The notes under the pieces were generated by a model, which saw nothing but the letters and a program-made list of their open reading frames with translations, was not told the origin of the DNA and made no database searches. 64,000 bases of DNA from assembly GCF_001552135.1 (NCBI RefSeq), contig NZ_BCQP01000028.1, forward strand, positions 62,001-126,000. The letters are read 5' to 3'. This DNA is from Actinomadura chibensis NBRC 106107. GTDB taxonomy: Bacteria; Actinomycetota; Actinomycetes; Streptosporangiales; Streptosporangiaceae. How positions within the stretch are numbered: the stretch's first letter is position 1; each line of letters opens with the position of its first letter. Made by a program: the position numbers and the translations under genes. Shown here piece after piece: positions 1 through 64,000 of the stretch.

Positions 1-821
1 GCCAGGCCGAGCACGCCGATGCCCATGCAGACGTAGACGAACGTCCTGACCCTCATCATCTGGCGGAACGCCTCGATGAGGCCCGCCGGACGCTCGGGCA
101 CCACGCCCGCCCGCGCGGACGCGCCGCCGAGCAGCAGTTCCTGCTCGCGCAGCCCGCGCGGGGGCTCCTTCAGGAACACGGCCGACGAGACCGCCAGCAG
201 CGCGTACGGCACGGCGAGGCCGAGGTAGGCCCACCGCCACGCCTCCGCGCCGCCCGCGAGCCCGGCGATCGACCCGGCCAGCGCCGGTCCGACGGCCTGC
301 CCGAGCGGGGTGGCCATCGCGTGCATCGAGTAGATCCGGCCGCGTCCCTCCAGCGGGTAGGCGTCGGAGATCATCGACAGGAACACGGGGTTGGAGTACG
401 CCGCCGCCACGCCGGTGAGGGCGTAGGCGACGAACAGCTGCAGGGTGCTCTGCGCGAGCCCGGCGCCGATCATCGCGAGCGTGCCGAGGCACGCGGAGCC
501 GACGACCAGGTGCTTGCGGCCCACCCGGTCGGCGAGCCACGCCATCGGCGGCCCGCCGAGCGTCAGCGTGACGCCGGTGAATCCCGAGATCGCGACGAGG
601 GTCGCGTCCGAGATGCCGAAGGAGTCGCGGATGTCGGGCGCCAGGGTGGTGCTCGCGTCCCGGCAGAGCTGCTCCATCGCCACGAGGGGGACGGCGAGCG
701 AGCAGATCGCCCAGCCGCCCTGCCGCAGGGTGGCGCGCAGCCCGAGGGCGTCCGTCTCCGGCATGCCGTCCCCGGCCAGCGGGGGAGGCTCGTCGTGTCC
801 GTGCGTCGTCGCGTCGGTCAT
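1..821 (-). CDS. MFS transporter (3' end beyond the window)
   Basis: This reading frame runs off the left edge, so only the N-terminal 273 residues or so are visible. After a hydrophilic N-terminus there are repeated hydrophobic segments. A loop reading GGPPMAWLADRVGRKHL matches the classic MFS motif A between TM2 and TM3 (G-x-x-x-D-R-x-G-R-K). This supports a 12-TM-type major facilitator in the inner membrane; the substrate cannot be told. The ATG at 821 has no good ribosome-binding site. A 15-codon frame with a very strong site lies just upstream (865-912), so the true start or its coupling is uncertain. It lies downstream of an amidase and an alpha/beta hydrolase on the same strand and may move their substrate or product. 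Confidence 0.8.
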   Translation of the reverse strand, partial: MTDATTHGHDEPPPLAGDGMPETDALGLRATLRQGGWAICSLAVPLVAMEQLCRDASTTLAPDIRDSFGISDATLVAISGFTGVTLTLGGPPMAWLADRVGRKHLVVGSACLGTLAMIGAGLAQSTLQLFVAYALTGVAAAYSNPVFLSMISDAYPLEGRGRIYSMHAMATPLGQAVGPALAGSIAGLAGGAEAWRWAYLGLAVPYALLAVSSAVFLKEPPRGLREQELLLGGASARAGVVPERPAGLIEAFRQMMRVRTFVYVCMGIGVLGL

Positions 822-864
822 CGCGCGGCCCGCCCGTCCGGCCGGGCCGGGGCGGCGGCCGTCC

Positions 865-912
865 TCAGCGGGCCGGACACGCTCGGGTCCGGGTCTCGTC
901 GAATTCGGGCAT
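865..912 (-). other. possible 15-residue leader peptide or uORF ahead of the MFS gene
   Basis: On the minus strand an AAGGAG sequence sits seven bases before an ATG that opens a 15-codon frame (MPEFDETRTRACPAR, stop at 865-867). The MFS ATG follows 43 bases later in another frame, and the MFS gene has no comparable ribosome-binding site of its own. A second frame from the GTG at 880 ends in an ATGA overlap with the MFS start, so coupled translation is possible. The frame could be a leader peptide, or the original N-terminus after a frameshift. Only the strong ribosome-binding site supports it. Confidence 0.35.
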
Positions 913-1026
913 GGGTCTACTCCTTGGGGGTGGGGATCACTGCGGGGTGGGTTCCCGCCGGTCGGGCGGGAGCGGTGACCGCGCCCGGGCCGGTAGACCG
1001 CGCGGGCGAGACTCAGGGGGCCGGGC

Positions 1027-2262
1027 TCAGAGCCGGTCGTGGAGCCATTCGAAGGTGAACTCGGCGCCCGCCGCGCTGGCGCCGTTCTGGCAGTGCAGTT
1101 GCGCGGTGGTCGAGGCGTCGAGGACGAGGAGGTCCTTGGGGCAGGTCAGCAGGTCGTAGAGCTGGCGCGCCTGGCCCTTCTGGAAGGTCTCCTCGGTGCC
1201 GTCCATGATGAGCGTCTCGCACTCGATCTTGGCGGCGTGGTCGGTGAGGTCGTATGCCTGGAGCTCCTTGAACAGCTCGTACGGCGTCGCGACGCCGTGC
1301 TTGAACATCGAGTCGCGGATGAACCAGTCGGCGCGGGACGACGCGGCGGCGATCTGCGCGGTGGCGGCGTTGAACGCCTCCGGGCCCTCGTCCAGCGCCT
1401 CTTGCAGGCCGGGGAGGTGCGACAGGATCGACCCGCCCCACTGCAGGACGCCCGGGTTCGCGATGCACGTCTTGATGCGCTTCTCGAACGCGGCCGCGCG
1501 GGGCGCGAGGTAGCCGCCGAAGCTCGACCCCATGAGGCCGATGCGGTCGGGGTCGACCCCGTCGAGGTGGACGGCCACGTCCACGATCGGGCCGACGACG
1601 TTCTCCCAGTCGGGACGGAACGGCAGGCCGTTCACCCGCAGCGCGAGCCCCTGCCCCGGGCACTGGACGGACAGGCAGTGGTAGCCGCGGCGGATCGCGC
1701 CGTCGTAGACCCACCGGGTGTCCTCGGGCCAGGCGTCCCGCCCCTGGAAGAAGATCAGCAGCGGCGCGGGGCCCTTCGCCGCCCGGCTCCGGTACAGGTA
1801 GGACGGGAGGAAGCTGTCCTCGTAGGGGATCCTGACGTACTCGCCGGGGTAGTCGCTGAGCTCCAGGTAGCGGTCGTAGCACCGGTAGGCGCTGATGGCG
1901 TTGGCCCGGACGCGCGGGTCGTCGTGGTGGCTGTAGTGCATCAGCGAGGCGCGCCAGTACGTCGCGGCCCGCAGGTAGCCGTCGCACGCGGTGACGCGGC
2001 GGCCCCTCCGCTCCGCGGCCTCGGCGCGCTCCTGGATCCGCTCGGCCATGGACGTCCAGGCCGAGATCCAGCTCTCCTCGTCCTCGGGCCGGATCTTCCG
2101 GACGGCCTCCAGGCACTCCCCGAGGTCGGACATGCCGAAGTACATCATGCCGATCTGGGCCTTGATCTGGTCGTCCATCACCTCGTCTTCGATGAAGCGG
2201 TGGGAGTTCCAGTCCGCCCCCGGGACGAGCGGGTTCGGGGGTGTGTCGAGTTCGACGGTCAT
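1027..2262 (-). CDS. alpha/beta hydrolase with N-terminal helical cap (FrsA/DHPON-hydrolase type)
   Basis: This is a 411-residue cytosolic alpha/beta hydrolase. Residues 1-150 form a helical region and the hydrolase fold follows. The nucleophile elbow is G-S-S-F-G-G at 245-250 (Ser247). An aspartate in LIMDG near residue 350 and a histidine in QLHCQNG near residue 390 complete a plausible triad. The long helical N-terminus before the catalytic core is typical of FrsA/DUF1100 esterases and of the C-C hydrolases that cleave 2,6-dihydroxypseudooxynicotine; the actual substrate is unknown. A strong ribosome-binding site (AAGAGGAG) precedes the ATG. The gene lies 45 bp downstream of an amidase on the same strand, which suggests a small hydrolytic operon. 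Confidence 0.85.
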   Translation of the reverse strand: MTVELDTPPNPLVPGADWNSHRFIEDEVMDDQIKAQIGMMYFGMSDLGECLEAVRKIRPEDEESWISAWTSMAERIQERAEAAERRGRRVTACDGYLRAATYWRASLMHYSHHDDPRVRANAISAYRCYDRYLELSDYPGEYVRIPYEDSFLPSYLYRSRAAKGPAPLLIFFQGRDAWPEDTRWVYDGAIRRGYHCLSVQCPGQGLALRVNGLPFRPDWENVVGPIVDVAVHLDGVDPDRIGLMGSSFGGYLAPRAAAFEKRIKTCIANPGVLQWGGSILSHLPGLQEALDEGPEAFNAATAQIAAASSRADWFIRDSMFKHGVATPYELFKELQAYDLTDHAAKIECETLIMDGTEETFQKGQARQLYDLLTCPKDLLVLDASTTAQLHCQNGASAAGAEFTFEWLHDRL

Positions 2263-2307
2263 GCGATCTCCTCTTTGGAAGGGGGGACGCGCCGCGCCCG
2301 GTCGGGC

Positions 2308-3840
2308 TCAGCGCGCGGCGGCGGGAGGGACGCGCCCCGCCCAGGGGCGCGCGGCCTCCAACTGCGCCGCCAGCCGGAAGAGCACACCCTCGTCCCCGTA
2401 GGGGCCGACGAAGTGGGTGCCGACCGGGACGCCGTCCGCGTTCCAGAAGAGCGGGACGGACGCGGCCGGCTGGCCGGTGACGTTGATCAGCGTCGTGAAC
2501 TGGAGGTGGGGGCCCGCGGCGCGCATGCCGCGGAACGGGTCGTCGGGCGGCGAGGCGAACGTGCCGAGCGGCGGCGGGGGACCGGCGGCGGTCGGGGTGA
2601 GCCACACGTCGTACGGCGCCTGGAACGCGGCCAGGTCGTCGCAGAGCGTCTGGAGTTCGGCCAGCGCGTCCATGTAGTCGCCCAGGCCGACCGTGGACGC
2701 GCGGCCGCTCTCGATCATGGCCCAGGTGGCGGGCTCGAAGTCGGCGGGGCGCGCCGTCCTGCCGGTGACCCGTTCGAGGTGCGCGACGTCCCAGGCCAGG
2801 CCGCCCGCCGAGACGGTGCGGAACGGGCCCGCGAGCGCCTCGAAGTCGAGTGCCGGGGTGGCCTCCTCGACGTGGTGGCCGAGGCTCTCGCAGAGCCGGG
2901 CGGCGTCCTCGACGGCGGCGACGGCGTCCGGGTGCAGCGGCGTCCCGATCGGCGACCGGTTGCTGAACGCGATCCGCAGGCGGCCGGGGTCCGTGCGCGT
3001 CTCGTCCAGGTAGGGGCGCGGGGGCGGCGGCGCGACGAACGGGTCGCCGGGCAGCGGCCCCGCGGTCGCGTCGAGCAGCGCGGCGCTGTCGCGGACGCTC
3101 AGCGTGATCGCGTGCTCGCTCAGCACGGCGATGCGCATCGAGACCCCGGCGCGGCGGCGGGCCGAGGAGATCCGCAGCCGGGTCGGCTTCAGCCCGAAGA
3201 CGCCGCAGCAGGACGCCGGGACGCGGATCGACCCGCCGCTGTCGCTCGCGTTGGCCATCGGGACCATGCGCGCCGCGACCGCCGCCGCCGCGCCGCCGCT
3301 CGACCCGCCGGCCGAGAGCGCGAGGTCCCACGGGTTCCTGGTCGGGCCGTGCAGCTCCGGCTCCGTCGTCGGCTGGAGGCCGAACTCCGGCAGGTTCGTC
3401 TTGCCGCACACCACCAGGCCGGCGGCCTTGTAGCGGCGGGTGAGCTCCCCGTCCCGGTCGGGGACGTAACCGGCCAGGAACCGGCTGCCCGACGTCATCG
3501 GAACCCCGGCGTAGCCGACGCCGCCGCCGTCCTTGAGGAGGAACGGCACCCCGGTGAACGGCCCTTCGGGAACGTTCCCGGCGAGGGTGGCGCGGGCCTC
3601 GTCGTACATGGTCGTGACGACCGCGTTGACCGCGGGGTTGGCCTCCTCGATCCGGCGTATCGCCGCGTCCAGCAGCTCGGCGGGCGTGATCTCCCCGCGG
3701 CGGACCAGCTCCGCCTGGGCGAGCCCGTCGAGCCCCGACAACTCGCCGGGTTCGCGGGGTGGGTGGGGTTCGGCCAGGTCAACCGACCCGCCGGCGGGCT
3801 CGCCGCCCGCCCGGCCCAGGTCGTTAAGTGGTTTAACCAT
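2308..3840 (-). CDS. amidase (amidase signature family)
   Basis: This 510-residue enzyme has the amidase-signature core. The catalytic lysine is in LLKDGGG (Lys103), the cis-serine is in GGSSGG (178-183), and the nucleophile is in DSGGSIRVPA (Ser204). The family hydrolyses carboxylic amides to acid and ammonia, and the length fits. The ATG at 3838-3840 has no clear ribosome-binding site, so a shorter start or leaderless translation is possible. The start codon overlaps a small AT-rich palindrome (GGTTTAACC, 3830-3838) that could be an operator. It is probably co-transcribed with the hydrolase downstream. The particular amide cannot be predicted. Confidence 0.9.
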   Translation of the reverse strand: MVKPLNDLGRAGGEPAGGSVDLAEPHPPREPGELSGLDGLAQAELVRRGEITPAELLDAAIRRIEEANPAVNAVVTTMYDEARATLAGNVPEGPFTGVPFLLKDGGGVGYAGVPMTSGSRFLAGYVPDRDGELTRRYKAAGLVVCGKTNLPEFGLQPTTEPELHGPTRNPWDLALSAGGSSGGAAAAVAARMVPMANASDSGGSIRVPASCCGVFGLKPTRLRISSARRRAGVSMRIAVLSEHAITLSVRDSAALLDATAGPLPGDPFVAPPPPRPYLDETRTDPGRLRIAFSNRSPIGTPLHPDAVAAVEDAARLCESLGHHVEEATPALDFEALAGPFRTVSAGGLAWDVAHLERVTGRTARPADFEPATWAMIESGRASTVGLGDYMDALAELQTLCDDLAAFQAPYDVWLTPTAAGPPPPLGTFASPPDDPFRGMRAAGPHLQFTTLINVTGQPAASVPLFWNADGVPVGTHFVGPYGDEGVLFRLAAQLEAARPWAGRVPPAAAR

Positions 3841-4148
3841 ATCCGGAGTCTAGCCACTCGGACGGCAGACGCAATAGCTGATTTCGCATCGTTCCAAGAC
3901 GTCCTGGGATCAAGAGGGGGTTGGTTGCCCGATGCTTCGCTTGTCAATAGCTTGGGTGGCTAACGAATCGGCTCACGGTGCGTCCGCGTCCCGGTACGGC
4001 GGGCTCCGCGGAGCGGGCGGCGCGGCGGCGGGACGCCGCTCGCTACGCTGGAACGAGCCGGGCAGCCCGCGCCGCTGCTGCTCCCCGGGGGCGGGAGGAC
4101 CGGCACCCTGCACTTCTCGCGGCGGCGCGCCCGTACAGAGGAAGAACC
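3841..4148. other. divergent intergenic region, amidase/marR
   Basis: About 300 bases separate the amidase from the divergent marR gene. The left end is AT-richer than its surroundings and must carry the amidase promoter. I see no coding potential, tRNA or convincing terminator. An AGAGGAAG ribosome-binding site for marR sits at the right end. Confidence 0.5.
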
Positions 4149-4769
4149 ATGGACGAATCTCCTGACCCGGAACTGCTCGGTTCCGTCCGCTCGATCATCC
4201 GGCTGGCCCGGATCGCCCAGCAGGCGTGCGAGGAGGGCGGCCTGACGATGGCGCAGTACCGGGCGCTCACCAGCGCGATCAGGGGAAAGAAGCGCGCCTA
4301 CGAATTGGCGCAGTACACCGCCGTCAGCCGCCCCGCCATTTCCGCGCTCACGAACGGCATGGTGAAACTCGGGCTGATCGAGCGCAGCGGGCACGCGTCG
4401 GACGGGCGCGGCGTGTTCTTCGCCGTCACCAGCGACGGGGTGGAAACGCTCCAGAAGGTGGAGCACCTTCTCGTCCGGCGTTTCGAGGACGTCCTCGGCG
4501 ACGCGAAGGACGCGCTGAAGATGCTCGACAGCGAAACGCTCGACGCCGTCCTCGATCTGCAGGCGGAAAAGGACTTCGGCGTCCCGCCCCGGCGGCCCCG
4601 GCAGGGCGCGGAGAAGGGCGCGGAGAAGGGCGCGGAGAAGGGCGCGGAGAAGGGCGCGGAGAAGGGCGCGGAGAAGGGCGCGGAGAAGGGCGCGGAGAAG
4701 GGCGCGGAGAAGGGCGCGGAGAAGGGCGCGGAGAAGGGCGGGGAGAAGGATGGCGAGGCGGCGGAATAG
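4149..4769 (+). CDS. MarR-family regulator with repetitive Gly-Ala-Glu-Lys tail
   Basis: This is a 206-residue protein. Residues 1 to about 150 are a MarR winged helix-turn-helix (recognition region around AVSRPAISALTNGMVKLGLI, followed by an SDGRGVFFAVT wing). MarR proteins are dimeric ligand-responsive repressors. The rest is an unusual tail: 11 identical Gly-Ala-Glu-Lys units, one Gly-Gly-Glu-Lys unit, and an acidic end. I chose the ATG at 4149 because AGAGGAAG lies just upstream and the MarR fold begins there; the frame is open further upstream. The gene is convergent with the DHA2 exporter 23 bp away, which is the likely target, though no shared operator could be proved. Confidence 0.88.
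   Translation: MDESPDPELLGSVRSIIRLARIAQQACEEGGLTMAQYRALTSAIRGKKRAYELAQYTAVSRPAISALTNGMVKLGLIERSGHASDGRGVFFAVTSDGVETLQKVEHLLVRRFEDVLGDAKDALKMLDSETLDAVLDLQAEKDFGVPPRRPRQGAEKGAEKGAEKGAEKGAEKGAEKGAEKGAEKGAEKGAEKGAEKGGEKDGEAAE
4605..4748 (+). repeat. 12-bp tandem repeat inside marR (11 perfect units plus 1 variant)
   Basis: The unit GGCGCGGAGAAG is repeated 11 times without change from 4605 to 4736, and a twelfth copy (4737-4748) has one changed base. The unit length is a multiple of three, so changes in copy number keep the frame and only lengthen or shorten the protein tail. Complete identity between units suggests recent expansion by slippage or recombination. Confidence 0.97.
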
Positions 4770-4792
4770 CGGCCCGCCGTTCCCGCCGAACC

Positions 4793-6316
4793 TCAGTTCC
4801 GCTCGCGTTTCGCGATGGTGGTGCGCAGCGGCGTCCCCTTGATCGCCGCCGCGGCGAGCAGGCTCACCAGCGCCACCCCGGCCGCCACGACGAAGACGGT
4901 CGCGATCGCGTCCGCGTAGGCGTGCTGGACGATCGCGCGCACCGCCGGGGACGCGGACGCGGTGAGCTCCGCCCTCGTCCCGCCGCCCGGCGCGACGTCC
5001 GAGCGCGCCGCGATCTCCGCTCTGACCCGGTGGGTGACGATGACGCCGAGCAGCGAGACGCCGATGACGCCGCCGAGCGACCTGAAGAACGCGACCAGCG
5101 CGCTCGCCGCCCCGACCTCGGTGACGTCCACGGTGTTCTGCACCGCCAGCACGTAGTTCTGCATGAGCGTCCCGAGGCCGAGGCCGACGAGGACGGTCGG
5201 GACGAGCACGTACCACCAGGGCACCGCGCCGCCGATCCGGCCGAGCATGAGCAGGCCGAGGGCGAGCGCGGCCGAACCGCCGACCAGGAACCGCTTCCAC
5301 CGGCCGGACGCGGCGATGAGGTGGCCCGCGCCCAGCGTCCCGGCGGTCGTCCCGACCATCATCGGGACGCCCAGCACCGCCGCCTCGGTCGCGGAATAGC
5401 CGCGCGCCACCTGGAAGTACTGGCTGAGGAAGAGCAGCGTGCTGAACATGACCACGCCGACCGCGCCGCTGCCGGCGATGGCCAGCGCGGTCGTGCGGTT
5501 CCGGAGGATCGCGAAGGCGATGATGGGCTCCGGATGGCGCCGTTCGACGAGGAACGCCGAGAATCCGGCGGCGAGCGTCCCGCCGAGGAACAACGCGCTT
5601 TGCCATGACGCCCACGAGAACGCGTCCCCCGCGAACGTCACCCACAGCAAAGGGATGCTCGCGGTGGCGGCGATCAACACGGCACCGGCGTAGTCGACGC
5701 GGGCTTCGCGTCCGATCGTGGGGAGTTTCAGATAGCGCTGCAGAATGACGAGGCTGATCACGGCGAGGGGGACGACGACGAAGAAGCACCAGCGCCATCC
5801 GAGCCAGGGGGTGTCGGTGATGACGCCGCCGATGAGGGGCCCGCAGAGCGTCGCGCAGGCCATCACCGCCCCGATGTAGCTCGCGTACCGCCCGCCCTGG
5901 CGGGGCGGGACGATCGAGCCGATGACGGCCTGCGTCGTCGCCAGCAGGCAGCCCATCGCGACGCCCTGCACGGCCCGCATCCCGATCAGCAGCCAGATCG
6001 AGTGGGACAGGCCCGCGCCGACCGAGCCGACCACGAAGACGGCGAGGCCCGTCTGCATCAGCGCCTTCTTGCTGAACTGGTCGGCGAACTTCCCCCAGAC
6101 CGGCGTGCTCACCGTCATCGTCAGCAGGGAGGCGGTGACCAGCCACGTGTACTGCGTCTGGTCGCCGTCCAGCGCCCGGACGATGGTCGGCAGCGCGTTG
6201 GTCACGATCATCGTGCTCAGCACGGAGGAGAACAGCGCGAGCATGAGCCCGGCCATCAACTGCGCGGTCCTGGCCCCGGGCGCGGCGGACGTCGCGGGCG
6301 ACGTATGTAGTTCCAC
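4793..6316 (-). CDS. DHA2-family (14-TM, EmrB/QacA-type) MFS drug exporter
   Basis: This 507-residue membrane protein has the layout of the DHA2 drug:H+ antiporters, with about 14 hydrophobic segments. A motif-A-like loop (VWGKFADQFSKK) lies near residue 70, and an antiporter motif C (GPLIGG) lies near residue 160. The family exports hydrophobic drugs or dyes in exchange for protons. The start is GTG at 6316, and a near-consensus promoter ends only six bases before it, so the mRNA may be leaderless. It is convergent with marR, whose product could repress it. Confidence 0.9.
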   Translation of the reverse strand: MELHTSPATSAAPGARTAQLMAGLMLALFSSVLSTMIVTNALPTIVRALDGDQTQYTWLVTASLLTMTVSTPVWGKFADQFSKKALMQTGLAVFVVGSVGAGLSHSIWLLIGMRAVQGVAMGCLLATTQAVIGSIVPPRQGGRYASYIGAVMACATLCGPLIGGVITDTPWLGWRWCFFVVVPLAVISLVILQRYLKLPTIGREARVDYAGAVLIAATASIPLLWVTFAGDAFSWASWQSALFLGGTLAAGFSAFLVERRHPEPIIAFAILRNRTTALAIAGSGAVGVVMFSTLLFLSQYFQVARGYSATEAAVLGVPMMVGTTAGTLGAGHLIAASGRWKRFLVGGSAALALGLLMLGRIGGAVPWWYVLVPTVLVGLGLGTLMQNYVLAVQNTVDVTEVGAASALVAFFRSLGGVIGVSLLGVIVTHRVRAEIAARSDVAPGGGTRAELTASASPAVRAIVQHAYADAIATVFVVAAGVALVSLLAAAAIKGTPLRTTIAKRERN

Positions 6317-6322
6317 CGCTTA

Positions 6323-6350
6323 ACTATATGCCCGGCGCACCGGATGTCAG
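6323..6350 (-). promoter_or_regulatory. sigma-70-type promoter for the DHA2 exporter, probably leaderless
   Basis: Reading on the minus strand, CTGACA (6350-6345), a 16-base spacer and TATAGT (6328-6323) form a near-consensus promoter. The GTG start codon begins six bases after the -10 box, about where transcription should start, and no ribosome-binding site is present. The -35 box overlaps the last codons of the upstream SnoaL-like gene. Confidence 0.65.
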
Positions 6351-6745
6351 GGGCGGAAGAGCGTCTCCGCGACGTGGGCGGTGTCGGCGTACTCGACGAC
6401 GTCGACGATCCGCCCGTCGCGGACGGTGTAGACGCCGATGCAGCGGTTGTCGTAGTCGTCGCCCCGGACGGTGCGCGCCGTGGCGGTCCATTCGGCGACG
6501 ACGCGGTCCCCCTCGGCGACCGTCGAGACGAGTTCGATCTTCATCGTGCCGGGGACGAAGTGCACCCCCATGCCGCCGAGGAACTCGTCCACGATCGCGT
6601 CGCGGCCCCGCCAGATCCGGGAGATGGGCAGGCCGCCCGGGTAGTGCCAGGTCGCGTCCGCGGCGAAGCTCTCGCGGATCACCCGGGCGTCGCCGTCGCG
6701 AACCGCCTCGACGTAGCGGACGACGACCTCGCGCGGACTGGTCAT
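6347..6745 (-). CDS. SnoaL/NTF2-like small enzyme or binding protein
   Basis: This is a 132-residue single-domain protein of the NTF2/SnoaL fold. It has an N-terminal helix (VVVRYVEAVRDGD), a central W-R-G-R-D-A-I segment and C-terminal strands ending in the VRDGRIVDVVEYAD signature. Members include ketosteroid isomerases, polyketide cyclases and many stress-linked proteins of unknown activity, so the reaction is not predictable. The ATG overlaps the stop of the reductase gene upstream (ATGA), which shows translational coupling in a two-gene operon. Confidence 0.8.
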   Translation of the reverse strand: MTSPREVVVRYVEAVRDGDARVIRESFAADATWHYPGGLPISRIWRGRDAIVDEFLGGMGVHFVPGTMKIELVSTVAEGDRVVAEWTATARTVRGDDYDNRCIGVYTVRDGRIVDVVEYADTAHVAETLFRP

Positions 6746-7695
6746 GATCGGGTACCTCCGGTGGTCTCTTCGGATGGGACGAGGGTGAGCACGGCCTTGC
6801 CGCGGATCCGGCGTTCGCGCAGGTCGACGAGGGCGGACGCGGTGTCGGCCCAGTCCGCGACGCGTCCGATCTCCGGATGCAGGCGGCCCTCGGCGGTCAG
6901 CCGGACGAGCGCGGCGAGGTCGTCCCCGAGCCGGGTGTCGGCGTCGAGGTAGTGGAAATGCCGGACGGCCGCCGACTCGGGACCGGCGAAGAAGTCGAAG
7001 AAGTCGAGCGTCACCGGGCTCCGGCTCGCCTGCCCGAACCAGATCAGCGTGCCGCGCCGCGCGAGGCGCGCGAGGGCGAGCGGGAGCGCGACGCCGCCGG
7101 TCGACTCCAGGACGACGTCGAACGTCCCGTCCGCGTCGGCCACGTCGTGGACGATCTCCGCCGCGCCCAGCCGGACGAGTCCCCGCGCCCGCCCGGCGTC
7201 GCGGGTCACGGCCGTGACGCGTGCCCCGGCGGCGGCGGCGAGTTCGGTCACGTAGTGCCCGACCCCGCCGGACGCGCCGGTGAGCAGCACGCGCCGGCCG
7301 AGCACGGGACCGGCGGCGCGCAGCAGGCGCAGCGCGGTGAGCCCGGCCAGCGGGAGCGCCGCGCCCCGGACGGCGGGCACCGCGTCCGGCAGCACCGCGA
7401 GCGCGTCGGCGGGGACCGCCGCGAACTCGGCCCAGCCGCCCCACATCGGATGCCCCACGACACGCGCGCCCACGGCGGGGCCGGTGCCGTCGGCGGCGGC
7501 GCGGACCACGCGTCCCGCGACGTCCTTGCCGGGACGGTCGCCCGGCCGCGGCCGCTCCAGCTTGAACGTCTCGCCCCGGTTGATCGAGAACGCCTCGACC
7601 TTCACCAGCGCCTCGCCGTCCCCCGGTTCGGGGTCGGCGACCTCAGCGAGCGTGACCGGTTCGTCCGGGTCCCCGGTCGGGACGAGCGCCTTCAT
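6742..7695 (-). CDS. zinc-independent MDR (quinone reductase-like) NADPH oxidoreductase
   Basis: This 317-residue protein belongs to the medium-chain dehydrogenase/reductase superfamily. It has an N-terminal GroES-like domain and a Rossmann domain with LLTGASGGVGHYVTELA near residue 145. The structural and catalytic zinc ligands of true alcohol dehydrogenases are missing, which fits the quinone oxidoreductase branch. Two ATGs lie 6 bp apart (7701 and 7695); I prefer 7695 because it sits eight bases after GGAGG. It is divergent from a LysR gene with a palindrome between them and is coupled to the SnoaL-like gene downstream. Reduction of a quinone or enone is the likely role, by family. Confidence 0.85.
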   Translation of the reverse strand: MKALVPTGDPDEPVTLAEVADPEPGDGEALVKVEAFSINRGETFKLERPRPGDRPGKDVAGRVVRAAADGTGPAVGARVVGHPMWGGWAEFAAVPADALAVLPDAVPAVRGAALPLAGLTALRLLRAAGPVLGRRVLLTGASGGVGHYVTELAAAAGARVTAVTRDAGRARGLVRLGAAEIVHDVADADGTFDVVLESTGGVALPLALARLARRGTLIWFGQASRSPVTLDFFDFFAGPESAAVRHFHYLDADTRLGDDLAALVRLTAEGRLHPEIGRVADWADTASALVDLRERRIRGKAVLTLVPSEETTGGTRS

Positions 7696-7776
7696 CGTCA
7701 TCGCCTCCTCGTCGGCGTCCTGACCGCACTCCACCGGACGGGACGCCCGCCCGGCCAACAACGCGGGCGCCCGTCC

Positions 7777-7793
7777 GACAACGCCCGGTTGTC
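7777..7793. promoter_or_regulatory. palindromic LysR operator candidate
   Basis: GACAAC (7777-7782) and GTTGTC (7788-7793) form a perfect inverted repeat around five bases. It lies in the divergent gap between the reductase (start 7695) and lysR (start 7810). A site here could serve both autoregulation and control of the divergent operon, the usual LysR arrangement. Confidence 0.55.
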
Positions 7794-7809
7794 GCCTATG
7801 GTCGGCGGC

Positions 7810-8772
7810 ATGGACCTCGACCTCGCGCTGGTCCGCGCGTTCACCGCGACCGCCGAGACGCTGCATTTCGGGCGCGCCGCCGAAGCCCTGCGCACGAGCC
7901 AGCAGACGGTGTCCAAGCGGATCGCGCGGCTGGAGGCGCTGCTCGGCGTGCGGCTCTTCGAGCGCGCGGGCGGCGTCCGGCTGACCGAGGCGGGCGAGCG
8001 GTTCCTGCCCGCCGCGCGGGAGGCCCTCGCGGCGGGCGGACGCGCGGTCGGCGCGGCTCGCGGGGAGCGGCCGGCCGTCCGGATCGACGCGTGGGGGCAC
8101 CTCTACGCGCCCATGCGCACCGTCGCCCACGTCGCCGAGACGCTCGGCGCGCCGCGCCTGGAGCCGGGCGCGGGACGCGACTGGCCGTCGGTCGCCCGCG
8201 CCCTGCTGCGCGGCGACACCGACCTCGGCTTCGGCCGCGTCCACCCGCTGCCGGGCGGCGCGGCCGCCGGGCTGGCCCACCGGCTCGTCCGGCTCGAACC
8301 CGTGGACGCGCTGGTCAGCGCCGCGCACCCGCGCGCGGACGCGGACGCCCTGCGGCCGGTCGACCTGCGCGGCGGCACCCTGTGGTGCCCGGCCCCGCTG
8401 ACCCGCCTGGACTTCCTGCGCCACTTCGCCGACGAGTTCTGGATCACCCGGCGGGTGGACGGCCCCAACCTGGGCCTGGAGCACCTCGTGGAGCGGGTGC
8501 GCGGCGACGCGTCCTGCTTCACGCTCTTCCCGGCCGACGCGCCGCTGCCCGGCGGCACCGGCCTGCGCTCGATCCCGCTCGTCGACCCGACCCCGCTGTA
8601 CGCGTGGTCGCTGGCCTGGCGCGAGTCCGTCCCGCCGCCGGGGCTGGACGCCGTGCTGCGCGCGTCCGCCGAGGCCGGACGCGCGCGCCGCTGGCTCGAC
8701 TACCGCCCCGGCCGCGACTGGCTCCCGGACGCCGACCGGGCCGCGGCGCTGGAGCGGCGGAACGGGCCCTGA
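7810..8772 (+). CDS. LysR-family transcriptional regulator
   Basis: This is a 320-residue LysR-type regulator. The N-terminal winged HTH spans residues 1-60 (LHFGRAAEALRTSQQTVSKR, then LEALLGVRLFER), and a substrate-binding-like effector domain follows. LysR proteins usually regulate the divergent gene in response to a small ligand, here the reductase and SnoaL-like pair. The ATG at 7810 fits the family N-terminus; an ATG 12 bp upstream is also in frame. It ends one base before the stop of the convergent marR gene. Confidence 0.9.
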   Translation: MDLDLALVRAFTATAETLHFGRAAEALRTSQQTVSKRIARLEALLGVRLFERAGGVRLTEAGERFLPAAREALAAGGRAVGAARGERPAVRIDAWGHLYAPMRTVAHVAETLGAPRLEPGAGRDWPSVARALLRGDTDLGFGRVHPLPGGAAAGLAHRLVRLEPVDALVSAAHPRADADALRPVDLRGGTLWCPAPLTRLDFLRHFADEFWITRRVDGPNLGLEHLVERVRGDASCFTLFPADAPLPGGTGLRSIPLVDPTPLYAWSLAWRESVPPPGLDAVLRASAEAGRARRWLDYRPGRDWLPDADRAAALERRNGP

Positions 8773-9216
8773 TCAGGCGGACGGGCGCGCGGCGGCGTCG
8801 AGGGCCTTGCGGAGCAGGGCGGTCAGCTGGTCGCGCTCGTCCGCGCTGAGACCGGCGGCGACGGCGCGGCCGAACGCGAAGGACTCCTCGAAGGCGGTGT
8901 AGAGGGCGGTCCCCTCGGGGGTCCGGACGATCTGCCGCGACCGCCCGTCCTCCGGGTGCGGGCGGCGGCGGACGAGGCCGCGCGCCTCCAGCCGCCGGAT
9001 GATCTGCGTGACGTTGGACGCGTCGCAGCCGAGCTCGTCCGCCAGCTCGCGCATCCCGCGGTCGCGGCCGACGCGGCCGAGCACGCACGCCTGCGCCATG
9101 CTCAGCCCGTGCTCCTGCGCGGCCCGCTCGAAGGCGCGGTCGTAGGCGTCGACGAAGTCGAACATCGCCCGTTCGGCGCCGGTGGATGCGGTGACGGGTC
9201 CCGGTGGCGCGGCCAT
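8773..9216 (-). CDS. MarR-family transcriptional regulator
   Basis: This is a 147-residue MarR protein, the normal family length. It has a winged HTH (RELADELGCDASNVTQIIRRLEARGLV, shown here only as the region around residues 57-82) and a wing with the DGRSRQI motif. It is divergent from a CurA-like reductase operon. The 90-bp gap carries several TCAAGT/ACTTGA half-sites, so it very probably represses that operon and itself in response to a small electrophile or aromatic ligand; the ligand is inference. Confidence 0.9.
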   Translation of the reverse strand: MAAPPGPVTASTGAERAMFDFVDAYDRAFERAAQEHGLSMAQACVLGRVGRDRGMRELADELGCDASNVTQIIRRLEARGLVRRRPHPEDGRSRQIVRTPEGTALYTAFEESFAFGRAVAAGLSADERDQLTALLRKALDAAARPSA

Positions 9217-9234
9217 GCGTCCAGGTTACCAAGA

Positions 9235-9291
9235 ACTTGATGCACTCAAGTATCTGTGCCACCCTGGTTGTTTGATTGCATCAAGTACTTG
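9235..9291. promoter_or_regulatory. MarR operator cluster with four ACTTGA/TCAAGT half-sites
   Basis: ACTTGA (9235-9240) and TCAAGT (9246-9251) form one inverted repeat. CAAGTACTTG (9282-9291) is a perfect 10-bp palindrome. In addition, ACTTGATGCA (9235-9244) is repeated inverted as TGCATCAAGT (9277-9286). The sites lie between marR (start 9216) and the reductase (start 9308), the expected place for a shared operator. Confidence 0.75.
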
Positions 9292-9307
9292 TGAGAGGGG
9301 CGATCCG

Positions 9308-10339
9308 ATGACGGAGACCGGCGAGCGTCCGGCCCGGGAATGGCATCTCGTGCGGCGGCCGGAGGGGCGGCTGTCGGCCGACGACCTCGCGCTGGTCGAG
9401 GCGCCCGTCCCCGACCTGGAGCCGGGCCAGGTCCTGGTGCGCAACACGCACCTCTCGGTCGACCCGTACATGCGCGGCCGGATGGACGACCGCCCGTCCT
9501 ACATCCCGCCGTTCCCGCTCGACGCGCCGCTCGACGGGGGAGCGGTCGGGGTCGTCGCCGAGTCCCGCGCGGACGGCGTCGAACCGGGCCAGGTGGTCAC
9601 GCATTTCCGGGGGCTGCGCGAGGTCGCCGTGCTCGACGCGGACGCCGTCCGCCCCGTCGATCCGGACGGCCTTCCGCACGAGGCGTTCCTGAGCGCGCTC
9701 GGCGGGACCGGGCTGACCGCCTGGCTCGGCATCACGCGCGTCGCGGAGGTGCGGCCCGGCGACACGGTGTTCGTCACCGGCGCGGCCGGGGCGGTCGGCG
9801 GCATCGCCGGGCAGCTCGCCCGGCTACGCGGCGCCAAGCGGGTGATCGGCAGCGCGGGCTCGGCCGCCAAGGTGCGCCACCTGGTGGACGAGCTCGGGTT
9901 CGACGCCGCCTTCGACTACCACGACGGCCCGGTCGGCGACCACCTCGCCGACGCCGCGCCGGACGGGCTCGACGTCGTCTTCGACAACGTCGGCGGCGTC
10001 CAGTTGGAGGCCGCGATCGACCATCTGCGGATCGGCGCGCGGCTCGCCCTGTGCGGGGCGGCCGGGCAGTACGACGGCCGCGAGCCCTACGGCCCCCGGA
10101 ACCTCTACAACCTGATCACCAAGCGGGCGACGGCGCGCGGCTTCCTCGTCTCCGACCACGCCGACCTGACGCCCGCCTTCCACGCCGAGGTCGCGCCGTG
10201 GCTGCGGTCGGGCGAGATCGTCGACCGGCGGACCGTCCTGGACGGGATCGAGCGCGTGCCCGAGGGCCTCCTCAGCCTCCTGCGCAGCGGCGCGCCGACG
10301 ATAGGGAAGGTCGTCGTCCGGGTCACGGAGGAGACGTGA
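9308..10339 (+). CDS. CurA/prostaglandin-reductase-like NADP-dependent oxidoreductase
   Basis: This 343-residue MDR enzyme belongs to the leukotriene B4 dehydrogenase/curcumin reductase group. It has the LSVDPYMRGRM motif near residue 50, VFVTGAAGAVGGIAGQLARL near 155 (NADP-binding Rossmann) and DNVGG near 232. The family reduces alpha,beta-unsaturated carbonyls with NADPH. The ATG at 9308 follows GAGAGGGG; an in-frame ATG at 9182 lies in the operator and is rejected. It overlaps the next gene by four bases (GTGA) and is divergent from marR, which suggests induction by a reactive carbonyl. Confidence 0.92.
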   Translation: MTETGERPAREWHLVRRPEGRLSADDLALVEAPVPDLEPGQVLVRNTHLSVDPYMRGRMDDRPSYIPPFPLDAPLDGGAVGVVAESRADGVEPGQVVTHFRGLREVAVLDADAVRPVDPDGLPHEAFLSALGGTGLTAWLGITRVAEVRPGDTVFVTGAAGAVGGIAGQLARLRGAKRVIGSAGSAAKVRHLVDELGFDAAFDYHDGPVGDHLADAAPDGLDVVFDNVGGVQLEAAIDHLRIGARLALCGAAGQYDGREPYGPRNLYNLITKRATARGFLVSDHADLTPAFHAEVAPWLRSGEIVDRRTVLDGIERVPEGLLSLLRSGAPTIGKVVVRVTEET

Positions 10340-11184
10340 CCGGGGCGACGCGAGGAGCACGGCGCACCGTGCTGGTGACCGGGGCGCGGGGTAAGACGGG
10401 GGTCGAGGTGACGGCCCGGTTGCGCCACGCGGGGGTGGACGTCCGGGCGGGGTCGTCGCGGCCCGCCGCCGGGATGGTCCGGTTCGACTGGGACGATCCC
10501 GCGTCCTGGCGCGAGGCCGCCGCGGGCGTGGACGCGGTCTTCCTGGTGCGTCCCGACGTTCCCGCCGCGCCCGAGCTCGCCGCCGGGCTGGTCGAGGCGA
10601 ACCCGGACGCGCACATCGTCCTGCTGTCCGAGCAGGGCGCGGAGGCCATGGCGCCGGGGGCGTGGGCGCGCCGGGTCGAGGACGCGGTGGCCGCGCGGGC
10701 CGCGTCCTGGACGGCGCTGCGCCCGTCGTGGTTCCACCAGGTGCTGACCGACGCGCGGTTCTACCGCGACGCCGTTCGGGACGACGGCGTCCTGAGCCTG
10801 CCCTCGGGCGGCGGCGCGATCGCCTGGGTGGACGCCCGCGACATCGCCGCCGTCGCCGTCGCCGCGCTCCTCGCTCCCGCCGAGCACGACGGCCGCGCCC
10901 ACACCATCACCGGACCGGAGGCGCTCACGGTCGCGTCGGTCGCGGCGGAGCTCTCCGCGCGCCTCGGCCACCGCGTCCGCGCCGAGGACCCGCCGCCGGA
11001 GACGGCCGTCGTGGACGTCGACCCCTGGACGGCGGACATCCTCAACGACCTGCACCAGCGCATCCGGGACGGCGGCTTCGCCGGCCTCTCCCCGGCGGTG
11101 GAGCAGATCACCGGCCACGCCCCCATTTCGATGGGCGATTTCATCGACGCCCATCTGGACCACTGGAAGGGAACGGCCGGGTAG
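10336..11184 (+). CDS. NmrA-like NAD(P)-binding protein
   Basis: This 282-residue protein starts with a Rossmann motif (VLVTGARGKTG) and has the atypical SDR/NmrA layout: VFLVRPD near residue 75, LRPSWFHQ near 132, and a C-terminal helical region. These proteins act as redox sensors or as NAD(P)H-dependent reductases of quinones and carbonyls. The GTG start overlaps the reductase stop, and GGAGGAG lies just upstream, so the two are translated together under the same MarR control. Confidence 0.85.
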   Translation: MTGATRGARRTVLVTGARGKTGVEVTARLRHAGVDVRAGSSRPAAGMVRFDWDDPASWREAAAGVDAVFLVRPDVPAAPELAAGLVEANPDAHIVLLSEQGAEAMAPGAWARRVEDAVAARAASWTALRPSWFHQVLTDARFYRDAVRDDGVLSLPSGGGAIAWVDARDIAAVAVAALLAPAEHDGRAHTITGPEALTVASVAAELSARLGHRVRAEDPPPETAVVDVDPWTADILNDLHQRIRDGGFAGLSPAVEQITGHAPISMGDFIDAHLDHWKGTAG

Positions 11185-11250
11185 CCGATCCGGCTCGGCC
11201 CGCGACCTCGGGAAATGCGACCGGGGCGCGGGCCGGGACCGTGGATTCGG

Positions 11251-11682
11251 TCAGTTGATGGTGAGCCCGCCGTGCACGTCCCTCACCTGGACGACCTTTT
11301 CGGCCTTTCCGGTGAAGACATTCGTGACGCCGTCGTCATTCGCCGTTGTTTCGACCCGCGCCTGGCTGAGCCGGTTCTCGACCTCGACCCGGAATTCGGG
11401 GTCCTCCCGCAGGGCGCGCCGCAGGGCGGCGTCGAGATCGGCGGCGAACCCGGCGTCGTCCGCCATCGTCCTGCGCAGCGCCTCGGCCAGCCCCGCGAGC
11501 CCTTCGCCGCCGCCGGACGCGATCGCGCCCTCCAGGACCTCCTCCTCGGCGGGACGTCCCCGGAAACGCTCGCGCACCTTCCGGCACAGCGCGGCGACGC
11601 CGTCCCTGACCGGTTCCCCGGTGACCTCGACCGCCTTGCCCGCCGCCGCCGTCGCGATCGCCAGCATAAACGGATCAGCCAT
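11251..11682 (-). CDS. small protein with RHIM-like C-terminal motif
   Basis: This 143-residue protein has no signal peptide or membrane segment. The first 20 residues are Ala-rich and a charged helical region follows to about residue 110. The C-terminus (121-143) carries NVFTGKAEKVVQVRDVHGG. This V-V-Q-x-x-D-x-H-G-G pattern resembles the C-terminal motifs of many actinobacterial regulatory proteins, which have been compared with mammalian RHIM and bacterial amyloid signalling sequences. The likely role, by inference, is contact with partners carrying a like motif. No partner lies beside it; a similar small protein lies in the VWA operon near 48.4 kb. It could also be a simple helical protein of unknown function. 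Confidence 0.7.
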   Translation of the reverse strand: MADPFMLAIATAAAGKAVEVTGEPVRDGVAALCRKVRERFRGRPAEEEVLEGAIASGGGEGLAGLAEALRRTMADDAGFAADLDAALRRALREDPEFRVEVENRLSQARVETTANDDGVTNVFTGKAEKVVQVRDVHGGLTIN

Positions 11683-11804
11683 CGCTCACTTCCAATGCGA
11701 GGGGGGACGGTGCCGCATTGACGGTACTCCGACAGAAGGCTACCCTCCGCTCAACCTTCTGTAACTACGTCCGTTTTTGGACTTTTCAGCGGAAAGTAAT
11801 CGCC

Positions 11805-12446
11805 ATGCGAACCAAAATGGCCGTTTTAGTCGCGACCGCCGCCGGGCTCCCCCTCGCCGCGACGCCGTCCGCGTCGGCCAGCGTCGATCCGCCCCCCGAC
11901 CGGGACGCGATGATGATCAAGATCGCGAGTGTCAGCGGCTCCGGCTGCCCGTTCGGCACGGCCGCGGTGACCGTCGCGGACGACGACAAGTCGTTCGCGG
12001 TCACCTACGGCGACTACACGGCCCAGGCGGGCGGTGCGTCCGCCCCCGCGCGGTCCCGCAAGACCTGCCAGTTGGCGCTGAAGGTGTACGTGCCGAAGAA
12101 CGTCACCTACGGGATCATTTCGACGGACCACCGCGGTTACGCCTTCCTTCAGGACGGCGCGAGGGCCACCCACAGTGCCGGTGCCTACTTCCACGGCCAG
12201 GCACGGGAGATGACCGCGCACGAGGTGAACGGCCCCTACGACAGCGTCTGGCAATTCACCGACCAGTCGGACCTGGGGGAGTTCCTCTGGAAACCCTGCG
12301 GCCAGGACCCGACCTTCGACATCAGCACGGAACTGCGCGTCGACAAGGGAGGCTCGGATCCGTCCAAGGCCAACCTGATCGCCATGGACGCCACCGACGG
12401 CACGATGAAAACGACCTATCACCTGGCCTGGAAAGCCTGCCCCTGA
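11805..12446 (+). CDS. secreted DUF4360 protein, copy 1
   Basis: This 213-residue secreted protein has a Sec signal peptide at about 1-27 ending in ASA. The mature part has the DUF4360 pattern: SGSGCPFGTAAVTV, then YGDYTAQAGG, RKTCQLALKV, DHRGYAFL, and a C-terminal half with TELRVDKGGSDPSK and YHLAWKACP. Four cysteines suggest two disulfides. The function of the family is unknown; it occurs in actinobacterial and fungal secretomes. The ATG at 11805 gives the signal peptide. A paralogue with the same landmarks lies at 16224. Confidence 0.9.
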   Translation: MRTKMAVLVATAAGLPLAATPSASASVDPPPDRDAMMIKIASVSGSGCPFGTAAVTVADDDKSFAVTYGDYTAQAGGASAPARSRKTCQLALKVYVPKNVTYGIISTDHRGYAFLQDGARATHSAGAYFHGQAREMTAHEVNGPYDSVWQFTDQSDLGEFLWKPCGQDPTFDISTELRVDKGGSDPSKANLIAMDATDGTMKTTYHLAWKACP

Positions 12447-12754
12447 TCCAGGCCGGGGTCAGGGTCTGCGGAGTACGCCGCCGAACCGGGACAGCGCGAG
12501 GTAACTGCGTGATTTGTCGTCCGAGCCCGGCAGGCTGACCTGGAGATCGGCATGATGCGCGGAGCCATTCCGTCAGGTGCGCTGACACGCGTCCCGACTC
12601 GGCCGGATGAGGGCACCGGCGCCCGCCGCTTTCGGTATGCCGCGTTCCGCGGGGCCGCGATATTCATGTTCCATCCACCCCCGGTTAACCCTTCGGGCGG
12701 CGCCCCGTCGGCAGAATATTCTGTCCCCTCAGAAGCATAATTGAATGGACTACC
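12447..12754. other. intergenic region with a possible small ORF before the ligase gene
   Basis: The gap holds an open frame at 12552-12740 (62 codons, ending MFHPPPVNPSGGAPSAEYSVPSEA in its last 24, shown here only to identify it) that stops 14 bases before the GTG of the ligase gene. It has no good ribosome-binding site and no lasso or lanthipeptide leader pattern. I see no terminator or RNA gene. Confidence 0.3.
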
Positions 12755-14575
12755 GTGCGTTCATATCTCGCCGTCACAGCGTCGTCGCCTGGAAGTCGGC
12801 TGCCCGAGGTGGTCCTTGAGGCGGCGGCGGCCGCGGCGGCCGACTCCATTCCGGTGCCGCCCGAACATCTCGAATTCGCGCGCTGGATCTCGGCCGACGG
12901 CAGCGTCGCCCTCCTGTCCTGGTCGAACGAGCCCCGGCACGAACTGCTCCCGCGCCCGCTGATCGAACGCGGCGGACGGGTGCTCGGCTACTGCGGCTAT
13001 CTCGGCGAGCCCGCTGAGGACGAGCGGAAACTGCTCGACTGCGACCGGCTCGGCGACGCGGCCGAGTCGCTCGGCGGCTGCTTCTCGGTGTTCCGCGCGG
13101 ACGAGCGCGAGGTCCAGGCGGCGACGTCGATCGCGCGGGTCTGCCCCGTCTACCACGCGGAGGCGGGCGGCGTCTTCGTCGCGGGCAGCCGGGCACTGCT
13201 CGTCCATCTCGTGGCGCGCGCGGCGGTGACGAACAGGGTCAGGCCGCCGGTCGACCTCGACACCATGGCGTTGCAGCCGATGGTCCGGCACGGGTTCTTC
13301 ACCAACGACGAGACCCCGTTCGCGGGCGTGCGCGCGTTGCCCGCGGCCAGCACGATCACCGTCCGGCCCGGCGGGCGCCCCGACATCGTCACGGCGCCGC
13401 TGCCGGAGGTCCTGCCCGCCCCGACCGGCGCCCGCGCGGCCCGCGAGCGCGTCGGCCGGCTCGCCGAGGCGCTGATCAAGGCCGCCGCCCCGCTCGCCAG
13501 GCACGGCGAACCCGTCAACCTGGCCCTGTCGGGCGGCCGCGACAGCCGCGTCATGGCGTCGATCCTGCGTGCCGCGAAGGTCCCGATGACGGCCACCACC
13601 CACGGTTTCGCGGACGATCCCGACGTCATCCTGGCGACGGAGATCGCCCGGCGGCTCGGCATCGAGCACAAGGTCGCCCGGACGGCCACCGCGGAGAACC
13701 AGGCGTCCGTCGACGTCGCCCACCCGTTCCTGCGGGCCTACGACATCATCCGCACGTGCGAGGGAATGACGTCGGCGTACGAGCGCGTCAACAACTGGGC
13801 CCCGTACGACCTCACCCCGAAGACGTCCGGATCGGGCGGCGAGACCCTGCGGGGCGGTTTCCTCTACGACCAGAAGGACACGAGCCCGGCGGGGCTCCGG
13901 AAACGGGTCGAGTCCATTTTCAAGTCGGGCAGCGCCTTCCTCACTCCGGAGGCCAACGCGCGGGCGGCGGAACTGCACGGCGAATGGGCGGAACGCGCCG
14001 AGAACGACGGCGCCGGGGTGCTCGACCTGCTCTACCTGTTCTACCGGTCGGGCCGCTGGATCGTCGGCTCCCACACGGCCACCCTGATGAACGGGCCCTT
14101 TTACCACCCGTTCTTCGACAACCGCGTCGTCCGGGAGGCGCTGGCGCTGCCCGCCGCCTGGCGGGCGGACGAGGAGGTCGTGTTCCGGCTGATCGAGACG
14201 CTGGCCCCCGAGATCGCGCGGGTCCCGCCGGAGGGGAAGCGGTGGCGCTTCGAGGCCGACTCGCCGCGGCGGCTGCTCGAATGGCCCGCCTGGCGGCGCC
14301 GGGCGGCGGTGCTCCCGGTGGGCCGGACCTCCGGCTTCAACTGGCGGAAGTCCTATGACGAGAACTTCCTCGCCATTCTGCGCGACCAGGTCCTGAACGC
14401 ACCGCCGGAACTGTTCGACATCGTCGACGAGCGCAAGGCCAAGGAGCATTTCGCCACCGTCCCGAAGGGCTGGGCCAACCAGATCTGGCACATCTACACG
14501 CTCGCGGTCCTGCTGTCGGGCGAATGGCGCGAGGCCCGTCCCGATCTCCCGGACGTCACCATTCCGATCCCGTGA
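12755..14575 (+). CDS. asparagine synthetase-like ATP-dependent ligase lacking the Cys nucleophile
   Basis: This 606-residue protein has the two-domain layout of class-II asparagine synthetase relatives. The N-terminal part (about 1-200) resembles the Ntn glutaminase domain, but residue 2 is Arg and no catalytic Cys is present, so it should not release ammonia from glutamine. The C-terminal part has the PP-loop LALSGGRDSR near residue 255, which binds ATP for adenylation. Relatives without the cysteine include beta-lactam synthetase and lasso-peptide cyclases, so intramolecular amide formation is possible; no precursor gene was found. GTG is the likely start. It lies between two DUF4360 genes. 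Confidence 0.8.
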   Translation: MRSYLAVTASSPGSRLPEVVLEAAAAAAADSIPVPPEHLEFARWISADGSVALLSWSNEPRHELLPRPLIERGGRVLGYCGYLGEPAEDERKLLDCDRLGDAAESLGGCFSVFRADEREVQAATSIARVCPVYHAEAGGVFVAGSRALLVHLVARAAVTNRVRPPVDLDTMALQPMVRHGFFTNDETPFAGVRALPAASTITVRPGGRPDIVTAPLPEVLPAPTGARAARERVGRLAEALIKAAAPLARHGEPVNLALSGGRDSRVMASILRAAKVPMTATTHGFADDPDVILATEIARRLGIEHKVARTATAENQASVDVAHPFLRAYDIIRTCEGMTSAYERVNNWAPYDLTPKTSGSGGETLRGGFLYDQKDTSPAGLRKRVESIFKSGSAFLTPEANARAAELHGEWAERAENDGAGVLDLLYLFYRSGRWIVGSHTATLMNGPFYHPFFDNRVVREALALPAAWRADEEVVFRLIETLAPEIARVPPEGKRWRFEADSPRRLLEWPAWRRRAAVLPVGRTSGFNWRKSYDENFLAILRDQVLNAPPELFDIVDERKAKEHFATVPKGWANQIWHIYTLAVLLSGEWREARPDLPDVTIPIP

Positions 14576-14598
14576 CCGGCTGACGTCCCCCGCCGCGC

Positions 14599-14626
14599 GG
14601 TCACATTCGCGCCGCTCTGTCGGTCA
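14599..14626 (+). promoter_or_regulatory. ECF41-type promoter of the sigma factor gene
   Basis: GGTCACATTCG starts at 14599 and TCGGTCA at 14620. The same two boxes, 21 bases apart start to start, recur before the VOC gene (15574 and 15595). ECF41 sigma factors are known to recognise a GTCACA-type -35 and to control themselves and an adjacent gene, so this is very probably the autoregulated promoter. Confidence 0.75.
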
Positions 14627-14665
14627 GTGCTGTGACACGGCCGGACGAACGGATGTGACGCGCGC

Positions 14666-15556
14666 ATGGACGACGATCAGTGGCTGGCGGAGCGGTTCGA
14701 GGCGCAGCGCGCCCGGCTCAGGGCGGTGGCGTACCGGATGCTCGGCTCGACGGCCGAGGCCGACGACGCCGTCCAGGAGGCGTGGCTCCGGCTCAGCGGC
14801 GCCGACACCGGGAAGATCGAGAACCTCGGCGGCTGGCTGACGACGGTCGTCGCCCGCGTCTCGCTGAACATGCTGCACGCGCGCCGGATCCGGCGCGAGG
14901 AGCCGCTGGACGCAGGCCACCCGGCAGAGCCGGTCATCGACCGGATCGACCGGGACGACGGCGTCGCCGACCCTGAGCACGAAGCGCTGCTGGCCGACTC
15001 GCTGGGCCTGGCCCTGCTGGTCGTCCTCGACACCCTGAGTCCGGCCGAGCGGCTCGCGTTCGTCCTGCACGACATGTTCGCGGTGCCGTTCGACGAGATC
15101 GCCCCGATCGTCGACCGCTCCCCGGAGGCGGCGCGCAAGCTCGCCAGCCGCGCGCGGCGCCGGGTGCGGGTGGAGGAGACCGTCCCCGACTCCGGTCCCC
15201 GGGCCCAGCGCGAGGTCGTCGAGGCCTTCCTGGCGGCCGCGCGCGACGGGGACTTCGCGGAGCTGCTCCGCGTCCTCCACCCGGACGCGGTGCTCAGGGC
15301 CGACCTCGGCCCGGCGTCCGGGACGAGCGAGGTCCGCGGCGCGGCGGCGATCGCCCGCCAGGCGACGGCCTTCGCCCGGCTCGCGCCCGCCGTCGAGATG
15401 GTGCTGATCAGCGGCGCGGTCGGGACGCTCACCCGACAGGACGGCGCGGCCACCTCGGTCGCCGGGTTCACCGTCCGGGGCGGCCGGGTCGTCGCGATCG
15501 ACATCCTCGCCGACCCCGAGCGCCTCCGCCGCCTGGACCTGAGCGCCCTCGACTGA
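14666..15556 (+). CDS. ECF41/SigJ-type sigma factor with SnoaL-like C-terminal domain
   Basis: This 296-residue protein has sigma region 2 (YRMLGSTAEADDAVQEAWLRL, residues about 24-44), region 4 (LDTLSPAERLAFVLHDMF with the following HTH, about 125-175), and a C-terminal NTF2-like extension (about 185-296). That extension is the hallmark of the ECF41/SigJ group and acts as a built-in regulator in place of an anti-sigma factor. These sigma factors usually control an adjacent oxidoreductase, carboxymuconolactone decarboxylase or similar gene; here the adjacent gene is a VOC protein with a matching promoter. ATG at 14666. Confidence 0.92.
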   Translation: MDDDQWLAERFEAQRARLRAVAYRMLGSTAEADDAVQEAWLRLSGADTGKIENLGGWLTTVVARVSLNMLHARRIRREEPLDAGHPAEPVIDRIDRDDGVADPEHEALLADSLGLALLVVLDTLSPAERLAFVLHDMFAVPFDEIAPIVDRSPEAARKLASRARRRVRVEETVPDSGPRAQREVVEAFLAAARDGDFAELLRVLHPDAVLRADLGPASGTSEVRGAAAIARQATAFARLAPAVEMVLISGAVGTLTRQDGAATSVAGFTVRGGRVVAIDILADPERLRRLDLSALD

Positions 15557-15573
15557 ACGCGCCCCCGGGCGGC

Positions 15574-15601
15574 GGTCACATTCGTCCGCCCCCGTTGGTC
15601 A
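15574..15601 (+). promoter_or_regulatory. ECF41-type promoter of the VOC gene
   Basis: GGTCACATTCG at 15574 and TTGGTCA at 15595 have the same sequence core and exactly the same spacing as the boxes before the sigma factor gene. The VOC gene is therefore the likely direct target of the sigma factor. Confidence 0.75.
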
Positions 15602-15634
15602 TACCGGTGACGGCACGAACGAAGAGGGGAAACG

Positions 15635-16024
15635 ATGCTGGAAGCAATCGCCTACGCGAGCGTCTTCGTCAGCGACCAGGACAAGGCGCTCGACTTCTAC
15701 ACCAATGTGCTCGGATTCGAACGCCGACTCGAAAACCCCACGCCGGACGGCCCCCGTTTCCTGACGGTCGGCCTCCCCGGCCAGGATTTCCAGTTGGTCC
15801 TTTGGCCGGGAACGCCGGGACGGGCTCAGCCGATCAAGTCCCACATCCCGGGCGCCTACACTATCGACACCGACGATTTCGAGGGGACGCACCGGGAGTT
15901 GACGTCGCGCGGCGTCCGGTTCGAGACCGAGGTGATGGAGTACCCGTGGGGCAGCCTCGCGATTTTCCAGGATCTCGACGGCAACCGGCTGCAACTGCGC
16001 GGACTGCGGAAAGCCGCTGACTGA
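15635..16024 (+). CDS. VOC/glyoxalase-superfamily protein
   Basis: This is a 129-residue single VOC domain (beta-alpha-beta-beta-beta). It opens with SVFVSDQDKALDFYTNVLGFE and closes with IFQDLDGNRLQL, the usual end of glyoxalase/bleomycin resistance/dioxygenase proteins, where the last Glu is often a metal ligand; here that position is Gln or Leu. Substrate unknown; members bind or isomerise small reactive molecules. ATG at 15635 follows GAGGGGAAACG. It is transcribed from its own ECF41-type promoter and ends at a strong terminator. Confidence 0.88.
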   Translation: MLEAIAYASVFVSDQDKALDFYTNVLGFERRLENPTPDGPRFLTVGLPGQDFQLVLWPGTPGRAQPIKSHIPGAYTIDTDDFEGTHRELTSRGVRFETEVMEYPWGSLAIFQDLDGNRLQLRGLRKAAD

Positions 16025-16044
16025 CCCCGGTTGACCACAGTCCG

Positions 16045-16081
16045 GAACAGGCGCCCGAGCCCCGCGCTCGGGCGCCTGTTC
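16045..16081 (+). terminator. strong intrinsic terminator after the VOC gene
   Basis: GAACAGGCGCCCGAGC (16045-16060) and its exact complement (16066-16081) form a 16-bp hairpin with loop CCCGC, followed by TGTTT. It lies 20 bases after the VOC stop codon. Confidence 0.92.
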
Positions 16082-16223
16082 TGTTTGACCCATGCAAATT
16101 TGTGAATGGCGAAGTTGAACACTTGTCGTTGACGCCGCTCGGAGCGAAAGTTAATCTCCTTTTCAGTTCCCGAGTCCGGGGCCCGCCGGATAAGGGCGAC
16201 CATTTCAAGTGAAGAGGAATCGC

Positions 16224-16877
16224 ATGCGTAAGAGAATTGCCGTTTCCGTCGTGGCGGGCGCGGCGGCGGCCGCGTCCGCGGCGGCGGTCGCTCCGGCCGC
16301 CGCCGGGCCGCGTCCGGTCCCCGGCCCGCCGAACGTGAGCGCCAAGGTCGTGGCCGTCTACGGCAGCGGGTGCACGACCGACAACGTCGCGGCGGGCGCC
16401 CAGATCGGCGGGGACACGTTCACCGTCTTCTACGGCGGTTACCTCGCGCAGGCGGGCGGGTCGTCGACGCCCGTGGACGCCCGCAAGACCTGCCAGGTCG
16501 CCGTGCGGGTGACCGCCCCGCCGGACGTCACCTACGCCGTCTCGTCGGTGGAGCACCGGGGTTACGCCTACCTGGAGCGCGGCGCGAACGCCGCCGTGGG
16601 GGTGGGCTACTACTTCCAGGGGCAGGCGGCGCCCGCGAAGACCTGGCTCGCCCTGACCGGCCCCCGTGACGACGACTGGTCGTTCACCGACCGGCCGCCG
16701 CCGGACCAGGTCGTCTTCCGGCCCTGCGGCGACGACCGGGTCCTCATGCTCACCACCGAACTGCGAGTCGACAAGGGGACCTCGGATCCGTCGAAGGTCA
16801 GCTACATCGCCATGGACTCCATCACCGACGGCGTCAAGACGACCTACCGCCTCGCCTGGAAGAACTGCCCGCGCTGA
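16224..16877 (+). CDS. secreted DUF4360 protein, copy 2
   Basis: This 217-residue paralogue of the protein at 11805 has a signal peptide (about 1-28, ending AAA-G). It repeats the landmarks YGSGCTTDN, YGGYLAQAGGSST, RKTCQVAVRV, HRGYAYL, TELRVDKGTSDPSK and TYRLAWKNC, with cysteines at the same places. AGAGGA eight bases before the ATG at 16224 sets the start. It is transcribed alone after the terminator at 16045. Function unknown; the two copies around a ligase and a sigma factor suggest a tandem duplication later split by insertion. Confidence 0.9.
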   Translation: MRKRIAVSVVAGAAAAASAAAVAPAAAGPRPVPGPPNVSAKVVAVYGSGCTTDNVAAGAQIGGDTFTVFYGGYLAQAGGSSTPVDARKTCQVAVRVTAPPDVTYAVSSVEHRGYAYLERGANAAVGVGYYFQGQAAPAKTWLALTGPRDDDWSFTDRPPPDQVVFRPCGDDRVLMLTTELRVDKGTSDPSKVSYIAMDSITDGVKTTYRLAWKNCPR

Positions 16878-16881
16878 GCCC

Positions 16882-16921
16882 CGGCCCAGCCCCGCCCCCG
16901 CGAGCGGGCGAGGCCGGGCCG
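16882..16921. terminator. GC-rich hairpin between convergent genes
   Basis: GGCCCAGCCCCGCCC pairs imperfectly with GGGCGAGGCCGGGCC across a short loop. It lies between the stop of the DUF4360 gene (16877) and the stop of the binding-protein gene (16932), so it could end transcription from both sides. There is no T-tract. Confidence 0.55.
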
Positions 16922-16931
16922 CGGGCCGTCG

Positions 16932-18191
16932 TCAGCCCACCTTGTACTCGGGGGTGATCCGGGCGCGGTAGAGGCCGGTCTCCGCGACGAGGCCGCCCTC
17001 GGCCGACGCGTCCACCCTGGAGATGAACGTCTCGGTCGACGCGGGCGCGCCCGGGACGGTGAAGTCCATCGGCGCCATCAGCCCGCCCGTGTCGAGGCCC
17101 TTCAGCTTCCGGTAGGACGCGCGCAGCCCTTCGCGGGTGAGGTCCTTGTCGGCGCACGCCTGCTTGAGGGCCTCGCCGATCACCTGCGCGGAGACGTAGC
17201 CGTAGTCGGCCAGCGCGTTGGCGGGCGCGTCCGGGTGCTTCGCCTTGTACGCGGCGGCCACCTCCTTCGGTCCGGGCGCGTCGGCGCCGTAGGGGGCGTA
17301 GGACGTCAGCACGGTCAGGTTCTTCTCCAGCGCGGCGCGGACGGGCGTGCCGAGCAGGGCCGGGTCGAATCCGGGCGCCTGCGTCAGGATGGGGACGTCC
17401 ATCCCGATCGAGCGGGTCACGCCCGCGACGGAGGCGGTCTGCCGGGCGGACGCGCTGAGCAGGATCGCCTTCGCCCCCTCGGCCTTCAGCTTCGTGACCT
17501 GGGCGGTGAGGTCGGCGTCGGTCGCCTTGATCTGCGCGCCCCTGATCGTCAGGCCGAGCCGTCCCGCCGCCCACGAGCTGCCCCGGAAGGCGTTGGCGCC
17601 GTACTCGCCCTCGAAGTAGATGTGGCCGATCGTGTCGCCCTTCGCGAGCAGCCTCCGCTTCGCGACGAGGTGGTCCAGGCCGTTGATCATGTCGATGTCG
17701 TAGGTGCTGCCGAGCACCACCAGGTACTCGCTCGCCAGCAGCGAGGACGCGAACGAGGACGGCACGGTCAGCAGCCTCTTCGCCCTGATCTCCGGCTCCA
17801 GCGCCGCCGTCATCGGCGAGCCGAGCAGGTGCGTGATGCCGAGCACCCGCGGTTCCAGTTCGCTGAAGGCGACGGTGGCCTTCTGGACGTCGTAGCCGTG
17901 GTCCTTGACGACCAGTTCCAGCCTGCGCCCGCAGATCCCCCCGGCCGCGTTGACCTTGTCGATGTAGAGCTGGTTGCCCTGGACCTGCGTGCGGCCGAGC
18001 GGCCCGAAGACGGCGCCGGACAGGTCGCTGATCGCGCCCAGCCTGATCGTCTTCGCGGTGACGCCGGGGCCCGTCCGGACCCCGTCGCCGCCCGCGCCGT
18101 CCCCGCCCTCAGCGGCCTTGCCGCTGCAGCCCGCGACGAGCGCCGCCAGGCAGAGCGCGCCGAGCGCGGTCCATCGTGAACGTGATGGCAT
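16932..18191 (-). CDS. branched-chain-amino-acid-type ABC substrate-binding lipoprotein
   Basis: This is a 419-residue lipoprotein. The signal peptide ends in a lipobox (LVAGC, Cys22), and a periplasmic-binding fold of the Leu/Ile/Val-binding (PBP1) type follows, with LGAISDLSGAVFGPLG near residue 50 and later GYVSAQVI. It would be tethered outside the membrane and pass ligand to the permeases encoded just upstream. The start overlaps the livM-like gene by 83 bp, but GGAAAGGA precedes the ATG and the signal peptide fits, so the start looks right. Ligands of this family include branched amino acids, urea, amides and aromatic acids; the ligand is open. Confidence 0.9.
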   Translation of the reverse strand: MPSRSRWTALGALCLAALVAGCSGKAAEGGDGAGGDGVRTGPGVTAKTIRLGAISDLSGAVFGPLGRTQVQGNQLYIDKVNAAGGICGRRLELVVKDHGYDVQKATVAFSELEPRVLGITHLLGSPMTAALEPEIRAKRLLTVPSSFASSLLASEYLVVLGSTYDIDMINGLDHLVAKRRLLAKGDTIGHIYFEGEYGANAFRGSSWAAGRLGLTIRGAQIKATDADLTAQVTKLKAEGAKAILLSASARQTASVAGVTRSIGMDVPILTQAPGFDPALLGTPVRAALEKNLTVLTSYAPYGADAPGPKEVAAAYKAKHPDAPANALADYGYVSAQVIGEALKQACADKDLTREGLRASYRKLKGLDTGGLMAPMDFTVPGAPASTETFISRVDASAEGGLVAETGLYRARITPEYKVG

Positions 18192-19248
18192 TGGGTGTTC
18201 CTTTCCGAGCCTGTCGGGCCCGCCGGGCCCGCTGAGCCGAGCCGATGATGAAGGCGACGATCGCCGCGCCGTAGAGCATGCGGACGGCGGTGGCGGCGTC
18301 GACGCCGTCCTCGCCGGGCCGCGCGAAGACCCCGAGGCCGTCGCCGTAGTGGGACAGGACGAGCGGCAGCCCGGTGATGAACGCCGCGCCGACCGCCGCG
18401 CCCCGGACCGAGCCGAGGCCGCCGATGACGGCCATCGCGAGGTACTCGATGGACAGCACCAGCCCGAAGTGGTCCGGGACGATGCGCCGCGCGGTGAGCG
18501 CGATCAGGATCCCGGCGAGCCCGGCGTACATGGCGGAGAGCACGAACGCGCCCGCCCGGTACCGGCGGAGCGGCACGCCCATGCTGGCGGCGGCGATCGG
18601 GTTCTGCCGCATGAGGCGCATGGCCCGCCCCGGCCTGCCGCGCACGATCCGTCCGGCGACGACGTAGGCGGCCACGGCGCACGCGAGCGCCACGTACCAG
18701 AGCCGCTCCCTGGCCCCGAACGGCACGCCCAGCAGGACGAGCTCCGGTTCGTCGCCGGTCAGCCGGAACCCGAGGACCGACAGTTCCGGGACGGACCGTC
18801 CGTTGAACCCGCCCGTGACCGGACGCGCGTTGAACAGCACGTGCTGCCCGAGGAACACCAGCCCGAGCGAGGCGACGCCGAGGTAGAGGCCGCTCAGCCG
18901 TCCGGCGACCGGGCTGAACGCGAGCCCGGCGCCGCCCGCGAGCGCGACGGCGAGCAGCGCGGCGACCGGCGTCGGCAGCCCGGCCCCGGACAGCGCCGTC
19001 CCGGCGGACCCGGCGCCCGGCTCGCCCGCGAGGAAGGCGTAGCCGTACGCCCCGACGGCCAGGAAGAACGCGTGCGCGAGGGAGAGCTGCCCGGCCGTCC
19101 CGACGAGGACGGTGAGCCCGATCGCGCCGACGACCGCCGCCATCATGAACGCGCCGACCTGCAGCCAGAACGCGTCGAGGTAGTAGGGCATGGCGGCGAG
19201 CACGCCGAGCGCCGCGACGGCCCCCGCGAGCCGGACGACCCTAGACAC
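18109..19248 (-). CDS. livM: ABC permease, LivM type
   Basis: This 379-residue inner-membrane permease has about ten hydrophobic segments and the LivM loop motif near residue 215 (RRIVRGRPGRAMRLMRQNPIAA read as region) that contacts the ATPases. The GTG at 19248 overlaps the end of livH by eight bases. The last 28 codons overlap the start of the binding-protein gene in another frame. This C-terminal extension is basic and unlike LivM, so the ancestral stop may have been lost. Confidence 0.88.
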   Translation of the reverse strand: MSRVVRLAGAVAALGVLAAMPYYLDAFWLQVGAFMMAAVVGAIGLTVLVGTAGQLSLAHAFFLAVGAYGYAFLAGEPGAGSAGTALSGAGLPTPVAALLAVALAGGAGLAFSPVAGRLSGLYLGVASLGLVFLGQHVLFNARPVTGGFNGRSVPELSVLGFRLTGDEPELVLLGVPFGARERLWYVALACAVAAYVVAGRIVRGRPGRAMRLMRQNPIAAASMGVPLRRYRAGAFVLSAMYAGLAGILIALTARRIVPDHFGLVLSIEYLAMAVIGGLGSVRGAAVGAAFITGLPLVLSHYGDGLGVFARPGEDGVDAATAVRMLYGAAIVAFIIGSAQRARRARQARKGTPNAITFTMDRARRALPGGARRGLQRQGR

Positions 19249-20128
19249 GGACGGCCTCCCTGCTCCCGAACAGCCCGGACGGCCGCCACAGCAGGACGAG
19301 GACCATCAGCAGGTAGGGCGTGACGTCGCCCGCGCCCTGGCCGAGGAAGCCCAGCTCGTCGGCGTATCCGGCGACGAGCGTCTCGGTGGCGCCGACCGCG
19401 AGGCCGCCCGCCACCGCGCCCTCCGGCGAGTCCAGCCCGCCGATGATCACGGCCGGGACGGCGCGCAGCGCCAGCAGCCCGGTGTGCGGCTCGACCCCGG
19501 TGTTCGGGAACGCCACGAGGAACAGCCCGGCGAGCGTCGCGAGCGCGCCGCCGATCAGCCAGGACGCCGCGCGCACGCGCCGCAGCCTGATCCCCATGAG
19601 CGTCGCGACCTCGGGGTCGGCCGCGGCCGAGCGCCAGGAGACTCCCCACGTGGTCCGCCTGAACACGGCGAACAGCAGCCCGATCACGAGCAGCGCCGAC
19701 AGCAGCGCGGCGGTGCGCGAGTGCGGGACGACGAGCCCGCCGACCCGCCAGACGCCGTCCGCCCACGGGTCCCCGGTCGGCATGACCCGCGAGCCGATGC
19801 GGCGGGCCAGTTCGGTGGCGAGGAGCACGTCCGCGCCGATGGTGAGGATCGACAGCGTCATGTGGTCGCCGTGCGGGACGAGCCCCACCAGCCCGTACAG
19901 GACGAGCCCGCCGAGCGCACCGGCCGCGAGCCCGATCCCGAGCGCGGGCCAGAAGCCCGTGTGCGGGGAGAGCGCCGCGACGACGTAGGCGCCGAGCAGC
20001 AGCAGGGAGCCCTGGGCGAAGTTCACCACCCGCGTGCCCTTGAAGATCACCGCGAAGCCCACGGCGACGAGCGCGTAGATCGATCCGAGCGAGACGCCGA
20101 TCGCGAGCAGTTCGGCCAGCCGGTTCAT
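19241..20128 (-). CDS. livH: ABC permease, LivH type
   Basis: This is a 295-residue permease. The N-terminus reads GVSLGSIYALVAVGFAVIFKGTRVVNFAQG, which is typical of LivH (N-F-A-Q-G shown as the key end, residues about 11-40). About eight membrane segments follow, and a second motif around AADPEVATLMGI is the ATPase-coupling loop. The start overlaps the stop of the livG-like gene (ATGA). Confidence 0.92.
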   Translation of the reverse strand: MNRLAELLAIGVSLGSIYALVAVGFAVIFKGTRVVNFAQGSLLLLGAYVVAALSPHTGFWPALGIGLAAGALGGLVLYGLVGLVPHGDHMTLSILTIGADVLLATELARRIGSRVMPTGDPWADGVWRVGGLVVPHSRTAALLSALLVIGLLFAVFRRTTWGVSWRSAAADPEVATLMGIRLRRVRAASWLIGGALATLAGLFLVAFPNTGVEPHTGLLALRAVPAVIIGGLDSPEGAVAGGLAVGATETLVAGYADELGFLGQGAGDVTPYLLMVLVLLWRPSGLFGSREAVRV

Positions 20129-20883
20129 GAGTGCGCTCCCAGGTAGGCGCGGAGGACGTCCGGGTGCTCCCGGACGTGCGCGGGCGGCCCGTCGGCGATG
20201 ACGCGGCCGAAGTCCAGCACCGTGATCCGGTCGGCCAGGCCCATGACGAGCGGCATGTCGTGCTCCACGAGCACCACCGCCAGCCCGAGCACCGCGCGGG
20301 TCTCCCGGATCAGGGCGACGGTCGCCGCCTTCTCGTGGTGGGTCATCCCGGCGACGGGCTCGTCCAGCAGCAGCACCCGCGGCTCCGCCGCGAGCGCGCG
20401 GGCGAACTCCACCCGCTTGCGGTCGCCGTAGGACAGTTCGGCGACGGGCGTGGACAGCACGCCGTCCAGCCCGGTGAACGCGGCGATCTCGGTGACCCGC
20501 GCGCGGTGCCGGTCCTCCTCGCGGCGGACGCGGCGCAGCCCGAGCCCCGTGGACACGAACCCGGCGCGGGTGAGGTGGTGCCGGGCGACCATCAGGTTGT
20601 CGAGGACGGTGTCCGCGCCGCCTAGCGCGATGTTCTGGAATGCGCGGGCGACGCCGAGCCGCGCGATCGCGTGCGGCGGGAGCCCGGTCAGCTCCCGGTC
20701 GCCGAGCCGGACGGAGCCGCCGACCGGGTAGACGCCGCAGATCGCGTTGAAGCACGAGCTCTTGCCCGCGCCGTTGGGCCCGATCACCGCGTGGACGCTG
20801 CCGGGCTCGACGTCGAAGGACACCGCGTCGAGGGCCCGGACGCCGCCGAAGCGCAGGGAGACGTCCCGGAGGCTGAGCTTCAT
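20125..20883 (-). CDS. livG: ABC ATPase, LivG type
   Basis: This 252-residue ATPase has Walker A GPNGAGKSS near residue 38, a Q-loop around VARAFQN, a signature written LSYGDRKRVE instead of LSGGQ (common in LivG) and Walker B VLLLDEP near 175. It powers import by the LivH/LivM pair. It overlaps both neighbours by four bases (ATGA), which points to strict co-translation. Confidence 0.92.
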   Translation of the reverse strand: MKLSLRDVSLRFGGVRALDAVSFDVEPGSVHAVIGPNGAGKSSCFNAICGVYPVGGSVRLGDRELTGLPPHAIARLGVARAFQNIALGGADTVLDNLMVARHHLTRAGFVSTGLGLRRVRREEDRHRARVTEIAAFTGLDGVLSTPVAELSYGDRKRVEFARALAAEPRVLLLDEPVAGMTHHEKAATVALIRETRAVLGLAVVLVEHDMPLVMGLADRITVLDFGRVIADGPPAHVREHPDVLRAYLGAHS

Positions 20884-21662
20884 GGGACCCACACGCTCAG
20901 CGAGCGTCCGCCGCCGGTCGCCGCGAGTTCGGGGCCGCGCGGGTCGCCGAGGTAGCGGGCCCGGACCTCGTCGGACGCCGCCAGCGTCGCGGCGGGCCCG
21001 TCGAGCGCCACCGTCCCGGACTCGACGACGTAGGCGTGGTCGGCGACCGACAGGGCCATGGCCGCGTTCTGCTCGACCAGCAGGACGGCCGTCCCCTGGT
21101 CGCGGATCTCGGCGACCACGCGTCCGATGTGGGCGACCATCTTCGGGGCGAGGCCGAGCGACGGCTCGTCCAGCAGGAGCATGTCCGGCTCGGACATGAG
21201 GCCGCGGCCGATGGCGAGCATCTGCTGCTCGCCGCCCGACATCAGCCCCGCGCGCTGGGCGCGCCGCTCGGCCAGCACCGGGAACAGCGTGTAGACGCGC
21301 TCGTACGCCTGGGCGCGGACCGACCGCGACCCCGCGCGCACCGCTCCGGCCCGCAGGTTCTCCTCCACGGTCATGCCCGCGAAGACCCGCCTGCCCTCGG
21401 GGACCTGGACGACGCCCGAGGCGACGATCGCGGCCGGGTCCCGGCCGGTGATCGTCTCGCCGCGGAAGGCGATCCGGCCCGCCTCGACCCGGCCGCCGTG
21501 GTGGTCGAGGACACCGGAGATCGCCCGCATCAGCGTCGTCTTTCCAGCGCCGTTGCTGCCCAGCACCGCCACCACGGCGGACGCCGGGCACGCGAGCGTG
21601 CAGTGTTCGAGGGCGGTCATGTGCGGGCCGTACCGCACGGTCAGGTCTGTGACTTCCAACAT
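20880..21662 (-). CDS. livF: ABC ATPase, LivF type; first gene of the importer operon
   Basis: This 260-residue ATPase has Walker A GSNGAGKTT near residue 36, signature MSGGEQQMLAIGR near 140 and Walker B LLLDEPSLGL near 162. It opens the order livF-livG-livH-livM-binding protein, and all junctions overlap. I chose ATG 21662 (MLEVTDL), the usual LivF N-terminus; an in-frame ATG lies 45 bases upstream, and GGAGGAGG lies between the two. Confidence 0.92.
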   Translation of the reverse strand: MLEVTDLTVRYGPHMTALEHCTLACPASAVVAVLGSNGAGKTTLMRAISGVLDHHGGRVEAGRIAFRGETITGRDPAAIVASGVVQVPEGRRVFAGMTVEENLRAGAVRAGSRSVRAQAYERVYTLFPVLAERRAQRAGLMSGGEQQMLAIGRGLMSEPDMLLLDEPSLGLAPKMVAHIGRVVAEIRDQGTAVLLVEQNAAMALSVADHAYVVESGTVALDGPAATLAASDEVRARYLGDPRGPELAATGGGRSLSVWVP

Positions 21663-21792
21663 CTGGACGAGCCCTCCTCCCGGGAGCGCCTGGCTGTCAT
21701 GAAGCACGACTGTGAACTGGGCGAACGGAAAGAGAAAGCGCGCGTGCCGCTATGTGGCACGCCCCGGAAAGGGGCGGAAGAGGGGGATGCGG

Positions 21793-22665
21793 CTAGGGCA
21801 GTCGCGGGGGGTTGGCGGCGGCGGCCGACAGCGCGCGGGCGGCCTGGTGCGCCACCCGCCGCAGCGCGGGCGCGATCCGCGCCGGGTCGAAGCGGTGGTC
21901 GGCGACGGCGACCGACAGCGCCGCGACCGGGCGCCGTCCCGGCCCGAGGACGGGCGTCGCCACGCAGCTCAGGCCGGGCACGGTCTCCTGGCGGTCGAAG
22001 GCGATCCCCCGCTCCCTGACGCGCCGCAGCTCCCGCCGCAGCGCGTCCGGGTCGCTGATCGTGTAGGGGGTGTGCGCGGGCAGCGCGCCGCCCGCGACGG
22101 CCTCGGCGGCGTCGTGGTCGAACGCCAGCAGCGCCTTCCCGACGCCCGTCGAGTACGCGGGACGGCGGCAGCCGATCTCCGACGGCACCCGCGCCGACCG
22201 GTGCCCGTGCAGCTTGTAGACGTACATGACCTCGGCGCGGTGCAGCACCGCCAGATGGACGGTCTCGTGCGTCATGTCGTACAGGTCGACCAGGTACGGC
22301 AGGAGCCGCTCGCGCAGCAGCCCCGGCGCCGGGCCGTAGACGCGGGTGCCGATGTCGAAGAGCCGCGCGCTGAGCCGGTAGCCGCCGTCCACCCGCTCGA
22401 CGAGCCCGTTGCGCTCCAGGATGCCGAGCAGGCGGAACGTCGTGGACTTGGTCAGCCGGGTGCGCCGGGCGAGTTCGCTCACCCCGAGCTCGGTGTCGTG
22501 CTCGGCGATCGACTTCAGCAGGACGACGGCCTTGTCGACCGCCGTCCGCCGGTCCTCGCACGCCTCCCGCGCGGCCGTCACCAGGGACAGGAAGGGCTCC
22601 CCGCCCGCCGCTCCGGTTCCGCCGCCGTCCCAGGCGACGCGTTCACTCAGGGGTCCGCCCGCCAT
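21793..22665 (-). CDS. IclR-family transcriptional regulator
   Basis: This 290-residue regulator has a winged HTH at about 40-100 (LGVSELARRTRLTKSTTFRLL) and an IclR effector domain, with SEIGCRRPAYSTGVGKALLA near residue 165 and a C-terminal GLSCVATPV segment. IclR proteins control catabolic and uptake genes. It lies between the acyl-CoA ligase (upstream, same strand) and the importer operon (downstream), so one or both are probable targets. The N-terminal 35 residues are poorly ordered and the start could be further in. Confidence 0.9.
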   Translation of the reverse strand: MAGGPLSERVAWDGGGTGAAGGEPFLSLVTAAREACEDRRTAVDKAVVLLKSIAEHDTELGVSELARRTRLTKSTTFRLLGILERNGLVERVDGGYRLSARLFDIGTRVYGPAPGLLRERLLPYLVDLYDMTHETVHLAVLHRAEVMYVYKLHGHRSARVPSEIGCRRPAYSTGVGKALLAFDHDAAEAVAGGALPAHTPYTISDPDALRRELRRVRERGIAFDRQETVPGLSCVATPVLGPGRRPVAALSVAVADHRFDPARIAPALRRVAHQAARALSAAAANPPRLP

Positions 22666-22710
22666 CGGCGATCACTTCCGTCAGGGGTCGGGACGGGCCG
22701 CGCGGCCCGG

Positions 22711-24291
22711 TCAGCTCGCGGCCGGACGCACGCCGGGCGCGGCGGCCGGATGGCGGCGCAGCGCGATCCGGTCGATCTTGTTCGCCGGGGTGCGGGGGAT
22801 CACCGGCAGGGCGATGATCCGCAGCGGGCGCTTGTAGCCGGTGAGGTGCCGGGCGCAGTGCTCGGCCAGCTCGTCAGGGTCGAGCGGCGCGCCGCCCGGC
22901 GCGGCCGACACGAACGAGACGGGGCGCTCGCCCTTGCGGTCGTCCGGGACGCCGATGGTGGCGGCCTCGCCCACGGCCGGGTGCGCCAGCAGTACGTCGT
23001 CGATCTCGCGGGGGTAGACGTTGAAGCCGCCCACGATGATCATGTCCTTCTTGCGGTCGACGATGTGCAGGTAGCCGTCGCCGTCGAACCGCCCCATGTC
23101 GCCGGTGTGGAACCAGCCGTCGGTGAGCGCCTCGATCGGCTCGCCGTCCAGCCCGAGGTAGTGGTGCAGCATGTGCGGGGCCCGGACCCGGATCTCGCCG
23201 GTCTGCCCGGCCGGGAGCGGAGCGAGCCGGATCGGGTCCACGACCTGGACCTGGACGCCCGGCGTCGGCGTCCCGACCGAGCCGGGACGCGGCGGCCGCC
23301 CGGGCGGGTTGCACGCGATCGGCGCCAGCTCGGTCATCCCGTACGCCTCGTAGATCGGCTGCCCGGTCGCCGCCTGCCAGCGTTTCTGCAGGTCGGCGGG
23401 GATGGCCGAGCCGCCGCCCTGGCAGAGCCGCAGCGCCGACAGGTCGGCCTCCGGCAGCGCCGGGGCGGACAGGACACCGCCGTAGATGGCCGCGGGTCCG
23501 CCGCTGAACACGGTCACCCGGTGCCGCTCAAGCTCCTCGACGACGGTCGCCGGGACGAAGCGGGGCACCATGACCAGGCCGCCCCGCCCGTACACCGCGT
23601 GCAGGAAGCCGATCGCGAGGCCCCAGATGTGGAACATGGGCGCCACGTTGAGCCAGGTCTCCCCGTCCAGCCGCGTCGGCCAGCACGTCTCGGCGCCCTC
23701 GACGGTCCGCAGCAGCGCCGCGTGGGTGTACTCGACGCCTTTGGGCAGCCCGGTGGTGCCGCCGGTGAACAGCAGCGCCGCCATGTCGCCGGGGGCGGGG
23801 GAGGGGAGCGGCGCGGCGGCGGGGGCGTCCGGCCGCAGGTCGGCGTCGGTGACGGGGAGGACCGTCAGCCCGAGGTCGGCGGCGGCCGCCCGCGGTCCGG
23901 GCGCCGCGGCCTCGGCGTCGGTGAGCACGACCACCGGAGCGGATCCCCGCAGGAGGGGGCTCAGCTCGGCGGGGGTGTAGCCGGGGTTCAGGCAGGCGAC
24001 GCGTCCGCCCGCGACCCACACCGCGAAGATCGCCACGGCCATCCGCGGCGAGTTGGGCATGGCGATCGCGACCGTCCGGCCGCGCGCGCCCGCCGCCGCG
24101 AGCCGTGCCGCGGGGGCGTCCACGGCGCGGCCGTACTGGGCGTAGGTCAGCGTCCGGGCGTCGCACGTGATCGCCGTCCGGTCGGGGGCGTGCGCGACCG
24201 CGTCGCGCAGCGCCGCCACGAGCGTGGCGATCCGGCGGCCGTCCGCCGTGGGCCGGGCGTCACCTGGGACGGTCTCGTCCAGAGCAGGCAT
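22711..24291 (-). CDS. AMP-forming acyl-CoA synthetase (ligase)
   Basis: This 526-residue adenylate-forming enzyme has the AMP-binding P-loop LLFTGGTTGLPKG near residue 170, a YGMTE motif near 320, a TGD motif (WFHTGDMG) near 410 and the C-terminal lysine region IPRTPANKIDR near 508. It would activate a carboxylic acid to its CoA thioester. Next to an IclR gene and a Liv-type importer, it suggests uptake and CoA activation of an organic acid (aromatic or branched); this is inference. The gene starts close to the palindromes at 24329-24368. Confidence 0.93.
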   Translation of the reverse strand: MPALDETVPGDARPTADGRRIATLVAALRDAVAHAPDRTAITCDARTLTYAQYGRAVDAPAARLAAAGARGRTVAIAMPNSPRMAVAIFAVWVAGGRVACLNPGYTPAELSPLLRGSAPVVVLTDAEAAAPGPRAAAADLGLTVLPVTDADLRPDAPAAAPLPSPAPGDMAALLFTGGTTGLPKGVEYTHAALLRTVEGAETCWPTRLDGETWLNVAPMFHIWGLAIGFLHAVYGRGGLVMVPRFVPATVVEELERHRVTVFSGGPAAIYGGVLSAPALPEADLSALRLCQGGGSAIPADLQKRWQAATGQPIYEAYGMTELAPIACNPPGRPPRPGSVGTPTPGVQVQVVDPIRLAPLPAGQTGEIRVRAPHMLHHYLGLDGEPIEALTDGWFHTGDMGRFDGDGYLHIVDRKKDMIIVGGFNVYPREIDDVLLAHPAVGEAATIGVPDDRKGERPVSFVSAAPGGAPLDPDELAEHCARHLTGYKRPLRIIALPVIPRTPANKIDRIALRRHPAAAPGVRPAAS

Positions 24292-24328
24292 GGGGTTCTC
24301 CTCTCACCCGCGGTGGATTTTTTCTATC

Positions 24329-24448
24329 GTTCAATCGATCGAACGTCAATACCTGCATATGCGCAGGTTAGCCGCGCGGGCCGGACGGCTTGGCGGGACG
24401 GGCGGGCGGCTGGTACCGTCCGATTATTCAATTGATCGATCGACCGAA
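24329..24448. promoter_or_regulatory. divergent promoter region with three palindromic elements
   Basis: Three elements lie between the ligase start (24291) and the reductase start (24460). GTTC and GAAC flank AATCGATC at 24329-24344. ACCTGC and GCAGGT flank ATATGC at 24351-24368, a perfect repeat. ATTCAATTGATCGATCGACC then GAAT at 24426-24449 resembles the first element. The region is AT-rich for this genome. The binding protein is not known; the IclR regulator nearby is one candidate. Confidence 0.6.
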
Positions 24449-24459
24449 TGGAGTGGCCG

Positions 24460-25671
24460 GTGAGCGACGGTCTCCGGGGCGTGCGCGGGCCCCGCCGGGT
24501 CGTGGTCGTCGGCGGCGGGCTCGCCGGGCACACCGCCGCCGCGACGCTGCGCGCCGAAGGCTACGACGGCGGCCTCACCGTGCTCGGCGCGGAGCCGGAC
24601 CCGCCCTACGACCGGCCGCCGCTGTCGAAGGAACTCCTGGACGGGACCACCGACGACACCACCCTCGACACCGACCTGCTCGACACCGACCTGGACGTCG
24701 ACCTCCGGCTGCGGTGCCGCGCCGTCCGGCTGCGTCCGGACGCGGTCGAGAGCACCGGGGGCGTCCACCCCTACGACGCCGTCGTCCTCGCGACCGGGTC
24801 GTCGCCGCTCCGCCTCGGCGGGACGTCCCGCGCCGTCCACGCGCTGCGCACGGTCGCGGACGCGCGGCGGCTGCGCGCGGCGCTGCGCGACGGGGCCTCG
24901 GTCGCGGTCGTCGGCGCTGGATGGATCGGCAACGAGGTGGCCACCCGCGCCGCCGCCCTCGACCGGAAGGTCACCGTCATCGACGCCGCGCCGACCCCGC
25001 TCGCCAGGGCGCTGCCCGCGGCGGTCGGGGAGCGTCTCGTCCCCTGGTATGCCGAGCGGGGCATCGACCTGCGCCTGAGCACGCCCGTCACCGGCGTGGA
25101 CGACCGCGGCGTCGCCCTCGCGGACGGCGGCCGGGTGGACGCCGACATCGTCGTGGCGGGCATCGGCGCCCGGCCGGACACGGACTGGCTGCGGGGGAGC
25201 GGCGTCCCCCTCGCCCCGGACGGCGCCGTCGACGCGGACGCGACCCTGCGCACCGGGCCGGGCCCCGTCTACGTGGCGGGCGACATCGTCCGCTGGCCGT
25301 CCCGCCTCTTCGGCGGACGCCTCCGGGTCGAGCACTGGGACCACGCGGCGGCGTCGGCCCGGACCGCCGCCCGCAACGTGCTCGGCCGTGCCGAGCCCTA
25401 CGACCCGGTGCCCTACTTCTGGTCCGACCAGCTCGGGCACCGCCTCCAGTACGTCGGCCACCACGACGGCGCGGACCGGCTCGTCCTGCGCGGGCGCCCG
25501 CCCGGCTCGTGGACGGCGCTGTGGTTCCGCGGAGGGCGCCTGCGCGCGGCCCTCGCCGTGGACGACCCCCGCGACGTCCGGGACGCCCGCCGCCTCATCG
25601 CCGCCCGCCGCCCGCTCTCGGCCGAGCGCGCCGCCGACCCCGCCGTCCGCCTGACGGACGCCGCCGGGTAA
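24460..25671 (+). CDS. FAD/NAD(P)-dependent ferredoxin reductase-like oxidoreductase
   Basis: This 403-residue flavoprotein has an FAD-binding GGGLAGHTAA near residue 20, YDRPPLSKELL near 50 (typical of rubredoxin and dioxygenase ferredoxin reductases), a second dinucleotide site VVGAGWIGNE near 155 and VYVAGDI near 275. It would pass electrons from NAD(P)H to a ferredoxin for a P450 or dioxygenase; no ferredoxin gene is visible beside it. GTG 24460 follows GGAG by six bases; an ATG four codons upstream is also possible. Confidence 0.88.
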   Translation: MSDGLRGVRGPRRVVVVGGGLAGHTAAATLRAEGYDGGLTVLGAEPDPPYDRPPLSKELLDGTTDDTTLDTDLLDTDLDVDLRLRCRAVRLRPDAVESTGGVHPYDAVVLATGSSPLRLGGTSRAVHALRTVADARRLRAALRDGASVAVVGAGWIGNEVATRAAALDRKVTVIDAAPTPLARALPAAVGERLVPWYAERGIDLRLSTPVTGVDDRGVALADGGRVDADIVVAGIGARPDTDWLRGSGVPLAPDGAVDADATLRTGPGPVYVAGDIVRWPSRLFGGRLRVEHWDHAAASARTAARNVLGRAEPYDPVPYFWSDQLGHRLQYVGHHDGADRLVLRGRPPGSWTALWFRGGRLRAALAVDDPRDVRDARRLIAARRPLSAERAADPAVRLTDAAG

Positions 25672-25713
25672 ATCCTTGGACAACCCCCGCCGCGCCCGGC
25701 ACAGTGGCCGACC

Positions 25714-26454
25714 GTGACGAGCAGTGAACTCTGGTCCCGCGACACCGCCGAGCGCTACGACGCCGAGGAGGGCGAGATGTCCTCGGCCGCCGTCCTCGGC
25801 CCGACCCTCTCCTTCCTCGCCGACCTCGCCGGTGCCGGCCGGGCGCTGGAGTTCGCCATCGGGACCGGACGCGTGGGCGTCCCGCTCCGCGAACGCGGCG
25901 TGCCCGTGGCGGGCATCGAACTGTCCGAGCACATGGCGGCCGTGCTGCGCCGGAAGGCCGACGAGGAGACGCTCCCCGTCACCATCGGGGACATGGCCAC
26001 GACCGTCGTCCCCGGCGAGTTCGCGCTCGTCTACCTCGTCTACAACACGATCTCGAACCTGCTCACGCAGGACGAGCAGGTCGAGTGCTTCCGCAACGCG
26101 GCGCGCCACCTGTCGCCAGGCGGCCGGTTCGTCATCGAGACGGGGGTGCCGCCCCTGCGCCTCCTGCCCCGGGGCCAGGTCGCCGTCCCGTTCGACGTGT
26201 CCGACCGGCATGTCGGCCTCGACACCTTCGACCTGGTCGAGCAGATGCTCGTGTCGCACCACTTCGTCCGCGACGGGGAGGACGGCCGCTACCGGCGCGA
26301 GCACTCCCGGCACCGGTTCGCCTGGCCCGCCGAACTCGACCTGATGGCGCGGATCGCGGGCCTCGACCTCGAACGGCGCGTCGCCGACTGGGACGGAGCG
26401 CCCTTCACCGAGGACTCCACCAAGCACATCTCCGTCTGGCGCAAGCCGTCCTGA
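25714..26454 (+). CDS. class I SAM-dependent methyltransferase
   Basis: This 246-residue protein has the Rossmann methyltransferase fold, with LEFAIGTGRVGVPL (motif I, near residue 45), GIELSEHM (near 68) and a VYLVYNTISNL segment (near 107). The substrate is unknown. GTG at 25714 is the only good start and lacks a ribosome-binding site. A TTGGAC box about 40 bases upstream might be part of a promoter giving a short or absent leader. It ends nine bases before the convergent MocR gene. Confidence 0.85.
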   Translation: MTSSELWSRDTAERYDAEEGEMSSAAVLGPTLSFLADLAGAGRALEFAIGTGRVGVPLRERGVPVAGIELSEHMAAVLRRKADEETLPVTIGDMATTVVPGEFALVYLVYNTISNLLTQDEQVECFRNAARHLSPGGRFVIETGVPPLRLLPRGQVAVPFDVSDRHVGLDTFDLVEQMLVSHHFVRDGEDGRYRREHSRHRFAWPAELDLMARIAGLDLERRVADWDGAPFTEDSTKHISVWRKPS

Positions 26455-26462
26455 GAGGACCG

Positions 26463-27791
26463 TCAGTCCGTGGTGGTGTCCTCGGGCGCCATGCGGGCCA
26501 GGGCGGCGAGCGTCCCGAGCGCGGACGACAGGGTCTCCATCGGCGGAGAGGCGAGCGCGAGACGGACGGCGTGGGGCGCGTGGGCCGCGCCGACCGTGAA
26601 GGCGGCGGCGGGGGTGACGGCGATGCCCCGGCGGGCGGCGGCCGCGACGAACGTCTCGGCGCGCCACGGTTCGGGCAGCCGCCACCAGCAGTGGTAGGCG
26701 CGCGGGTCCCCCTCGACCGCGAACCCGGCGAGGCGCTCGCGCGTCAGCGCCTGGCGCGCCGCCGCGTCCCGGCGCTTGGCGCGCTGGACGGTCTCGGCCG
26801 TCCCGTCGGTCAGCAGCCGCGTCGCGGCGTCGAGCGCGAACCGGGGGGCGGACCAGCCGCCGGACCGCAGCGCGGCGGCGACCCGGCCGGTCAGGCGCGC
26901 GGGCGCGACCGCGAACCCCGCGGTCAGGCCCGGCGCTAGCCGTTTGGACAGGCCGTCGGCCACGACGACGTGGTCGGGCGCCAGGGCGGCGAGCGGCGGC
27001 AGGTCCGCGCGGAGGAAGGCGTAGATGGCGTCCTCGATCGCGACGAGGTCGAGGTCGCCGAGCAGGGCGGCCAGCTCGGCCCGCCGCTCCGCGGGCATCG
27101 TGCCGCCCAGGGGGTTGTGCAGCGTCGGCTGCAGGTACACGGCGCGCAGCGGCCCGCTGGAGCGGATCGCCTCGGGCGTCACCCCGTGCTCGTCCATCGC
27201 CAGCGGGACGAGCGCGACGCCCAGCCGAGCGGCGATGCCCTTCACGACCGGATAGGTCAGCGCCTCCACGCCGAGGCGTTCGCCCGGCGGCACGAGCGCG
27301 GCGACCGACGCGGCGATCGCCTGCCGCCCGTTGCCCGCGAACAGCACGCGCGCCGGATCGGGGGTCCAGCCGGCGCGGGACAGCAGCCGCGCGGCGGCCT
27401 CCCGGGCCGGCGCGGTGCCCGCCGCGCCGGCCGGGCCGAGCGCCGACCCGAGGACGTCCGGCCGCAGCATCCCGCCGAGGCTCGCCGCGACCAGCGCGGG
27501 CTGCTCCGGCAGGACGGAGAAGTTCAGCTCGAGGTCGACCAGGGCGTCGGCGGGCTCGGCAAGTGCGGGCTCGGCGGGCGGCCGCCCGGCGCGGACGAAC
27601 GTGCCCCGGCCCACCTCGCCGACCGCCAGCCCCCGCCGGATCAGCTCGCCGTAGACCCGCGCGGCCGTCGAACCGGCGATGCCGTGCTGGCGGGCGAACC
27701 GCCGCTGCGGCGGCAGCCGGTCCCCGGCGCGGAGCCGCCCGTCGGCGATCCGCGCCGCCAGCTCGTCGGCGATCTTCCGGTAGTCGTCCAT
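26463..27791 (-). CDS. MocR-type regulator (GntR HTH fused to aminotransferase fold)
   Basis: This 442-residue protein has a GntR winged HTH in residues 1-70 (ARIADGRLRAGDRLPPQRRFA) joined to a PLP fold-type-I aminotransferase domain. The likely PLP lysine is in VVADGLSKRLAPG (near residue 295), and the HNPLGG segment is near 220. MocR proteins use PLP or an aldimine as a signal and often control the divergent gene. The ATG at 27791 follows GGAG; another ATG lies 15 bp upstream. It is divergent from an alpha/beta hydrolase with a pair of direct repeats between. Confidence 0.92.
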   Translation of the reverse strand: MDDYRKIADELAARIADGRLRAGDRLPPQRRFARQHGIAGSTAARVYGELIRRGLAVGEVGRGTFVRAGRPPAEPALAEPADALVDLELNFSVLPEQPALVAASLGGMLRPDVLGSALGPAGAAGTAPAREAAARLLSRAGWTPDPARVLFAGNGRQAIAASVAALVPPGERLGVEALTYPVVKGIAARLGVALVPLAMDEHGVTPEAIRSSGPLRAVYLQPTLHNPLGGTMPAERRAELAALLGDLDLVAIEDAIYAFLRADLPPLAALAPDHVVVADGLSKRLAPGLTAGFAVAPARLTGRVAAALRSGGWSAPRFALDAATRLLTDGTAETVQRAKRRDAAARQALTRERLAGFAVEGDPRAYHCWWRLPEPWRAETFVAAAARRGIAVTPAAAFTVGAAHAPHAVRLALASPPMETLSSALGTLAALARMAPEDTTTD

Positions 27792-27804
27792 TGCGCTCCA
27801 TGAC

Positions 27805-27839
27805 ATTGCACCGAGAACAATTCTGCTATTGCACCGAGA
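27805..27839. promoter_or_regulatory. direct repeats, probable MocR operator
   Basis: ATTGCACCGAGA occurs at 27805-27816 and again at 27828-27839, 23 bases apart (about two helix turns), between the MocR gene (start 27791) and the divergent hydrolase (start 27897). A weaker third copy (AATAGCATCGAG) follows near 27850. Direct repeats are the usual target of MocR regulators. Confidence 0.7.
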
Positions 27840-27896
27840 TATTGCCTTCAATAGCATCGAGCCGTCAAGCGGGAAGAGGACGAGGAGCGCGAATTC

Positions 27897-28709
27897 ATGA
27901 GCACGCTTTCCGCCGATGGGGTGACCATCGCGTACGACGACGAAGGACGTGCCGCCGCGCCCGTGCTGGTGCTGGTGCACGGCCATCCGTTCGACCGGTC
28001 GATGTGGTGGCCGCAGGTGGAGCGCTTCGCCGCGGAGGGGTGGCGGGTGATCGTCCCGGACCTGCGCGGCTACGGCGAGAGCACGGTGGTCCCCGGGAAG
28101 ACCCCGCTGGAGACCTTCGCCCGCGACGTCACCGGATTGCTCGACCGGCTCGGCGTGGAGCGCTTCGTGCTCGGCGGCCTTTCCATGGGCGGGCAGATCG
28201 TCATGGAGATCCACCGGCAGGTCCCGGAGCGGATCCGCGGCCTGCTGCTCGCCGACACCTCGCCCTGGGCGGAGACGGCGGACGGACGGCGGTCGCGGAA
28301 CGCCCTCGCCGACCGGCTCCTCGCCGAGGGCATCCGGCCCTACGCCGAGGAGGTCCTGCCGAAGATGGTGGCCCCGGCGACCATCGCAGAGCTGCCCGCG
28401 GTCGCGGCGCACGTGCTCGGCATGATGCTCGACACGTCGCCGGAGGGCGCCGCCGCCGCGTTGCGCGGCCGCGCCGAGCGTCCCGACTACGCCGAGTCGT
28501 TGGCGGCCGCCGCCGTGCCGGTCCTCATCGTCGTCGGCGGCGAGGACGAGTACACGCCGGTCGAGGACGCGCGGCGGATGCACGAGCTGATCCCGGGGTC
28601 CGCGCTCGCCGTGATCGACGGGGCCGGGCACATGCCCAACCTGGAGCGCCCGGCCGAGTTCGACGCCGCCCTGCGCGCGTTCCTGGACGCCGTCTCCGAG
28701 GAGGGGTGA
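27897..28709 (+). CDS. alpha/beta hydrolase
   Basis: This 270-residue hydrolase has the oxyanion motif HGHPFD near residue 26, PDLRGYG near 56, nucleophile elbow GLSMGG near 96 (Ser98), an acid in VGGEDEYTP near 220 and the histidine in GAGHMPN near 248. It resembles non-heme haloperoxidase or 3-oxoadipate enol-lactonase-type esterases; the substrate is unknown. It is divergent from the MocR gene and is followed by an overlapping or near-adjacent SDR gene, so it is probably the first gene of a MocR-controlled operon. Confidence 0.9.
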   Translation: MSTLSADGVTIAYDDEGRAAAPVLVLVHGHPFDRSMWWPQVERFAAEGWRVIVPDLRGYGESTVVPGKTPLETFARDVTGLLDRLGVERFVLGGLSMGGQIVMEIHRQVPERIRGLLLADTSPWAETADGRRSRNALADRLLAEGIRPYAEEVLPKMVAPATIAELPAVAAHVLGMMLDTSPEGAAAALRGRAERPDYAESLAAAAVPVLIVVGGEDEYTPVEDARRMHELIPGSALAVIDGAGHMPNLERPAEFDAALRAFLDAVSEEG

Positions 28710-28714
28710 ACGCG

Positions 28715-29467
28715 ATGACGACGACCGTGTTCGTGACCGGGGCGAGCTCCGGCTTCGGCGCCGCGATCGCCCGCCGGTTCGCCGGCGGCGGCGCGCGCGT
28801 CGTGGCCGCGGCCCGGAGAGGGGACCGGCTCGCGCGGCTGGCGGCGGGCTCGGGCGGCGCGGTGCACCCCCTCGTCCTCGACGTCCGCGACGGCGCGGCC
28901 GTCGCCGACGCGGTGTCCGCGCTGCCGCCGGAGTTCGCCGACATCGACGTCCTCGTGAACAACGCCGGGCTGGCCAAGGGCCTGGAACCGGCCCACCGGG
29001 CCGATCCGGCCGACTGGGACGACATGCTCGACACCAACTGCAGGGGCCTCGTCCATTGCACGCGCGCGGTCCTGCCGATCCTGGTGGCGAAGGGCAGCGG
29101 CCATGTGATCAACCTCGGGTCGGTGGCGGGCACGTACCCGTATCCCGGCGGGAACGTCTACGGCGCCACCAAGGCGTTCGTGCGGCAGTTCAGCCTCAAC
29201 CTGCGCAGTGACCTGCACGGCACCGGCGTTCGCGTCACTTGCGTCGAGCCCGGCATGTGCGGGTCGACGGAGTTCTCCACGGTCCGGTTCGACGGAGACG
29301 AGGAAAGGGCGGCCGACGTCTATGCGGGCATGCGTCCGATCGAGCCCGAGGACATCGCCGAGTCGGTGCACTGGGCGGCGTCCCAGCCCGCCCACGTCAA
29401 CGTCAACACGATCGAGCTGATGCCCGTCGCCCAGAGTTTCGGCCCCTTCGCCGTCCACCGCACCTGA
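28715..29467 (+). CDS. short-chain dehydrogenase/reductase (YdfG-like)
   Basis: This 250-residue classical SDR has TGASSGFGAAIA near residue 9, NNAG near 84, a catalytic serine in LGSVAG near 135 and Y-x-x-x-K (VYGATKAF) near 149. The closing part, HVNVNTIELMPVAQ, is typical of the YdfG/serine 3-dehydrogenase group, which oxidises hydroxy acids and reduces small carbonyls with NADP. GAGGAGG lies before the ATG at 28715; a GTG at 28706 overlapping the previous gene is also possible. It is an operon partner of the hydrolase. Confidence 0.9.
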   Translation: MTTTVFVTGASSGFGAAIARRFAGGGARVVAAARRGDRLARLAAGSGGAVHPLVLDVRDGAAVADAVSALPPEFADIDVLVNNAGLAKGLEPAHRADPADWDDMLDTNCRGLVHCTRAVLPILVAKGSGHVINLGSVAGTYPYPGGNVYGATKAFVRQFSLNLRSDLHGTGVRVTCVEPGMCGSTEFSTVRFDGDEERAADVYAGMRPIEPEDIAESVHWAASQPAHVNVNTIELMPVAQSFGPFAVHRT

Positions 29468-29537
29468 CGTCCGCCGGACGGACGGGCCGCTGACAGTCCC
29501 CGGCGCCGTGGGTACCTTCGTCGTGAAGGAGGCACCC

Positions 29538-31139
29538 ATGGTGCGAAGCGACAGCGTTCCTCCCGCGGCGGCCTTCGACGCCGTCGTCATCGGCAGCGGC
29601 GTCAACGCCCTCGTCGCCGCCGCGCGGCTCGCGGGCGGCGGCTGGCGGGTCGCGGTGTGCGAGCGCGAGGACCGGCCCGGCGGCGCCATCCGCACCAGCC
29701 GGGACGTCTTCCCCGGCTACACCGTGGAACTGCTGTCGAGCTGGCACCCGCTGTTCGTCGGAGGCCCCGCCTACGCCGCCCTCGCCGACGAGCTCGCCCG
29801 GCGCGGCGTCGTCTACCGCAACACCGCCCGGCCCACCGGCGTCGCGTGCCGCGACGGGGCGGCCGTCCTGCCGACCGACCCGGACGCCCTCACCGCCGCG
29901 CTCGCCGATCTCGGCGACGCCGAGAACTGGGCGGCGATGATGACCGAGTTCGGCGGCAAGATCGACCTGGCGTTCGGCGTGCTCGGCGCCGACCTCTGGC
30001 GGCCCGGCGCGCTGCGGCTCGCGTGGCGGGCGCTGCGCCGCCTCGGCCGCCGCGGCCTGGTCGCCACCGGCGCGGAGGTCCTCGAACCCGCCCGGCCCTG
30101 GCTGGAGCGGACGTTCTCCTCGCCCGTCACCCGCGCCCTGCTCGCCCCCTGGGCCCTGCACGGCGGCCTCGGCCCCGACGACGCCGCCTCGGCGTTCATC
30201 ACCAAGGTCATCGCCGCCGCCGTCGCCACCGGCGGCATGCCCGTCCCCGAGGGCGGCGGCGTCCGCCTCGTCGACGCCCTGGTCGGCATCGTCACCGACG
30301 CCGGCGGTGAACTCCTCACCGGCGCCGACGTCACCGGGATCGTCCTGGCCCAGGGCCGCGCCCGAGGCGTCCGGCTCGCCGACGGGCGCCTGCTGCGAGC
30401 GCGCCGCGCCGTCCTCGCCTCGGTCACCCCGCGCGCCCTCTACGAAGAACTCCTGGGCGACGGCGCTCCCGCTGATCGCCTTCGGGCGGCGCGGGCGTTC
30501 CGGCACGGCCGCGCCGCCATGCAGATCCATCTGGCCCTCTCCGAGCCGCCCCGTTGGAGCGACCTGTCCCTGGACGATGTCGCTCTCGTCCACGTCCTGG
30601 ACGACCTGGACTCCCTGTCGGCGTCCGTGAACGCCGCCTGGCGCGGGGTGCTCCCCGAACGGCCGACCGTCGCCGTCGGCCAGCCCGCCACCGTCGACCC
30701 CGGACGCGTCCCCGAGGGCAAGGGCCTGCTCTGGCTCCAACTCCAGGAGCTGCCCCGGCGGGTCCGCGGCGACGCGGCGGGCGTCATCGACCCCGGCGAC
30801 GGCGCCTGGACGCCGCGGCTCCGCGACGCCTACGCCGACCGGATCCTCAACGTCCTCCGCCCCCACATCACCAACCTGGACTCGGCCCTCACCGACCGCC
30901 TGGTGCTCGGCCCCGTCGAACTGGAGGAGATGAACGTCAACCTGGTCGGCGGCGACCCCTACGGCGGCGACTGCCGGATCGACCAGTACGCCCTGTGGCG
31001 GCCCCTGTCCTCGGCCACCGGCCACGCGACCGGCGTCCCGGGCCTGTGGCACATCGGCGCCTCCACCCACCCGGGCCCGGGCCTCGGCGGCGGCTCAGGC
31101 TTCCTCGTATCCGACCGCCTCCTCCCCACCCACCGCTGA
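29538..31139 (+). CDS. phytoene desaturase-like FAD oxidoreductase
   Basis: This 533-residue flavoprotein opens with AVVIGSGVNALVAAARLA and EREDRPGGAIRT, the FAD-binding and GG-doublet motifs of the carotenoid isomerase/phytoene desaturase/amine oxidase family. It ends with GLGGGSGFLVSDRLL, the C-terminal FAD contact. Many actinobacteria carry such genes outside carotenoid clusters, and no other carotenoid gene is near, so the substrate is open. AAGGAGG seven bases before the ATG at 29538 fixes the start. Confidence 0.88.
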   Translation: MVRSDSVPPAAAFDAVVIGSGVNALVAAARLAGGGWRVAVCEREDRPGGAIRTSRDVFPGYTVELLSSWHPLFVGGPAYAALADELARRGVVYRNTARPTGVACRDGAAVLPTDPDALTAALADLGDAENWAAMMTEFGGKIDLAFGVLGADLWRPGALRLAWRALRRLGRRGLVATGAEVLEPARPWLERTFSSPVTRALLAPWALHGGLGPDDAASAFITKVIAAAVATGGMPVPEGGGVRLVDALVGIVTDAGGELLTGADVTGIVLAQGRARGVRLADGRLLRARRAVLASVTPRALYEELLGDGAPADRLRAARAFRHGRAAMQIHLALSEPPRWSDLSLDDVALVHVLDDLDSLSASVNAAWRGVLPERPTVAVGQPATVDPGRVPEGKGLLWLQLQELPRRVRGDAAGVIDPGDGAWTPRLRDAYADRILNVLRPHITNLDSALTDRLVLGPVELEEMNVNLVGGDPYGGDCRIDQYALWRPLSSATGHATGVPGLWHIGASTHPGPGLGGGSGFLVSDRLLPTHR

Positions 31140-31278
31140 TCAACCCGGCGGCGGCGAACCGGCCCGCGACCTCATCGCACACTTAGCTGAAGGGGTGTCG
31201 GTCGGGCTCGGCGGGGGGCTTGTGCAGGTGGGGCGGGGGTGGGGTGGTGAAAAAAGGGGGTGTCGAGGTGGAGACAAG

Positions 31279-31299
31279 ACCTACAAGAAGATTGTAAGT
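31279..31299. promoter_or_regulatory. 21-bp operator before the NCS1 permease gene
   Basis: ACCTACAA and TTGTAAGT flank GAAGA in an inverted repeat. The inner 15 bases are identical to those at 33810-33824, in front of the catabolic operon and its divergent regulator. An outer pair, GTGGAGA (31268) and TCTCCAC (31303), encloses the site almost symmetrically. Confidence 0.85.
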
Positions 31300-31334
31300 T
31301 GCTCTCCACGTGCCCGTTACCGAGAGGCCTGACC

Positions 31335-32798
31335 ATGGAGAAGACCGCGAAGCACGCCGCGGTGGCGCTGCAACCGGAGACTCGGTCGATCGACTACGTC
31401 CCGCAGGCGGAGCGGCACGGCAAGCCCTGGCACCAGGCGCCGTTCTGGTTCACCGGCCAGTTCGTGCCGACGACGATGGTCGTGGGGTTCATCGGTCCGG
31501 TGATGGGGCTGTCGTTCCTCTGGTCGGTGGTCGCCACCGTTCTCGGCGTCCTGTTCGGGACCTGCTTCATGGCGTTCCACGCGAACCAGGGCCCGACCAT
31601 GGGGCTTCCCCAGATGATCCAGTCCCGCGCCCAGTTCGGGACGCGCGGCGCGAGCCTCCCGATGATCGCCGTGATCGGCGTCTACCTGGGCTTCAGCTCG
31701 TTCGGGGTGCTGCTCGGATCGCAGACCCTGGCCGCGGACCTCGGCTGGTCGACGACCGGCTGGAGCCTCGTCATCGTCGTGCTGACCACGGCGCTGGCGA
31801 TCTTCGGGTACGACCTCCTCCACCTCGTCCTCAGGTGGCTGCCGTACCTCGTCGTCCCGGTGTTCGCGGCCCTCACCGTCCTCGCGGTCGTGCACCTCGA
31901 TCCGGCGCCCGCCGCGTCCGGCGGCGGCTTCTCGGTCTCCGGCTGGCTGGCGCAGTTCGCCGCGGCGACCGGCTACCAGCTCGGGTACGCGGTCTACGTC
32001 TCCGACTACTCCCGGTACCTCCCGGCCACGACCTCCCACCGCGCGGTGATCGGCTGGACCTACCTGGGCGCCGCGGCGTCCGCGCTGTGGCTGATGCCGC
32101 TCGGCAACCTGATCGCGTCGTCGGTCGAGGCGCCCGACGCGCTCGTCAACCTCCAGCAGGTCGGCGACTTCTGGTTCGACGGGTTCGGGCAGGCCGCCGT
32201 GCTGATCGTGCTGATCCCCGGCGTGATCGCGATCATGGGCGTCAACCTCTACGGCGCGATGCTCTCCTCGCTCAGCATCGTGCAGGGGTTCAAGCCGGAC
32301 CTCGGGATCTCGTCCCGCAACCGGGTCCTCGGGATCGTCGCCGGGGCGGTCCTCGTGTTCTCGGTGTCGGAATGGCTGCCCGCGAAGTACCTCGGCAGCT
32401 TCAACGACTTCGTCCTCGTGGTGACGTACCTGCTGGTCCCGTGGACGGCCGTCAACCTCGTCGACTACTACTTCGTCCGGCGCGGGCACTACGCCGTGAC
32501 CGAGATCTTCAGCCGGGACGGCATCTACGGCCGCTGGGCCTGGCGGGGCCTGAGCGCCTACCTCCTCGGCGTCGCCGCGCTCGCGCCGTTCGCGAGCACC
32601 GGCTTCTACAAGGGGCCCCTGCTCGACGACGTCGGCGGCGCGGACCTGGCGTTCATCGTCGGGCTCGTCGTCCCGGCGGTCGCCTACTTCGCGATCTCCC
32701 GGGGGTTCGACCCGCGGACCGAGGCGGACGCGGCCGCGCGGAGCCGGTACGAACTCGACGGCGCCACCGCGGTCGCCCGCGGTTCCGGAGCGTCCTGA
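31335..32798 (+). CDS. NCS1-family permease (purine/cytosine/allantoin type)
   Basis: This 487-residue membrane protein has about 12 hydrophobic segments. Near residue 110 it has GASLPMIAVIGVYLGFSSFG. Around FWFTGQF and near residue 40 (MVVGFIGPVMGLS) it matches the substrate-binding TM1 region of NCS1 transporters. The family imports purines, pyrimidines, hydantoins, allantoin or vitamins with protons or sodium. ATG at 31335. It carries the same operator as the catabolic operon at 33.8 kb and probably imports that pathway's nitrogen heterocycle, which is inference. Confidence 0.92.
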   Translation: MEKTAKHAAVALQPETRSIDYVPQAERHGKPWHQAPFWFTGQFVPTTMVVGFIGPVMGLSFLWSVVATVLGVLFGTCFMAFHANQGPTMGLPQMIQSRAQFGTRGASLPMIAVIGVYLGFSSFGVLLGSQTLAADLGWSTTGWSLVIVVLTTALAIFGYDLLHLVLRWLPYLVVPVFAALTVLAVVHLDPAPAASGGGFSVSGWLAQFAAATGYQLGYAVYVSDYSRYLPATTSHRAVIGWTYLGAAASALWLMPLGNLIASSVEAPDALVNLQQVGDFWFDGFGQAAVLIVLIPGVIAIMGVNLYGAMLSSLSIVQGFKPDLGISSRNRVLGIVAGAVLVFSVSEWLPAKYLGSFNDFVLVVTYLLVPWTAVNLVDYYFVRRGHYAVTEIFSRDGIYGRWAWRGLSAYLLGVAALAPFASTGFYKGPLLDDVGGADLAFIVGLVVPAVAYFAISRGFDPRTEADAAARSRYELDGATAVARGSGAS

Positions 32799-32820
32799 CA
32801 CCGCGCCCGGCGGGGACGGT

Positions 32821-33747
32821 TCAGTCCGATCCCGGCGCCACCCCGGAGGCGGCCTTGACGATCCTGCGGGTCACCGGGTCGGCCCAGGCCCGTGAAGGCA
32901 GCACCTCGACCCACAGCGCCCGGGCCGGAGCGGAGCCCTCGTTGCTCCAGGACAGGTACGTCCGCGCCGGGACGGTGATCGAGTCGCCCGTGCCGACGTG
33001 CTCGACCGCGCCGACCTCGTGATGGTCGGCGAGGCCGCCCCCGAGCTGGAACCGGATGGCGCCCTCCAGGACGTGCGCGAACGTCTCGCCGGGACGGGCG
33101 TAGGGGCCGCCGCTGGAGCCTCCGGGGGAGACGGTCAGCATCGCCGCCTCCAGGTCGTGTCCCGGGTAGGCGAGTTCCTCCCAGGTGGCGCCGTTCTCCA
33201 GTTGCACCTGGGTGCGGTCGCCGAGCCGCATGACCGTCGGGTCGAGCTGCTTGAAATCGGCCAGGCCGCTCATCGGGACGCCCAGGGCGTCCGTCAGGCG
33301 GGCCACCAGCTGGGTGGACGGACGGTCCAGTCCGCGTTCGATCGACGACAGGTGCGACGGGGACGTCCCGGCCAGGGCGGCGAGGTTGACCAGGGAGAGC
33401 CCCCGGGCGCGGCGGGCGCGCCTCAGCCGCTCGCCGTCGGCGTGGCGTTCGCGCTCCGGCTCGCCGCCGCCGTTCCCGGTCCCATTCCCGTTCCCGTTGG
33501 CGCCGCCGTTGCCGTCGTCGCCGTCGCCCTCGCCTTCGAGTGAGGTCTTGATGGCCGCCGGGTTCCACCCGTGCCGCTGGCGCAGATCGGCGATCCGGCG
33601 CGCGCGCCGCACGTGGGCGGGCCCGTAGCGGCGCTGGCCGCCCTCCGTCCGGTGCGGGACGAGGAGCTCCTGCTTCTCCCATACGCGCAGCGTCTGCGGG
33701 CTCACGCCGATCTCGGCGGCCACGTCACCGATCGTGCGCCCGTCCAC
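32821..33747 (-). CDS. fusion regulator: MerR HTH, XRE HTH and cupin domain
   Basis: This is a 308-residue protein with three domains. Residues 1-75 are a MerR-type winged HTH (TIGDVAAEIGVSPQTLRVWE, then GGQRRYGPAHVRRAR). A Gly/Asn/Asp-rich linker at about 85-110 is followed by an XRE HTH at about 115-175 (LAALAGTSPSHLSSIERG). A cupin fills the rest (PGETFAHVLEGAIRFQLGG, then GDSITVPARTYLSW). MerR plus XRE in one chain is unusual; the cupin probably binds the inducer. I chose GTG 33747, which fits the MerR N-terminus; an ATG at 33843 would run through the operator and into the divergent gene. It likely controls the permease and operon through the two 21-bp sites. Confidence 0.88.
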   Translation of the reverse strand: MDGRTIGDVAAEIGVSPQTLRVWEKQELLVPHRTEGGQRRYGPAHVRRARRIADLRQRHGWNPAAIKTSLEGEGDGDDGNGGANGNGNGTGNGGGEPERERHADGERLRRARRARGLSLVNLAALAGTSPSHLSSIERGLDRPSTQLVARLTDALGVPMSGLADFKQLDPTVMRLGDRTQVQLENGATWEELAYPGHDLEAAMLTVSPGGSSGGPYARPGETFAHVLEGAIRFQLGGGLADHHEVGAVEHVGTGDSITVPARTYLSWSNEGSAPARALWVEVLPSRAWADPVTRRIVKAASGVAPGSD

Positions 33748-33806
33748 GTCCCCCACCTTAAAGGCTCCCGGCCCCCGAAGGCCGCCGAGTGGGCGTCCTG
33801 GACAGA

Positions 33807-33827
33807 ACTTACAAGAAGATTGTAGGT
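33807..33827. promoter_or_regulatory. 21-bp operator between the fusion regulator and the catabolic operon
   Basis: ACTTACAA and TTGTAGGT flank GAAGA. The core TACAAGAAGATTGTA is the same as at 31282-31296. It lies nine bases before the first ATG of the hydrolase gene and 60 bases from the regulator start, so it suits both autoregulation and operon control. Confidence 0.85.
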
Positions 33828-33835
33828 TTGCGTCC

Positions 33836-34660
33836 ATGGTCATGCGACAGGCGGGTCAGGGCGTTGAGCGCGTCCGGACCCGCGACGGGCTCTCGGCGCT
33901 CGTGCGGCGGCCCGAGCCCCCGCGGGCGGCGGCGGCCGTGCTCTTCGTCCACCCCGCGAACCTCCAAGGCTCGATATGGCTGCCGGTCATCGCCCGCCTT
34001 CCGGCGGACTGGGCGTGCGCCGCCATCGACCTGCCGGGGCACGGCCACTCGCCCAGGCACGACGCCTACAGCGTCGAGTCCTGGTCCGCGTCGTGCTCGC
34101 GGCTGCTCGACCACCTCGGCTGGACGAGCGTCCACCTGGTCGGCGCGTCCGTCGGAGCGCCCATCGCCGCGGCCCTCGCCGCGCAGCACCCCGAGCGGGC
34201 CGACGGCCTCATCACCGTGGGCGGCGCGTGCCTGCCCGCGAGCGCGGCGGAGACGCGGGCGTTCCTGACGGCGCTGGCCGAACTCGGCGCGCGGGCCCTG
34301 CTGGAAAGCCTGGTCGCCGACGAGTCCGGCCCGGCCGCCGCCGAAACGGCTGGCGCGGGCTCCGCCGTGGAGGTCAGCGACAACCCGTCCGCGCAGGTGG
34401 CGGCCATCTGGCGAGCGGCGGCCGGGGCGTACGCCATGAGATACGCCGACCGCGTCGGCTGCCCGGTCCTCGCGATCGTCGGGGACCGGGACGAGAGCTG
34501 CCCGCCCGGGGACTCCCGCGCCTTCGCCGAGGCGACCGGCGGGCGGCTGGAGGTCCTGCGGGGGCAGGGCCACCTTCCGATGAGCGGCGCCCCGGCGGCC
34601 GTCGCCTCCCTGATCCACCGCCACGTCATGAATCGCGCCCACCGCGGCGACGCGCCCTGA
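33836..34660 (+). CDS. alpha/beta hydrolase, first gene of the catabolic operon
   Basis: This 274-residue hydrolase has LFVHPANLQG (oxyanion region) near residue 38, DLPGHGHSP near 68, the nucleophile elbow GASVGAP near 103, IVGDRDESCPP (acid) near 215 and GQGHLPMSG (histidine) near 243. It resembles 3-oxoadipate enol-lactone hydrolase-like enzymes. Two ATGs are six bases apart (33836 and 33842). It begins nine bases after the operator, so the mRNA leader must be very short. Confidence 0.88.
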   Translation: MVMRQAGQGVERVRTRDGLSALVRRPEPPRAAAAVLFVHPANLQGSIWLPVIARLPADWACAAIDLPGHGHSPRHDAYSVESWSASCSRLLDHLGWTSVHLVGASVGAPIAAALAAQHPERADGLITVGGACLPASAAETRAFLTALAELGARALLESLVADESGPAAAETAGAGSAVEVSDNPSAQVAAIWRAAAGAYAMRYADRVGCPVLAIVGDRDESCPPGDSRAFAEATGGRLEVLRGQGHLPMSGAPAAVASLIHRHVMNRAHRGDAP

Positions 34661-34671
34661 AGGGAACTGGA

Positions 34672-35223
34672 ATGAGTGACACCCCGTCCGTCCGGCGGAC
34701 AGCTCCGCAGGCGGACATCGACCGGATCCTGCACCTCCACCGCGAGTGGTGGCAGGCCAACCTGGACTGGGACATCCCCCGCATGAGGCGCGTCTTCCCC
34801 GAGCCCGGCGACGAGTACCTGATGTTCAACTTCAACGGGCACCCCTACTTCGGCATGAAGGAGAAGGTCGCCCTCTGGGAGTTCTACAAGGACCTCGGAA
34901 GCCAGTCCGGCATCGAGACCACGATCATGCGGCTGGAGATCAAGGGCGACATGGCCTGGCTCGCCTGCGAGTTCACCCTCGCCTCGGAGATGGCGGACGG
35001 CGGCGAGTGGACCGCCGACGCCGTCGACGCCCCGGCCGGCCGCGCCACCGAGGTCTACCAGCGCGACGACGGCTCCGGCGGCGCCGAGTGGCGGATGTGG
35101 CACACCCACATCACCGCCCTGCCGGACCTCGCGGAGGAGCGTCCCGGCCTGGGCGGCTCCACGAACGGCCGCGGGCTCGGCGCGGTGCCGTGGACGCCGC
35201 TGCCCGAGGGGGTCGGGGAATGA
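34672..35223 (+). CDS. SnoaL/DUF4440-like protein
   Basis: This 183-residue protein has the NTF2-like fold. A helix around IDRILHLHREWWQAN is followed by DWDIPRMRRVFPEPGDEYLMF, the GMKEKVALWEFYKDL segment and strands ending in a WRMWHTHI motif. It is longer than usual because of a flexible Gly-rich tail. The function could be an isomerase, cyclase or monooxygenase subunit. The ATG follows AGGGAACTGG. Its stop overlaps the LLM oxidoreductase start (ATGA). Confidence 0.8.
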   Translation: MSDTPSVRRTAPQADIDRILHLHREWWQANLDWDIPRMRRVFPEPGDEYLMFNFNGHPYFGMKEKVALWEFYKDLGSQSGIETTIMRLEIKGDMAWLACEFTLASEMADGGEWTADAVDAPAGRATEVYQRDDGSGGAEWRMWHTHITALPDLAEERPGLGGSTNGRGLGAVPWTPLPEGVGE

Positions 35224-36236
35224 CCGCGACGCCCGCTCCGCGGCTCGGCGTCGTATTGGGCAGCGCCCAGCCGCCGGGCGAGATCGTCGCCGCTGCGCGG
35301 GCCGCCGAGCGCGGCGGCTTCGACGAGATCTGGGTCGGCGAGGACTACTTCTTCACCGGCGCGATCGCCGCGGCCGGGGCGGTGCTCGCGCACACGTCGC
35401 TGCCCGTCGGCATCGGCATCGTGCCGACCGCGTCCCGGCATCCGGCGCTGCTGGCGATGGAGCTGGCCACGCTCGCCGGGATCTATCCCGGCCGGCTCAC
35501 CGCCGGGGTCGGCGTCGGCGTCCCGGACTGGCTCGACCAGATGGGCGTCCGGCCCGCGAAGCCGCTCACCTCGATCAAGGACGTGGTGGCCGCGCTGCGC
35601 ACGCTCTTCGCCGGGGAGACGCTCGACCTCAAGGACGCCTCCTTCGTCGCGGAGGGGATCCGGCTTGAGCACCCGCCCGCGCGTCCGCCCGCCGTCTTCG
35701 CCGGGGTCGGCGGCCCGAAGGCCCTGAGCACCGCCGGACGGATCGCGGACGGCGCGGTCCTCTCGGTGCTCGCCGGGGACGACTACGTGCGCTGGGCCGC
35801 CGAGCGCGTCGCGACCGGCGCCCCCGCCCCGGACTTCGGCCTCGTCACCTACGCCTTCGTCAGCATGGACGACGACCCCGCCGCCGCGCGGCGGCGGCTG
35901 CGCGGGCTCTTCGGGATCTACCTGCTGTCCGGTCCGCGCAACCCGATGACCGAGGCCCACGGCATCGCCGCCGAGGCCGAGCGGCTCGCCGCGCTGCCCT
36001 TCGAGGACGCCGTCGCGCGGATCCCCGACGCCTGGCTCGACGAGCTCGCCGTCGTCGGCACCCCGGCGGACTGCGCGGCGCGGATCGAGGCCCTCGCCGC
36101 GGCCGGGTCCACCTCGATCGCCCTCTGCCCCGTCCCCGACGAGGACGGCGGCACCGCGCAGCTCGAATACCTGGCGGACGAGCTGCTGCCCCGGGTGCGG
36201 TCCGGCGCGGCCGCGTCGAACGGGAGGCCGTCATGA
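35220..36236 (+). CDS. LLM-class flavin (FMN or F420) oxidoreductase
   Basis: This 338-residue TIM-barrel protein belongs to the luciferase-like monooxygenase superfamily, with [21 protein letters not shown] near residue 22, [25 protein letters not shown] near 58 (only its region given) and [14 protein letters not shown] near 93. Members use FMNH2 with oxygen or F420. RutA, which opens the uracil ring, and many F420 enzymes of actinobacteria belong here. An oxidative ring-opening step fits a pathway with an NCS1 importer and several amidohydrolases; this is inference. The start and stop both overlap neighbours by four bases. Confidence 0.9.
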
Positions 36237-37228
36237 CCGGCGACGCCCCCGAGCGGGCATCGGCCGCGCGGACGGCCGAACCGCGCGGACCCGTGGACGC
36301 CACCCGGATCCCCCGTTTCGCCGGGCCGGAGACCTTCGCGCGGCTGCCCGCCCTGGACGAGGTCGCGAGAGCGGACGTGGCGATCCTCGGGGTGCCGTTC
36401 GACAGCGGGGTCAGCTACCGTCCCGGAGCCCGTTTCGGCCCCCGGCACGTGCGCGGGTCGTCCAAGCTGCTCCGCCCCTACAACCCGGTGCAGGACATCG
36501 AGCCGTTCGCGCGGCAGCAGGTGGCCGACGCCGGGGACGTCGCCTGCAACCCGTTCGACATCGACGAGGCGCTCGGCCAGATCGAGCGCGGCGCCCGGCG
36601 GGTGCTGGAGTCCGCCGGGCGGCTGGTCACGATCGGCGGCGACCACACCATCGCCCTGCCGCTGCTCCGGGTCGCCCACGAGCGCCACGGCGAGGTGGCC
36701 GTCGTCCATTTCGACGCGCACCTGGACACCTGGGACACCTACTTCGGCGCGTCCCGCACGCACGGCACGCCGTTCCGGCGGGCCAGCGAGGAAGGGCTGA
36801 TCGACAGGACGGCTTCGATGCACATCGGAACCCGCGGCCCGCTCTACGGCGCCGAGGACCTGTCGGCGGACGAGGTGCTCGGCTTCCGGGTGCTCGGCTC
36901 GCACCTGCTCGACGACCTCGGCCCGTCCGGCGTGATCGAGGAGATGCGCCGCCGGGTCGGGGACAGGCCGGTGTACGTCTCGATCGACATCGACGTCCTG
37001 GACCCGGCGTTCGCGCCCGGCACCGGGACCCCGGAGGCGGGCGGGATGACCAGCCGGGAGCTGCTCGCCGTCCTGCGCGCCCTCGCCGACCTCGACCTGG
37101 TCGGCGCGGACGTCGTCGAGGTGGCGCCCGCCTACGACCACGCCGAGGTGACGGGGATCGCCGCCGCGCACGCCGTCTACGAACTGGTCAGCGCCATGGC
37201 GCCGCGCGACGGGGGAGGACGGCCGTGA
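36233..37228 (+). CDS. agmatinase-type ureohydrolase
   Basis: This 331-residue enzyme belongs to the arginase/agmatinase family. All Mn ligands are visible: GGDHT near residue 140, FDAHLDTWD near 162 and [14 protein letters not shown] near 245, with the GTPE segment after it. Such enzymes release urea from guanidino compounds (agmatine, guanidinobutyrate, guanidinopropionate) or act on other ureido/guanidino substrates. No agmatine pathway genes are near; the setting suggests a guanidino or ureido intermediate from ring opening. Overlaps with neighbours by four bases on both sides. Confidence 0.92.
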
Positions 37229-38112
37229 CCTTCTCGATCATCGGGATGGACCCCGCGACGGGGCACCTCGGGTTCGCCTCGCAGTCGCACTTCTTCGGCG
37301 TCGGCGCGGTGGTGGGACGTGCCGAGGCGGGCGTCGGGGCGGTGGTCAGCCAGGCGTTCGCGAACACCGACTGGCCGCACCTCGGCCTCGACGGGCTGCG
37401 CGCCGGACAGGCCCCAGCGGAGATCGTCGCGGAGCTGGTCGCGGCCGACCCGCTGGCCGACTACCGGCAGCTGCTCGTGATGGACGCGGCCGGGGAGCAC
37501 GCCGCGCACACCGGCGGCCGGTGCGCTCCGGAGACCGGCGGCGCCGCCGGTCCGGACGTCATCGCGGCGGGCAACATGCTCGCCGCCGGCGACGTGGCCG
37601 ACGCGATGGTCGCCGCCGCGGCGGAGGCGTCCGCCCCGCTCGCCCACCGCCTGGTCCGGGCGCTGGCGGCGGCGGAGGCGGCCGGCGGCGACGCGCGCGG
37701 CTCGCAGTCCGCGTGCGTCACCGTGGTCGGCGGCGAGCGGTCGGCGACCCCGTGGCGCGAGGTGCTCGTCGACGTCCGCGTCGACGACCACCCGGACCCG
37801 GTCGGCGAACTGGCGCGGCTGCTGCCCGTCCAGGAGGCGTTCGGCGTGGTCGGCGCGACGCTGTTCGCGCCGCCGCTGGTGATCGGCGACCCGACCGGCA
37901 TCGAGGACGGCGCCGAGGCGGCGACCGCGGCGCTGGCCGGGGCCGCGGGCAAGCTCGGCGCGAACCGCGAGGCCGACCTCTGGCGGGCGGTGGTGCTGAT
38001 CCGCTCCGGCGCCGCCGAGGAAGGGGCGCGGCTGCTGGACGAGCTGACCGCGGCCCGTCCCGCCCTGGCCGGGTTCGTCGCCGGCCTCGCCCGGGTCGGC
38101 ATCCTGCCGTGA
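37225..38112 (+). CDS. DUF1028 family protein (Ntn-hydrolase-like)
   Basis: This 295-residue protein has the DUF1028 pattern. It opens with [26 protein letters not shown]; only the region is cited. Its conserved Ser/Ala-rich core continues with [13 protein letters not shown] and the GNML segment near residue 114. The family is grouped with the Ntn hydrolases and frequently sits in amino acid or peptide catabolism operons, but its reaction is not established. GTG start overlapping the ureohydrolase stop. Confidence 0.88.
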
Positions 38113-39278
38113 GCGCGCCGGAGGAGTACGTGTCCACCGAGCGGGTGGTGGAGACAACCAGGGCGCTGGTGCGCTGCGACTCCCAGAACCCGCCCGGCCG
38201 GGAGGCGGCGGTGGCGGCGACCGCGACCGCGCTGCTCGCCGAGCGCGGCTGTGCCGTCGAGCTCTTCGAGCCCGAGCCGGGCCGTCCCTCGGTGCTCGGA
38301 CGCTACGCCGCGGACTCCGCGCCCGGAGCGCCGACCCTGCTGGTCAACGGCCACCTGGACGTCGTCCCGGTCGCCGTGGACGCCTGGACCAGGCCGCCGT
38401 TCGACGCGGTGCGCGAGGGCGACCGGCTCTACGGCCGCGGCGCCGCCGACATGAAGGGCGGCATCGCCGCCGCCCTGGAAGGGTTGAGCGCCTGCCGGGA
38501 CGCGGGCGTGCCGGTGCCGTCCCGCCTGCTGTTCCACCTGGTCGCCGACGAGGAGACCGGTGGCAGGCACGGCACCGAGGCGCTGGTGGACGCGGGGCTG
38601 GTCGACGCGGACGCCTGCCTGATCCCCGAGCCGACCGGGCTGCGGGCCTCGATCGCCGAGCGCGGCTCGGTGCAGGTCCGGGTGCGGGTCCGCGGCGCCG
38701 CCGGGCACGGCTCCGAGCCGGGCGCCGGACGGTCGGCCATCGCCGACGCCGCCGCGATGATCACGGCGCTGCACGGGACGGCCTACCACGAGCGCCCGCA
38801 TCCGCTGCTCGGCAGCCCGTCCGGCAACGTCGCGCTCATCGACGGCGGGGTCGCCGCCAACGTGATCGCGCCGCACTGCGCGTTCGTGATCGACCGGCGC
38901 ACGCTGCCGGGGGAGAGCGCCGCCGACGTGCTCGCCGGGCTGCGGACGAGGATCGACGCGGCCTGCCCCGGCGCCGACTACGAGATGGAGGCGCTGGTCG
39001 AGGTGGAGGCATCGGAACTGCGCGCGGACCACCCGTTCGCCCGCTTCGTCGCGGCATCCGCGAACACCGTCCCGACCGGCCTGTCGCTGGGGACCGACGG
39101 CCGGTTCCTGCGCAACCGGCTCGGCATCCCCACGGTCGTCTACGGGCCCGGCGCGATCGCCCAGGCGCACACCGCCGACGAGTGGGTCAGCGTCGCCGAG
39201 CTGACCGCGGCCGCCCGGGCCTTCGCGCGCGTCTTCGCCACGTTCGGCCGTGACGACGCGGGCCCCCGCCTGCCCTGA
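38109..39278 (+). CDS. M20-family metallo-amidohydrolase (ArgE/DapE/CPG2 type)
   Basis: This 389-residue dizinc hydrolase has NGHLDVVP near residue 80, GRGAADMKGG near 110 and VADEETGG near 142, covering the metal ligands and catalytic acids. A dimerisation lid and a late GTDGRFLRN segment follow. The family removes acyl or carbamoyl groups from amino acids or cleaves dipeptides. As last gene of the operon it would finish hydrolysis of an N-acyl or N-carbamoyl intermediate. GTG start overlaps DUF1028 (GTGA). Confidence 0.92.
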   Translation: MSAPEEYVSTERVVETTRALVRCDSQNPPGREAAVAATATALLAERGCAVELFEPEPGRPSVLGRYAADSAPGAPTLLVNGHLDVVPVAVDAWTRPPFDAVREGDRLYGRGAADMKGGIAAALEGLSACRDAGVPVPSRLLFHLVADEETGGRHGTEALVDAGLVDADACLIPEPTGLRASIAERGSVQVRVRVRGAAGHGSEPGAGRSAIADAAAMITALHGTAYHERPHPLLGSPSGNVALIDGGVAANVIAPHCAFVIDRRTLPGESAADVLAGLRTRIDAACPGADYEMEALVEVEASELRADHPFARFVAASANTVPTGLSLGTDGRFLRNRLGIPTVVYGPGAIAQAHTADEWVSVAELTAAARAFARVFATFGRDDAGPRLP

Positions 39279-39289
39279 CCGGCGCGCGG

Positions 39290-39676
39290 TCAGGCCAGGT
39301 CCGGGGAGGGGCGGCGGGAGCCGTTCTCCAGCCAGCGCACGGCCGTTTCGAGGTCGGGCTGCAGGTAGACGCCGAAGTCCAGGCCGGTCATGGTGAAGAC
39401 GCGGTGGACGCGCTCCTGCAGCCCGGCGGCGACCAGGCTGATCCCGCATGTGTGGGCGCGCTGGTAGGCGCGGGCGAAGCAGTTCAGGCCACTGGAGTCG
39501 CAGAACTCGACCTGGGCCATGTCCACGATCACCGCCAGCCGGGTCGCGGCGATGGCCTGCTCCAGCCGCGCGGCGAGGACGGGGTGGGTGTGGTAGTCGA
39601 TCGATCCGGAAGCGCTGACCAGCGCGTACCCGGCCAGGTCGGACACCTGGACGGTCAGTTCGGGCTCAGCGGCCAC
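39290..39676 (-). CDS. STAS-domain anti-sigma factor antagonist
   Basis: This 128-residue protein is a single STAS domain. The DSSGLN site near residue 60 (VEFCDSSGLNCF) contains the serine that anti-sigma kinases phosphorylate. It would bind an RsbW-like anti-sigma factor and free a general-stress-type sigma factor. No kinase gene is adjacent. Its start lies within the end of the upstream HTH gene (11-bp overlap), so the two are co-expressed. Confidence 0.9.
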   Translation of the reverse strand: MAAEPELTVQVSDLAGYALVSASGSIDYHTHPVLAARLEQAIAATRLAVIVDMAQVEFCDSSGLNCFARAYQRAHTCGISLVAAGLQERVHRVFTMTGLDFGVYLQPDLETAVRWLENGSRRPSPDLA

Positions 39677-40067
39677 CGGGGTCTCCCTCTGCGGAGTCGA
39701 AGGGGGATTGCGGGACGGCAGGGCCGTCGGGGGGCCCGCCCGGGCCGGTGGGGTCGCGGTCGGCGGTCCGCGCCTCGTCGTGGTCGGTGAACAGGGTGAT
39801 GAGCGCGTCCACGCGCTGGTCGGCCTCGGTGGGGTGGCGGAACGGCCGGTCGGAGTCGACGGTGTAGGTGTTGCGGCGGCCGACGCGGTGGCGGGTCAGG
39901 TACCCGGCATCGACGAGGTCGTTCGTGATCAGCTGCGCGGCGCGTTCGGTGATGCCGATGCCGGTGGAGATGTCCCGGATGCGGATCTCCGGGTCGCGGG
40001 CGATGGCGATCAGCACGCGGGCGTGATTGGTCAGGAAGGTCCAGCCTCTTCCGTCAGGGGACTCCAT
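39666..40067 (-). CDS. winged-HTH transcriptional regulator
   Basis: This 133-residue protein has a winged helix-turn-helix (RIRDISTGIGITERAAQLITNDLVDAGYL as the region, residues about 29-57) and an Arg-rich wing (RHRVGRRNTYTV). The C-terminal 35 residues are Pro/Asp-rich. Such small ArsR/MarR-like proteins occur widely beside STAS genes in actinobacteria. The pairing suggests a stress-response switch; the target is unknown. Confidence 0.85.
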   Translation of the reverse strand: MESPDGRGWTFLTNHARVLIAIARDPEIRIRDISTGIGITERAAQLITNDLVDAGYLTRHRVGRRNTYTVDSDRPFRHPTEADQRVDALITLFTDHDEARTADRDPTGPGGPPDGPAVPQSPFDSAEGDPGGR

Positions 40068-40111
40068 GCGGACCCCCCTCCGGAGCCGCGCGACACGGAA
40101 ATCGCGAACAA

Positions 40112-40129
40112 AGTTTCAGGTAATAAACT
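40112..40129. promoter_or_regulatory. small inverted repeat upstream of the HTH/STAS operon
   Basis: AGTTT (40112-40116) and AAACT (40125-40129) flank CAGGTAAT in an AT-rich stretch 45 bases before the HTH gene start. It may be an autoregulatory site; no further evidence. Confidence 0.35.
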
Positions 40130-40293
40130 GCATCTGTATGGAGGGTAGCGCGCCCGCGCGCAGCCCGCACTAGCTGGGCCGCAGGACTTCCGGGGACTGG
40201 GCCGTTCGTCACCTCCAGGACTCTCCGGCGCGGCCGTGAACGCGCTGCGGTCCGGGCGCGGCGTGGGGGCCGCGCCCGGACCGGGTCAGTGGG

Positions 40294-41922
40294 TCAGTGG
40301 TTGTACGGGGTGAGCTTGTTCCAGAAGTCGCAGTGGTGCTGGCGTGCGATCTCCCGGGTCAGCTGGCTGTCGCCCGCCGGGGCCAGGGCCATGACGTCCG
40401 GGTTCTGGCGGGTGAAGCGCGGCCACAGGGGCGCGCCCGGCACGGTCGGGTCGCCGGTGCGGGCGAATCCCGTCCACTGGGCCGTGATCTGCGCGCCGAA
40501 CGCCTGCTGGTTGGGCGTGAACTGCTGCCCAGGGCGGGGCGACAGGAACTGGTTCAGCAGGACGTGGAACGCGCCGTTCGGCTTGGTCTGGTCGAGGAAG
40601 CTCGCCGGCGGAGCGTCGGAGTTGTCGGACTGGTAGCCGTACACGGTGATGTAGCGGGACATCCGCTGGTGGTTGAGCAGGGACGGGCAGACGGAGTTGG
40701 AGTCGGCCGCGATCGTCCGGTAGGCGATGAACGCCGCGGGCGCGGGGAAGCGGTCCAGCGGGTAAAGGGCGAACACCTTGGACGCGTACCGTCCGTACTG
40801 CTGCTGGACGAGCCTGCTGTAGTCGGCGGGCGTGTTGGCGGAGGCGAGCTGGGTCTCGTCGCGGTCCACGCCGTGCATGAGCGTCACCTTGTTGATGTGG
40901 CCGGTGACGAACGCCTTCGCCGGGGACATGGTCAGGGTCTTGCCGTCGACGATCGGCGCCATCGTGCCCTGGTCGGGGCCCATCCCGTCGCCGGACTTGT
41001 CGAGCAGCGTCTGCACCGGCACCCGGCGCAGGCAGGCGGCGGTGTCGGCGGCGTCGCCGCAGCCGACGGCGGCGGCGAACCGGGCGCCGGTCCGGTGCGC
41101 CTCTTCCGCGGTGGGCAGTTCGGACTTGCAGTCCTGCGGCTGCCAGGACGTGTTCGTGCCGAGCAGCGAGTTGTACTCCCCGCTTTGCGCGATCCCCTTC
41201 TGGAACAGTCCCTTCGCGGTGGGGGAGACGGCGTTCGCGCACACGCTCGACCCGCCCGCGGACGCACCGTAAATGGTCACATTGTGCGGGTCGCCGCCGA
41301 ATGCCGCGATGTTCTTCTGCACCCAGCGCAGCGCCGCCTGCTGGTCCTGGAACGCGTAGTTGCCCGAGTGGCGGCCCAGGTCCTTGTGCGCCATGAAGCC
41401 GAAGATGCCGAGCCGGTAATGCACTTCCACCGAGATGACGTCGCCGGACCGGACGAGGTGGCTCCCGTCGGCCGGGGTGCCGAACCTGAACCCGCCGCCG
41501 TGGATCTGGACCATGACCGGCAGCCGTTTCGCACCGGCGTTCGCGGGCGCCCTGACGTTCAGGTTCAGGCAGTCCTCGTTGGTCGATCCGGCGCCGAGCC
41601 CGTCCGCCTGCGGGCAGTTGCTGCCCTTCTCGGTGGCGGGGAACGTCGAGTTCCAGGCGGGTGCGGGCTCGGGCGGCGCCCAGCGCAGCCTGCCGACGGG
41701 CGGGGCGGCGTACCGGATCCCGAGCCAGGAGGCGACGCCGTCGGAGACCGTCCCGCACACGGCTCCCTTGTCGGTGCGCACGGTCGTGCCGGGCGCGCAG
41801 TCGGTCGCTTTGGAAAGTGTCGTGGACGGGGAGACCGGGGTCGCGGACGCCGGGGCGGTGAACATCATCGCCGCGGCCGCGGCGGCGGCGATGACGGGCC
41901 ATCGGAGTTTCTTCGGCTCCAT
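40294..41922 (-). CDS. secreted type-B carboxylesterase
   Basis: This 542-residue protein has a Sec signal peptide (about 1-28, ASA end) and the type-B esterase core: EDCLNLNV near residue 120, HGGGF near 144 (oxyanion), nucleophile elbow GASAGG near 225, an acid in VDRDET near 350 and a late histidine near 535. The family hydrolyses esters and carbamates; substrate unknown. The ATG at 41922 follows GAGAAGG. It is transcribed alone. Confidence 0.92.
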   Translation of the reverse strand: MEPKKLRWPVIAAAAAAAMMFTAPASATPVSPSTTLSKATDCAPGTTVRTDKGAVCGTVSDGVASWLGIRYAAPPVGRLRWAPPEPAPAWNSTFPATEKGSNCPQADGLGAGSTNEDCLNLNVRAPANAGAKRLPVMVQIHGGGFRFGTPADGSHLVRSGDVISVEVHYRLGIFGFMAHKDLGRHSGNYAFQDQQAALRWVQKNIAAFGGDPHNVTIYGASAGGSSVCANAVSPTAKGLFQKGIAQSGEYNSLLGTNTSWQPQDCKSELPTAEEAHRTGARFAAAVGCGDAADTAACLRRVPVQTLLDKSGDGMGPDQGTMAPIVDGKTLTMSPAKAFVTGHINKVTLMHGVDRDETQLASANTPADYSRLVQQQYGRYASKVFALYPLDRFPAPAAFIAYRTIAADSNSVCPSLLNHQRMSRYITVYGYQSDNSDAPPASFLDQTKPNGAFHVLLNQFLSPRPGQQFTPNQQAFGAQITAQWTGFARTGDPTVPGAPLWPRFTRQNPDVMALAPAGDSQLTREIARQHHCDFWNKLTPYNH

Positions 41923-42496
41923 GCCGACCTTCTCTCTCACGCGGGGGATCGGACGGCGCCCACACGGGAATGGAGGCGCCATGGTCGCGGGGAAGACGGC
42001 CACACCGCCGAAGACACGGCGCTGCGCACCGCCGCTTTACGCGGCAATGGGCAGGCCCTATTTCCGGCAATGCGCATCGCCGCGGAATACGGCGGTGCGC
42101 CGGACGTTCCCGTCCGGGCGTGTGGTGTGGCGAGGGGTCAGGGATCTGTTTCCGGGGCCGGTGGCGGCAGGAGCGCCCTCACTTCTGCCGAATGACGTGC
42201 ATACACATCGCGATCGCAGGTGAACCGAAGATTAAAATGGCGTTTTAGGGGCGGAAAGGGCCAAGTGCCGTCGCGTTCGCCCAGTGGCCGCGATCGAGCG
42301 ACGACGGGGGCGGGTGATCGGTGAGCGGTCGGATCCCTGCGCTCAACGGTCGTTTTGCGGCAAACCTCCGCTTTCGGGCGCGGCTAACCCGACAGAGCGC
42401 AACAATATTCACAAAACGTGCAGTTCGCCGCGCGTCCCCGACCGTTCAACGCAGCGGCCGAAGCCCGACGCGCAGGCCCGCCCGCCCGACTGACGT
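41923..42496. other. intergenic region upstream of the esterase
   Basis: About 570 bases hold no convincing gene. A 7-bp hairpin (CCGGACG at 42100-42106, CGTCCGG at 42111-42117, loop TTCC) is present, and the part near 42230-42260 is AT-rich. The left end should carry the esterase promoter; the right end is the 3' side of the 962-residue gene. Confidence 0.5.
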
Positions 42497-45385
42497 CTAG
42501 ACGGCGTCGCCGTGGGTTCGCCACCAGTCGGCCGCCGCGTCCGTGGCGAGGCCGGTGACCCAGAGGTCGGCCGGGTCGTCGGGCAGGAGGCGTTCCCGCA
42601 CCGCGTCCCGCATGGGAAAGGAGATGGTGGCGCCGGTCGTGGGAATGTCGTCGCCCAGGACCTCGGCGGGGAACCGGCACACCGCGACGGCGTCCGCCAC
42701 CGTGAAGCCCGCGCGTTCCGCCAGGTCGCGGACGGTGGCGGCGGCGTCGATCGGCGCGGGGCCGCGCTCGGCCAGCGACCGGAGGAGCCGGACGACCCGG
42801 TCGGCGCCGCCCCAGCAGGGAACGGGCGCGCGGGCCGCTCGCCAGCCGGGCGGCCCGACCGGGCCGAACGTCCCGCCGGGCGCGTACTCCACGGCCGTCG
42901 CGGTCCTGTTGTGCCGCTGGTAGTCCATGATCAGCAGGGTGCCGTCGGGGGTGCGCCAGAGCTGTCCGGGCGCCGTCATCTCCAGTTCCTTGTCGACCAG
43001 TTGGCGCTCGGCGTTGGACTGGCCGTCGCCATCCGCCGGAGTGAGGCGCAGTATCCGGCAGGCCGCCGCGCCGTCGCCGATGGGGGCGTTGGCCCAGAGG
43101 CGCAGGACGTCGAGGGCGCCTTCGCGCTGCGCGTCGGACGTCCACGGCAGGACGGCCGGGAGCGCGTGGCCCGCCAGGGTGTCCATGCCCATGCCCACGT
43201 GGCCGCCGGGCGGCAGGGAGACCGTGCGGACGAGGTAGGGCTCGGCGGCCGCGGGCTCGCCGGTCGCCGCCGATTCCAGCGCGCGGGCCAGTAGCCGTTG
43301 GCGCACGAGCCACCTGGTCCGCGCCGTGGTGCGCGCGAAGGGCAGGCCGGGCGCCGGGGTGACCAGCGCGGGCAGCGCCGGGGGCTGTGGACGGCCGATC
43401 CGGTCGCGCACCTCGACGGCCAGCAGCAGGCACTCGACGGCCGCGCGGGCCGCTTCGAGGACGCCGTCGCGCAGGGCGGGCGCGGACACCTCCGGCAGGA
43501 CGGCGCGCAGCGCGTCGGCGGCCGCGCCAGGTCCGGTCAGCGTCGCCTCCAGCAGGCGCGCCGCCCGCTCGCGGTCGAGGCGCCGCAGCGCCGCCGACCC
43601 GTCCGGGTCGACCGGGGCGCGCCGCGCCCACCAGCCGGGCGGCGGGACCAGGCCGCCCTTCGTCCGCATGACGGGGGAGAAGAGCAGCCGGGCCGTCCGG
43701 GTCCCGTCCGGGGCGGTGACGGTGATCGCGCCGCGGCTCAACCGGACCTCGCTCGGCTCGGCGGCGCCCGGGAACGTCACCCCGGCGGTTCCGGGCGCCT
43801 CGGGCCGCGCGGTGGCGGTGTCGGGATCCAGGGTCAGCGCGACGGTCTCGCCTGTCCGCCCGTCGACCCGGAACGTCTGCCAGACGCCGTTCCGGATTCG
43901 CGACAGGAGGCCGGCGCCGCCGTCATACCAGGGCAGCAGCCCGTCCGGCAGTTGGGGAAGGCGCACCGACAATTCGTCGTCGCCGGTGACGGACGCGTAC
44001 GCGTGCCAGGACCGTTCCGTAATGGTGAGGTATCCGAGGTGCTGGATTATCGTCCGGCCTGACTTCGGGGATTTGTGCGGCATTCCATCGGCGGGCACGG
44101 CCAGTTCGGCGGGAATGCCTCCGCGCAGGGCCGACAGCAGTGCGTCCACGGGATCGGCGGGTTCGAGCCCTTCGGCGAGGCTCGGCACCAGGTCGAGAAG
44201 ACGGCCGGGGCCGGTGAGCCGCGCCAACCGGTGCAGGGCGCCGTGCAGGAAGGGAAGGTCCCGGCGGCCCGCGTCGGCCTTCCAGGCGTCGACGGCTTCG
44301 CTCAGCACCTCGCGGGTCTCCGCCTCGCTCCACAGCGCCTTGACCGTGGCCGCGTAGTCGACGTTGCCGAAATAGCCCATGTCGCGGACGAACGCGTCCA
44401 GCAGACAGGCGAAACGCTCGCGCTCTTCGGGACCGGACGCCACGTCCGCGGCCTGCCGCCCCACGTCGAAGGACGCTTCCCACCAGCGGGGCGAATCGGT
44501 TGTCAGCTCCCCCTGGGGAATGATGTGCCGGTAGTCGGGAGGCGGGATCGCGGGGTCCGTCTCCTCACCGGAAATCACCTCGGACTCCGGAAACAGCCGG
44601 TCCCCGGCCTGGTCGACGAGCTTCAGCAGGACGGCCGCCGCGCAACCGCGTCCCGCGGTGCCGAACCACCGCGCCGACAGGTGCGTGCCCGCCCCGCTCT
44701 CGGCCAGGGACTCCAGCCACATCTGCCGGATCTCCTCGGCCACCTCCTCGCCGCTCTCCGCTTCATGCCGGGCGCGGTCGGGCTCGGCGGCGATCAGCAG
44801 CTTCATCAGGTCGTCGTCGCGTCCGGCCAGCGCGGCGAGCGGCTCCCGGGCGGCCGCCCAGACCTGGTGGGACGCGACCGGCAGGAGCCCGGCGCGCAGC
44901 AGCCGCTCGGCCAGGAACTCCTCCGCGTCCCGCTTCTTGATCTTCGCGGCGCGGGCCAGCGCGCGCAGGTCGGGGAAGATCCGGGCGTACGGGATGAGCC
45001 CGGCGTCGAATCCCGCGCAGATCACCTCGCGGAAGCGGGCGTACGCCTCCCCGCCCGGCAGCTCCGCGGCGAGCGTCTTGGCGTAGTCGCGCAGCGCGGC
45101 GGGGCCGACGCCGCCCGCGGGCACCAGTTCGAGGAAGACCTCCTGGACCCGGTCGAGGTCGCGTAGCGCGGGATGGTTCTTCTCGACCTTGCGCGCCTGC
45201 CCGAACGCCCAGTACGCGAGCTCGCCCTCGCCCGCCCGCGCCAGCTCCCGGCAGGCGTGCTCGAAGAACGGCGCCAGCTCGGCGGCGGGCAGCGGGGCCG
45301 CGGCCCTGGTCAGCATCTTCTTGGCGCCCGTGGGCCCGGCGGCGGTGAGGTCCGCCACCGCCGGCAACTGCGGAAACTGAGTCAT
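42497..45385 (-). CDS. large cytosolic protein of unknown family
   Basis: This 962-residue protein has no signal peptide or membrane segment and no motif I can assign. The first 300 residues are helical and charged. The middle (about 420-560) includes KSPKSGRTIIQHLGYLT and a Trp-rich stretch. The C-terminus ends with WVTGLATDAAADWWRTHG. Similar large orphan proteins are common in filamentous actinobacteria. Start: ATG 45385 follows GAAGGA by four bases; an ATG 11 codons upstream (45418) is possible. Transcribed alone, divergent from a small secreted protein. Confidence 0.75.
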   Translation of the reverse strand: MTQFPQLPAVADLTAAGPTGAKKMLTRAAAPLPAAELAPFFEHACRELARAGEGELAYWAFGQARKVEKNHPALRDLDRVQEVFLELVPAGGVGPAALRDYAKTLAAELPGGEAYARFREVICAGFDAGLIPYARIFPDLRALARAAKIKKRDAEEFLAERLLRAGLLPVASHQVWAAAREPLAALAGRDDDLMKLLIAAEPDRARHEAESGEEVAEEIRQMWLESLAESGAGTHLSARWFGTAGRGCAAAVLLKLVDQAGDRLFPESEVISGEETDPAIPPPDYRHIIPQGELTTDSPRWWEASFDVGRQAADVASGPEERERFACLLDAFVRDMGYFGNVDYAATVKALWSEAETREVLSEAVDAWKADAGRRDLPFLHGALHRLARLTGPGRLLDLVPSLAEGLEPADPVDALLSALRGGIPAELAVPADGMPHKSPKSGRTIIQHLGYLTITERSWHAYASVTGDDELSVRLPQLPDGLLPWYDGGAGLLSRIRNGVWQTFRVDGRTGETVALTLDPDTATARPEAPGTAGVTFPGAAEPSEVRLSRGAITVTAPDGTRTARLLFSPVMRTKGGLVPPPGWWARRAPVDPDGSAALRRLDRERAARLLEATLTGPGAAADALRAVLPEVSAPALRDGVLEAARAAVECLLLAVEVRDRIGRPQPPALPALVTPAPGLPFARTTARTRWLVRQRLLARALESAATGEPAAAEPYLVRTVSLPPGGHVGMGMDTLAGHALPAVLPWTSDAQREGALDVLRLWANAPIGDGAAACRILRLTPADGDGQSNAERQLVDKELEMTAPGQLWRTPDGTLLIMDYQRHNRTATAVEYAPGGTFGPVGPPGWRAARAPVPCWGGADRVVRLLRSLAERGPAPIDAAATVRDLAERAGFTVADAVAVCRFPAEVLGDDIPTTGATISFPMRDAVRERLLPDDPADLWVTGLATDAAADWWRTHGDAV

Positions 45386-45683
45386 CGCGTCCTTCGCCTC
45401 GGTCTTCTCCACGACCATGAAACCCTGCGACGGCCCGTCCATGTGATCGGTTCCGCATCACCCGGACCGCATGCGGAGGGCCCTCGCTGTCGCGAGGGTG
45501 AAATCGAAGGCGCGAAAGACCGCCTTTCCGATCCCGTCAACGCCTTTGCGGCAGAGCGCAAGGACGTGGAGGCCCCGCTCGATTAGGGCGATGCTCGGAG
45601 CGTCCCGGGGGCCGGTCAGATGAATTCATCACCGTGAAGCCTCCAGAAGGACCGAAAAAGGAAAGATCGGGGTGGACGTGATA
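45386..45683. other. divergent intergenic region
   Basis: About 300 bases contain a 7-bp hairpin (CCCTCGC at 45481-45487 and GCGAGGG at 45492-45498) and presumably promoters for both flanking genes. No gene seen. Confidence 0.45.
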
Positions 45684-46103
45684 ATGACGGATCGACTTTT
45701 CCGGCGCGTTCAGAAGAGCGCCACGGTGCTAGCGATCAGTGCCGCCGCCATGGCATCGACCGGAGCGACGGCCGCGCACGCGGCGGCGTTCGCCGAGGGC
45801 TCCGACCACCGGGCGATCGCGGGCACGGGCGCGTGCACCACCGGCAGGTTCTGCCTGTGGGGCGACCGCAACTACGACCCGCCGCTGGTGGCGCGGATCC
45901 CTCCCGTCCCGGGCGGGCAGTACGTCGTGCTGGAGTACGCCGCCTTCTCGGGCTACAACGCCACAAACCAGGGCCAGTACGTCTACGAGGCGTACGACGC
46001 GAACGACTGCGCGGGCGCGCGCGCCTACATCCCGCCCTACACGCACTTCCGCGACATCACCACCTCCGGCCTGGACAGGATCAGCTGCGTCACACATTCG
46101 TGA
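45684..46103 (+). CDS. small secreted protein, peptidase inhibitor family I36-like
   Basis: This 139-residue protein has a signal peptide (about 1-34, ending AHA-A). A beta-rich mature domain with TTGRFCLWGDRNY, an ATNQGQYVYEAYD segment and RISC near the end matches the family I36/beta-gamma-crystallin-like proteins of streptomycetes (SMPI-like metalloprotease inhibitors). Inhibition of an extracellular protease is a guess by family. In-frame GTGs at 45672 and 45678 are alternative starts. Ends before a strong terminator. Confidence 0.82.
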   Translation: MTDRLFRRVQKSATVLAISAAAMASTGATAAHAAAFAEGSDHRAIAGTGACTTGRFCLWGDRNYDPPLVARIPPVPGGQYVVLEYAAFSGYNATNQGQYVYEAYDANDCAGARAYIPPYTHFRDITTSGLDRISCVTHS

Positions 46104-46131
46104 CGCCCGCGGACCTCGTCCCACCGACGAC

Positions 46132-46170
46132 GGCCGGGCCGAACACTCGCGCAGTGCTCGGCCCGGCCTT
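46132..46170 (+). terminator. intrinsic terminator after the I36-like gene
   Basis: GGCCGGGCCGAACACT (46132-46147) pairs with AGTGCTCGGCCCGGCC (46153-46168) with one mismatch around CGCGC, then TT. It lies 28 bases past the stop codon. Confidence 0.88.
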
Positions 46171-46198
46171 CCGTCCCCACCGCTGGCAGGCTGGACCC

Positions 46199-46924
46199 GT
46201 GATCACCCTCCCGGTGTTGCTGGCCGCCTGCGCGGCGGCGTTCGCGCTGGCGCTGCTGTCGGCGGTCGCCGGGTTCGGCGGCGGTGTACTGCTGCTACCG
46301 GTGTTCACCGCGCTGTTCGGGCTGCGGTTCGCCGTCCCCATGCTCACCCTCACCCAACTGGCCAGCAACGGCAGCCGCGTGTGGCTGAACCGCCACGACC
46401 TGGACCGGCGGCTGATCGGCTGGTTCGCCCTGGGCGCGGTCCCGTCCGCGCTGGCCGGGGGCCTGCTGCTGGCCCACGCCCCGCTGGCGCCCCTCAAACG
46501 CGTCCTCGGGGTGTTCCTGATCGGCGTGGTGATCTGGCGGCGCGTCAACCCCCACCCCCGCAAGCCCGGCGACCACGCCTTCACCGGGGTCGGCGCCGCC
46601 TCCGGGCTCGGCTCGGCGCTGCTGGGCTCGGTCGGCCCGCTGACGGCCCCGTTCTTCCTGGCCTACGGCCTGACCCGCGCCGCCTACATCGGCACCGAGG
46701 CGGCCGCAGCCCTCACCATGCACCTGACCAAACTCGCCGCCTACGGCGCCGGTGACCTGCTGACCGCCAAGATCCTGCTCTACGGCGCCGCACTCACCCC
46801 CGCCACCCTTGCAGGCGCCTGGACCGGCAAGAAGATCGTCAACCGCATCAGCGACCGCCTCTTCGTCCACCTGGTCGAAGCCGGCCTCCTCACCGCCGGA
46901 ACCTTGTTCCTCCTCGGCCTCTAA
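46199..46924 (+). CDS. TauE/SafE-family membrane permease
   Basis: This 241-residue protein has about eight hydrophobic segments. Its two-fold design shows GFGGGVLLLP near residue 24 and SGLGSALLGSVGPLTAPF near 137, the repeated glycine-rich motif of TauE/SafE sulfite or sulfoacetate exporters. Substrate uncertain. GTG at 46199 is the likely start. It ends 50 bases before the tRNA-like repeat that marks the left edge of the island. Confidence 0.88.
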   Translation: MITLPVLLAACAAAFALALLSAVAGFGGGVLLLPVFTALFGLRFAVPMLTLTQLASNGSRVWLNRHDLDRRLIGWFALGAVPSALAGGLLLAHAPLAPLKRVLGVFLIGVVIWRRVNPHPRKPGDHAFTGVGAASGLGSALLGSVGPLTAPFFLAYGLTRAAYIGTEAAAALTMHLTKLAAYGAGDLLTAKILLYGAALTPATLAGAWTGKKIVNRISDRLFVHLVEAGLLTAGTLFLLGL

Positions 46925-46973
46925 CCCAAGCCCCTGGACGGCGCACCCAAAAGGGCCGCATTTCAGCAGGTCA

Positions 46974-47043
46974 GCGCCTTGCCTGGTGGGCACCTCCGGC
47001 AGCATTCAAACCCGCGACACCCGCCTTAGGAGAGCGGTGCCCT
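46974..47043. repeat. decayed tRNA-Arg 3'-half copy; left attachment-site repeat of the island
   Basis: This 70-base stretch matches 59266-59335 at 62 positions in the same orientation. It covers the anticodon arm, T arm and 3' acceptor of tRNA-Arg(CCT) plus 18 bases past its 3' end. Most differences are transitions. The 5' half of a tRNA is missing. It is what integration of an element into the tRNA 3' end would leave at the far side. Confidence 0.85.
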
Positions 47044-47082
47044 GCATGGGGCCGGTTGTGGCGCAGGTTGGTCCGGCCAGGT

Positions 47083-47730
47083 CAGGTTAGGTTCCGCGGC
47101 TGACCTTCCGTTGGTGTTTTCGGTCCCGGCGGCCTGTTGGTGGAGCTGTGCAGCGCTCTCGCGGTCACCGGCCCCGTTTCGGCGTTCTGCCAGGGCGTAA
47201 GGGTCCCCGGCGGCGCTGGCCCGCTGATGGCAGTGCACGGCGTGGCGGTAGCGGCCTCTGATCTCTGCCTGGCGTCTGAGGACAGTGAACTCGTCGGGAG
47301 TGTGGGCGTGACGGACGGCTGCGTCCCAGAAGGAGGCCGGGGGACAGTCGAGGGTGCGTTCGGTGCGGGCGTGTTGTTCGAGGTAGTCGGCCGGCCGGTG
47401 CAGCGGGTGGGCACCGGGAGGGGGCCGGTGTCGGATCAAGGGACCGGGCAACCGCCGGTGCGGCACCGTGAGCTCATCCAGCGCGTCGGCGAACCAGGCG
47501 GTGCCGCCGATGCGGGCGTTCGTTGTCGTCGAGGTAGCCGGGCGCGGCGTCGCGCAGCAACCGCTCGGGCAGGAAAAGACTGTGGCCCAGACGGCGGGCG
47601 TCCATCGCCGCCCACAGCACCGCCCGCGCGGCCGGGCTGGCCTGTTCGTAGCGGCGTAGCAGTTCGGGTGCGCCGGCAGCGAGGCGATGGCCGGCCACAC
47701 CGGCGCGATCGCTGGTGGCACGCACACCGT
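47083..47730 (-). pseudogene. fragment of an NTPase/TPR-type protein, copy 1 (frameshifted)
   Basis: Two frames together read PELLRRYEQASPAARAVLW, then ARRLGHSLFLPERLL and DAAPGYLDDN. After a frameshift near 47515 they continue DALDELTVPHRRLPGP, ADYLEQHARTER, ASFWDAAVRHAHTPDEF and TPR/Sel1-like repeats (GRYRHAVHCHQRASAAGDPYA). The same landmarks occur at 51898-53208. This is the C-terminal part of a large multi-domain protein; the N-terminal NTPase part is absent. Confidence 0.75.
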
Positions 47731-48220
47731 CGGGCAGACGTTCATGCACACCTTCGCTGCCGGAGACGTCATCACGCTCCACGCATACCGCTGTGTCCAG
47801 AACGGCTCGCCATCCGTGATCAGTAACAGTGCGGGACGCACCGCAGTCATGGCGCACGTGGTGGACCCAGGTTCCCGAGCACCATCGTGGCCTGCCCATG
47901 GCCTGCCCGGTCGCCATGCCGCCGCTTTCGCCGTGGCCCGAAACGCTCAGCTGAGCCGCGGGCTCGCGCGCGTGCTCGGTATTCGACCGATCAAACACAC
48001 GCGGCCCCGCACGCCAGGGACGAGGGGACGGCTCCCTGCCGGGCGGTCCGGGGCTGGTGCGCCCCGCCGGGCTTGTTCGCTGTGCGATCGTGCCCGTCCG
48101 ACGCTCCATCGCTCCGGCCACCTGAAGGTCGACGGAAATGGTGTCGGCGCAGCCGGAGGGCAGGCCGGAACCGTCGAGCCGCGTTGGGCCCGACGCCGCA
48201 CCCGGCGGATGGGGCCTCGT
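47731..48220. other. no recognisable gene
   Basis: This 490-base stretch lies between the pseudogene and the small RHIM-like gene. Open frames exist on both strands but none has a family pattern, a ribosome-binding site or a consistent codon bias. Confidence 0.5.
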
Positions 48221-48595
48221 TCACGGCCCGAATCGATTGGTCTGCTGTCCGTGGTCACCGACCTGGACGCCCTGCGCGCCGTCCGCAGTGACGTTGTACT
48301 TGGCCGCACGCCCCGCGGCGAGCAAGTCGAGAACCCTTTTAGCGGCCTCAATCAGCTCGGCATCGTTTCCCGCGTCACTATCCAACAGCGCCTCCGCCAG
48401 CAGGACTCTCTGGGCGGCCTGGTCGTATTCATGCCGAGCGACGACGAGTTCGGCGGCGTTGTTCCCCGCAACCCGCGCCAAGGTCAACTGCTTCAGTCGG
48501 GTATAGGCGTCTCTGACGGCCGCAGCCGTCGTGTCGCTGAGGCCTGCTGCGGCGCCCGCTCCGAGCGCCGATACGATCGCCGTTATCGCGTCCAT
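48221..48595 (-). CDS. small cytosolic protein with RHIM-like C-terminus; third gene of the VWA operon
   Basis: This 124-residue protein has an Ala-rich N-terminal helix (MDAITAIVSALGAGAAAGL), a helical middle (about 25-100) and the C-terminal tail GVQVGDHGQQTNRF (109-122). V-Q-V-G is the same tetrad as the core of mammalian RHIMs such as RIPK3, and the tail resembles bacterial amyloid signalling sequences. A sister motif lies in the cytosolic loop of the first operon protein (GILIGDHGHQENFF), so the two probably bind each other, by inference. The ATG at 48595 follows GAGGTG and lies ten bases after the previous stop. Alternative: an oligomerisation tail without amyloid behaviour. Confidence 0.75.
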   Translation of the reverse strand: MDAITAIVSALGAGAAAGLSDTTAAAVRDAYTRLKQLTLARVAGNNAAELVVARHEYDQAAQRVLLAEALLDSDAGNDAELIEAAKRVLDLLAAGRAAKYNVTADGAQGVQVGDHGQQTNRFGP

Positions 48596-48605
48596 GGTCA
48601 CCTCG

Positions 48606-49760
48606 TTACTGCGTTCGTGTTGCCTGCCAGGTGAGGGTGATCGGGTTTTCTTCGGTTCCCCCAACCTTCGAGACGGTGAACTTCTTGACAATCCCGTCCT
48701 CAACCAGCGTCGGCTTTATCTGCACGCCGTGGGCGATACCTTGGGCGTACCATCGATACGAGCCGTCCGGCATGAGTTTGAGGGGAAGGTCTTCATAAGG
48801 CGAATATTCGCCGCCGTGTGCGACCACCGAGGTGTCCCAGTGCAGGATCAGTCCGCACTGGCTGCCGGTGGCACATTTTTCCTGTCTTATCTCGGCCGAC
48901 TTGCGGTTCTTTCGCTCTTCTTCGTAGATCCAGGACCAGTTGGTGTCCGGAACATTTCCTGCGAGTGTGCCATCACTCAGCGTGTAGGAACCGGCGATAT
49001 TCTGCTCGGACGGCGAAGAGGTGATGGACGGGCTCGACTTCGATGGTTTGACGTGCTTGCCCTCCTCCTTGGAGGGGGTGACAGTCAGTTTCTTGAGTGT
49101 CGTGTTGAGTGCCGCCGGTGTGGTGACAAACTGCGGCTTCGGCGCCTTGATGAAATTGGTGAGCTTGATTAAGGGCCGCTGCTCCTGGTGGGGGACCTTG
49201 TAGCCGACGAACCGGAAGTCCAGTTCCACCCCGGACTCCGCCGCATTCTTCCGGACGGCGAGTTGCAACGCGGATTGGTCGGACGTACACGCATCCTTGC
49301 CATTGGAGGTCACCACGATGATCCGGTTCTGCTTGCTGCCTCGGAAGGGGTAGCGTCCGGAGAAATCGTCGACCGCGGCGAGGATGCCGTTTTCGAGTGT
49401 GGCGTTGCCCGAAGGTGTCAGCGTGCGCACGGAACTGCTGATCTTCTGGGCGTGGCCCACGCCGGCGCCCACGACCTGGGACGTGTTGGTCCTGTCGCCG
49501 CAGGAGCCGCCGAACCGACGCAGGGACAGGGAGTCGTGGTCGCCGGAGTTCTGCACCGCCGAGGCGACGGCGTTCGCGATCGCGGTGAACTGCTTGCCGT
49601 CCTTGGTCAGCGACGTGTCAACGAGGAAAGCGGTTCGGTATTCCGGGATCGCGCGCATGATCAGAAAAGCCGCGATGCCGATGGCCAGCGTGAAAGCCAC
49701 CAGGATGATCAGTAGCACGTAGGGCCAACGCCTGCGGTGAGCGGATGGTGCACCGGTCAT
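48606..49760 (-). CDS. membrane-anchored VWA-like protein, second gene of the operon
   Basis: This is a 384-residue protein with a single membrane segment at about 13-36 (basic residues before it, so N-in). An extracellular VWA-like domain follows. FLVDTSLTKD (Asp48, Ser50) resembles the MIDAS D-x-S-x-T, then NSGDHDSLSLRRFGGSC and NRIIVVTSNGKDAC complete the fold. Cys residues in GGSC and DAC also occur in the sister protein and may pair. A Ser/Thr/Pro-rich linker leads to a C-terminal beta-rich domain (about 270-384) with another Cys pair. The role is probably ligand or metal-dependent binding outside the cell. Its ATG overlaps the previous gene's stop. Confidence 0.78.
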   Translation of the reverse strand: MTGAPSAHRRRWPYVLLIILVAFTLAIGIAAFLIMRAIPEYRTAFLVDTSLTKDGKQFTAIANAVASAVQNSGDHDSLSLRRFGGSCGDRTNTSQVVGAGVGHAQKISSSVRTLTPSGNATLENGILAAVDDFSGRYPFRGSKQNRIIVVTSNGKDACTSDQSALQLAVRKNAAESGVELDFRFVGYKVPHQEQRPLIKLTNFIKAPKPQFVTTPAALNTTLKKLTVTPSKEEGKHVKPSKSSPSITSSPSEQNIAGSYTLSDGTLAGNVPDTNWSWIYEEERKNRKSAEIRQEKCATGSQCGLILHWDTSVVAHGGEYSPYEDLPLKLMPDGSYRWYAQGIAHGVQIKPTLVEDGIVKKFTVSKVGGTEENPITLTWQATRTQ

Positions 49761-51193
49761 GGCTTCTTCACCGGACTTACCCGAAGGGAGGCAAGAACCT
49801 GGTTCATACCGTTCACCTCGCTGTTGTAGTCCTCCGCCGCCTGATGGAAGACGGTCAGCCGTGGGTCGGTCGGCGCCCCTGCCTTCGCGTCCTTGAGCAG
49901 AGCCTCGGCCGCTGCGACCACCCGCCGTTGTTTTTCGCGCAGCCGAAGGGCGCGGTCTCGCACGTCGCGAGCAGGGGTGTCTTTCGCTCTGGCGGCTAGG
50001 TCGCCGAATTGCGCGGCCGTATCGTCCACCGACTCTCTTGCCCGCCCAAGCGTGCTTTCGGCGAGATCGAGGTGCCCGTCCACGATCGCCTTCACGGCTG
50101 TGTTCACCTGGGTCACTGTGGTGTTGAGAGTGTTGACGATCGATTGGGCGCTCTTGAGGACCGGTTCGGTGTTGGCATGCCATTCCAGGGTCCGCTGCAG
50201 TTCGTCCGCGTTCTTCGCGTAGGTGGGCCGTGGCGCTCTGGCCGCCGCCGCGATTCTGTCGAGCATCTGACGCTGCCCTGCGGGAACCTGGTAGCCGATC
50301 AGCCGGAACTCCAGGGACAGCCCAGCCGCTCTGATCCGGCTACGGATCTCGTTCTCGACATAGGAGGTATCGCTGTCACAGGCGTCCGCGCCATGCCGGG
50401 TCACGACGATGATCCTGTTCACCTGTCGGGCCTTGCTGGCGAGCGGCTTGGAGAAATCCTCGACCGCCTCCACGATCCCGCGTACCAGTGTCGCCCTGCC
50501 GCCTGCGCGAATCCGAGCCGCCTCGTCGGTGATCTTTTGTCGGTTGCCGGTGGCAAAGCCGGCTAGGCGGACGGTGTTGCCGGACGTGCCGCACTCACCG
50601 CCGAACCTCCGCAAGGACAGCGCATCATGGTCGCCGGAATTTCCGATCGCCTTGCGCAGCGATGTCGTCACCGCGGTGATCCCGGCCGAATCCGCGGTGT
50701 CCGCCCCGTCCACAAGGAACTGGGTTCGATAGTTGGGGGCGAATCTCGGCGAGAACCAGTCGAAGTACAGCCAACCCGCGCCCACGGCCAGCACAGAGGC
50801 GATCAGCGTGACCAGCGAGGCCCACAGCACGGCCGGCACGTCAATGTGAAAAAAGTTCTCCTGGTGCCCATGGTCGCCGATGAGAATTCCGCGGCCATTG
50901 GTGACCTGGACGGTCAGTTGCTTCACATATGGCGGAGAGTCGCGTTGTGCCGGAGCGTCGGCTAAGGACACGCGCCGCCATGCGCGCCGGGCGGCGGCCG
51001 CCCCGTACACCGCGCCACCGAGGCCGGCCACTGCCGTGGTCAATCCGATCATGCTGGCGGACTTGCCGGCTTCGTCAAACCCGACTACGGCGAAAAGGAG
51101 CACCATCCCGCCAAGCGCTGTGGCTGCTGTGAGGCCGCCCCAAGCCACTGCACTGCGCACCATATCCGCATCATTAACGATGCAGGAGATCAT
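49757..51193 (-). CDS. polytopic VWA-like protein with cytosolic RHIM-like motif; first gene of the operon
   Basis: The protein has about 478 residues. TM1 is about 15-38 and TM2 about 46-68. A basic cytosolic loop (RRAWRR) carries the motif GILIGDHGHQENFF at 102-115. TM3 is about 121-147, then an outside VWA-like domain (about 165-330: FLVDGADTADS, NSGDHDALSLRRFGGEC, NRIIVVTRHGADAC). A coiled-coil-like region follows (about 370-460). The first MIDAS aspartate is kept but the serines are not. The second operon gene is a paralogue of the VWA part. The start is uncertain (51193, 51163 or 51271); none has a well-spaced ribosome-binding site. Confidence 0.75.
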   Translation of the reverse strand: MISCIVNDADMVRSAVAWGGLTAATALGGMVLLFAVVGFDEAGKSASMIGLTTAVAGLGGAVYGAAAARRAWRRVSLADAPAQRDSPPYVKQLTVQVTNGRGILIGDHGHQENFFHIDVPAVLWASLVTLIASVLAVGAGWLYFDWFSPRFAPNYRTQFLVDGADTADSAGITAVTTSLRKAIGNSGDHDALSLRRFGGECGTSGNTVRLAGFATGNRQKITDEAARIRAGGRATLVRGIVEAVEDFSKPLASKARQVNRIIVVTRHGADACDSDTSYVENEIRSRIRAAGLSLEFRLIGYQVPAGQRQMLDRIAAAARAPRPTYAKNADELQRTLEWHANTEPVLKSAQSIVNTLNTTVTQVNTAVKAIVDGHLDLAESTLGRARESVDDTAAQFGDLAARAKDTPARDVRDRALRLREKQRRVVAAAEALLKDAKAGAPTDPRLTVFHQAAEDYNSEVNGMNQVLASLRVSPVKKP

Positions 51194-51482
51194 CCTTCCG
51201 GCTTCGCTTGATATCTTGCATTGAATGGCTGGCCGTAACCGGACAGCGCAGCCCATCGACTTGCCTAACATTGACGGCCGCCAAAGGATAAGGGGCCTCT
51301 TCGGCCCGCATGAAATCCCTTCAGCGGACGGACTTTAAGCAGTGCTGGTAGGAAACTGCGGCCGAGGCTGGGGCGTGGAGGGTGGTGCGGCTGACGCTCG
51401 GCGGCCGAGCCATGGAGGACGCCGATTCCTCCGGTGAGACCACCGACGCGGGCGCGACGAAGCTATCTCCTCATGCAGAGTA

Positions 51483-51923
51483 GTGGTGTGCATACATACA
51501 GTGATATTCGTGAGTCGTTGCAGTCCCGGCTCAGGGACGGATGGGGAACCAATCGCAGGAGGGCAAGCAGGATGCGCAGGATCATCCTCTGATCAGGCCG
51601 CGCGCGGCGCGCTGGTCACCCTGTTCCCCTGCCACGGTGGCGCGAATCAGCGCTGGTCCCAGGACGGCGGGATGCTCCGAAGCGACCTTCCCGGACACAG
51701 GTGCCTGGACCTGCGGAGTGGGCACGTCTGCAACGGCGGCGCGATCAACCTCTACGACTGCAACGGCGCGCGCGGCCAGCAGTGGACCTTCAACGGGAAC
51801 GCGCTGGTGAACGGGATCGAGAACACCTGCCTCACCATCCTTGTCGGGAACCTCAGGGCCGGGACCGCCGTCGTCACCGTCCAGTGCGAAGGCGCCCTCA
51901 GCCAGCAGTGGGAGCTCGCGTGA
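51483..51923 (+). pseudogene. ricin B-type lectin domain, N-terminally truncated
   Basis: The frame encodes most of a beta-trefoil lectin: CHGGANQRW, HRCLDLRSG, NLYDCNGARGQQW, NTCLTI and ALSQQWELA, with the three Q-x-W motifs expected from three repeats. The first repeat is incomplete and there is no signal peptide or partner domain. A short ATG frame in another phase (51571, MRRIIL then stop) looks like the start of a secretion signal, so a deletion may have cut the gene. It overlaps the end of the next pseudogene. Confidence 0.65.
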
Positions 51924-53208
51924 CGTGGGCTTGGGGCGGGCTTTGGTGGTTAGGTCCAGGGGCTTCGATTTCTCCGGCGGCGGTGAGGCCGAAGCGGCGT
52001 AGTCGATCGGCACCTTCGGTGTCGTCGCCCTGCTCCCAGAGTTGCACCAGGTAGGGCACCGCGTTGGGATTTCCGGCGTCGGCGGCCTGCTGGAACAGGC
52101 GCGCGGCATGGCGGTAACGGCCTCGGTCCCTCGCTCGGTGGCCGAGCACGGCAAGGTCGTGCGCGGTCTGGGCGGGGTGGGCGGCGGCGGTCCAGAAGGA
52201 CGCCGGGGGCTGCGGAGGAAGCGTTCGGTGCGGGCGTGCTGTTCGCGGTAGTCGGCCAGCCGGTACAGCGGGCGGGGCGGGTGCGGCTCGCCTGGGCGCG
52301 CGTGGTGCTCGACCAGTGGACCGGGCAGCCGCCGGTGCCAGGCGGTCAGCTCGTCCAGCGCGGCCGGAAACCGGCCGTCGCCGCCGACCCGGTCCCAGTC
52401 GTGGTCATCCAGGTAGCCGGGGGCGGCCGCCTCAAGGAGCGGTTCGGGCCGAAAGGGGCTGTGGCCCGGGCGGCGGGCGTCCATCGCGGTCCACAGCAGC
52501 GCGCGAGCCGCCGGAGTGGTCTCCTGGTAGCGGCGCAGTAGTTCGGGGGGCGCCAGCCAGTTCCTGGGTGATCCGGCCGCCCGGTGCGCGGGTGCTGGCG
52601 CGGCCTCCAGCCGGGAATCGGTGGCGATGGTCGCGGCGTGGGCGGCGAGTTGCGCGGCGGTGAATCCGGGCGGTGCGATGACGTGCTCCGCCTGGTCGAG
52701 CAGGGTCCGCGCGGCACGGTACGGGTCGGGTTCGTCGGGGTGGCCGTGGGCCTCGGTCAAGGTGCGCCGGAAGTCGGGCCACATCGACCCCAGAACCAGT
52801 ACCGGGCCGCGCTTGGGGGCGGCAAGCAGCGCTTGCAGTTCGGCCGCGACCTGTTCTCCGCCCGTGGGCTGCAGGTGGAACTGGGCCTCGTTCAGCTAGA
52901 TCGCCGTCTGCGAAGCGACCCGTCCGGCGCGGACCGCGTCGGCCAGCGCCGCCGGACGCTCGGGCGTGAGCGGGTGCCAGACTCGCCAGTGCGGCAGTCT
53001 GGCGCGGATCGCCTTCCAGCGCGCGCGTGTCTTGCCCGTCGAGGAGTTCGACCATCACCACCATGCGGCTGTCTTGTGCAGCGCCTGCGACGGCCGCCGC
53101 AAACAACCGCCGGACCCCGGCTGGGGCAGGTACACCGGCAGAACCGGCTCCGGGCTTCGGCCCGGACGCGCCCGCCGTGCCCGTAGCGAAGGCCTGGTGC
53201 GCCTCCAA
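51898..53208 (-). pseudogene. NTPase/TPR-type protein remnant, copy 2 (stop and frameshifts)
   Basis: Across frames the reading order is DSRMVVMVELLDGQD, HWRVWHPLTPERP, an in-frame TAG before LNEAQFHLQPTGGEQ (near 52897), then VLVLGSMWPDFRRT, RNWLAPPELLRRYQ, LWTAMDARRPGHS, APGYLDDHDWDRVGGDG and ADYREQHARTERF. A frameshift near 52180 follows, then TPR-like DRGRYRHAARLFQQAADAGNPNA. The pattern suggests a STAND-type NTPase with a repeat sensor. The P-loop is not in this fragment. It shares its C-terminal half with the fragment at 47083. Confidence 0.75.
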
Positions 53209-53392
53209 CCCGGCGCATCCTGCTCGTCCAGTCCATCTTCATCGAGTGGTGGGCTCGGCGAGGGCGGCGCTGCCCGTGTCAGCCTGCGTCAAGACCACAC
53301 AGTGGACGCAGCGACTTCACACGGTGCCGTCGATCGGGCTCTATGCAGAGAACCCCCAGGCCACCTACTCAATGATTCTTCGGGAGGCCCTA

Positions 53393-53590
53393 ATGAGCAG
53401 TGAACGCCGTGACACTGCGGACGACTCCGAACCCGCGCGGGCGGGCGGAGAGGGGCCGTCAGCGGTGTTCACCAGCGTGTTGATCGCGGTCGCCGGGGTT
53501 TACGGCACCACCCGATCGATCCCGGTGACCGTGATCTCCGGGATCTTCGCCCTGCTGATCACGCTGCTGGTCCTGGAGCGGAGACGGTAG
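53393..53590 (+). CDS. small membrane protein
   Basis: This 65-residue protein has a charged N-terminus (1-22) and one long or two short hydrophobic segments (24-36 and 44-60), ending in RRR. GGGAGG six bases before the ATG supports translation. No family recognised. It lies 200 bases upstream of an ECF sigma gene on the same strand; a link is possible but unproved. Confidence 0.55.
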   Translation: MSSERRDTADDSEPARAGGEGPSAVFTSVLIAVAGVYGTTRSIPVTVISGIFALLITLLVLERRR

Positions 53591-53797
53591 CGGACCCTCA
53601 GGTCCGGTGATCGTTTGGGAAAACTGGCGTCTGCCGTTCACGCATCGGCGCCGTCGTGTCTCTACCCATTGGAGAACAGCGGGCCGATCCACGGCGTTTA
53701 CGAGGGAAGACGACGGGGCGAATGACGGGGATCAATGGAGGAAACCGGCCATGAACGAGTCAGTGCAGAATTTCAGTAGATCCAACAAGGAGCCGGA

Positions 53798-54379
53798 GTG
53801 GGCGACACGCACGCCACCCACGGGACGCAGGGCACCAGTGTCTCGGAACAGACCGAGTTCATTACATTCTTTCGCGATCAGTACAGCAAGGTCGTCGGAA
53901 TGATCACGCTTATCGGCGGTGACCGCGCCGAGGCGGAAGACGCCACTCAACAAGCCATGGAGGCCGCTCTTCGGCGTTGGTCGACGATCAATGACCCTCG
54001 CCGGTGGGTGCGCCAGACGGCCAAGAACCACTTCGTCAGGACCCGCGTGCGTGACCGCCGTCATCTGGAGATCGCGATCGAGAAGGGCGCGTTCACCCCG
54101 GCGGTGCAGGACCCTGCCAGAAGCAGTTGGGAGGACGAGCAATGGGTCCACACTCTGTTCAGGGAGCTGACCCCAGCTCAACGAGTGGTCTTCGGGACCA
54201 TTCTGGACGGCCTGACCTGCTCGGAGATCGCGGAACTGCTCGGTAAGACTCGGGCGGCCGTCCGCAAGAACCTCCAGCTCGCGCGCGACCGGTTGCGTGG
54301 CCGGCTCGACCTGATCACGCTGGAGGTCGCTCCCGCTCCCGTTCCCACAGTATCCAGAAGGGAGGCAGGACCCACGTGA
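53798..54379 (+). CDS. ECF-type RNA polymerase sigma factor
   Basis: This 193-residue protein has sigma region 2 (FFRDQYSKVVGMITLIGGDRAEAEDATQQAM as region, residues about 24-54) and region 4 (LTPAQRVVFGTILDGLTCSEIAELLGKTRAAVRKNL as region, about 125-160). The GTG at 53798 follows AAGGAGCCGGA. The stop overlaps the next gene (GTGA), which may encode its regulator. It lies inside the putative island, and its target genes are unknown. An ATG frame 47 bases upstream is judged spurious. Confidence 0.9.
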   Translation: MGDTHATHGTQGTSVSEQTEFITFFRDQYSKVVGMITLIGGDRAEAEDATQQAMEAALRRWSTINDPRRWVRQTAKNHFVRTRVRDRRHLEIAIEKGAFTPAVQDPARSSWEDEQWVHTLFRELTPAQRVVFGTILDGLTCSEIAELLGKTRAAVRKNLQLARDRLRGRLDLITLEVAPAPVPTVSRREAGPT

Positions 54380-54666
54380 CCGATACGCCCACCGGCATCG
54401 ACGAACAGCCTGAGCCCGACCAGACCGCTTCCCGGGTCCTCGGCGAGCAGCTGGAGCGCATCAAGGAACTCACCGATCAGTTCACGCCCGGCTACCTCGA
54501 AGTACGGCTGAGGGAGATCCTCGACCGCGTCGATGCTGGCGACGAAGACCAAGCCGTTGCCCCGCTACCTTGCCGCCTTGATATCCAGGGGCCTTACTTC
54601 CACGCGGGCCAACACATTACCGGCGTCCCCGCAAGAATCGAGTTCGTTCCGGGACCGGCTCACTGA
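54376..54666 (+). CDS. small acidic partner protein of the ECF sigma factor
   Basis: This 96-residue soluble protein has a Glu/Asp-rich helical N-terminus (LGEQLERIKELTDQF, LEVRLREILDRVD) and a short beta-like C-terminus (CRLDIQGPYFHAG). There is no membrane segment or zinc motif, so it is not a typical ZAS anti-sigma factor. Overlap with the sigma stop indicates coupled translation and roughly equal amounts, which would suit a soluble sigma regulator; this is inference. Confidence 0.6.
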   Translation: MTDTPTGIDEQPEPDQTASRVLGEQLERIKELTDQFTPGYLEVRLREILDRVDAGDEDQAVAPLPCRLDIQGPYFHAGQHITGVPARIEFVPGPAH

Positions 54667-54917
54667 TCGACAACGACCAAGAGCCGTGGCACCGGACACC
54701 AGGCTCTTCCCCGCGCGGTCAACAACAACCATCGGCTATGCGTGACATTCGGGGGCCTCTCGTAAGCCGAACTCTCACTGAGAAGGATCGTAAGGTCGGG
54801 CGGCCGCCGGGAGGACTCGACGTCGCGGCGAGCGATTCGTGGATAATGCCGAGCTGACGCAGCCAGACCCGCAGGTCGTCAAGATCAGCAACCAAAACAC
54901 CGGGCGGGCCGGCGCCC

Positions 54918-55328
54918 CTACCAACTGGGTGAGGACCCGCGCTCGGTGTGCTTCGACCCGGCGGCGTGGACGGCGAGCCGAGGACTGCGGCTGGGGTTGG
55001 GTGTGGTCGGGGTGGAGCGGCTGAGCCCGGTCGATGGTCTGTGGGCGGCGGCGCGGCTGATCGGTCCGAGTCTGGCCGCGATGTCGTTGAGGGCGGTGAC
55101 GACGTTGGCGAGCGGGACGCCATGGGCTTCGGCGTCCATGACCGCGACGTTGAAGCCGCGGGTGGCGGCGACGGTGGCGATGTAGGCCATCCCGAGGGTG
55201 GGCAGGGTGTAGTCGTTGACGCGGGGACGGGCGGCGTAGTCGCGCAGTGGCGCGTTGACGAACACCGCGTCCACGGCGCGGGCGTGGTCGTGTTCTTGGA
55301 GCAGGTCAAAGGATGGAGTGTTCTGCAT
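54918..55328 (-). pseudogene. N-terminal fragment of a B12-binding radical SAM protein
   Basis: The frame reads VDAVFVNAPLRDYAARP, then TLPTLGMAYIATVAATRGFNVAVMD and EAHGVP, the start of a cobalamin-binding domain as found in B12-dependent radical SAM enzymes. The match stops after about 95 residues, and the CxxxCxxC cluster domain is missing. Its ATG lies 23 bases inside the end of the glycosylase fragment, so the original genes were overlapping operon partners. Confidence 0.6.
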
Positions 55329-55665
55329 GGCGGGCTCCCCAGGCCAGGACGAATAAGGTGGCCGCGCCGAGCTGCGGGCCGGTCATCGCCCGCCACGGTT
55401 CGGCGAATTCGGGTTCGGTGGTGGGCCAGTCGACGTCGGGGGCCGTGGTGCGAGCCCAGGTGCGGACGGCCAGATCGCTGTGCGGGGAGAGCGTCCAGTC
55501 ATGGGTGAAGTCGGCGACGGCGGCACCGGCGGTCCACGGTCCGATCCGCGGGGCGGTCTGCAGCTCCTCCACCAGGCGTGCCGGGGGTAGTTCCGCCCAC
55601 TTGGTGTGCTGGTCCAGGTAGGCGGTGGCGGCGTTGCGGAGCGCGTCGGCCTTGCCGTGCCTGTG
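55306..55665 (-). pseudogene. C-terminal fragment of an HhH-GPD DNA glycosylase-like protein
   Basis: The frame reads KADALRNAATAYLD, LVEELQTAPRIGPWTAGAAV, HSDLAVRTWAR and AATLFVLAWGARHAEH. The G-P-W-T-A segment after a helix is the helix-hairpin-helix of base-excision glycosylases, and a following aspartate would be the catalytic residue (ADF). The N-terminal half is missing. An operon of glycosylase plus B12 radical SAM protein is suggested by the overlap. Confidence 0.6.
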
Positions 55666-55819
55666 TCGCCTTAACCCTCTTTCGGTTCAGGCGGGCACGG
55701 ACCGGTGGACCGTGCGGGGGAGCCGTGGTGGAGGTTGTACGTTCCTGCGTTCGTCTGAAGGGACGGGCTGCAGCCTCGATACCGCATCGCGGAATGAAGC
55801 CTGCGTCGATTAGGGAAGC

Positions 55820-56150
55820 CCTCGATGTGTCCGCCGATCATGAAGGTCAGCTGGCTGTGCTCGGCGGCGGGGACGTTGCCGGAGACCGGGGCGGTGAGCG
55901 GCGCGCCGCCCCGGGCGGCCACCAGGCGGCGTGGGGTGGCGGGCCGCAGCGTGCTGGTTTCCAGCACGACCGTGTCCTGCGCGAGCCCGGCGGCGAGCCC
56001 GTCGGGGCCGGGGTGGACGGCCTCGGCAGCGTAGTCGTCGGCGAGGGAGACGATGACAATGCCCGCGGTGTGCGCGCTGTGCCGGGCCGTTGCCGCGGTG
56101 GTGGCGTCGGAGGCGAGGTCACGGGCCGGTGGTTCGCCGCAACGGGCAGT
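55820..56150 (-). pseudogene. internal fragment of a 3-hydroxyisobutyrate dehydrogenase-like protein
   Basis: The frame reads AGIVIVSLADDYAAEAV, DTVVLETSTLRPATPRRL, then APLTAPVSGNVPAAEHSQLTFMIGG. This is the end of the NADP domain of beta-hydroxyacid dehydrogenases (S-T-x-x-P, A-P-V-S-G, A-x-x-x-x-L-T-F-M-x-G-G). The G-x-G-x-x-G start and the C-terminal helical domain are gone. Confidence 0.65.
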
Positions 56151-56951
56151 GGAGTCGGGCCTTCCACGCCGGTTCGGCGGTTGACAAGTAACCGGACTTT
56201 TCCTACTGTTTTGGTGGGCTTCGATTTGTCCCTATGATCGCGCGAGGGCTCGCGCCGGCGCCGGGCGCCCAATGAATTGATGTATTCTGCGCGAGCTTTA
56301 CATGCCCATAAGTCGCACAATCTCTTGGTCTACGGTTGCGTGGTCAGCATTAACGCGGCAATTGGACATCTCGCGGTATTGACGCGATCACAGATGGCTT
56401 ATTACCGTTTGCTCATGACTCCGGGCGATTTTCTGGTCGCTCGCCTGCACGTCGACTTCAAGCGGCAGGCGAGCGCGCTCTGTTCACTCCTCGCGTCCTA
56501 ACCGGCGGGACGGCGCTCCCGTTGAGCGTCCGTTGAGCGTCGATGGGTCGGCCGTGCCGCCGCCACCTTTTCCTGGGAGACCGCTCACATCGGAACTCCA
56601 GTTTCCAAGAAACCTTCCATGCGGCTTGCCTAAGTATCGTAGACGTGCGACAAGCCCTCTTTGGTGAGCCGTTCCGTCTCCTGTCTCGTTTATCTTTTGA
56701 GATTTTCGCGCCTGTCAGGCAGGCCCCGGTCGCTGTTCGCGGCGCCCAAGGCACTGCACGGCCCGGACGCGCCGGAAGCCAGGTCACATCGGCACAGTGG
56801 CCACGAGTAGCGCCCGTTTGTCCGCCGACTGGAAACAGAGACGTGAAGAAACCGCGGGCTGCGTGGTCGACAAGGGAGGTGACGCGCCAGGAAATCGCTG
56901 CGAGAACACACGGCGATGGATCCAGAAAGCGCAGGAAGAAAGGGCGTAGGC
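56151..56951. other. non-coding stretch before the sulfatase gene
   Basis: About 800 bases with lower GC than the rest of the window hold no recognisable gene. A short + frame (56277-56501) has no ribosome-binding site or family. An 11-base unit, CGTTGAGCGTC, is repeated in tandem at 56520-56541. The sulfatase promoter should lie at the right end. Confidence 0.5.
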
Positions 56952-58532
56952 ATGAAGTCGTACATGGCACGCCGCCGGAGATCGACGCTCTCGGTGACCC
57001 TGCTGGTGCTCGTCCTGCTCGCGGGCGCCGTCTACGCGGGTCTGAGGATCGAGGGCTCGTCGGCGTTGGCGGCGACGACAACGCAACCCAACATCGTCTT
57101 CATTCTGACAGACGATCTCAACGAAGACGTCTTCGCCAAGGACGCCGGGCTCCAGACGCTCCTGACCAGCCAGGGGACCACATTCGGCAAGCAGTTCGTC
57201 GAGCTTTCCCTCTGCTGCCCGTCCCGAACGTCGACGCTGCGAGGGCAGTGCGCCCACAACACCGGAATCTTCACGAATGATCCGGGCACCGGTGGCGGAT
57301 TCCAGTCCGTGTACAACAAGGGGCTGGAGAATTCGACGATCGCGACCTGGCTCCAGAGCGCCGGGTACCGGACCGCTCTATTCGGCAAGTACCTGAACGG
57401 CTACCCCAACGGGGCGCCGAGCAGCACGTACATCCCACCCGGGTGGACCCGTTGGTTCAGCCCCAACGGCGGAAGCCCCTACTCCGAGTACAACTACGAC
57501 GTCAACGACAGCGGTACTACCGTCCATTACGGCAGCGCACCGTCGGACTACGGGGTCGACGTGATCTCGCGCAAGTTGACCACCTTCATCAAGAACACCA
57601 CCACCAATTATCCGAACAAACCCTTCTTCACCTACGTCGCTCCTTACATCCCCCACGGGCCGGCGACTCCGCCGCCCCGCTACGAGGGCATCTACCCCGG
57701 CGCCAAGGCTCCACGGACTCCCTCGTTCAATGAGGACGACGTGAGCGACAAGCCAGCCTGGATACGGAACAAGGCCAAGCTCACCCAGACACAGATAGAC
57801 AACATCGACGCCCTGTACGAGAAGCGCAGGGAGTCACTTCGATCGGTCACCGACCTTGTCCAGGACACGATCGACACCCTGCGAGCACAGGGCGTGCTCG
57901 ACAACACCTACATCGTCTTCACCTCCGACAACGGTTTCCACCAGGGTCAGCACCGGTTGAACTCCGGCAAGAACACGGCCTACGAGGAAGACCTCAACGT
58001 TCCGCTGGTCATCCGCGGGCCGGGCGTCCCGGCCGGAGCGACCGTCAACGCCTTCACGCTCAATACCGATCTCGCGCCGACCTTCGCCGCGCTGGCCGGG
58101 GTGACGCCGCCCAGCTTCGTCGATGGCCGGTCACTCGTGCCGTTCCTGCAGGGAGTCACGCCGTCGCGGTGGCGTCTGGCTTTGCTGAACGAGCACGCCG
58201 GGCCCAGCACCCTGAACGCGAACACCCAGACCAACCTGTTGGAACCTCAGGACCCCGGTGATGCGCAGGCGCTGGCCACTGGGGGAGCCCCCGTCTACGC
58301 CGGACTCAGAGCCAAACCCAACACGCTCGGCACGCACGGTCCGTTGAACTACGTCGCCTACGACACGGGCGAGCACGAGCTGTACGACCTGTCGGTGGAC
58401 CCCAACCAACTCGACAACTCCTACGGCAGCGCGAGCCCGACGCTCAGGCAACGGCTCGATGCCTGGGTTGCCAGCATGAAGAACGCGTCCGGCCAGGCGT
58501 TGCGTGACGCGGAGGAGAATCCTCCGCAGTAG
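56952..58532 (+). CDS. secreted or membrane-anchored sulfatase
   Basis: This 526-residue protein has an N-terminal signal or anchor (about 10-40). The sulfatase core starts with NIVFILTDDLNED (metal-binding Asp pair, near 47) and the formylglycine signature C-C-P-S-R at 88-92 (Cys88), followed by GKYLNGYP near 140 and FTSDNGFHQGQH near 330 with further metal ligands. It would hydrolyse a sulfate ester outside the cell after Cys is converted by a formylglycine-generating enzyme, whose gene is not in this window. Related to N-acetylglucosamine-6-sulfatases. Ends at a strong hairpin. It is the largest intact gene of the island. Confidence 0.92.
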   Translation: MKSYMARRRRSTLSVTLLVLVLLAGAVYAGLRIEGSSALAATTTQPNIVFILTDDLNEDVFAKDAGLQTLLTSQGTTFGKQFVELSLCCPSRTSTLRGQCAHNTGIFTNDPGTGGGFQSVYNKGLENSTIATWLQSAGYRTALFGKYLNGYPNGAPSSTYIPPGWTRWFSPNGGSPYSEYNYDVNDSGTTVHYGSAPSDYGVDVISRKLTTFIKNTTTNYPNKPFFTYVAPYIPHGPATPPPRYEGIYPGAKAPRTPSFNEDDVSDKPAWIRNKAKLTQTQIDNIDALYEKRRESLRSVTDLVQDTIDTLRAQGVLDNTYIVFTSDNGFHQGQHRLNSGKNTAYEEDLNVPLVIRGPGVPAGATVNAFTLNTDLAPTFAALAGVTPPSFVDGRSLVPFLQGVTPSRWRLALLNEHAGPSTLNANTQTNLLEPQDPGDAQALATGGAPVYAGLRAKPNTLGTHGPLNYVAYDTGEHELYDLSVDPNQLDNSYGSASPTLRQRLDAWVASMKNASGQALRDAEENPPQ

Positions 58533-58553
58533 CGGGCCCTCGTCGGCGATTCG

Positions 58554-58583
58554 GAGGGGACAGGGACACCTCCCTGTCCCCTC
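58554..58583 (+). terminator. hairpin terminator after the sulfatase gene
   Basis: GAGGGGACAGGGA (58554-58566) and its exact complement (58571-58583) form a 13-bp stem with loop CACC, 21 bases after the stop codon. There is no strong T-tract. Confidence 0.85.
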
Positions 58584-58844
58584 TACCGTGGCCAAGCTTG
58601 AGTAGGTCGCGACGGTCGAAGCTTGACCACTCGCAGAAAACCCGGACCAGATTTCAATCAGCGGCCGAGCCGTCACGGACAGCGGGACGGCCACTCCTGA
58701 GGAACCATCAACGGCAAGGTCGCATCAACCACACCTCGCTGTCCTAGGCATCTGGAACACCCAGTCCCGGACGGCCACAACCTCATAGAGGTCGCATGCA
58801 GCGAGTGAAGGCTGACCTGCTGAGCGGGGTCTGACGGTATGCCG
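58584..58844. other. no recognisable gene
   Basis: This stretch lies between the sulfatase terminator and the integrase remnant and has lower GC. No frame with a family pattern was found. Confidence 0.5.
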
Positions 58845-59280
58845 CGCCTTGTCGGGGGCTCCCGGAAGCCGGGGATCCCCATCGGCGTCAGCCGCGGCGA
58901 TCAGGTCGGTGGCTTGGGGGCGGGCGAGGGCGATTCTGCTGGGCTCGCCGGGCTGGCGCGGGCGGCGGACGTGCGCGGCCGGGTTGCGTGGGACGACGTC
59001 CTCGATGAGCCAGTAGGTGGAGAACGAAGAGATCGCAGCCAGGCGGCGGCGCCGGGTCCGGGCGGCGCGCGGCGGGTCGTCGTCGAGTTCGGCGCGGTAG
59101 GCGTCGACGTCGCCGCGGCGGGCGTCGGCGATGTCGATGCCTTAGTCGCGGCACCAGGCGAACCGGCGGCGGACGTCGCGGCGGTAGGCGTCGCGGGTGT
59201 TGGGGCTGGTGTAGGCGCGCAGCCAGATCTCCAACGCGGCCTCGGGGCCGCCAGACCCCGCGATCGCGCCTTGCTTGGTG
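58845..59280 (-). pseudogene. tyrosine integrase remnant beside tRNA-Arg
   Basis: On the minus strand the frame reads LEIWLRAYTSPNTRDAYRRD, VRRRFAWCRD, an in-frame TAA at 59144-59142, then GDVDAYRAELDD, RRLAAISSFSTYWLIEDVV and RNPAAHVRRP. This is the N-terminal SAM-like core-binding domain of XerD-type recombinases (S-x-N-T-x-x-x-Y and the N-P-A segment). The catalytic domain (R-H-R-Y) is absent. It begins next to the tRNA 3' end, the usual place for an integrase gene of an integrated element. It can no longer mobilise the island. Confidence 0.82.
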
Positions 59281-59335
59281 GGCGCCTCCGGCAGGATTCG
59301 AACCTGCGGCACCCGCTTTAGGAGAGCGGTGCTCT
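59266..59335. repeat. right attachment-site repeat, within tRNA-Arg and its 3' flank
   Basis: This stretch matches 46974-47043 at 62 of 70 positions in direct orientation. It comprises the 3' half of tRNA-Arg (59284-59335) and 18 bases beyond the 3' end. With the left copy it bounds about 12.3 kb. Confidence 0.85.
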
Positions 59336-59355
59336 ATCCCCTGAGCTACGGAGGC
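59284..59355 (-). tRNA. tRNA-Arg (anticodon CCT)
   Basis: Reading on the minus strand, GCCTCCG pairs with CGGAGGC in the acceptor stem. GCTC/GAGC form the D stem, CCGCT/AGCGG the anticodon stem with loop CTCCTAA (anticodon CCT), and GCAGG/CCTGC the T stem with TTCGAAT. The length is 72 nt and CCA is not encoded. All stems are fully paired, so the gene looks functional although it is the island's integration site. Confidence 0.97.
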
Positions 59356-59488
59356 GTGTCGTCGCTGCGGCAAGAGCGTAGCGGACGGCACCTACAGGGT
59401 AGGGGACGGGGCGTGCCGGGCGCTCCTTCTTATGGGGCGGCCGGGGGCTCTAGGCCCCGTGGGGGCGGGGTCGGTACGCTTCGGTGCC

Positions 59489-59938
59489 GTGACGGGTCGG
59501 CATCGAGGGCAGCCGAAGGACCGGCCTGCCGCGGACGAGGCGGACGAGGTCGGCGAGCGCTCGTCCCGGGGCAGGCGGATCGGCATCGTGGCCGGGGCCT
59601 TCGTGGTGCCGGTCGTCGTGGCCTCGGTCGTCGCGTTCGGGTTGCGGGACGAGCCGGCGCGGGAGCGGCCGGAGGCGGCGGCGTCCGGGCAGCGGGCGAC
59701 GGCGCCGGCGACGCCCGAGGAGGGGCCGACGTACGGGGAGTACGTGCCGCCCGACGCGGAGCCGCAGGCGGCGACGAAGGCGCCGAAGCGGGCGCCGGTG
59801 CCGGTGACGACGCCGCGGAAGCGGAAACCGGCGCGGCAGCCGCCCGGTACCAGGACGCGGAGGCCGTGTCCGCCCGGCTGGGACGACATCTGGTGGCTGC
59901 ACCGGTGGTGTGAGCGGAACGGTTACCGTGGTCGCTGA
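59489..59938 (+). CDS. small single-pass membrane protein
   Basis: This 149-residue protein has a charged N-terminus (1-35), one hydrophobic segment (about 36-58, IVAGAFVVPVVVASVVAFG), a Pro/Ala/Arg-rich outer region and a Trp-rich end (WDDIWWLHRWC). No known family. GTG 59489 is the likely start; an ATG 19 codons upstream is in frame. It is followed after 82 bases by a cell-wall peptidase gene on the same strand. Confidence 0.65.
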   Translation: MTGRHRGQPKDRPAADEADEVGERSSRGRRIGIVAGAFVVPVVVASVVAFGLRDEPARERPEAAASGQRATAPATPEEGPTYGEYVPPDAEPQAATKAPKRAPVPVTTPRKRKPARQPPGTRTRRPCPPGWDDIWWLHRWCERNGYRGR

Positions 59939-60020
59939 ACCGGTTACGGACGGGTCACCGGAGAACCTGTAGTAGCGTTCTGCCGCTGATCCGCATTCGG
60001 GCATCAGGAGGAAAACCACC

Positions 60021-61046
60021 GTGCCGAATCCCCGGTCGGCGGCGCTGACAGCGGTCTTCCTGGTGATGACGATGATCTCGCCGCTCTGTGTGGCCGAGGG
60101 CCGGGCCGACACCCTCGACGCGTTGCGCCGCGAGGCGACCAAGGCGCGCGACGAGCTGGAGAAGGCCACGAAGAAGATGGAGGACCGGAAGAAGGACCTC
60201 AACGCTTCCCAGGTCAAGCTCCGGGGCACGCTCGCGGACCTCGCGGAGGCGGAGGCGGAGCTGAACCGGATCCGCGAGCCGCTGGCCAGGCTGGCGAACA
60301 GCTCCTACCAGCAGAGCGGCGCCGCCGGGTCGATGGCGATCTTCGGCGGCGGCGATCCGAGCGAGGCGCTGCGCTCGACGGCGGACGTGACGCTCCTCGC
60401 CCAGTCCCAGCAGGCCCTTGTGGACCGTGCCGACGAACTGCAGGACAGGCGGAAGCGGCTCGCGTCGACCGCCCAGGACCTGCAGTCGCGCAACGCGGTC
60501 GAGCAGACGCGCCTCCAGCAGGACGTGGACGGGCTGAAGAACAAGTCGGCGGAATTGACCCAGCAGCTCAACAAGATGCTGGACAAGCTCGCGGCGGGCA
60601 GCCTCAGACGGCTGCAGTTCGGATGCGACAAGGACCTCGCCGCGGACGCGAAGAAATTCCCGAACGGGCTCATTCCCGCCAAGTATCTGTGCGTCCTGCC
60701 GCAGAAGGGCTTCAAGCTCCGGGCGGACGCGGCATTGGCCTTCTACAAGCTCAACGAAGCCTATAAGCGCCGGTTCGGAAGCCAGATGTGCGTCAGGGAC
60801 GCGTACCGGAACCTGTCGGAGCAGCATCAGATCTACGCGCAACGACCGGGATTCGCGGCCGTCCCCGGGACGAGCAACCACGGCAAGGGCCAGGCCGTCG
60901 ACCTGTGCGGCGGCGTGCAGAATTCGGGCTCCGTTCAGTTCAACTGGATGGAGGCGAACGCCGGGAAATACGGCTGGGTGCATCCGGCGTGGGCTTACAG
61001 CAACCCGTTCGAGCCCTGGCACTGGGAGTTCGGGACCGACGAGTAA
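60021..61046 (+). CDS. secreted M15B (VanY-like) D-Ala-D-Ala carboxypeptidase with coiled coil
   Basis: This 341-residue exported protein has a signal peptide (about 1-28), a long coiled coil (about 30-190, heptads rich in Lys, Glu, Leu) and a C-terminal VanY domain with the zinc motif SNHGKGQAVDL near 292 and the second zinc ligand in EPWHWEF near 335. It trims D-Ala from peptidoglycan stems or acts as an amidase-like cell-wall enzyme. The coiled coil resembles those that regulate NlpC/P60 and EnvC-type hydrolases. GTG start. Confidence 0.9.
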   Translation: MPNPRSAALTAVFLVMTMISPLCVAEGRADTLDALRREATKARDELEKATKKMEDRKKDLNASQVKLRGTLADLAEAEAELNRIREPLARLANSSYQQSGAAGSMAIFGGGDPSEALRSTADVTLLAQSQQALVDRADELQDRRKRLASTAQDLQSRNAVEQTRLQQDVDGLKNKSAELTQQLNKMLDKLAAGSLRRLQFGCDKDLAADAKKFPNGLIPAKYLCVLPQKGFKLRADAALAFYKLNEAYKRRFGSQMCVRDAYRNLSEQHQIYAQRPGFAAVPGTSNHGKGQAVDLCGGVQNSGSVQFNWMEANAGKYGWVHPAWAYSNPFEPWHWEFGTDE

Positions 61047-61152
61047 CCCCGCCCCCCGTCTCAGCGACGCCGCGCTGATCAATGACGGCCACAGCGAGGT
61101 CGCCCACCACGGATCGATATGGCTCGCCGTCTCTAACAGTGGCCCAGCGGCC

Positions 61153-61250
61153 TCAAGGGGACGTGGTGTTCGAGCCCCAGCCCCAGAGCGCTTCCAGGAC
61201 GGCCGCGAGCGCACGTCCGCAGTTAGTGAGGACGTAAGGCACCCATGGGT
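61153..61250 (-). pseudogene. C-terminal remnant of an HxlR-family regulator
   Basis: The frame ends with HPWVPYVLTNCGRALAAVLE and ALWGWG, the last wing strand and helix of HxlR winged-HTH proteins (Y-x-L-T-x-x-G-R-x-L-x-x-V-L-x-x-L). The rest of the domain is missing. It may once have controlled the NmrA-like gene. Confidence 0.5.
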
Positions 61251-61640
61251 GCCAGCCCGGCGTGCGCTGCCGACCGAGCGCACCGCCCTCACCCAGCACC
61301 GAGGCGAAGCCGACGGCCCTCCGACCGCCGACAACAGAGCCGTTGGTGTCTAGGTGGATGCCTTCGCGCGCGCCGCAACGCCTGCTCAACGGACGAAATG
61401 CACTCAAGCCTGTTAATACGCAGAACCGTCCCGCCCGGGCGAGGTCGCCCCAGGCGGGACTGGCTGAATCCCCGGGCTGGAGATCGCCAGCGCTCCGCAG
61501 CATTGTCCTGTCTGGGGGGCGAACAATTGTGTGGCCGACTTGGGTGGGAATCAGGGGCGTTGTGTTCGTGGTGAGCGGGTGGCGTCGTAGCCGGGGAGGG
61601 GTCGGCCCTCCTGATGTACCGGACGAGACCCGGGGCCGTG
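61251..61640. other. no recognisable gene
   Basis: About 390 bases between the HxlR remnant and the end of the NmrA-like gene hold no frame with a family pattern. Confidence 0.5.
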
Positions 61641-62564
61641 TCAGGCGTTGGCTCGCATGTGCTCCTGCGCCCATTCCTCGAAGCTGGTGAGTGGGATGCC
61701 GAGGTCTCTGGCGTACTGGGGGCGGCCCGGCTGGCCGGCCACGTTCAGCCACTCGTGCGAGGCGCCCATCGCTGGCATTCCGGCGGCGAGGGCCTCCTGT
61801 TCGGTCATGTCCGGTGCGGCCAGGTGCGTGCCTAGAGCGCGGGAGAGGACCTCGGCGATCTCCGTCATGGACAGGTAGTCGCTTGCCAGTTCCAGTTCGA
61901 CCCCGTCGAATCGTCTCGGCGCGGCGATGGCCGCGGCGGCCGCCCTGCCGATGTCGTCCACCGCGACCAGGGACAGCCGGGTTTCGGGGTTCAGGACGCT
62001 CACCAGGCCGCCTTCGATGCCGCGCGGGAACAGGAACGCCATGGACGGGAGGAAGTTCTCCATGAAGAAGCCCGGCTTGAGAAGCGTCCAGTGGGGGAAG
62101 CCGGCCGCGCGGACCCGGTCTTGGATCGCGGTCTTGGCGCCCAGGGTGGGTTCCATCGAAGCCCAGCGGCCTTCGGCCCAGCCGGGAGTTTGGGTGTGCT
62201 GGCCGGCGCCGGTGACGGAGGTGTGCACGAACTGCGGTACCCCGGCGGCCTTCGCGCCCTCAATGAGGTTGACGCCCTGGGCCACCTCCCCTTCGAAATC
62301 GAAGCCGTCCGCGGTCATACCGGGCATTTGCACGGAGAAGACGGCACGAGCGCCCTCGGCGGCCCGGATCACCGAACCGCGGTCGTGGAGATCGCCGGTG
62401 ACCAGTTCGGCGCCGAGTGCCTCGACGGCCTTGGCCGGGTCGGTGGCCGGGTCGCGCACCAGTGCGCGGACGGGGACGCCCGCCGCGAGCAGGGCGCGGG
62501 CGGTGGCCCCGCCCTGCCTGCCGGTGGCGCCGGTGACCAGGACGGGCATGGAATCTGTGGACAT
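61641..62564 (-). CDS. NmrA-like NAD(P)-binding reductase
   Basis: This 307-residue protein has VLVTGATGRQGGATARALL at residue 8, LVRDPAT near 35 (NADP preference suggested by Arg), a TGDLHD segment near 56 and LKPGFFMENFLP near 165, all typical of NmrA/HSCARG-type atypical SDRs. These sense or reduce with NAD(P)H. It is divergent from a TetR gene with twin palindromes between them, so it is probably the repressed target. Confidence 0.9.
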   Translation of the reverse strand: MSTDSMPVLVTGATGRQGGATARALLAAGVPVRALVRDPATDPAKAVEALGAELVTGDLHDRGSVIRAAEGARAVFSVQMPGMTADGFDFEGEVAQGVNLIEGAKAAGVPQFVHTSVTGAGQHTQTPGWAEGRWASMEPTLGAKTAIQDRVRAAGFPHWTLLKPGFFMENFLPSMAFLFPRGIEGGLVSVLNPETRLSLVAVDDIGRAAAAAIAAPRRFDGVELELASDYLSMTEIAEVLSRALGTHLAAPDMTEQEALAAGMPAMGASHEWLNVAGQPGRPQYARDLGIPLTSFEEWAQEHMRANA

Positions 62565-62592
62565 GGTGCTCCTCGGCTACTCGTCCGTAAAC

Positions 62593-62640
62593 GGCGGGGC
62601 CCGCCATTTCGCCTACGATACGATATGGCGGGGCCCGCCA
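62593..62640. promoter_or_regulatory. twin palindromic TetR operators
   Basis: GGCGGGGCCCGCCA occurs at 62593-62606 and 62627-62640, 34 bases apart. Each copy is a near-perfect palindrome (GGCGGG, one base, CCCGCC). TACGAT between them (62614-62619) could be a -10 box. The pair lies in the gap between the NmrA-like gene (start 62564) and tetR (start 62665). Confidence 0.75.
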
Positions 62641-62664
62641 CTTAGCAATACTGGAGGTGACGCC

Positions 62665-63231
62665 GTGCCGGACCGCCAGCGCGCCGACGCCCGGCGCAAC
62701 TACGCGCGCATCCTCGCCGTGGCCGAGGAGGAGGTCGCCGTCAAGGGAGCCAGCGCCTCCCTGGAACAGATCGCGCGCACCGCGGGGGTCGGCTCGGCGA
62801 CCGTGCGTCGGCACTTCCCCACTCGCCGCGCACTGTTGGAGGCGGTCTCCCGGAAACGGATCGAGGCCCTGTGCGTACGCGCCCAGGACCTGACCGGCAG
62901 GGGCGACAGCCGGAACGCGTTGCTGGACTGGCTGAGCGACGTTGTCGCCTACTGCGTCTCGGTCCGGGGGCTGGCGGCCGCGCTGGCCTACGACGGCGCC
63001 GGGACCGAGCCGGTGCACGAGAACAGCTGCTCGGCGGCATTGGAAGAGGCGGCGGGCCCTATGCTGCGCCGCGCCGTGCGCGATGGCGCGGTGGCGGAAG
63101 GCGTCTCGGTCGCAGACCTGATCATGCTGGTCGTCGGCATCGTCCTGGCCACCGAGCACCACCCCGACCCCACCGCCCAGGCGGACCGGCTGTTCCGGCT
63201 GGCGGTGGCGGGACTGAGCCCGCAGAGCTGA
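62665..63231 (+). CDS. TetR-family transcriptional regulator
   Basis: This 188-residue regulator has an HTH at about 10-55 (ILAVAEEEVAVKGASASLEQ, then AGVGSATVRRHFPTRRALL) and a helical ligand-binding C-terminus. GGAGG lies eight bases before the GTG at 62665. It probably represses itself and the divergent NmrA-like gene through the twin palindromes. The effector is unknown. Confidence 0.92.
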   Translation: MPDRQRADARRNYARILAVAEEEVAVKGASASLEQIARTAGVGSATVRRHFPTRRALLEAVSRKRIEALCVRAQDLTGRGDSRNALLDWLSDVVAYCVSVRGLAAALAYDGAGTEPVHENSCSAALEEAAGPMLRRAVRDGAVAEGVSVADLIMLVVGIVLATEHHPDPTAQADRLFRLAVAGLSPQS

Positions 63232-63364
63232 ACACGCACACGACCGGCAGAGCCGAGAACGGGCCCGTCCCCTTCATGGCGCCCATTGAAGCGACCCGTT
63301 CGTTCGGAGCATCCATCGGCCATGGTCTACCGGACAGGACCTGACCGGCTCCGTCGGCGGCAGG

Positions 63365-63790
63365 CTAGGCGACGTGCTCGTCGGATCGTTCGACGAGGTG
63401 GCCGCGTCCGAAGCGGACTCCGGCGCGGACGAGGGCGACGAGGCGGGGTGAGTTCACGGCCCGCCACCGCTGCCGGGCGGACTCGATGAGTGCGAAGACC
63501 ATCGCCGGAGCCGCGGCGGCACGAGAGCGCGCGCCGCGGGCAACCCTGGTGCGCCAGGCGCACGGCGGTGAAGGTCGCCTCGATCGGGTTCGTGGTCCGC
63601 AGGTGGAGGCAGTACTCGGCGGGGAAGTCGAAGAACGCCGCCAGTTCGGCTTCATCATCGGTGATCTTCTTCACCGCTTTGGGGAACTTGCCCCGTAGAG
63701 CTGCGCGAACGTCTTGAAAGCCTCCTAGGCGTGCTGCTTGTCCTCGGCGTTGTAGATGTCCTGCATGGCCGTCTTCGCGCCCGGCTACGC
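63365..63790 (-). pseudogene. IS256-family transposase remnant
   Basis: Pieces in different frames read AMQDIYNAEDKQHA, a stop, EAFKTFAQLYG, then KFPKAVKKITDDEAELAAFFDFPAEY, LRTTNPIEATFTAVRLAHQG and, after another frameshift, MVFALIESARQRWRAVN and LVALVRAGVRF. These are the C-terminal landmarks of IS256/Mutator-type transposases (T-T-N-x-I-E). At least one stop and two frameshifts make it inactive. The N-terminal half and the terminal repeats are not seen. Confidence 0.85.
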
Positions 63791-64000
63791 GGACTTCGGC
63801 ACGGCATCGAGTCTGGGGGCGGGGGCGGCGAGGTCGTGCACGGGCGGGGTTCGTGTGTTGCCGTGTCCTGTGCGGCCCGCTGCCGGAGGCGGGCGGCGTG
63901 GCTAGGGCAATGGGGGTCAGGCCCCGCCGGGGCCGGGCAGGGGGATGGAGGTGGCTTGGCGGGGGCTGGGCTTTCGGGCTGGTGCGGTGTGGTTTGTCAG
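63791..64000. other. no recognisable gene at the right edge
   Basis: The last 210 bases hold no frame with a family pattern; part may belong to the decayed insertion sequence. Confidence 0.4.

What the first reader, a model, noticed from the sequence alone, without database searches (positions are those of the whole stretch)
48221..51193. Three-gene operon joining two outside VWA-like domains to a RHIM-like cytosolic motif
The order is polytopic VWA protein, single-pass VWA protein, small cytosolic protein, with a 4-bp overlap at the first junction and ten bases at the second. The first and third proteins share G-V/I-x-V/I-G-D-H-G-Q/H-Q-x-N-x-F. The third has the exact V-Q-V-G tetrad of RHIMs, and in the first the motif sits in the loop predicted to be cytosolic, while its VWA domain is predicted outside. 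The two VWA domains are paralogues (NSGDHDxLSLRRFGG). This would let an outside binding event nucleate an amyloid-type assembly inside, a design I do not know as a described system. Motifs and layout are seen; signalling is inference.
Basis: partly seen in the sequence, partly recalled or inferred. Interest (0 to 1): 0.9.

Follow-up and report, generated by a model that had tools for sequence, protein, structure and literature searches.

The report
Membrane sensor with matched amyloid-like tags
A set of bacterial genes seems to put a sensor on the outside of the cell and wire it to a small protein inside through a short sticky tag that both share, a wiring scheme known in bacteria for sensors inside the cell but, as far as I could find, not for sensors that face outwards.

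Summary
In detail: three minus-strand genes (g1 51193-49757, g2 49760-48606, g3 48595-48221). g1 and g2 carry paralogous VWA domains; g1's predicted cytosolic loop and g3's tail share a RHIM-like motif.

In 33 loci (this one, 31 from one scan, one more genome) g1 and g2 are adjacent. In 18 of 33 a small gene beside them ends in a motif, each time of the class in g1's loop: RHIM-like 6, GGDNxGxxSTGD 5, RvYQAGRDqxI 7; none off-class. g2's outer tails form 7 unrelated clusters that do not follow motif class.

g3's helical family elsewhere sits by STAND/NLR genes with the same motif at their N-termini (6 of 14 other places looked at): the layout of the known bacterial NLR-BELL amyloid signalosomes. 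Here a membrane protein with an external VWA takes the NLR's place. A 2021 review asks whether NLR-independent amyloid signalling exists in bacteria.

Inferred, not shown: topology, amyloid assembly, ligand sensing, g3's action. Against: few independent class switches (minimum 4), 15 of 33 loci without a partner (five, all Lentzea, without motif too), no match to Pfam's RHIM model, and the founding BASS paper could not be read.

The parts
49757..51193 (-). g1: membrane protein, 2TM + cytosolic motif loop + TM + external VWA + helical tail
51077..51139 (-). g1 TM1 (residues 19-39)
   Evidence: apolar-segment scan
50999..51061 (-). g1 TM2 (residues 45-65), weak
50849..50890 (-). g1 RHIM-like motif GILIGDHGHQENFF (residues 102-115)
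50768..50830 (-). g1 TM3 (residues 122-142)
50153..50737 (-). g1 VWA domain (residues 153-347), predicted outside
49760..50152 (-). g1 C-terminal helical bundle (residues 348-478), predicted outside
48606..49760 (-). g2: single-pass protein with external VWA and variable tail
49656..49718 (-). g2 TM (residues 15-35)
48609..49001 (-). g2 C-terminal tail (about residues 254-384), in a cluster of its own among 32 tails
48221..48595 (-). g3: small helical BELL-like protein with motif tail
48230..48271 (-). g3 RHIM-like motif GVQVGDHGQQTNRF (residues 109-122)

Best explanation
A membrane-receptor version of the bacterial amyloid signalosome. g1 and g2 form a receptor whose VWA domains and g2's variable tip lie outside the cytoplasmic membrane. 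Binding of an unknown ligand clusters g1 and brings its cytosolic RHIM-like motifs together; these nucleate a homotypic, probably cross-beta, stack that recruits g3 through the same motif at g3's tail and so switches on g3's helical domain, most likely at the membrane and most likely to harm or arrest the cell. Shown by sequence: gene layout, shared motif, class-matched pairs across relatives, kinship of g3 with NLR-paired proteins; shown by model: VWA fold. Inferred: topology, cross-beta assembly, ligand sensing, output.
For: (1) g1 and g2 adjacent in 33 of 33 loci. (2) A motif-tailed partner in 18 of 33, class-matched in 18 of 18; with fixed expressions 17 loci give a partner hit, g1 is classified in 16 of these, 16 of 16 match, no off-class hit. 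(3) Within classes true pairs are more alike than swapped pairs: combined 0.0006; Q 0.0097, S 0.042, R 0.075. (4) Internal control: g2's outer tails form 7 clusters, of which one mixes R with S and one R with Q. (5) g3's domain without its tail matches small proteins near STAND genes, E 8e-17 to 6e-8; six such places have a STAND protein with the same motif at its N-terminus. (6) Partner family W does the same: motif-matched NTPase genes in L171, L172, L174 and, in the window's own genome, L181. (7) VWA fold Z 22.7; exactly two cysteines from the VWA start on in 27 of 27 g1 rows, in invariant columns, and two in 30 of 33 g2 VWA segments, as for an exported disulfide. (8) One-TM g1 versions such as L054 have a K/R-rich N-terminus on the motif's side of the TM.
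Against: No fibre, binding or toxicity data. Class switches are few: minimum 4 among the 18 paired loci, 1-3 independent pairs depending on the class tested, so a sign test cannot reach 0.05. The expressions were written after seeing the motifs. Ten of 33 loci have a g1 motif but no partner found (L051 at a contig end; six Lentzea with a partner-like segment seemingly fused into g1; L059, L060, L063), and five Lentzea loci have neither. PF12721 RHIM has no hit in the own genome. In 6 of 14 other places with a g3 relative no motif-bearing STAND gene was seen nearby. Motif strands in both AlphaFold models are of low confidence. g3's fold has no PDB match at E<=0.001, so its activity is a guess.
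Confidence: 0.6

Rival explanations
1. The shared motif is a homotypic docking element that is not amyloid (for example a small beta-solenoid or beta-hairpin oligomer): g1 and g3 bind through it, but signal by a defined complex rather than a templated fibre.
For: Class-matched pairs need only homotypic binding; AlphaFold gives short strands, no confident stack; no match to Pfam RHIM.
Against: Same motif class at NLR N-termini beside g3's relatives, the setting in which BASS3 was found to form fibres according to PMC7885112 and PMC7889193 (passages); that this motif is BASS3 is not tested.
Confidence: 0.25
2. The motif serves only to cluster or hold the receptor; g3 is a negative regulator or scaffold that occupies g1's motif, and the output lies elsewhere.
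For: g3 has no known catalytic or pore domain; g2 and g1 have large external domains; in Lentzea a partner-like segment seems fused to g1 or lost.
Against: g3's family is the one beside NLR genes, where the published reading is effector; partners are of several unrelated kinds, as expected of effectors more than of one regulator.
Confidence: 0.1
3. The motif likeness is chance or common actinobacterial low-complexity sequence and the genes are merely neighbours.
For: Motifs are short, and I wrote the expressions after seeing them.
Against: 3 hits in 1,102 control ORF tails, one of them g3; 17 hits in 33 loci with none off-class.
Confidence: 0.03

Closest known systems
Bacterial NLR-BELL amyloid signalosomes with BASS motifs (Dyrka et al. 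2020, not held; known here from passages of PMC7889193 and PMC8086366)
   Same: Neighbouring genes for a receptor and a small helical protein share a short motif, at the small protein's C-terminus; g3's domain is homologous to small proteins near NLR genes.
   Different: The receptor is a membrane protein with an external VWA; its motif sits between TM helices (or before a single TM), not at the N-terminus of a STAND NTPase; no NLR in the locus.
Insect PGRP-LC / IMD with cryptic RHIM (passages of PMC9531809)
   Same: Receptor with a RHIM-like motif that forms amyloid together with a cytosolic partner (membrane topology of PGRP-LC recalled).
   Different: Eukaryotic; PGRP instead of VWA ectodomain; partner and downstream pathway unrelated; no homology tested.
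MoxR-vWA ternary conflict systems (PMC7159879, passages)
   Same: vWA proteins in conflict systems of multicellular bacteria, with matching modules that link sensor and effector.
   Different: They have a MoxR ATPase; none among 10 flanking proteins scanned. 'RHIM' and 'amyloid' do not occur in that paper's main text.
Fungal HET-S/HELLP-NLR amyloid signalling (PMC7885112, passages)
   Same: A homotypic amyloid motif passes the signal from receptor to a helical effector.
   Different: Receptors are cytosolic NLRs, not membrane VWA proteins.

Membership tests
NLR-BELL amyloid signalosome (BASS) | Small helical protein with the motif at its C-terminus | tested here: met
   g3: helices within 3-98, motif 109-122 of 124
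NLR-BELL amyloid signalosome (BASS) | Helical domain homologous to proteins near NLR genes (stand-in for the published BELL profile, which was not available) | tested here: met
   tailless phmmer E 8e-17 to 6e-8 to L108, L118, L111, L116, L119; L109's called ORF was too short to be tested this way
NLR-BELL amyloid signalosome (BASS) | Adjacent NLR/STAND gene with the motif at its N-terminus | tested here: not met
   the motif-bearing receptor gene here is a membrane VWA protein
NLR-BELL amyloid signalosome (BASS) | Match to the published BASS3 profile | not testable with these tools
   paper not held; the likeness is by eye and recall
NLR-BELL amyloid signalosome (BASS) | Motif forms self-seeding amyloid | not testable with these tools
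   needs experiment
RHIM (Pfam PF12721) | Match to the curated model | tested here: not met
   no match at E<=1 in the own genome, which holds the window
RHIM (Pfam PF12721) | I/V-Q-V/I-G tetrad (consensus as in PMC9531809 passages) | tested here: inconclusive
   V-Q-V-G in g3, I-L-I-G in g1
VWA domain | VWA fold | tested here: met
   g1 model to 4fx5: Z 22.7, rmsd 2.1, 175 aligned, model 153-345; g2 homologous
VWA domain | MIDAS metal site (DxSxS, T, D; recalled) | tested here: inconclusive
   first D and T235 invariant in 27 of 27 g1 rows; position 164 is mostly A, also T or S; window g2 has DTS
MoxR-vWA ternary system | MoxR ATPase in the locus | tested here: inconclusive
   none in 10 flanking proteins scanned, but not every ORF of the window was scanned

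The most novel reading that the evidence does not exclude
Bacterial amyloid signalling is a plug-in system: one pool of motif-tailed effectors is served both by cytosolic STAND/NLR receptors and by outside-facing transmembrane VWA receptors with swappable tips, so that filamentous actinobacteria carry an inside-and-outside surveillance network wired by matched cross-beta tags.
Probability: 0.4. Interest if true: 0.93.

Novelty: new variant of a known kind. Interest (0 to 1): 0.8.

Why it matters
A 2021 review of the field (PMC7889193, section 10, passage read) lists as a key question whether fungi and bacteria have signalling amyloids in pathways not dependent on NLRs. This locus and its relatives are a concrete, testable candidate: the NLR is replaced by a receptor that looks outwards. 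It would extend amyloid signalling in bacteria from guarding the cytoplasm to sensing the surroundings and give a bacterial parallel to insect PGRP-LC. The class-matched pairs also offer ready-made specificity swaps for experiments.

Tried and rejected
Profile libraries gave nothing above cut-off for the three proteins (Pfam, NCBIfam, PADLOC) nor for six small proteins of related loci. PDB by sequence: no hit for g1 at E<=0.1, only hits of E 0.27-0.61 for g3. Fold search of g3: 39 matches at E<=10, none at E<=0.001; kinship with HeLo or MLKL bundles was neither shown nor excluded. A wider sample (order 345 genomes, class 394) gave 11 and 2 genomes with g1; their loci looked like ones already in hand and were not fetched again. 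The idea that one motif is conserved in g1 was dropped, since relatives carry other classes. A strong phylogenetic claim of correlated change was dropped as underpowered.

Literature: ten searches of one open-access library. I saw the listings (for several only the top 8-20 of many papers, e.g. 10 of 1,996) and passages of PMC7889193, PMC7885112, PMC8086366, PMC12261475, PMC7159879, PMC8195603, PMC12881547 and PMC9531809; none was read whole. None of what I saw joins VWA or a bacterial membrane receptor with a RHIM-like or BASS motif. Dyrka et al. 2020 could not be read, so this absence is weak.
Full report
What is there. On the minus strand g1 (51193-49757, 478 aa), g2 (49760-48606, 384 aa) and g3 (48595-48221, 124 aa) form a tight operon with a 4-base ATGA overlap and a 10-base gap. 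The window lies in a 9.4 Mb genome (G000) whose nearest rows in the g1 tree are from Actinomadura. g1 and g2 share a VWA-like domain (40% identity, E 6.7e-44). The g1 loop has GILIGDHGHQENFF and the g3 tail GVQVGDHGQQTNRF.

Fold and topology. AlphaFold2 on a 27-row alignment gave g1 a mean pLDDT of 80.0, between 79 and 98 in ten-residue blocks over residues 151-470; the first 110 or so residues are of low confidence. The model matches VWA structures: 4fx5, a VWA protein of Catenulispora, with Z 22.7, rmsd 2.1 over 175 residues, 15% identity; Foldseek's best is 6fpy, E 1.3e-8. My apolar-segment scan gives g1 three TM helices, the second weak, with the motif between the second and third, and g2 one. 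In one-TM g1 relatives such as L054 the motif lies on the K/R-rich N-terminal side of the TM, which by the positive-inside rule puts it in the cytosol and the VWA outside. All 27 g1 rows hold exactly two cysteines from the VWA start on, in invariant columns, and 30 of 33 g2 VWA segments hold two, which fits an exported disulfide. This is prediction, not proof. g3 is modelled as five helices (3-98) and two short strands (109-114, 117-122), the strands of low confidence.

Relatives. One scan of genome contigs with a seven-row g1 alignment gave 31 loci in Actinomadura, Streptomyces, Lentzea, Actinokineospora, Crossiella, Nonomuraea, Microbispora and Saccharothrix. With the window and L037 (genome G164) there are 33 loci; the other g1-bearing stretches that I fetched (L036, L038, L041, L043, L046, L107) show the same genes as loci of that scan and were dropped before counting. 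All 33 have g1 and g2 next to each other. The system is rare: 11 of 345 genomes of the order, 2 of 394 sampled from the class. The exact trio g1-g2-BELL occurs in 4 of 33 (window, L037, L052 = A. madurae, L057 = A. rayongensis).

The motif changes but stays paired. I label g1 loops as R, RHIM-like (14 loci); S, GGDNxGxxSTGD (5); Q, RvYQAGRDqxI (8); other (L060); and none (five Lentzea) (L057 assigned by eye). A small gene with a motif tail was found in 18 of 33: R in window, L037, L052, L057, L066, L071; S in L053-L056 and L058; Q in L062, L064, L068, L070, L074, L079, L081. All 18 match their g1. Because I had partly found partners by their likeness to g1, one search repeated the search with fixed expressions for all three classes over all ORFs of 40-230 aa within 4.5 kb on both strands: 17 loci gave one hit each and there was no off-class hit; in 16 of the 17 g1 was classified too and all 16 agreed (L057's g1 misses the expression; L055's partner ORF exceeds the length limit). 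The same expressions hit 3 of 1,102 ORF tails in the window and 17 other fetched stretches, one of the three being g3. The expressions were written after the motifs were seen.

Within a class, true pairs are more alike than swapped pairs (combined 0.0006 over 10,000 shuffles; Q 0.0097, S 0.042, R 0.075), without correction for shared ancestry. The g1 tree, built without the motif region, needs 7 changes of label over 33 rows; a supported clade of nine (100/99) holds both R and S, and S needs two changes even on supported branches; 13 of 30 inner branches are weak. Among the 18 paired loci the minimum is 4 class changes, and 7 changes of my partner-kind labels; only 1-3 independent pairs exist, depending on the class tested, so no significance can be claimed.

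Partners are of several kinds, judged by eye: BELL-like (window, L037, L052, L057), two TM helices with a motif tail (L053-L056, L062, L068, L079, L081), W-type helical (L064, L070, L074) and others (L058, L066, L071). The 2TM unit at the N-terminus of the window's g1 looks like the free 2TM partners, and the N-terminal segment of several Lentzea g1 proteins looks like the free 63-aa partner of L066; both by eye, suggesting gene fusion.

The outer tip is modular. g2's VWA forms one similarity cluster over 33 loci, while the C-terminal parts of 32 (L071's reading frame gives no tail) fall into 7 single-linkage clusters at E<1e-3. One cluster mixes R with S and one R with Q. So another part of the operon does not follow motif class, while the partner does.

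Link to the known system. g3 relatives were found in 18 of 298 family genomes, 20 places. Four are VWA loci (window, G265, G150, G164). Fifteen stretches were fetched, one of them A. madurae again. Of the other 14, six have the motif at the N-terminus of a nearby STAND protein: NB-ARC in L108, L111 and L118, nSTAND1 in L109 and L116, NACHT in L119; in five it is the neighbouring gene, in L111 it lies two genes away. In six (L110, L113, L114, L115, L120, L121) no such gene was seen among the nearest three; in L112 and L117 my gene caller did not find the small gene. Two places (G232, G043) were not fetched. The helical domain without its tail is homologous. This is the receptor-effector layout that PMC7889193 (passages) describes for BASS motifs and BELL domains. 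The W-type partner was found in 29 of 150 genomes; of 12 stretches fetched it was called in 9, and in L171, L172, L174 and L181 an adjacent or nearby NTPase protein has a matching motif near its N-terminus: NB-ARC above cut-off in L172 and L181, AAA_16 just below cut-off in L171 and L174. L181 is in the window's own genome, with another motif (VQGQGVQTNTF and MQGQGVQNNLF). So one genome holds both the NLR type and the membrane type.

How it most likely works. g1 and g2 sense something outside, g1 clusters, its motifs stack, and g3 is recruited and switched on. The amyloid step rests on analogy with BASS3 and RHIM (PMC7885112 passages mention BASS3 fibres), the output on analogy with BELL and HeLo. 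I put the receptor-partner wiring at about 0.8, the cross-beta step at about 0.6 and a cell-death or arrest output at about 0.4.

Against it. Motif and partner are both missing in five Lentzea loci, and the partner was not found in ten more; the Pfam RHIM model does not match; the g1 tetrad lacks the Q; no structure match for g3; six of 14 other g3 relatives show no motif-bearing receptor nearby.

Novelty. The parts are of a known kind; the receptor type is new to what I saw in ten searches. The key paper, Dyrka et al. 2020, could not be read, so a mention there cannot be excluded.

Noticed in passing
47207-47677 and 52073-52557: Two degraded, frameshifted copies of one gene in the same orientation, 71.6% identical over 489 aligned columns, flank the operon at about 4.87 kb spacing. 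GC is 0.64-0.65 over 48-52 kb, lower than most of the window (but 56-58 kb is lower still), so arrival of the operon between duplicated copies is possible.
   Followed up: partly
L181 (window's own genome, G000:C53:57000-69000): A W-type small protein and an adjacent NB-ARC-TPR protein share the motif QGQGVQxNxF: an NLR-type pair in the same genome as the VWA-type system.
   Followed up: partly
L035, L039, L040, L042, L044, L045: g2-like single-pass VWA genes with no g1 beside them; the one in L035 matches the window's g2 over its whole length (58%), tail included.
   Followed up: partly
L114 5833-6291 and L115 6002-6460: BELL-like proteins with two different motifs in tandem at the tail, VQIGDGNTQTNYF then NVQAGRDVYVAG (L114; L115 similar).
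   Followed up: no
L177 3727-6042: A W-type helical domain fused to NB-ARC and TPR in one protein, with no motif seen between them.
   Followed up: no
51483-51923 (+): Ricin-type beta-trefoil lectin gene divergent from the operon (Pfam E 1.6e-19).
   Followed up: no
L060, g1 starting near 6887: Actinokineospora g1 carries a further motif, ENIIQAGVVKGGLF, unlike R, S and Q; no partner found nearby.
   Followed up: partly
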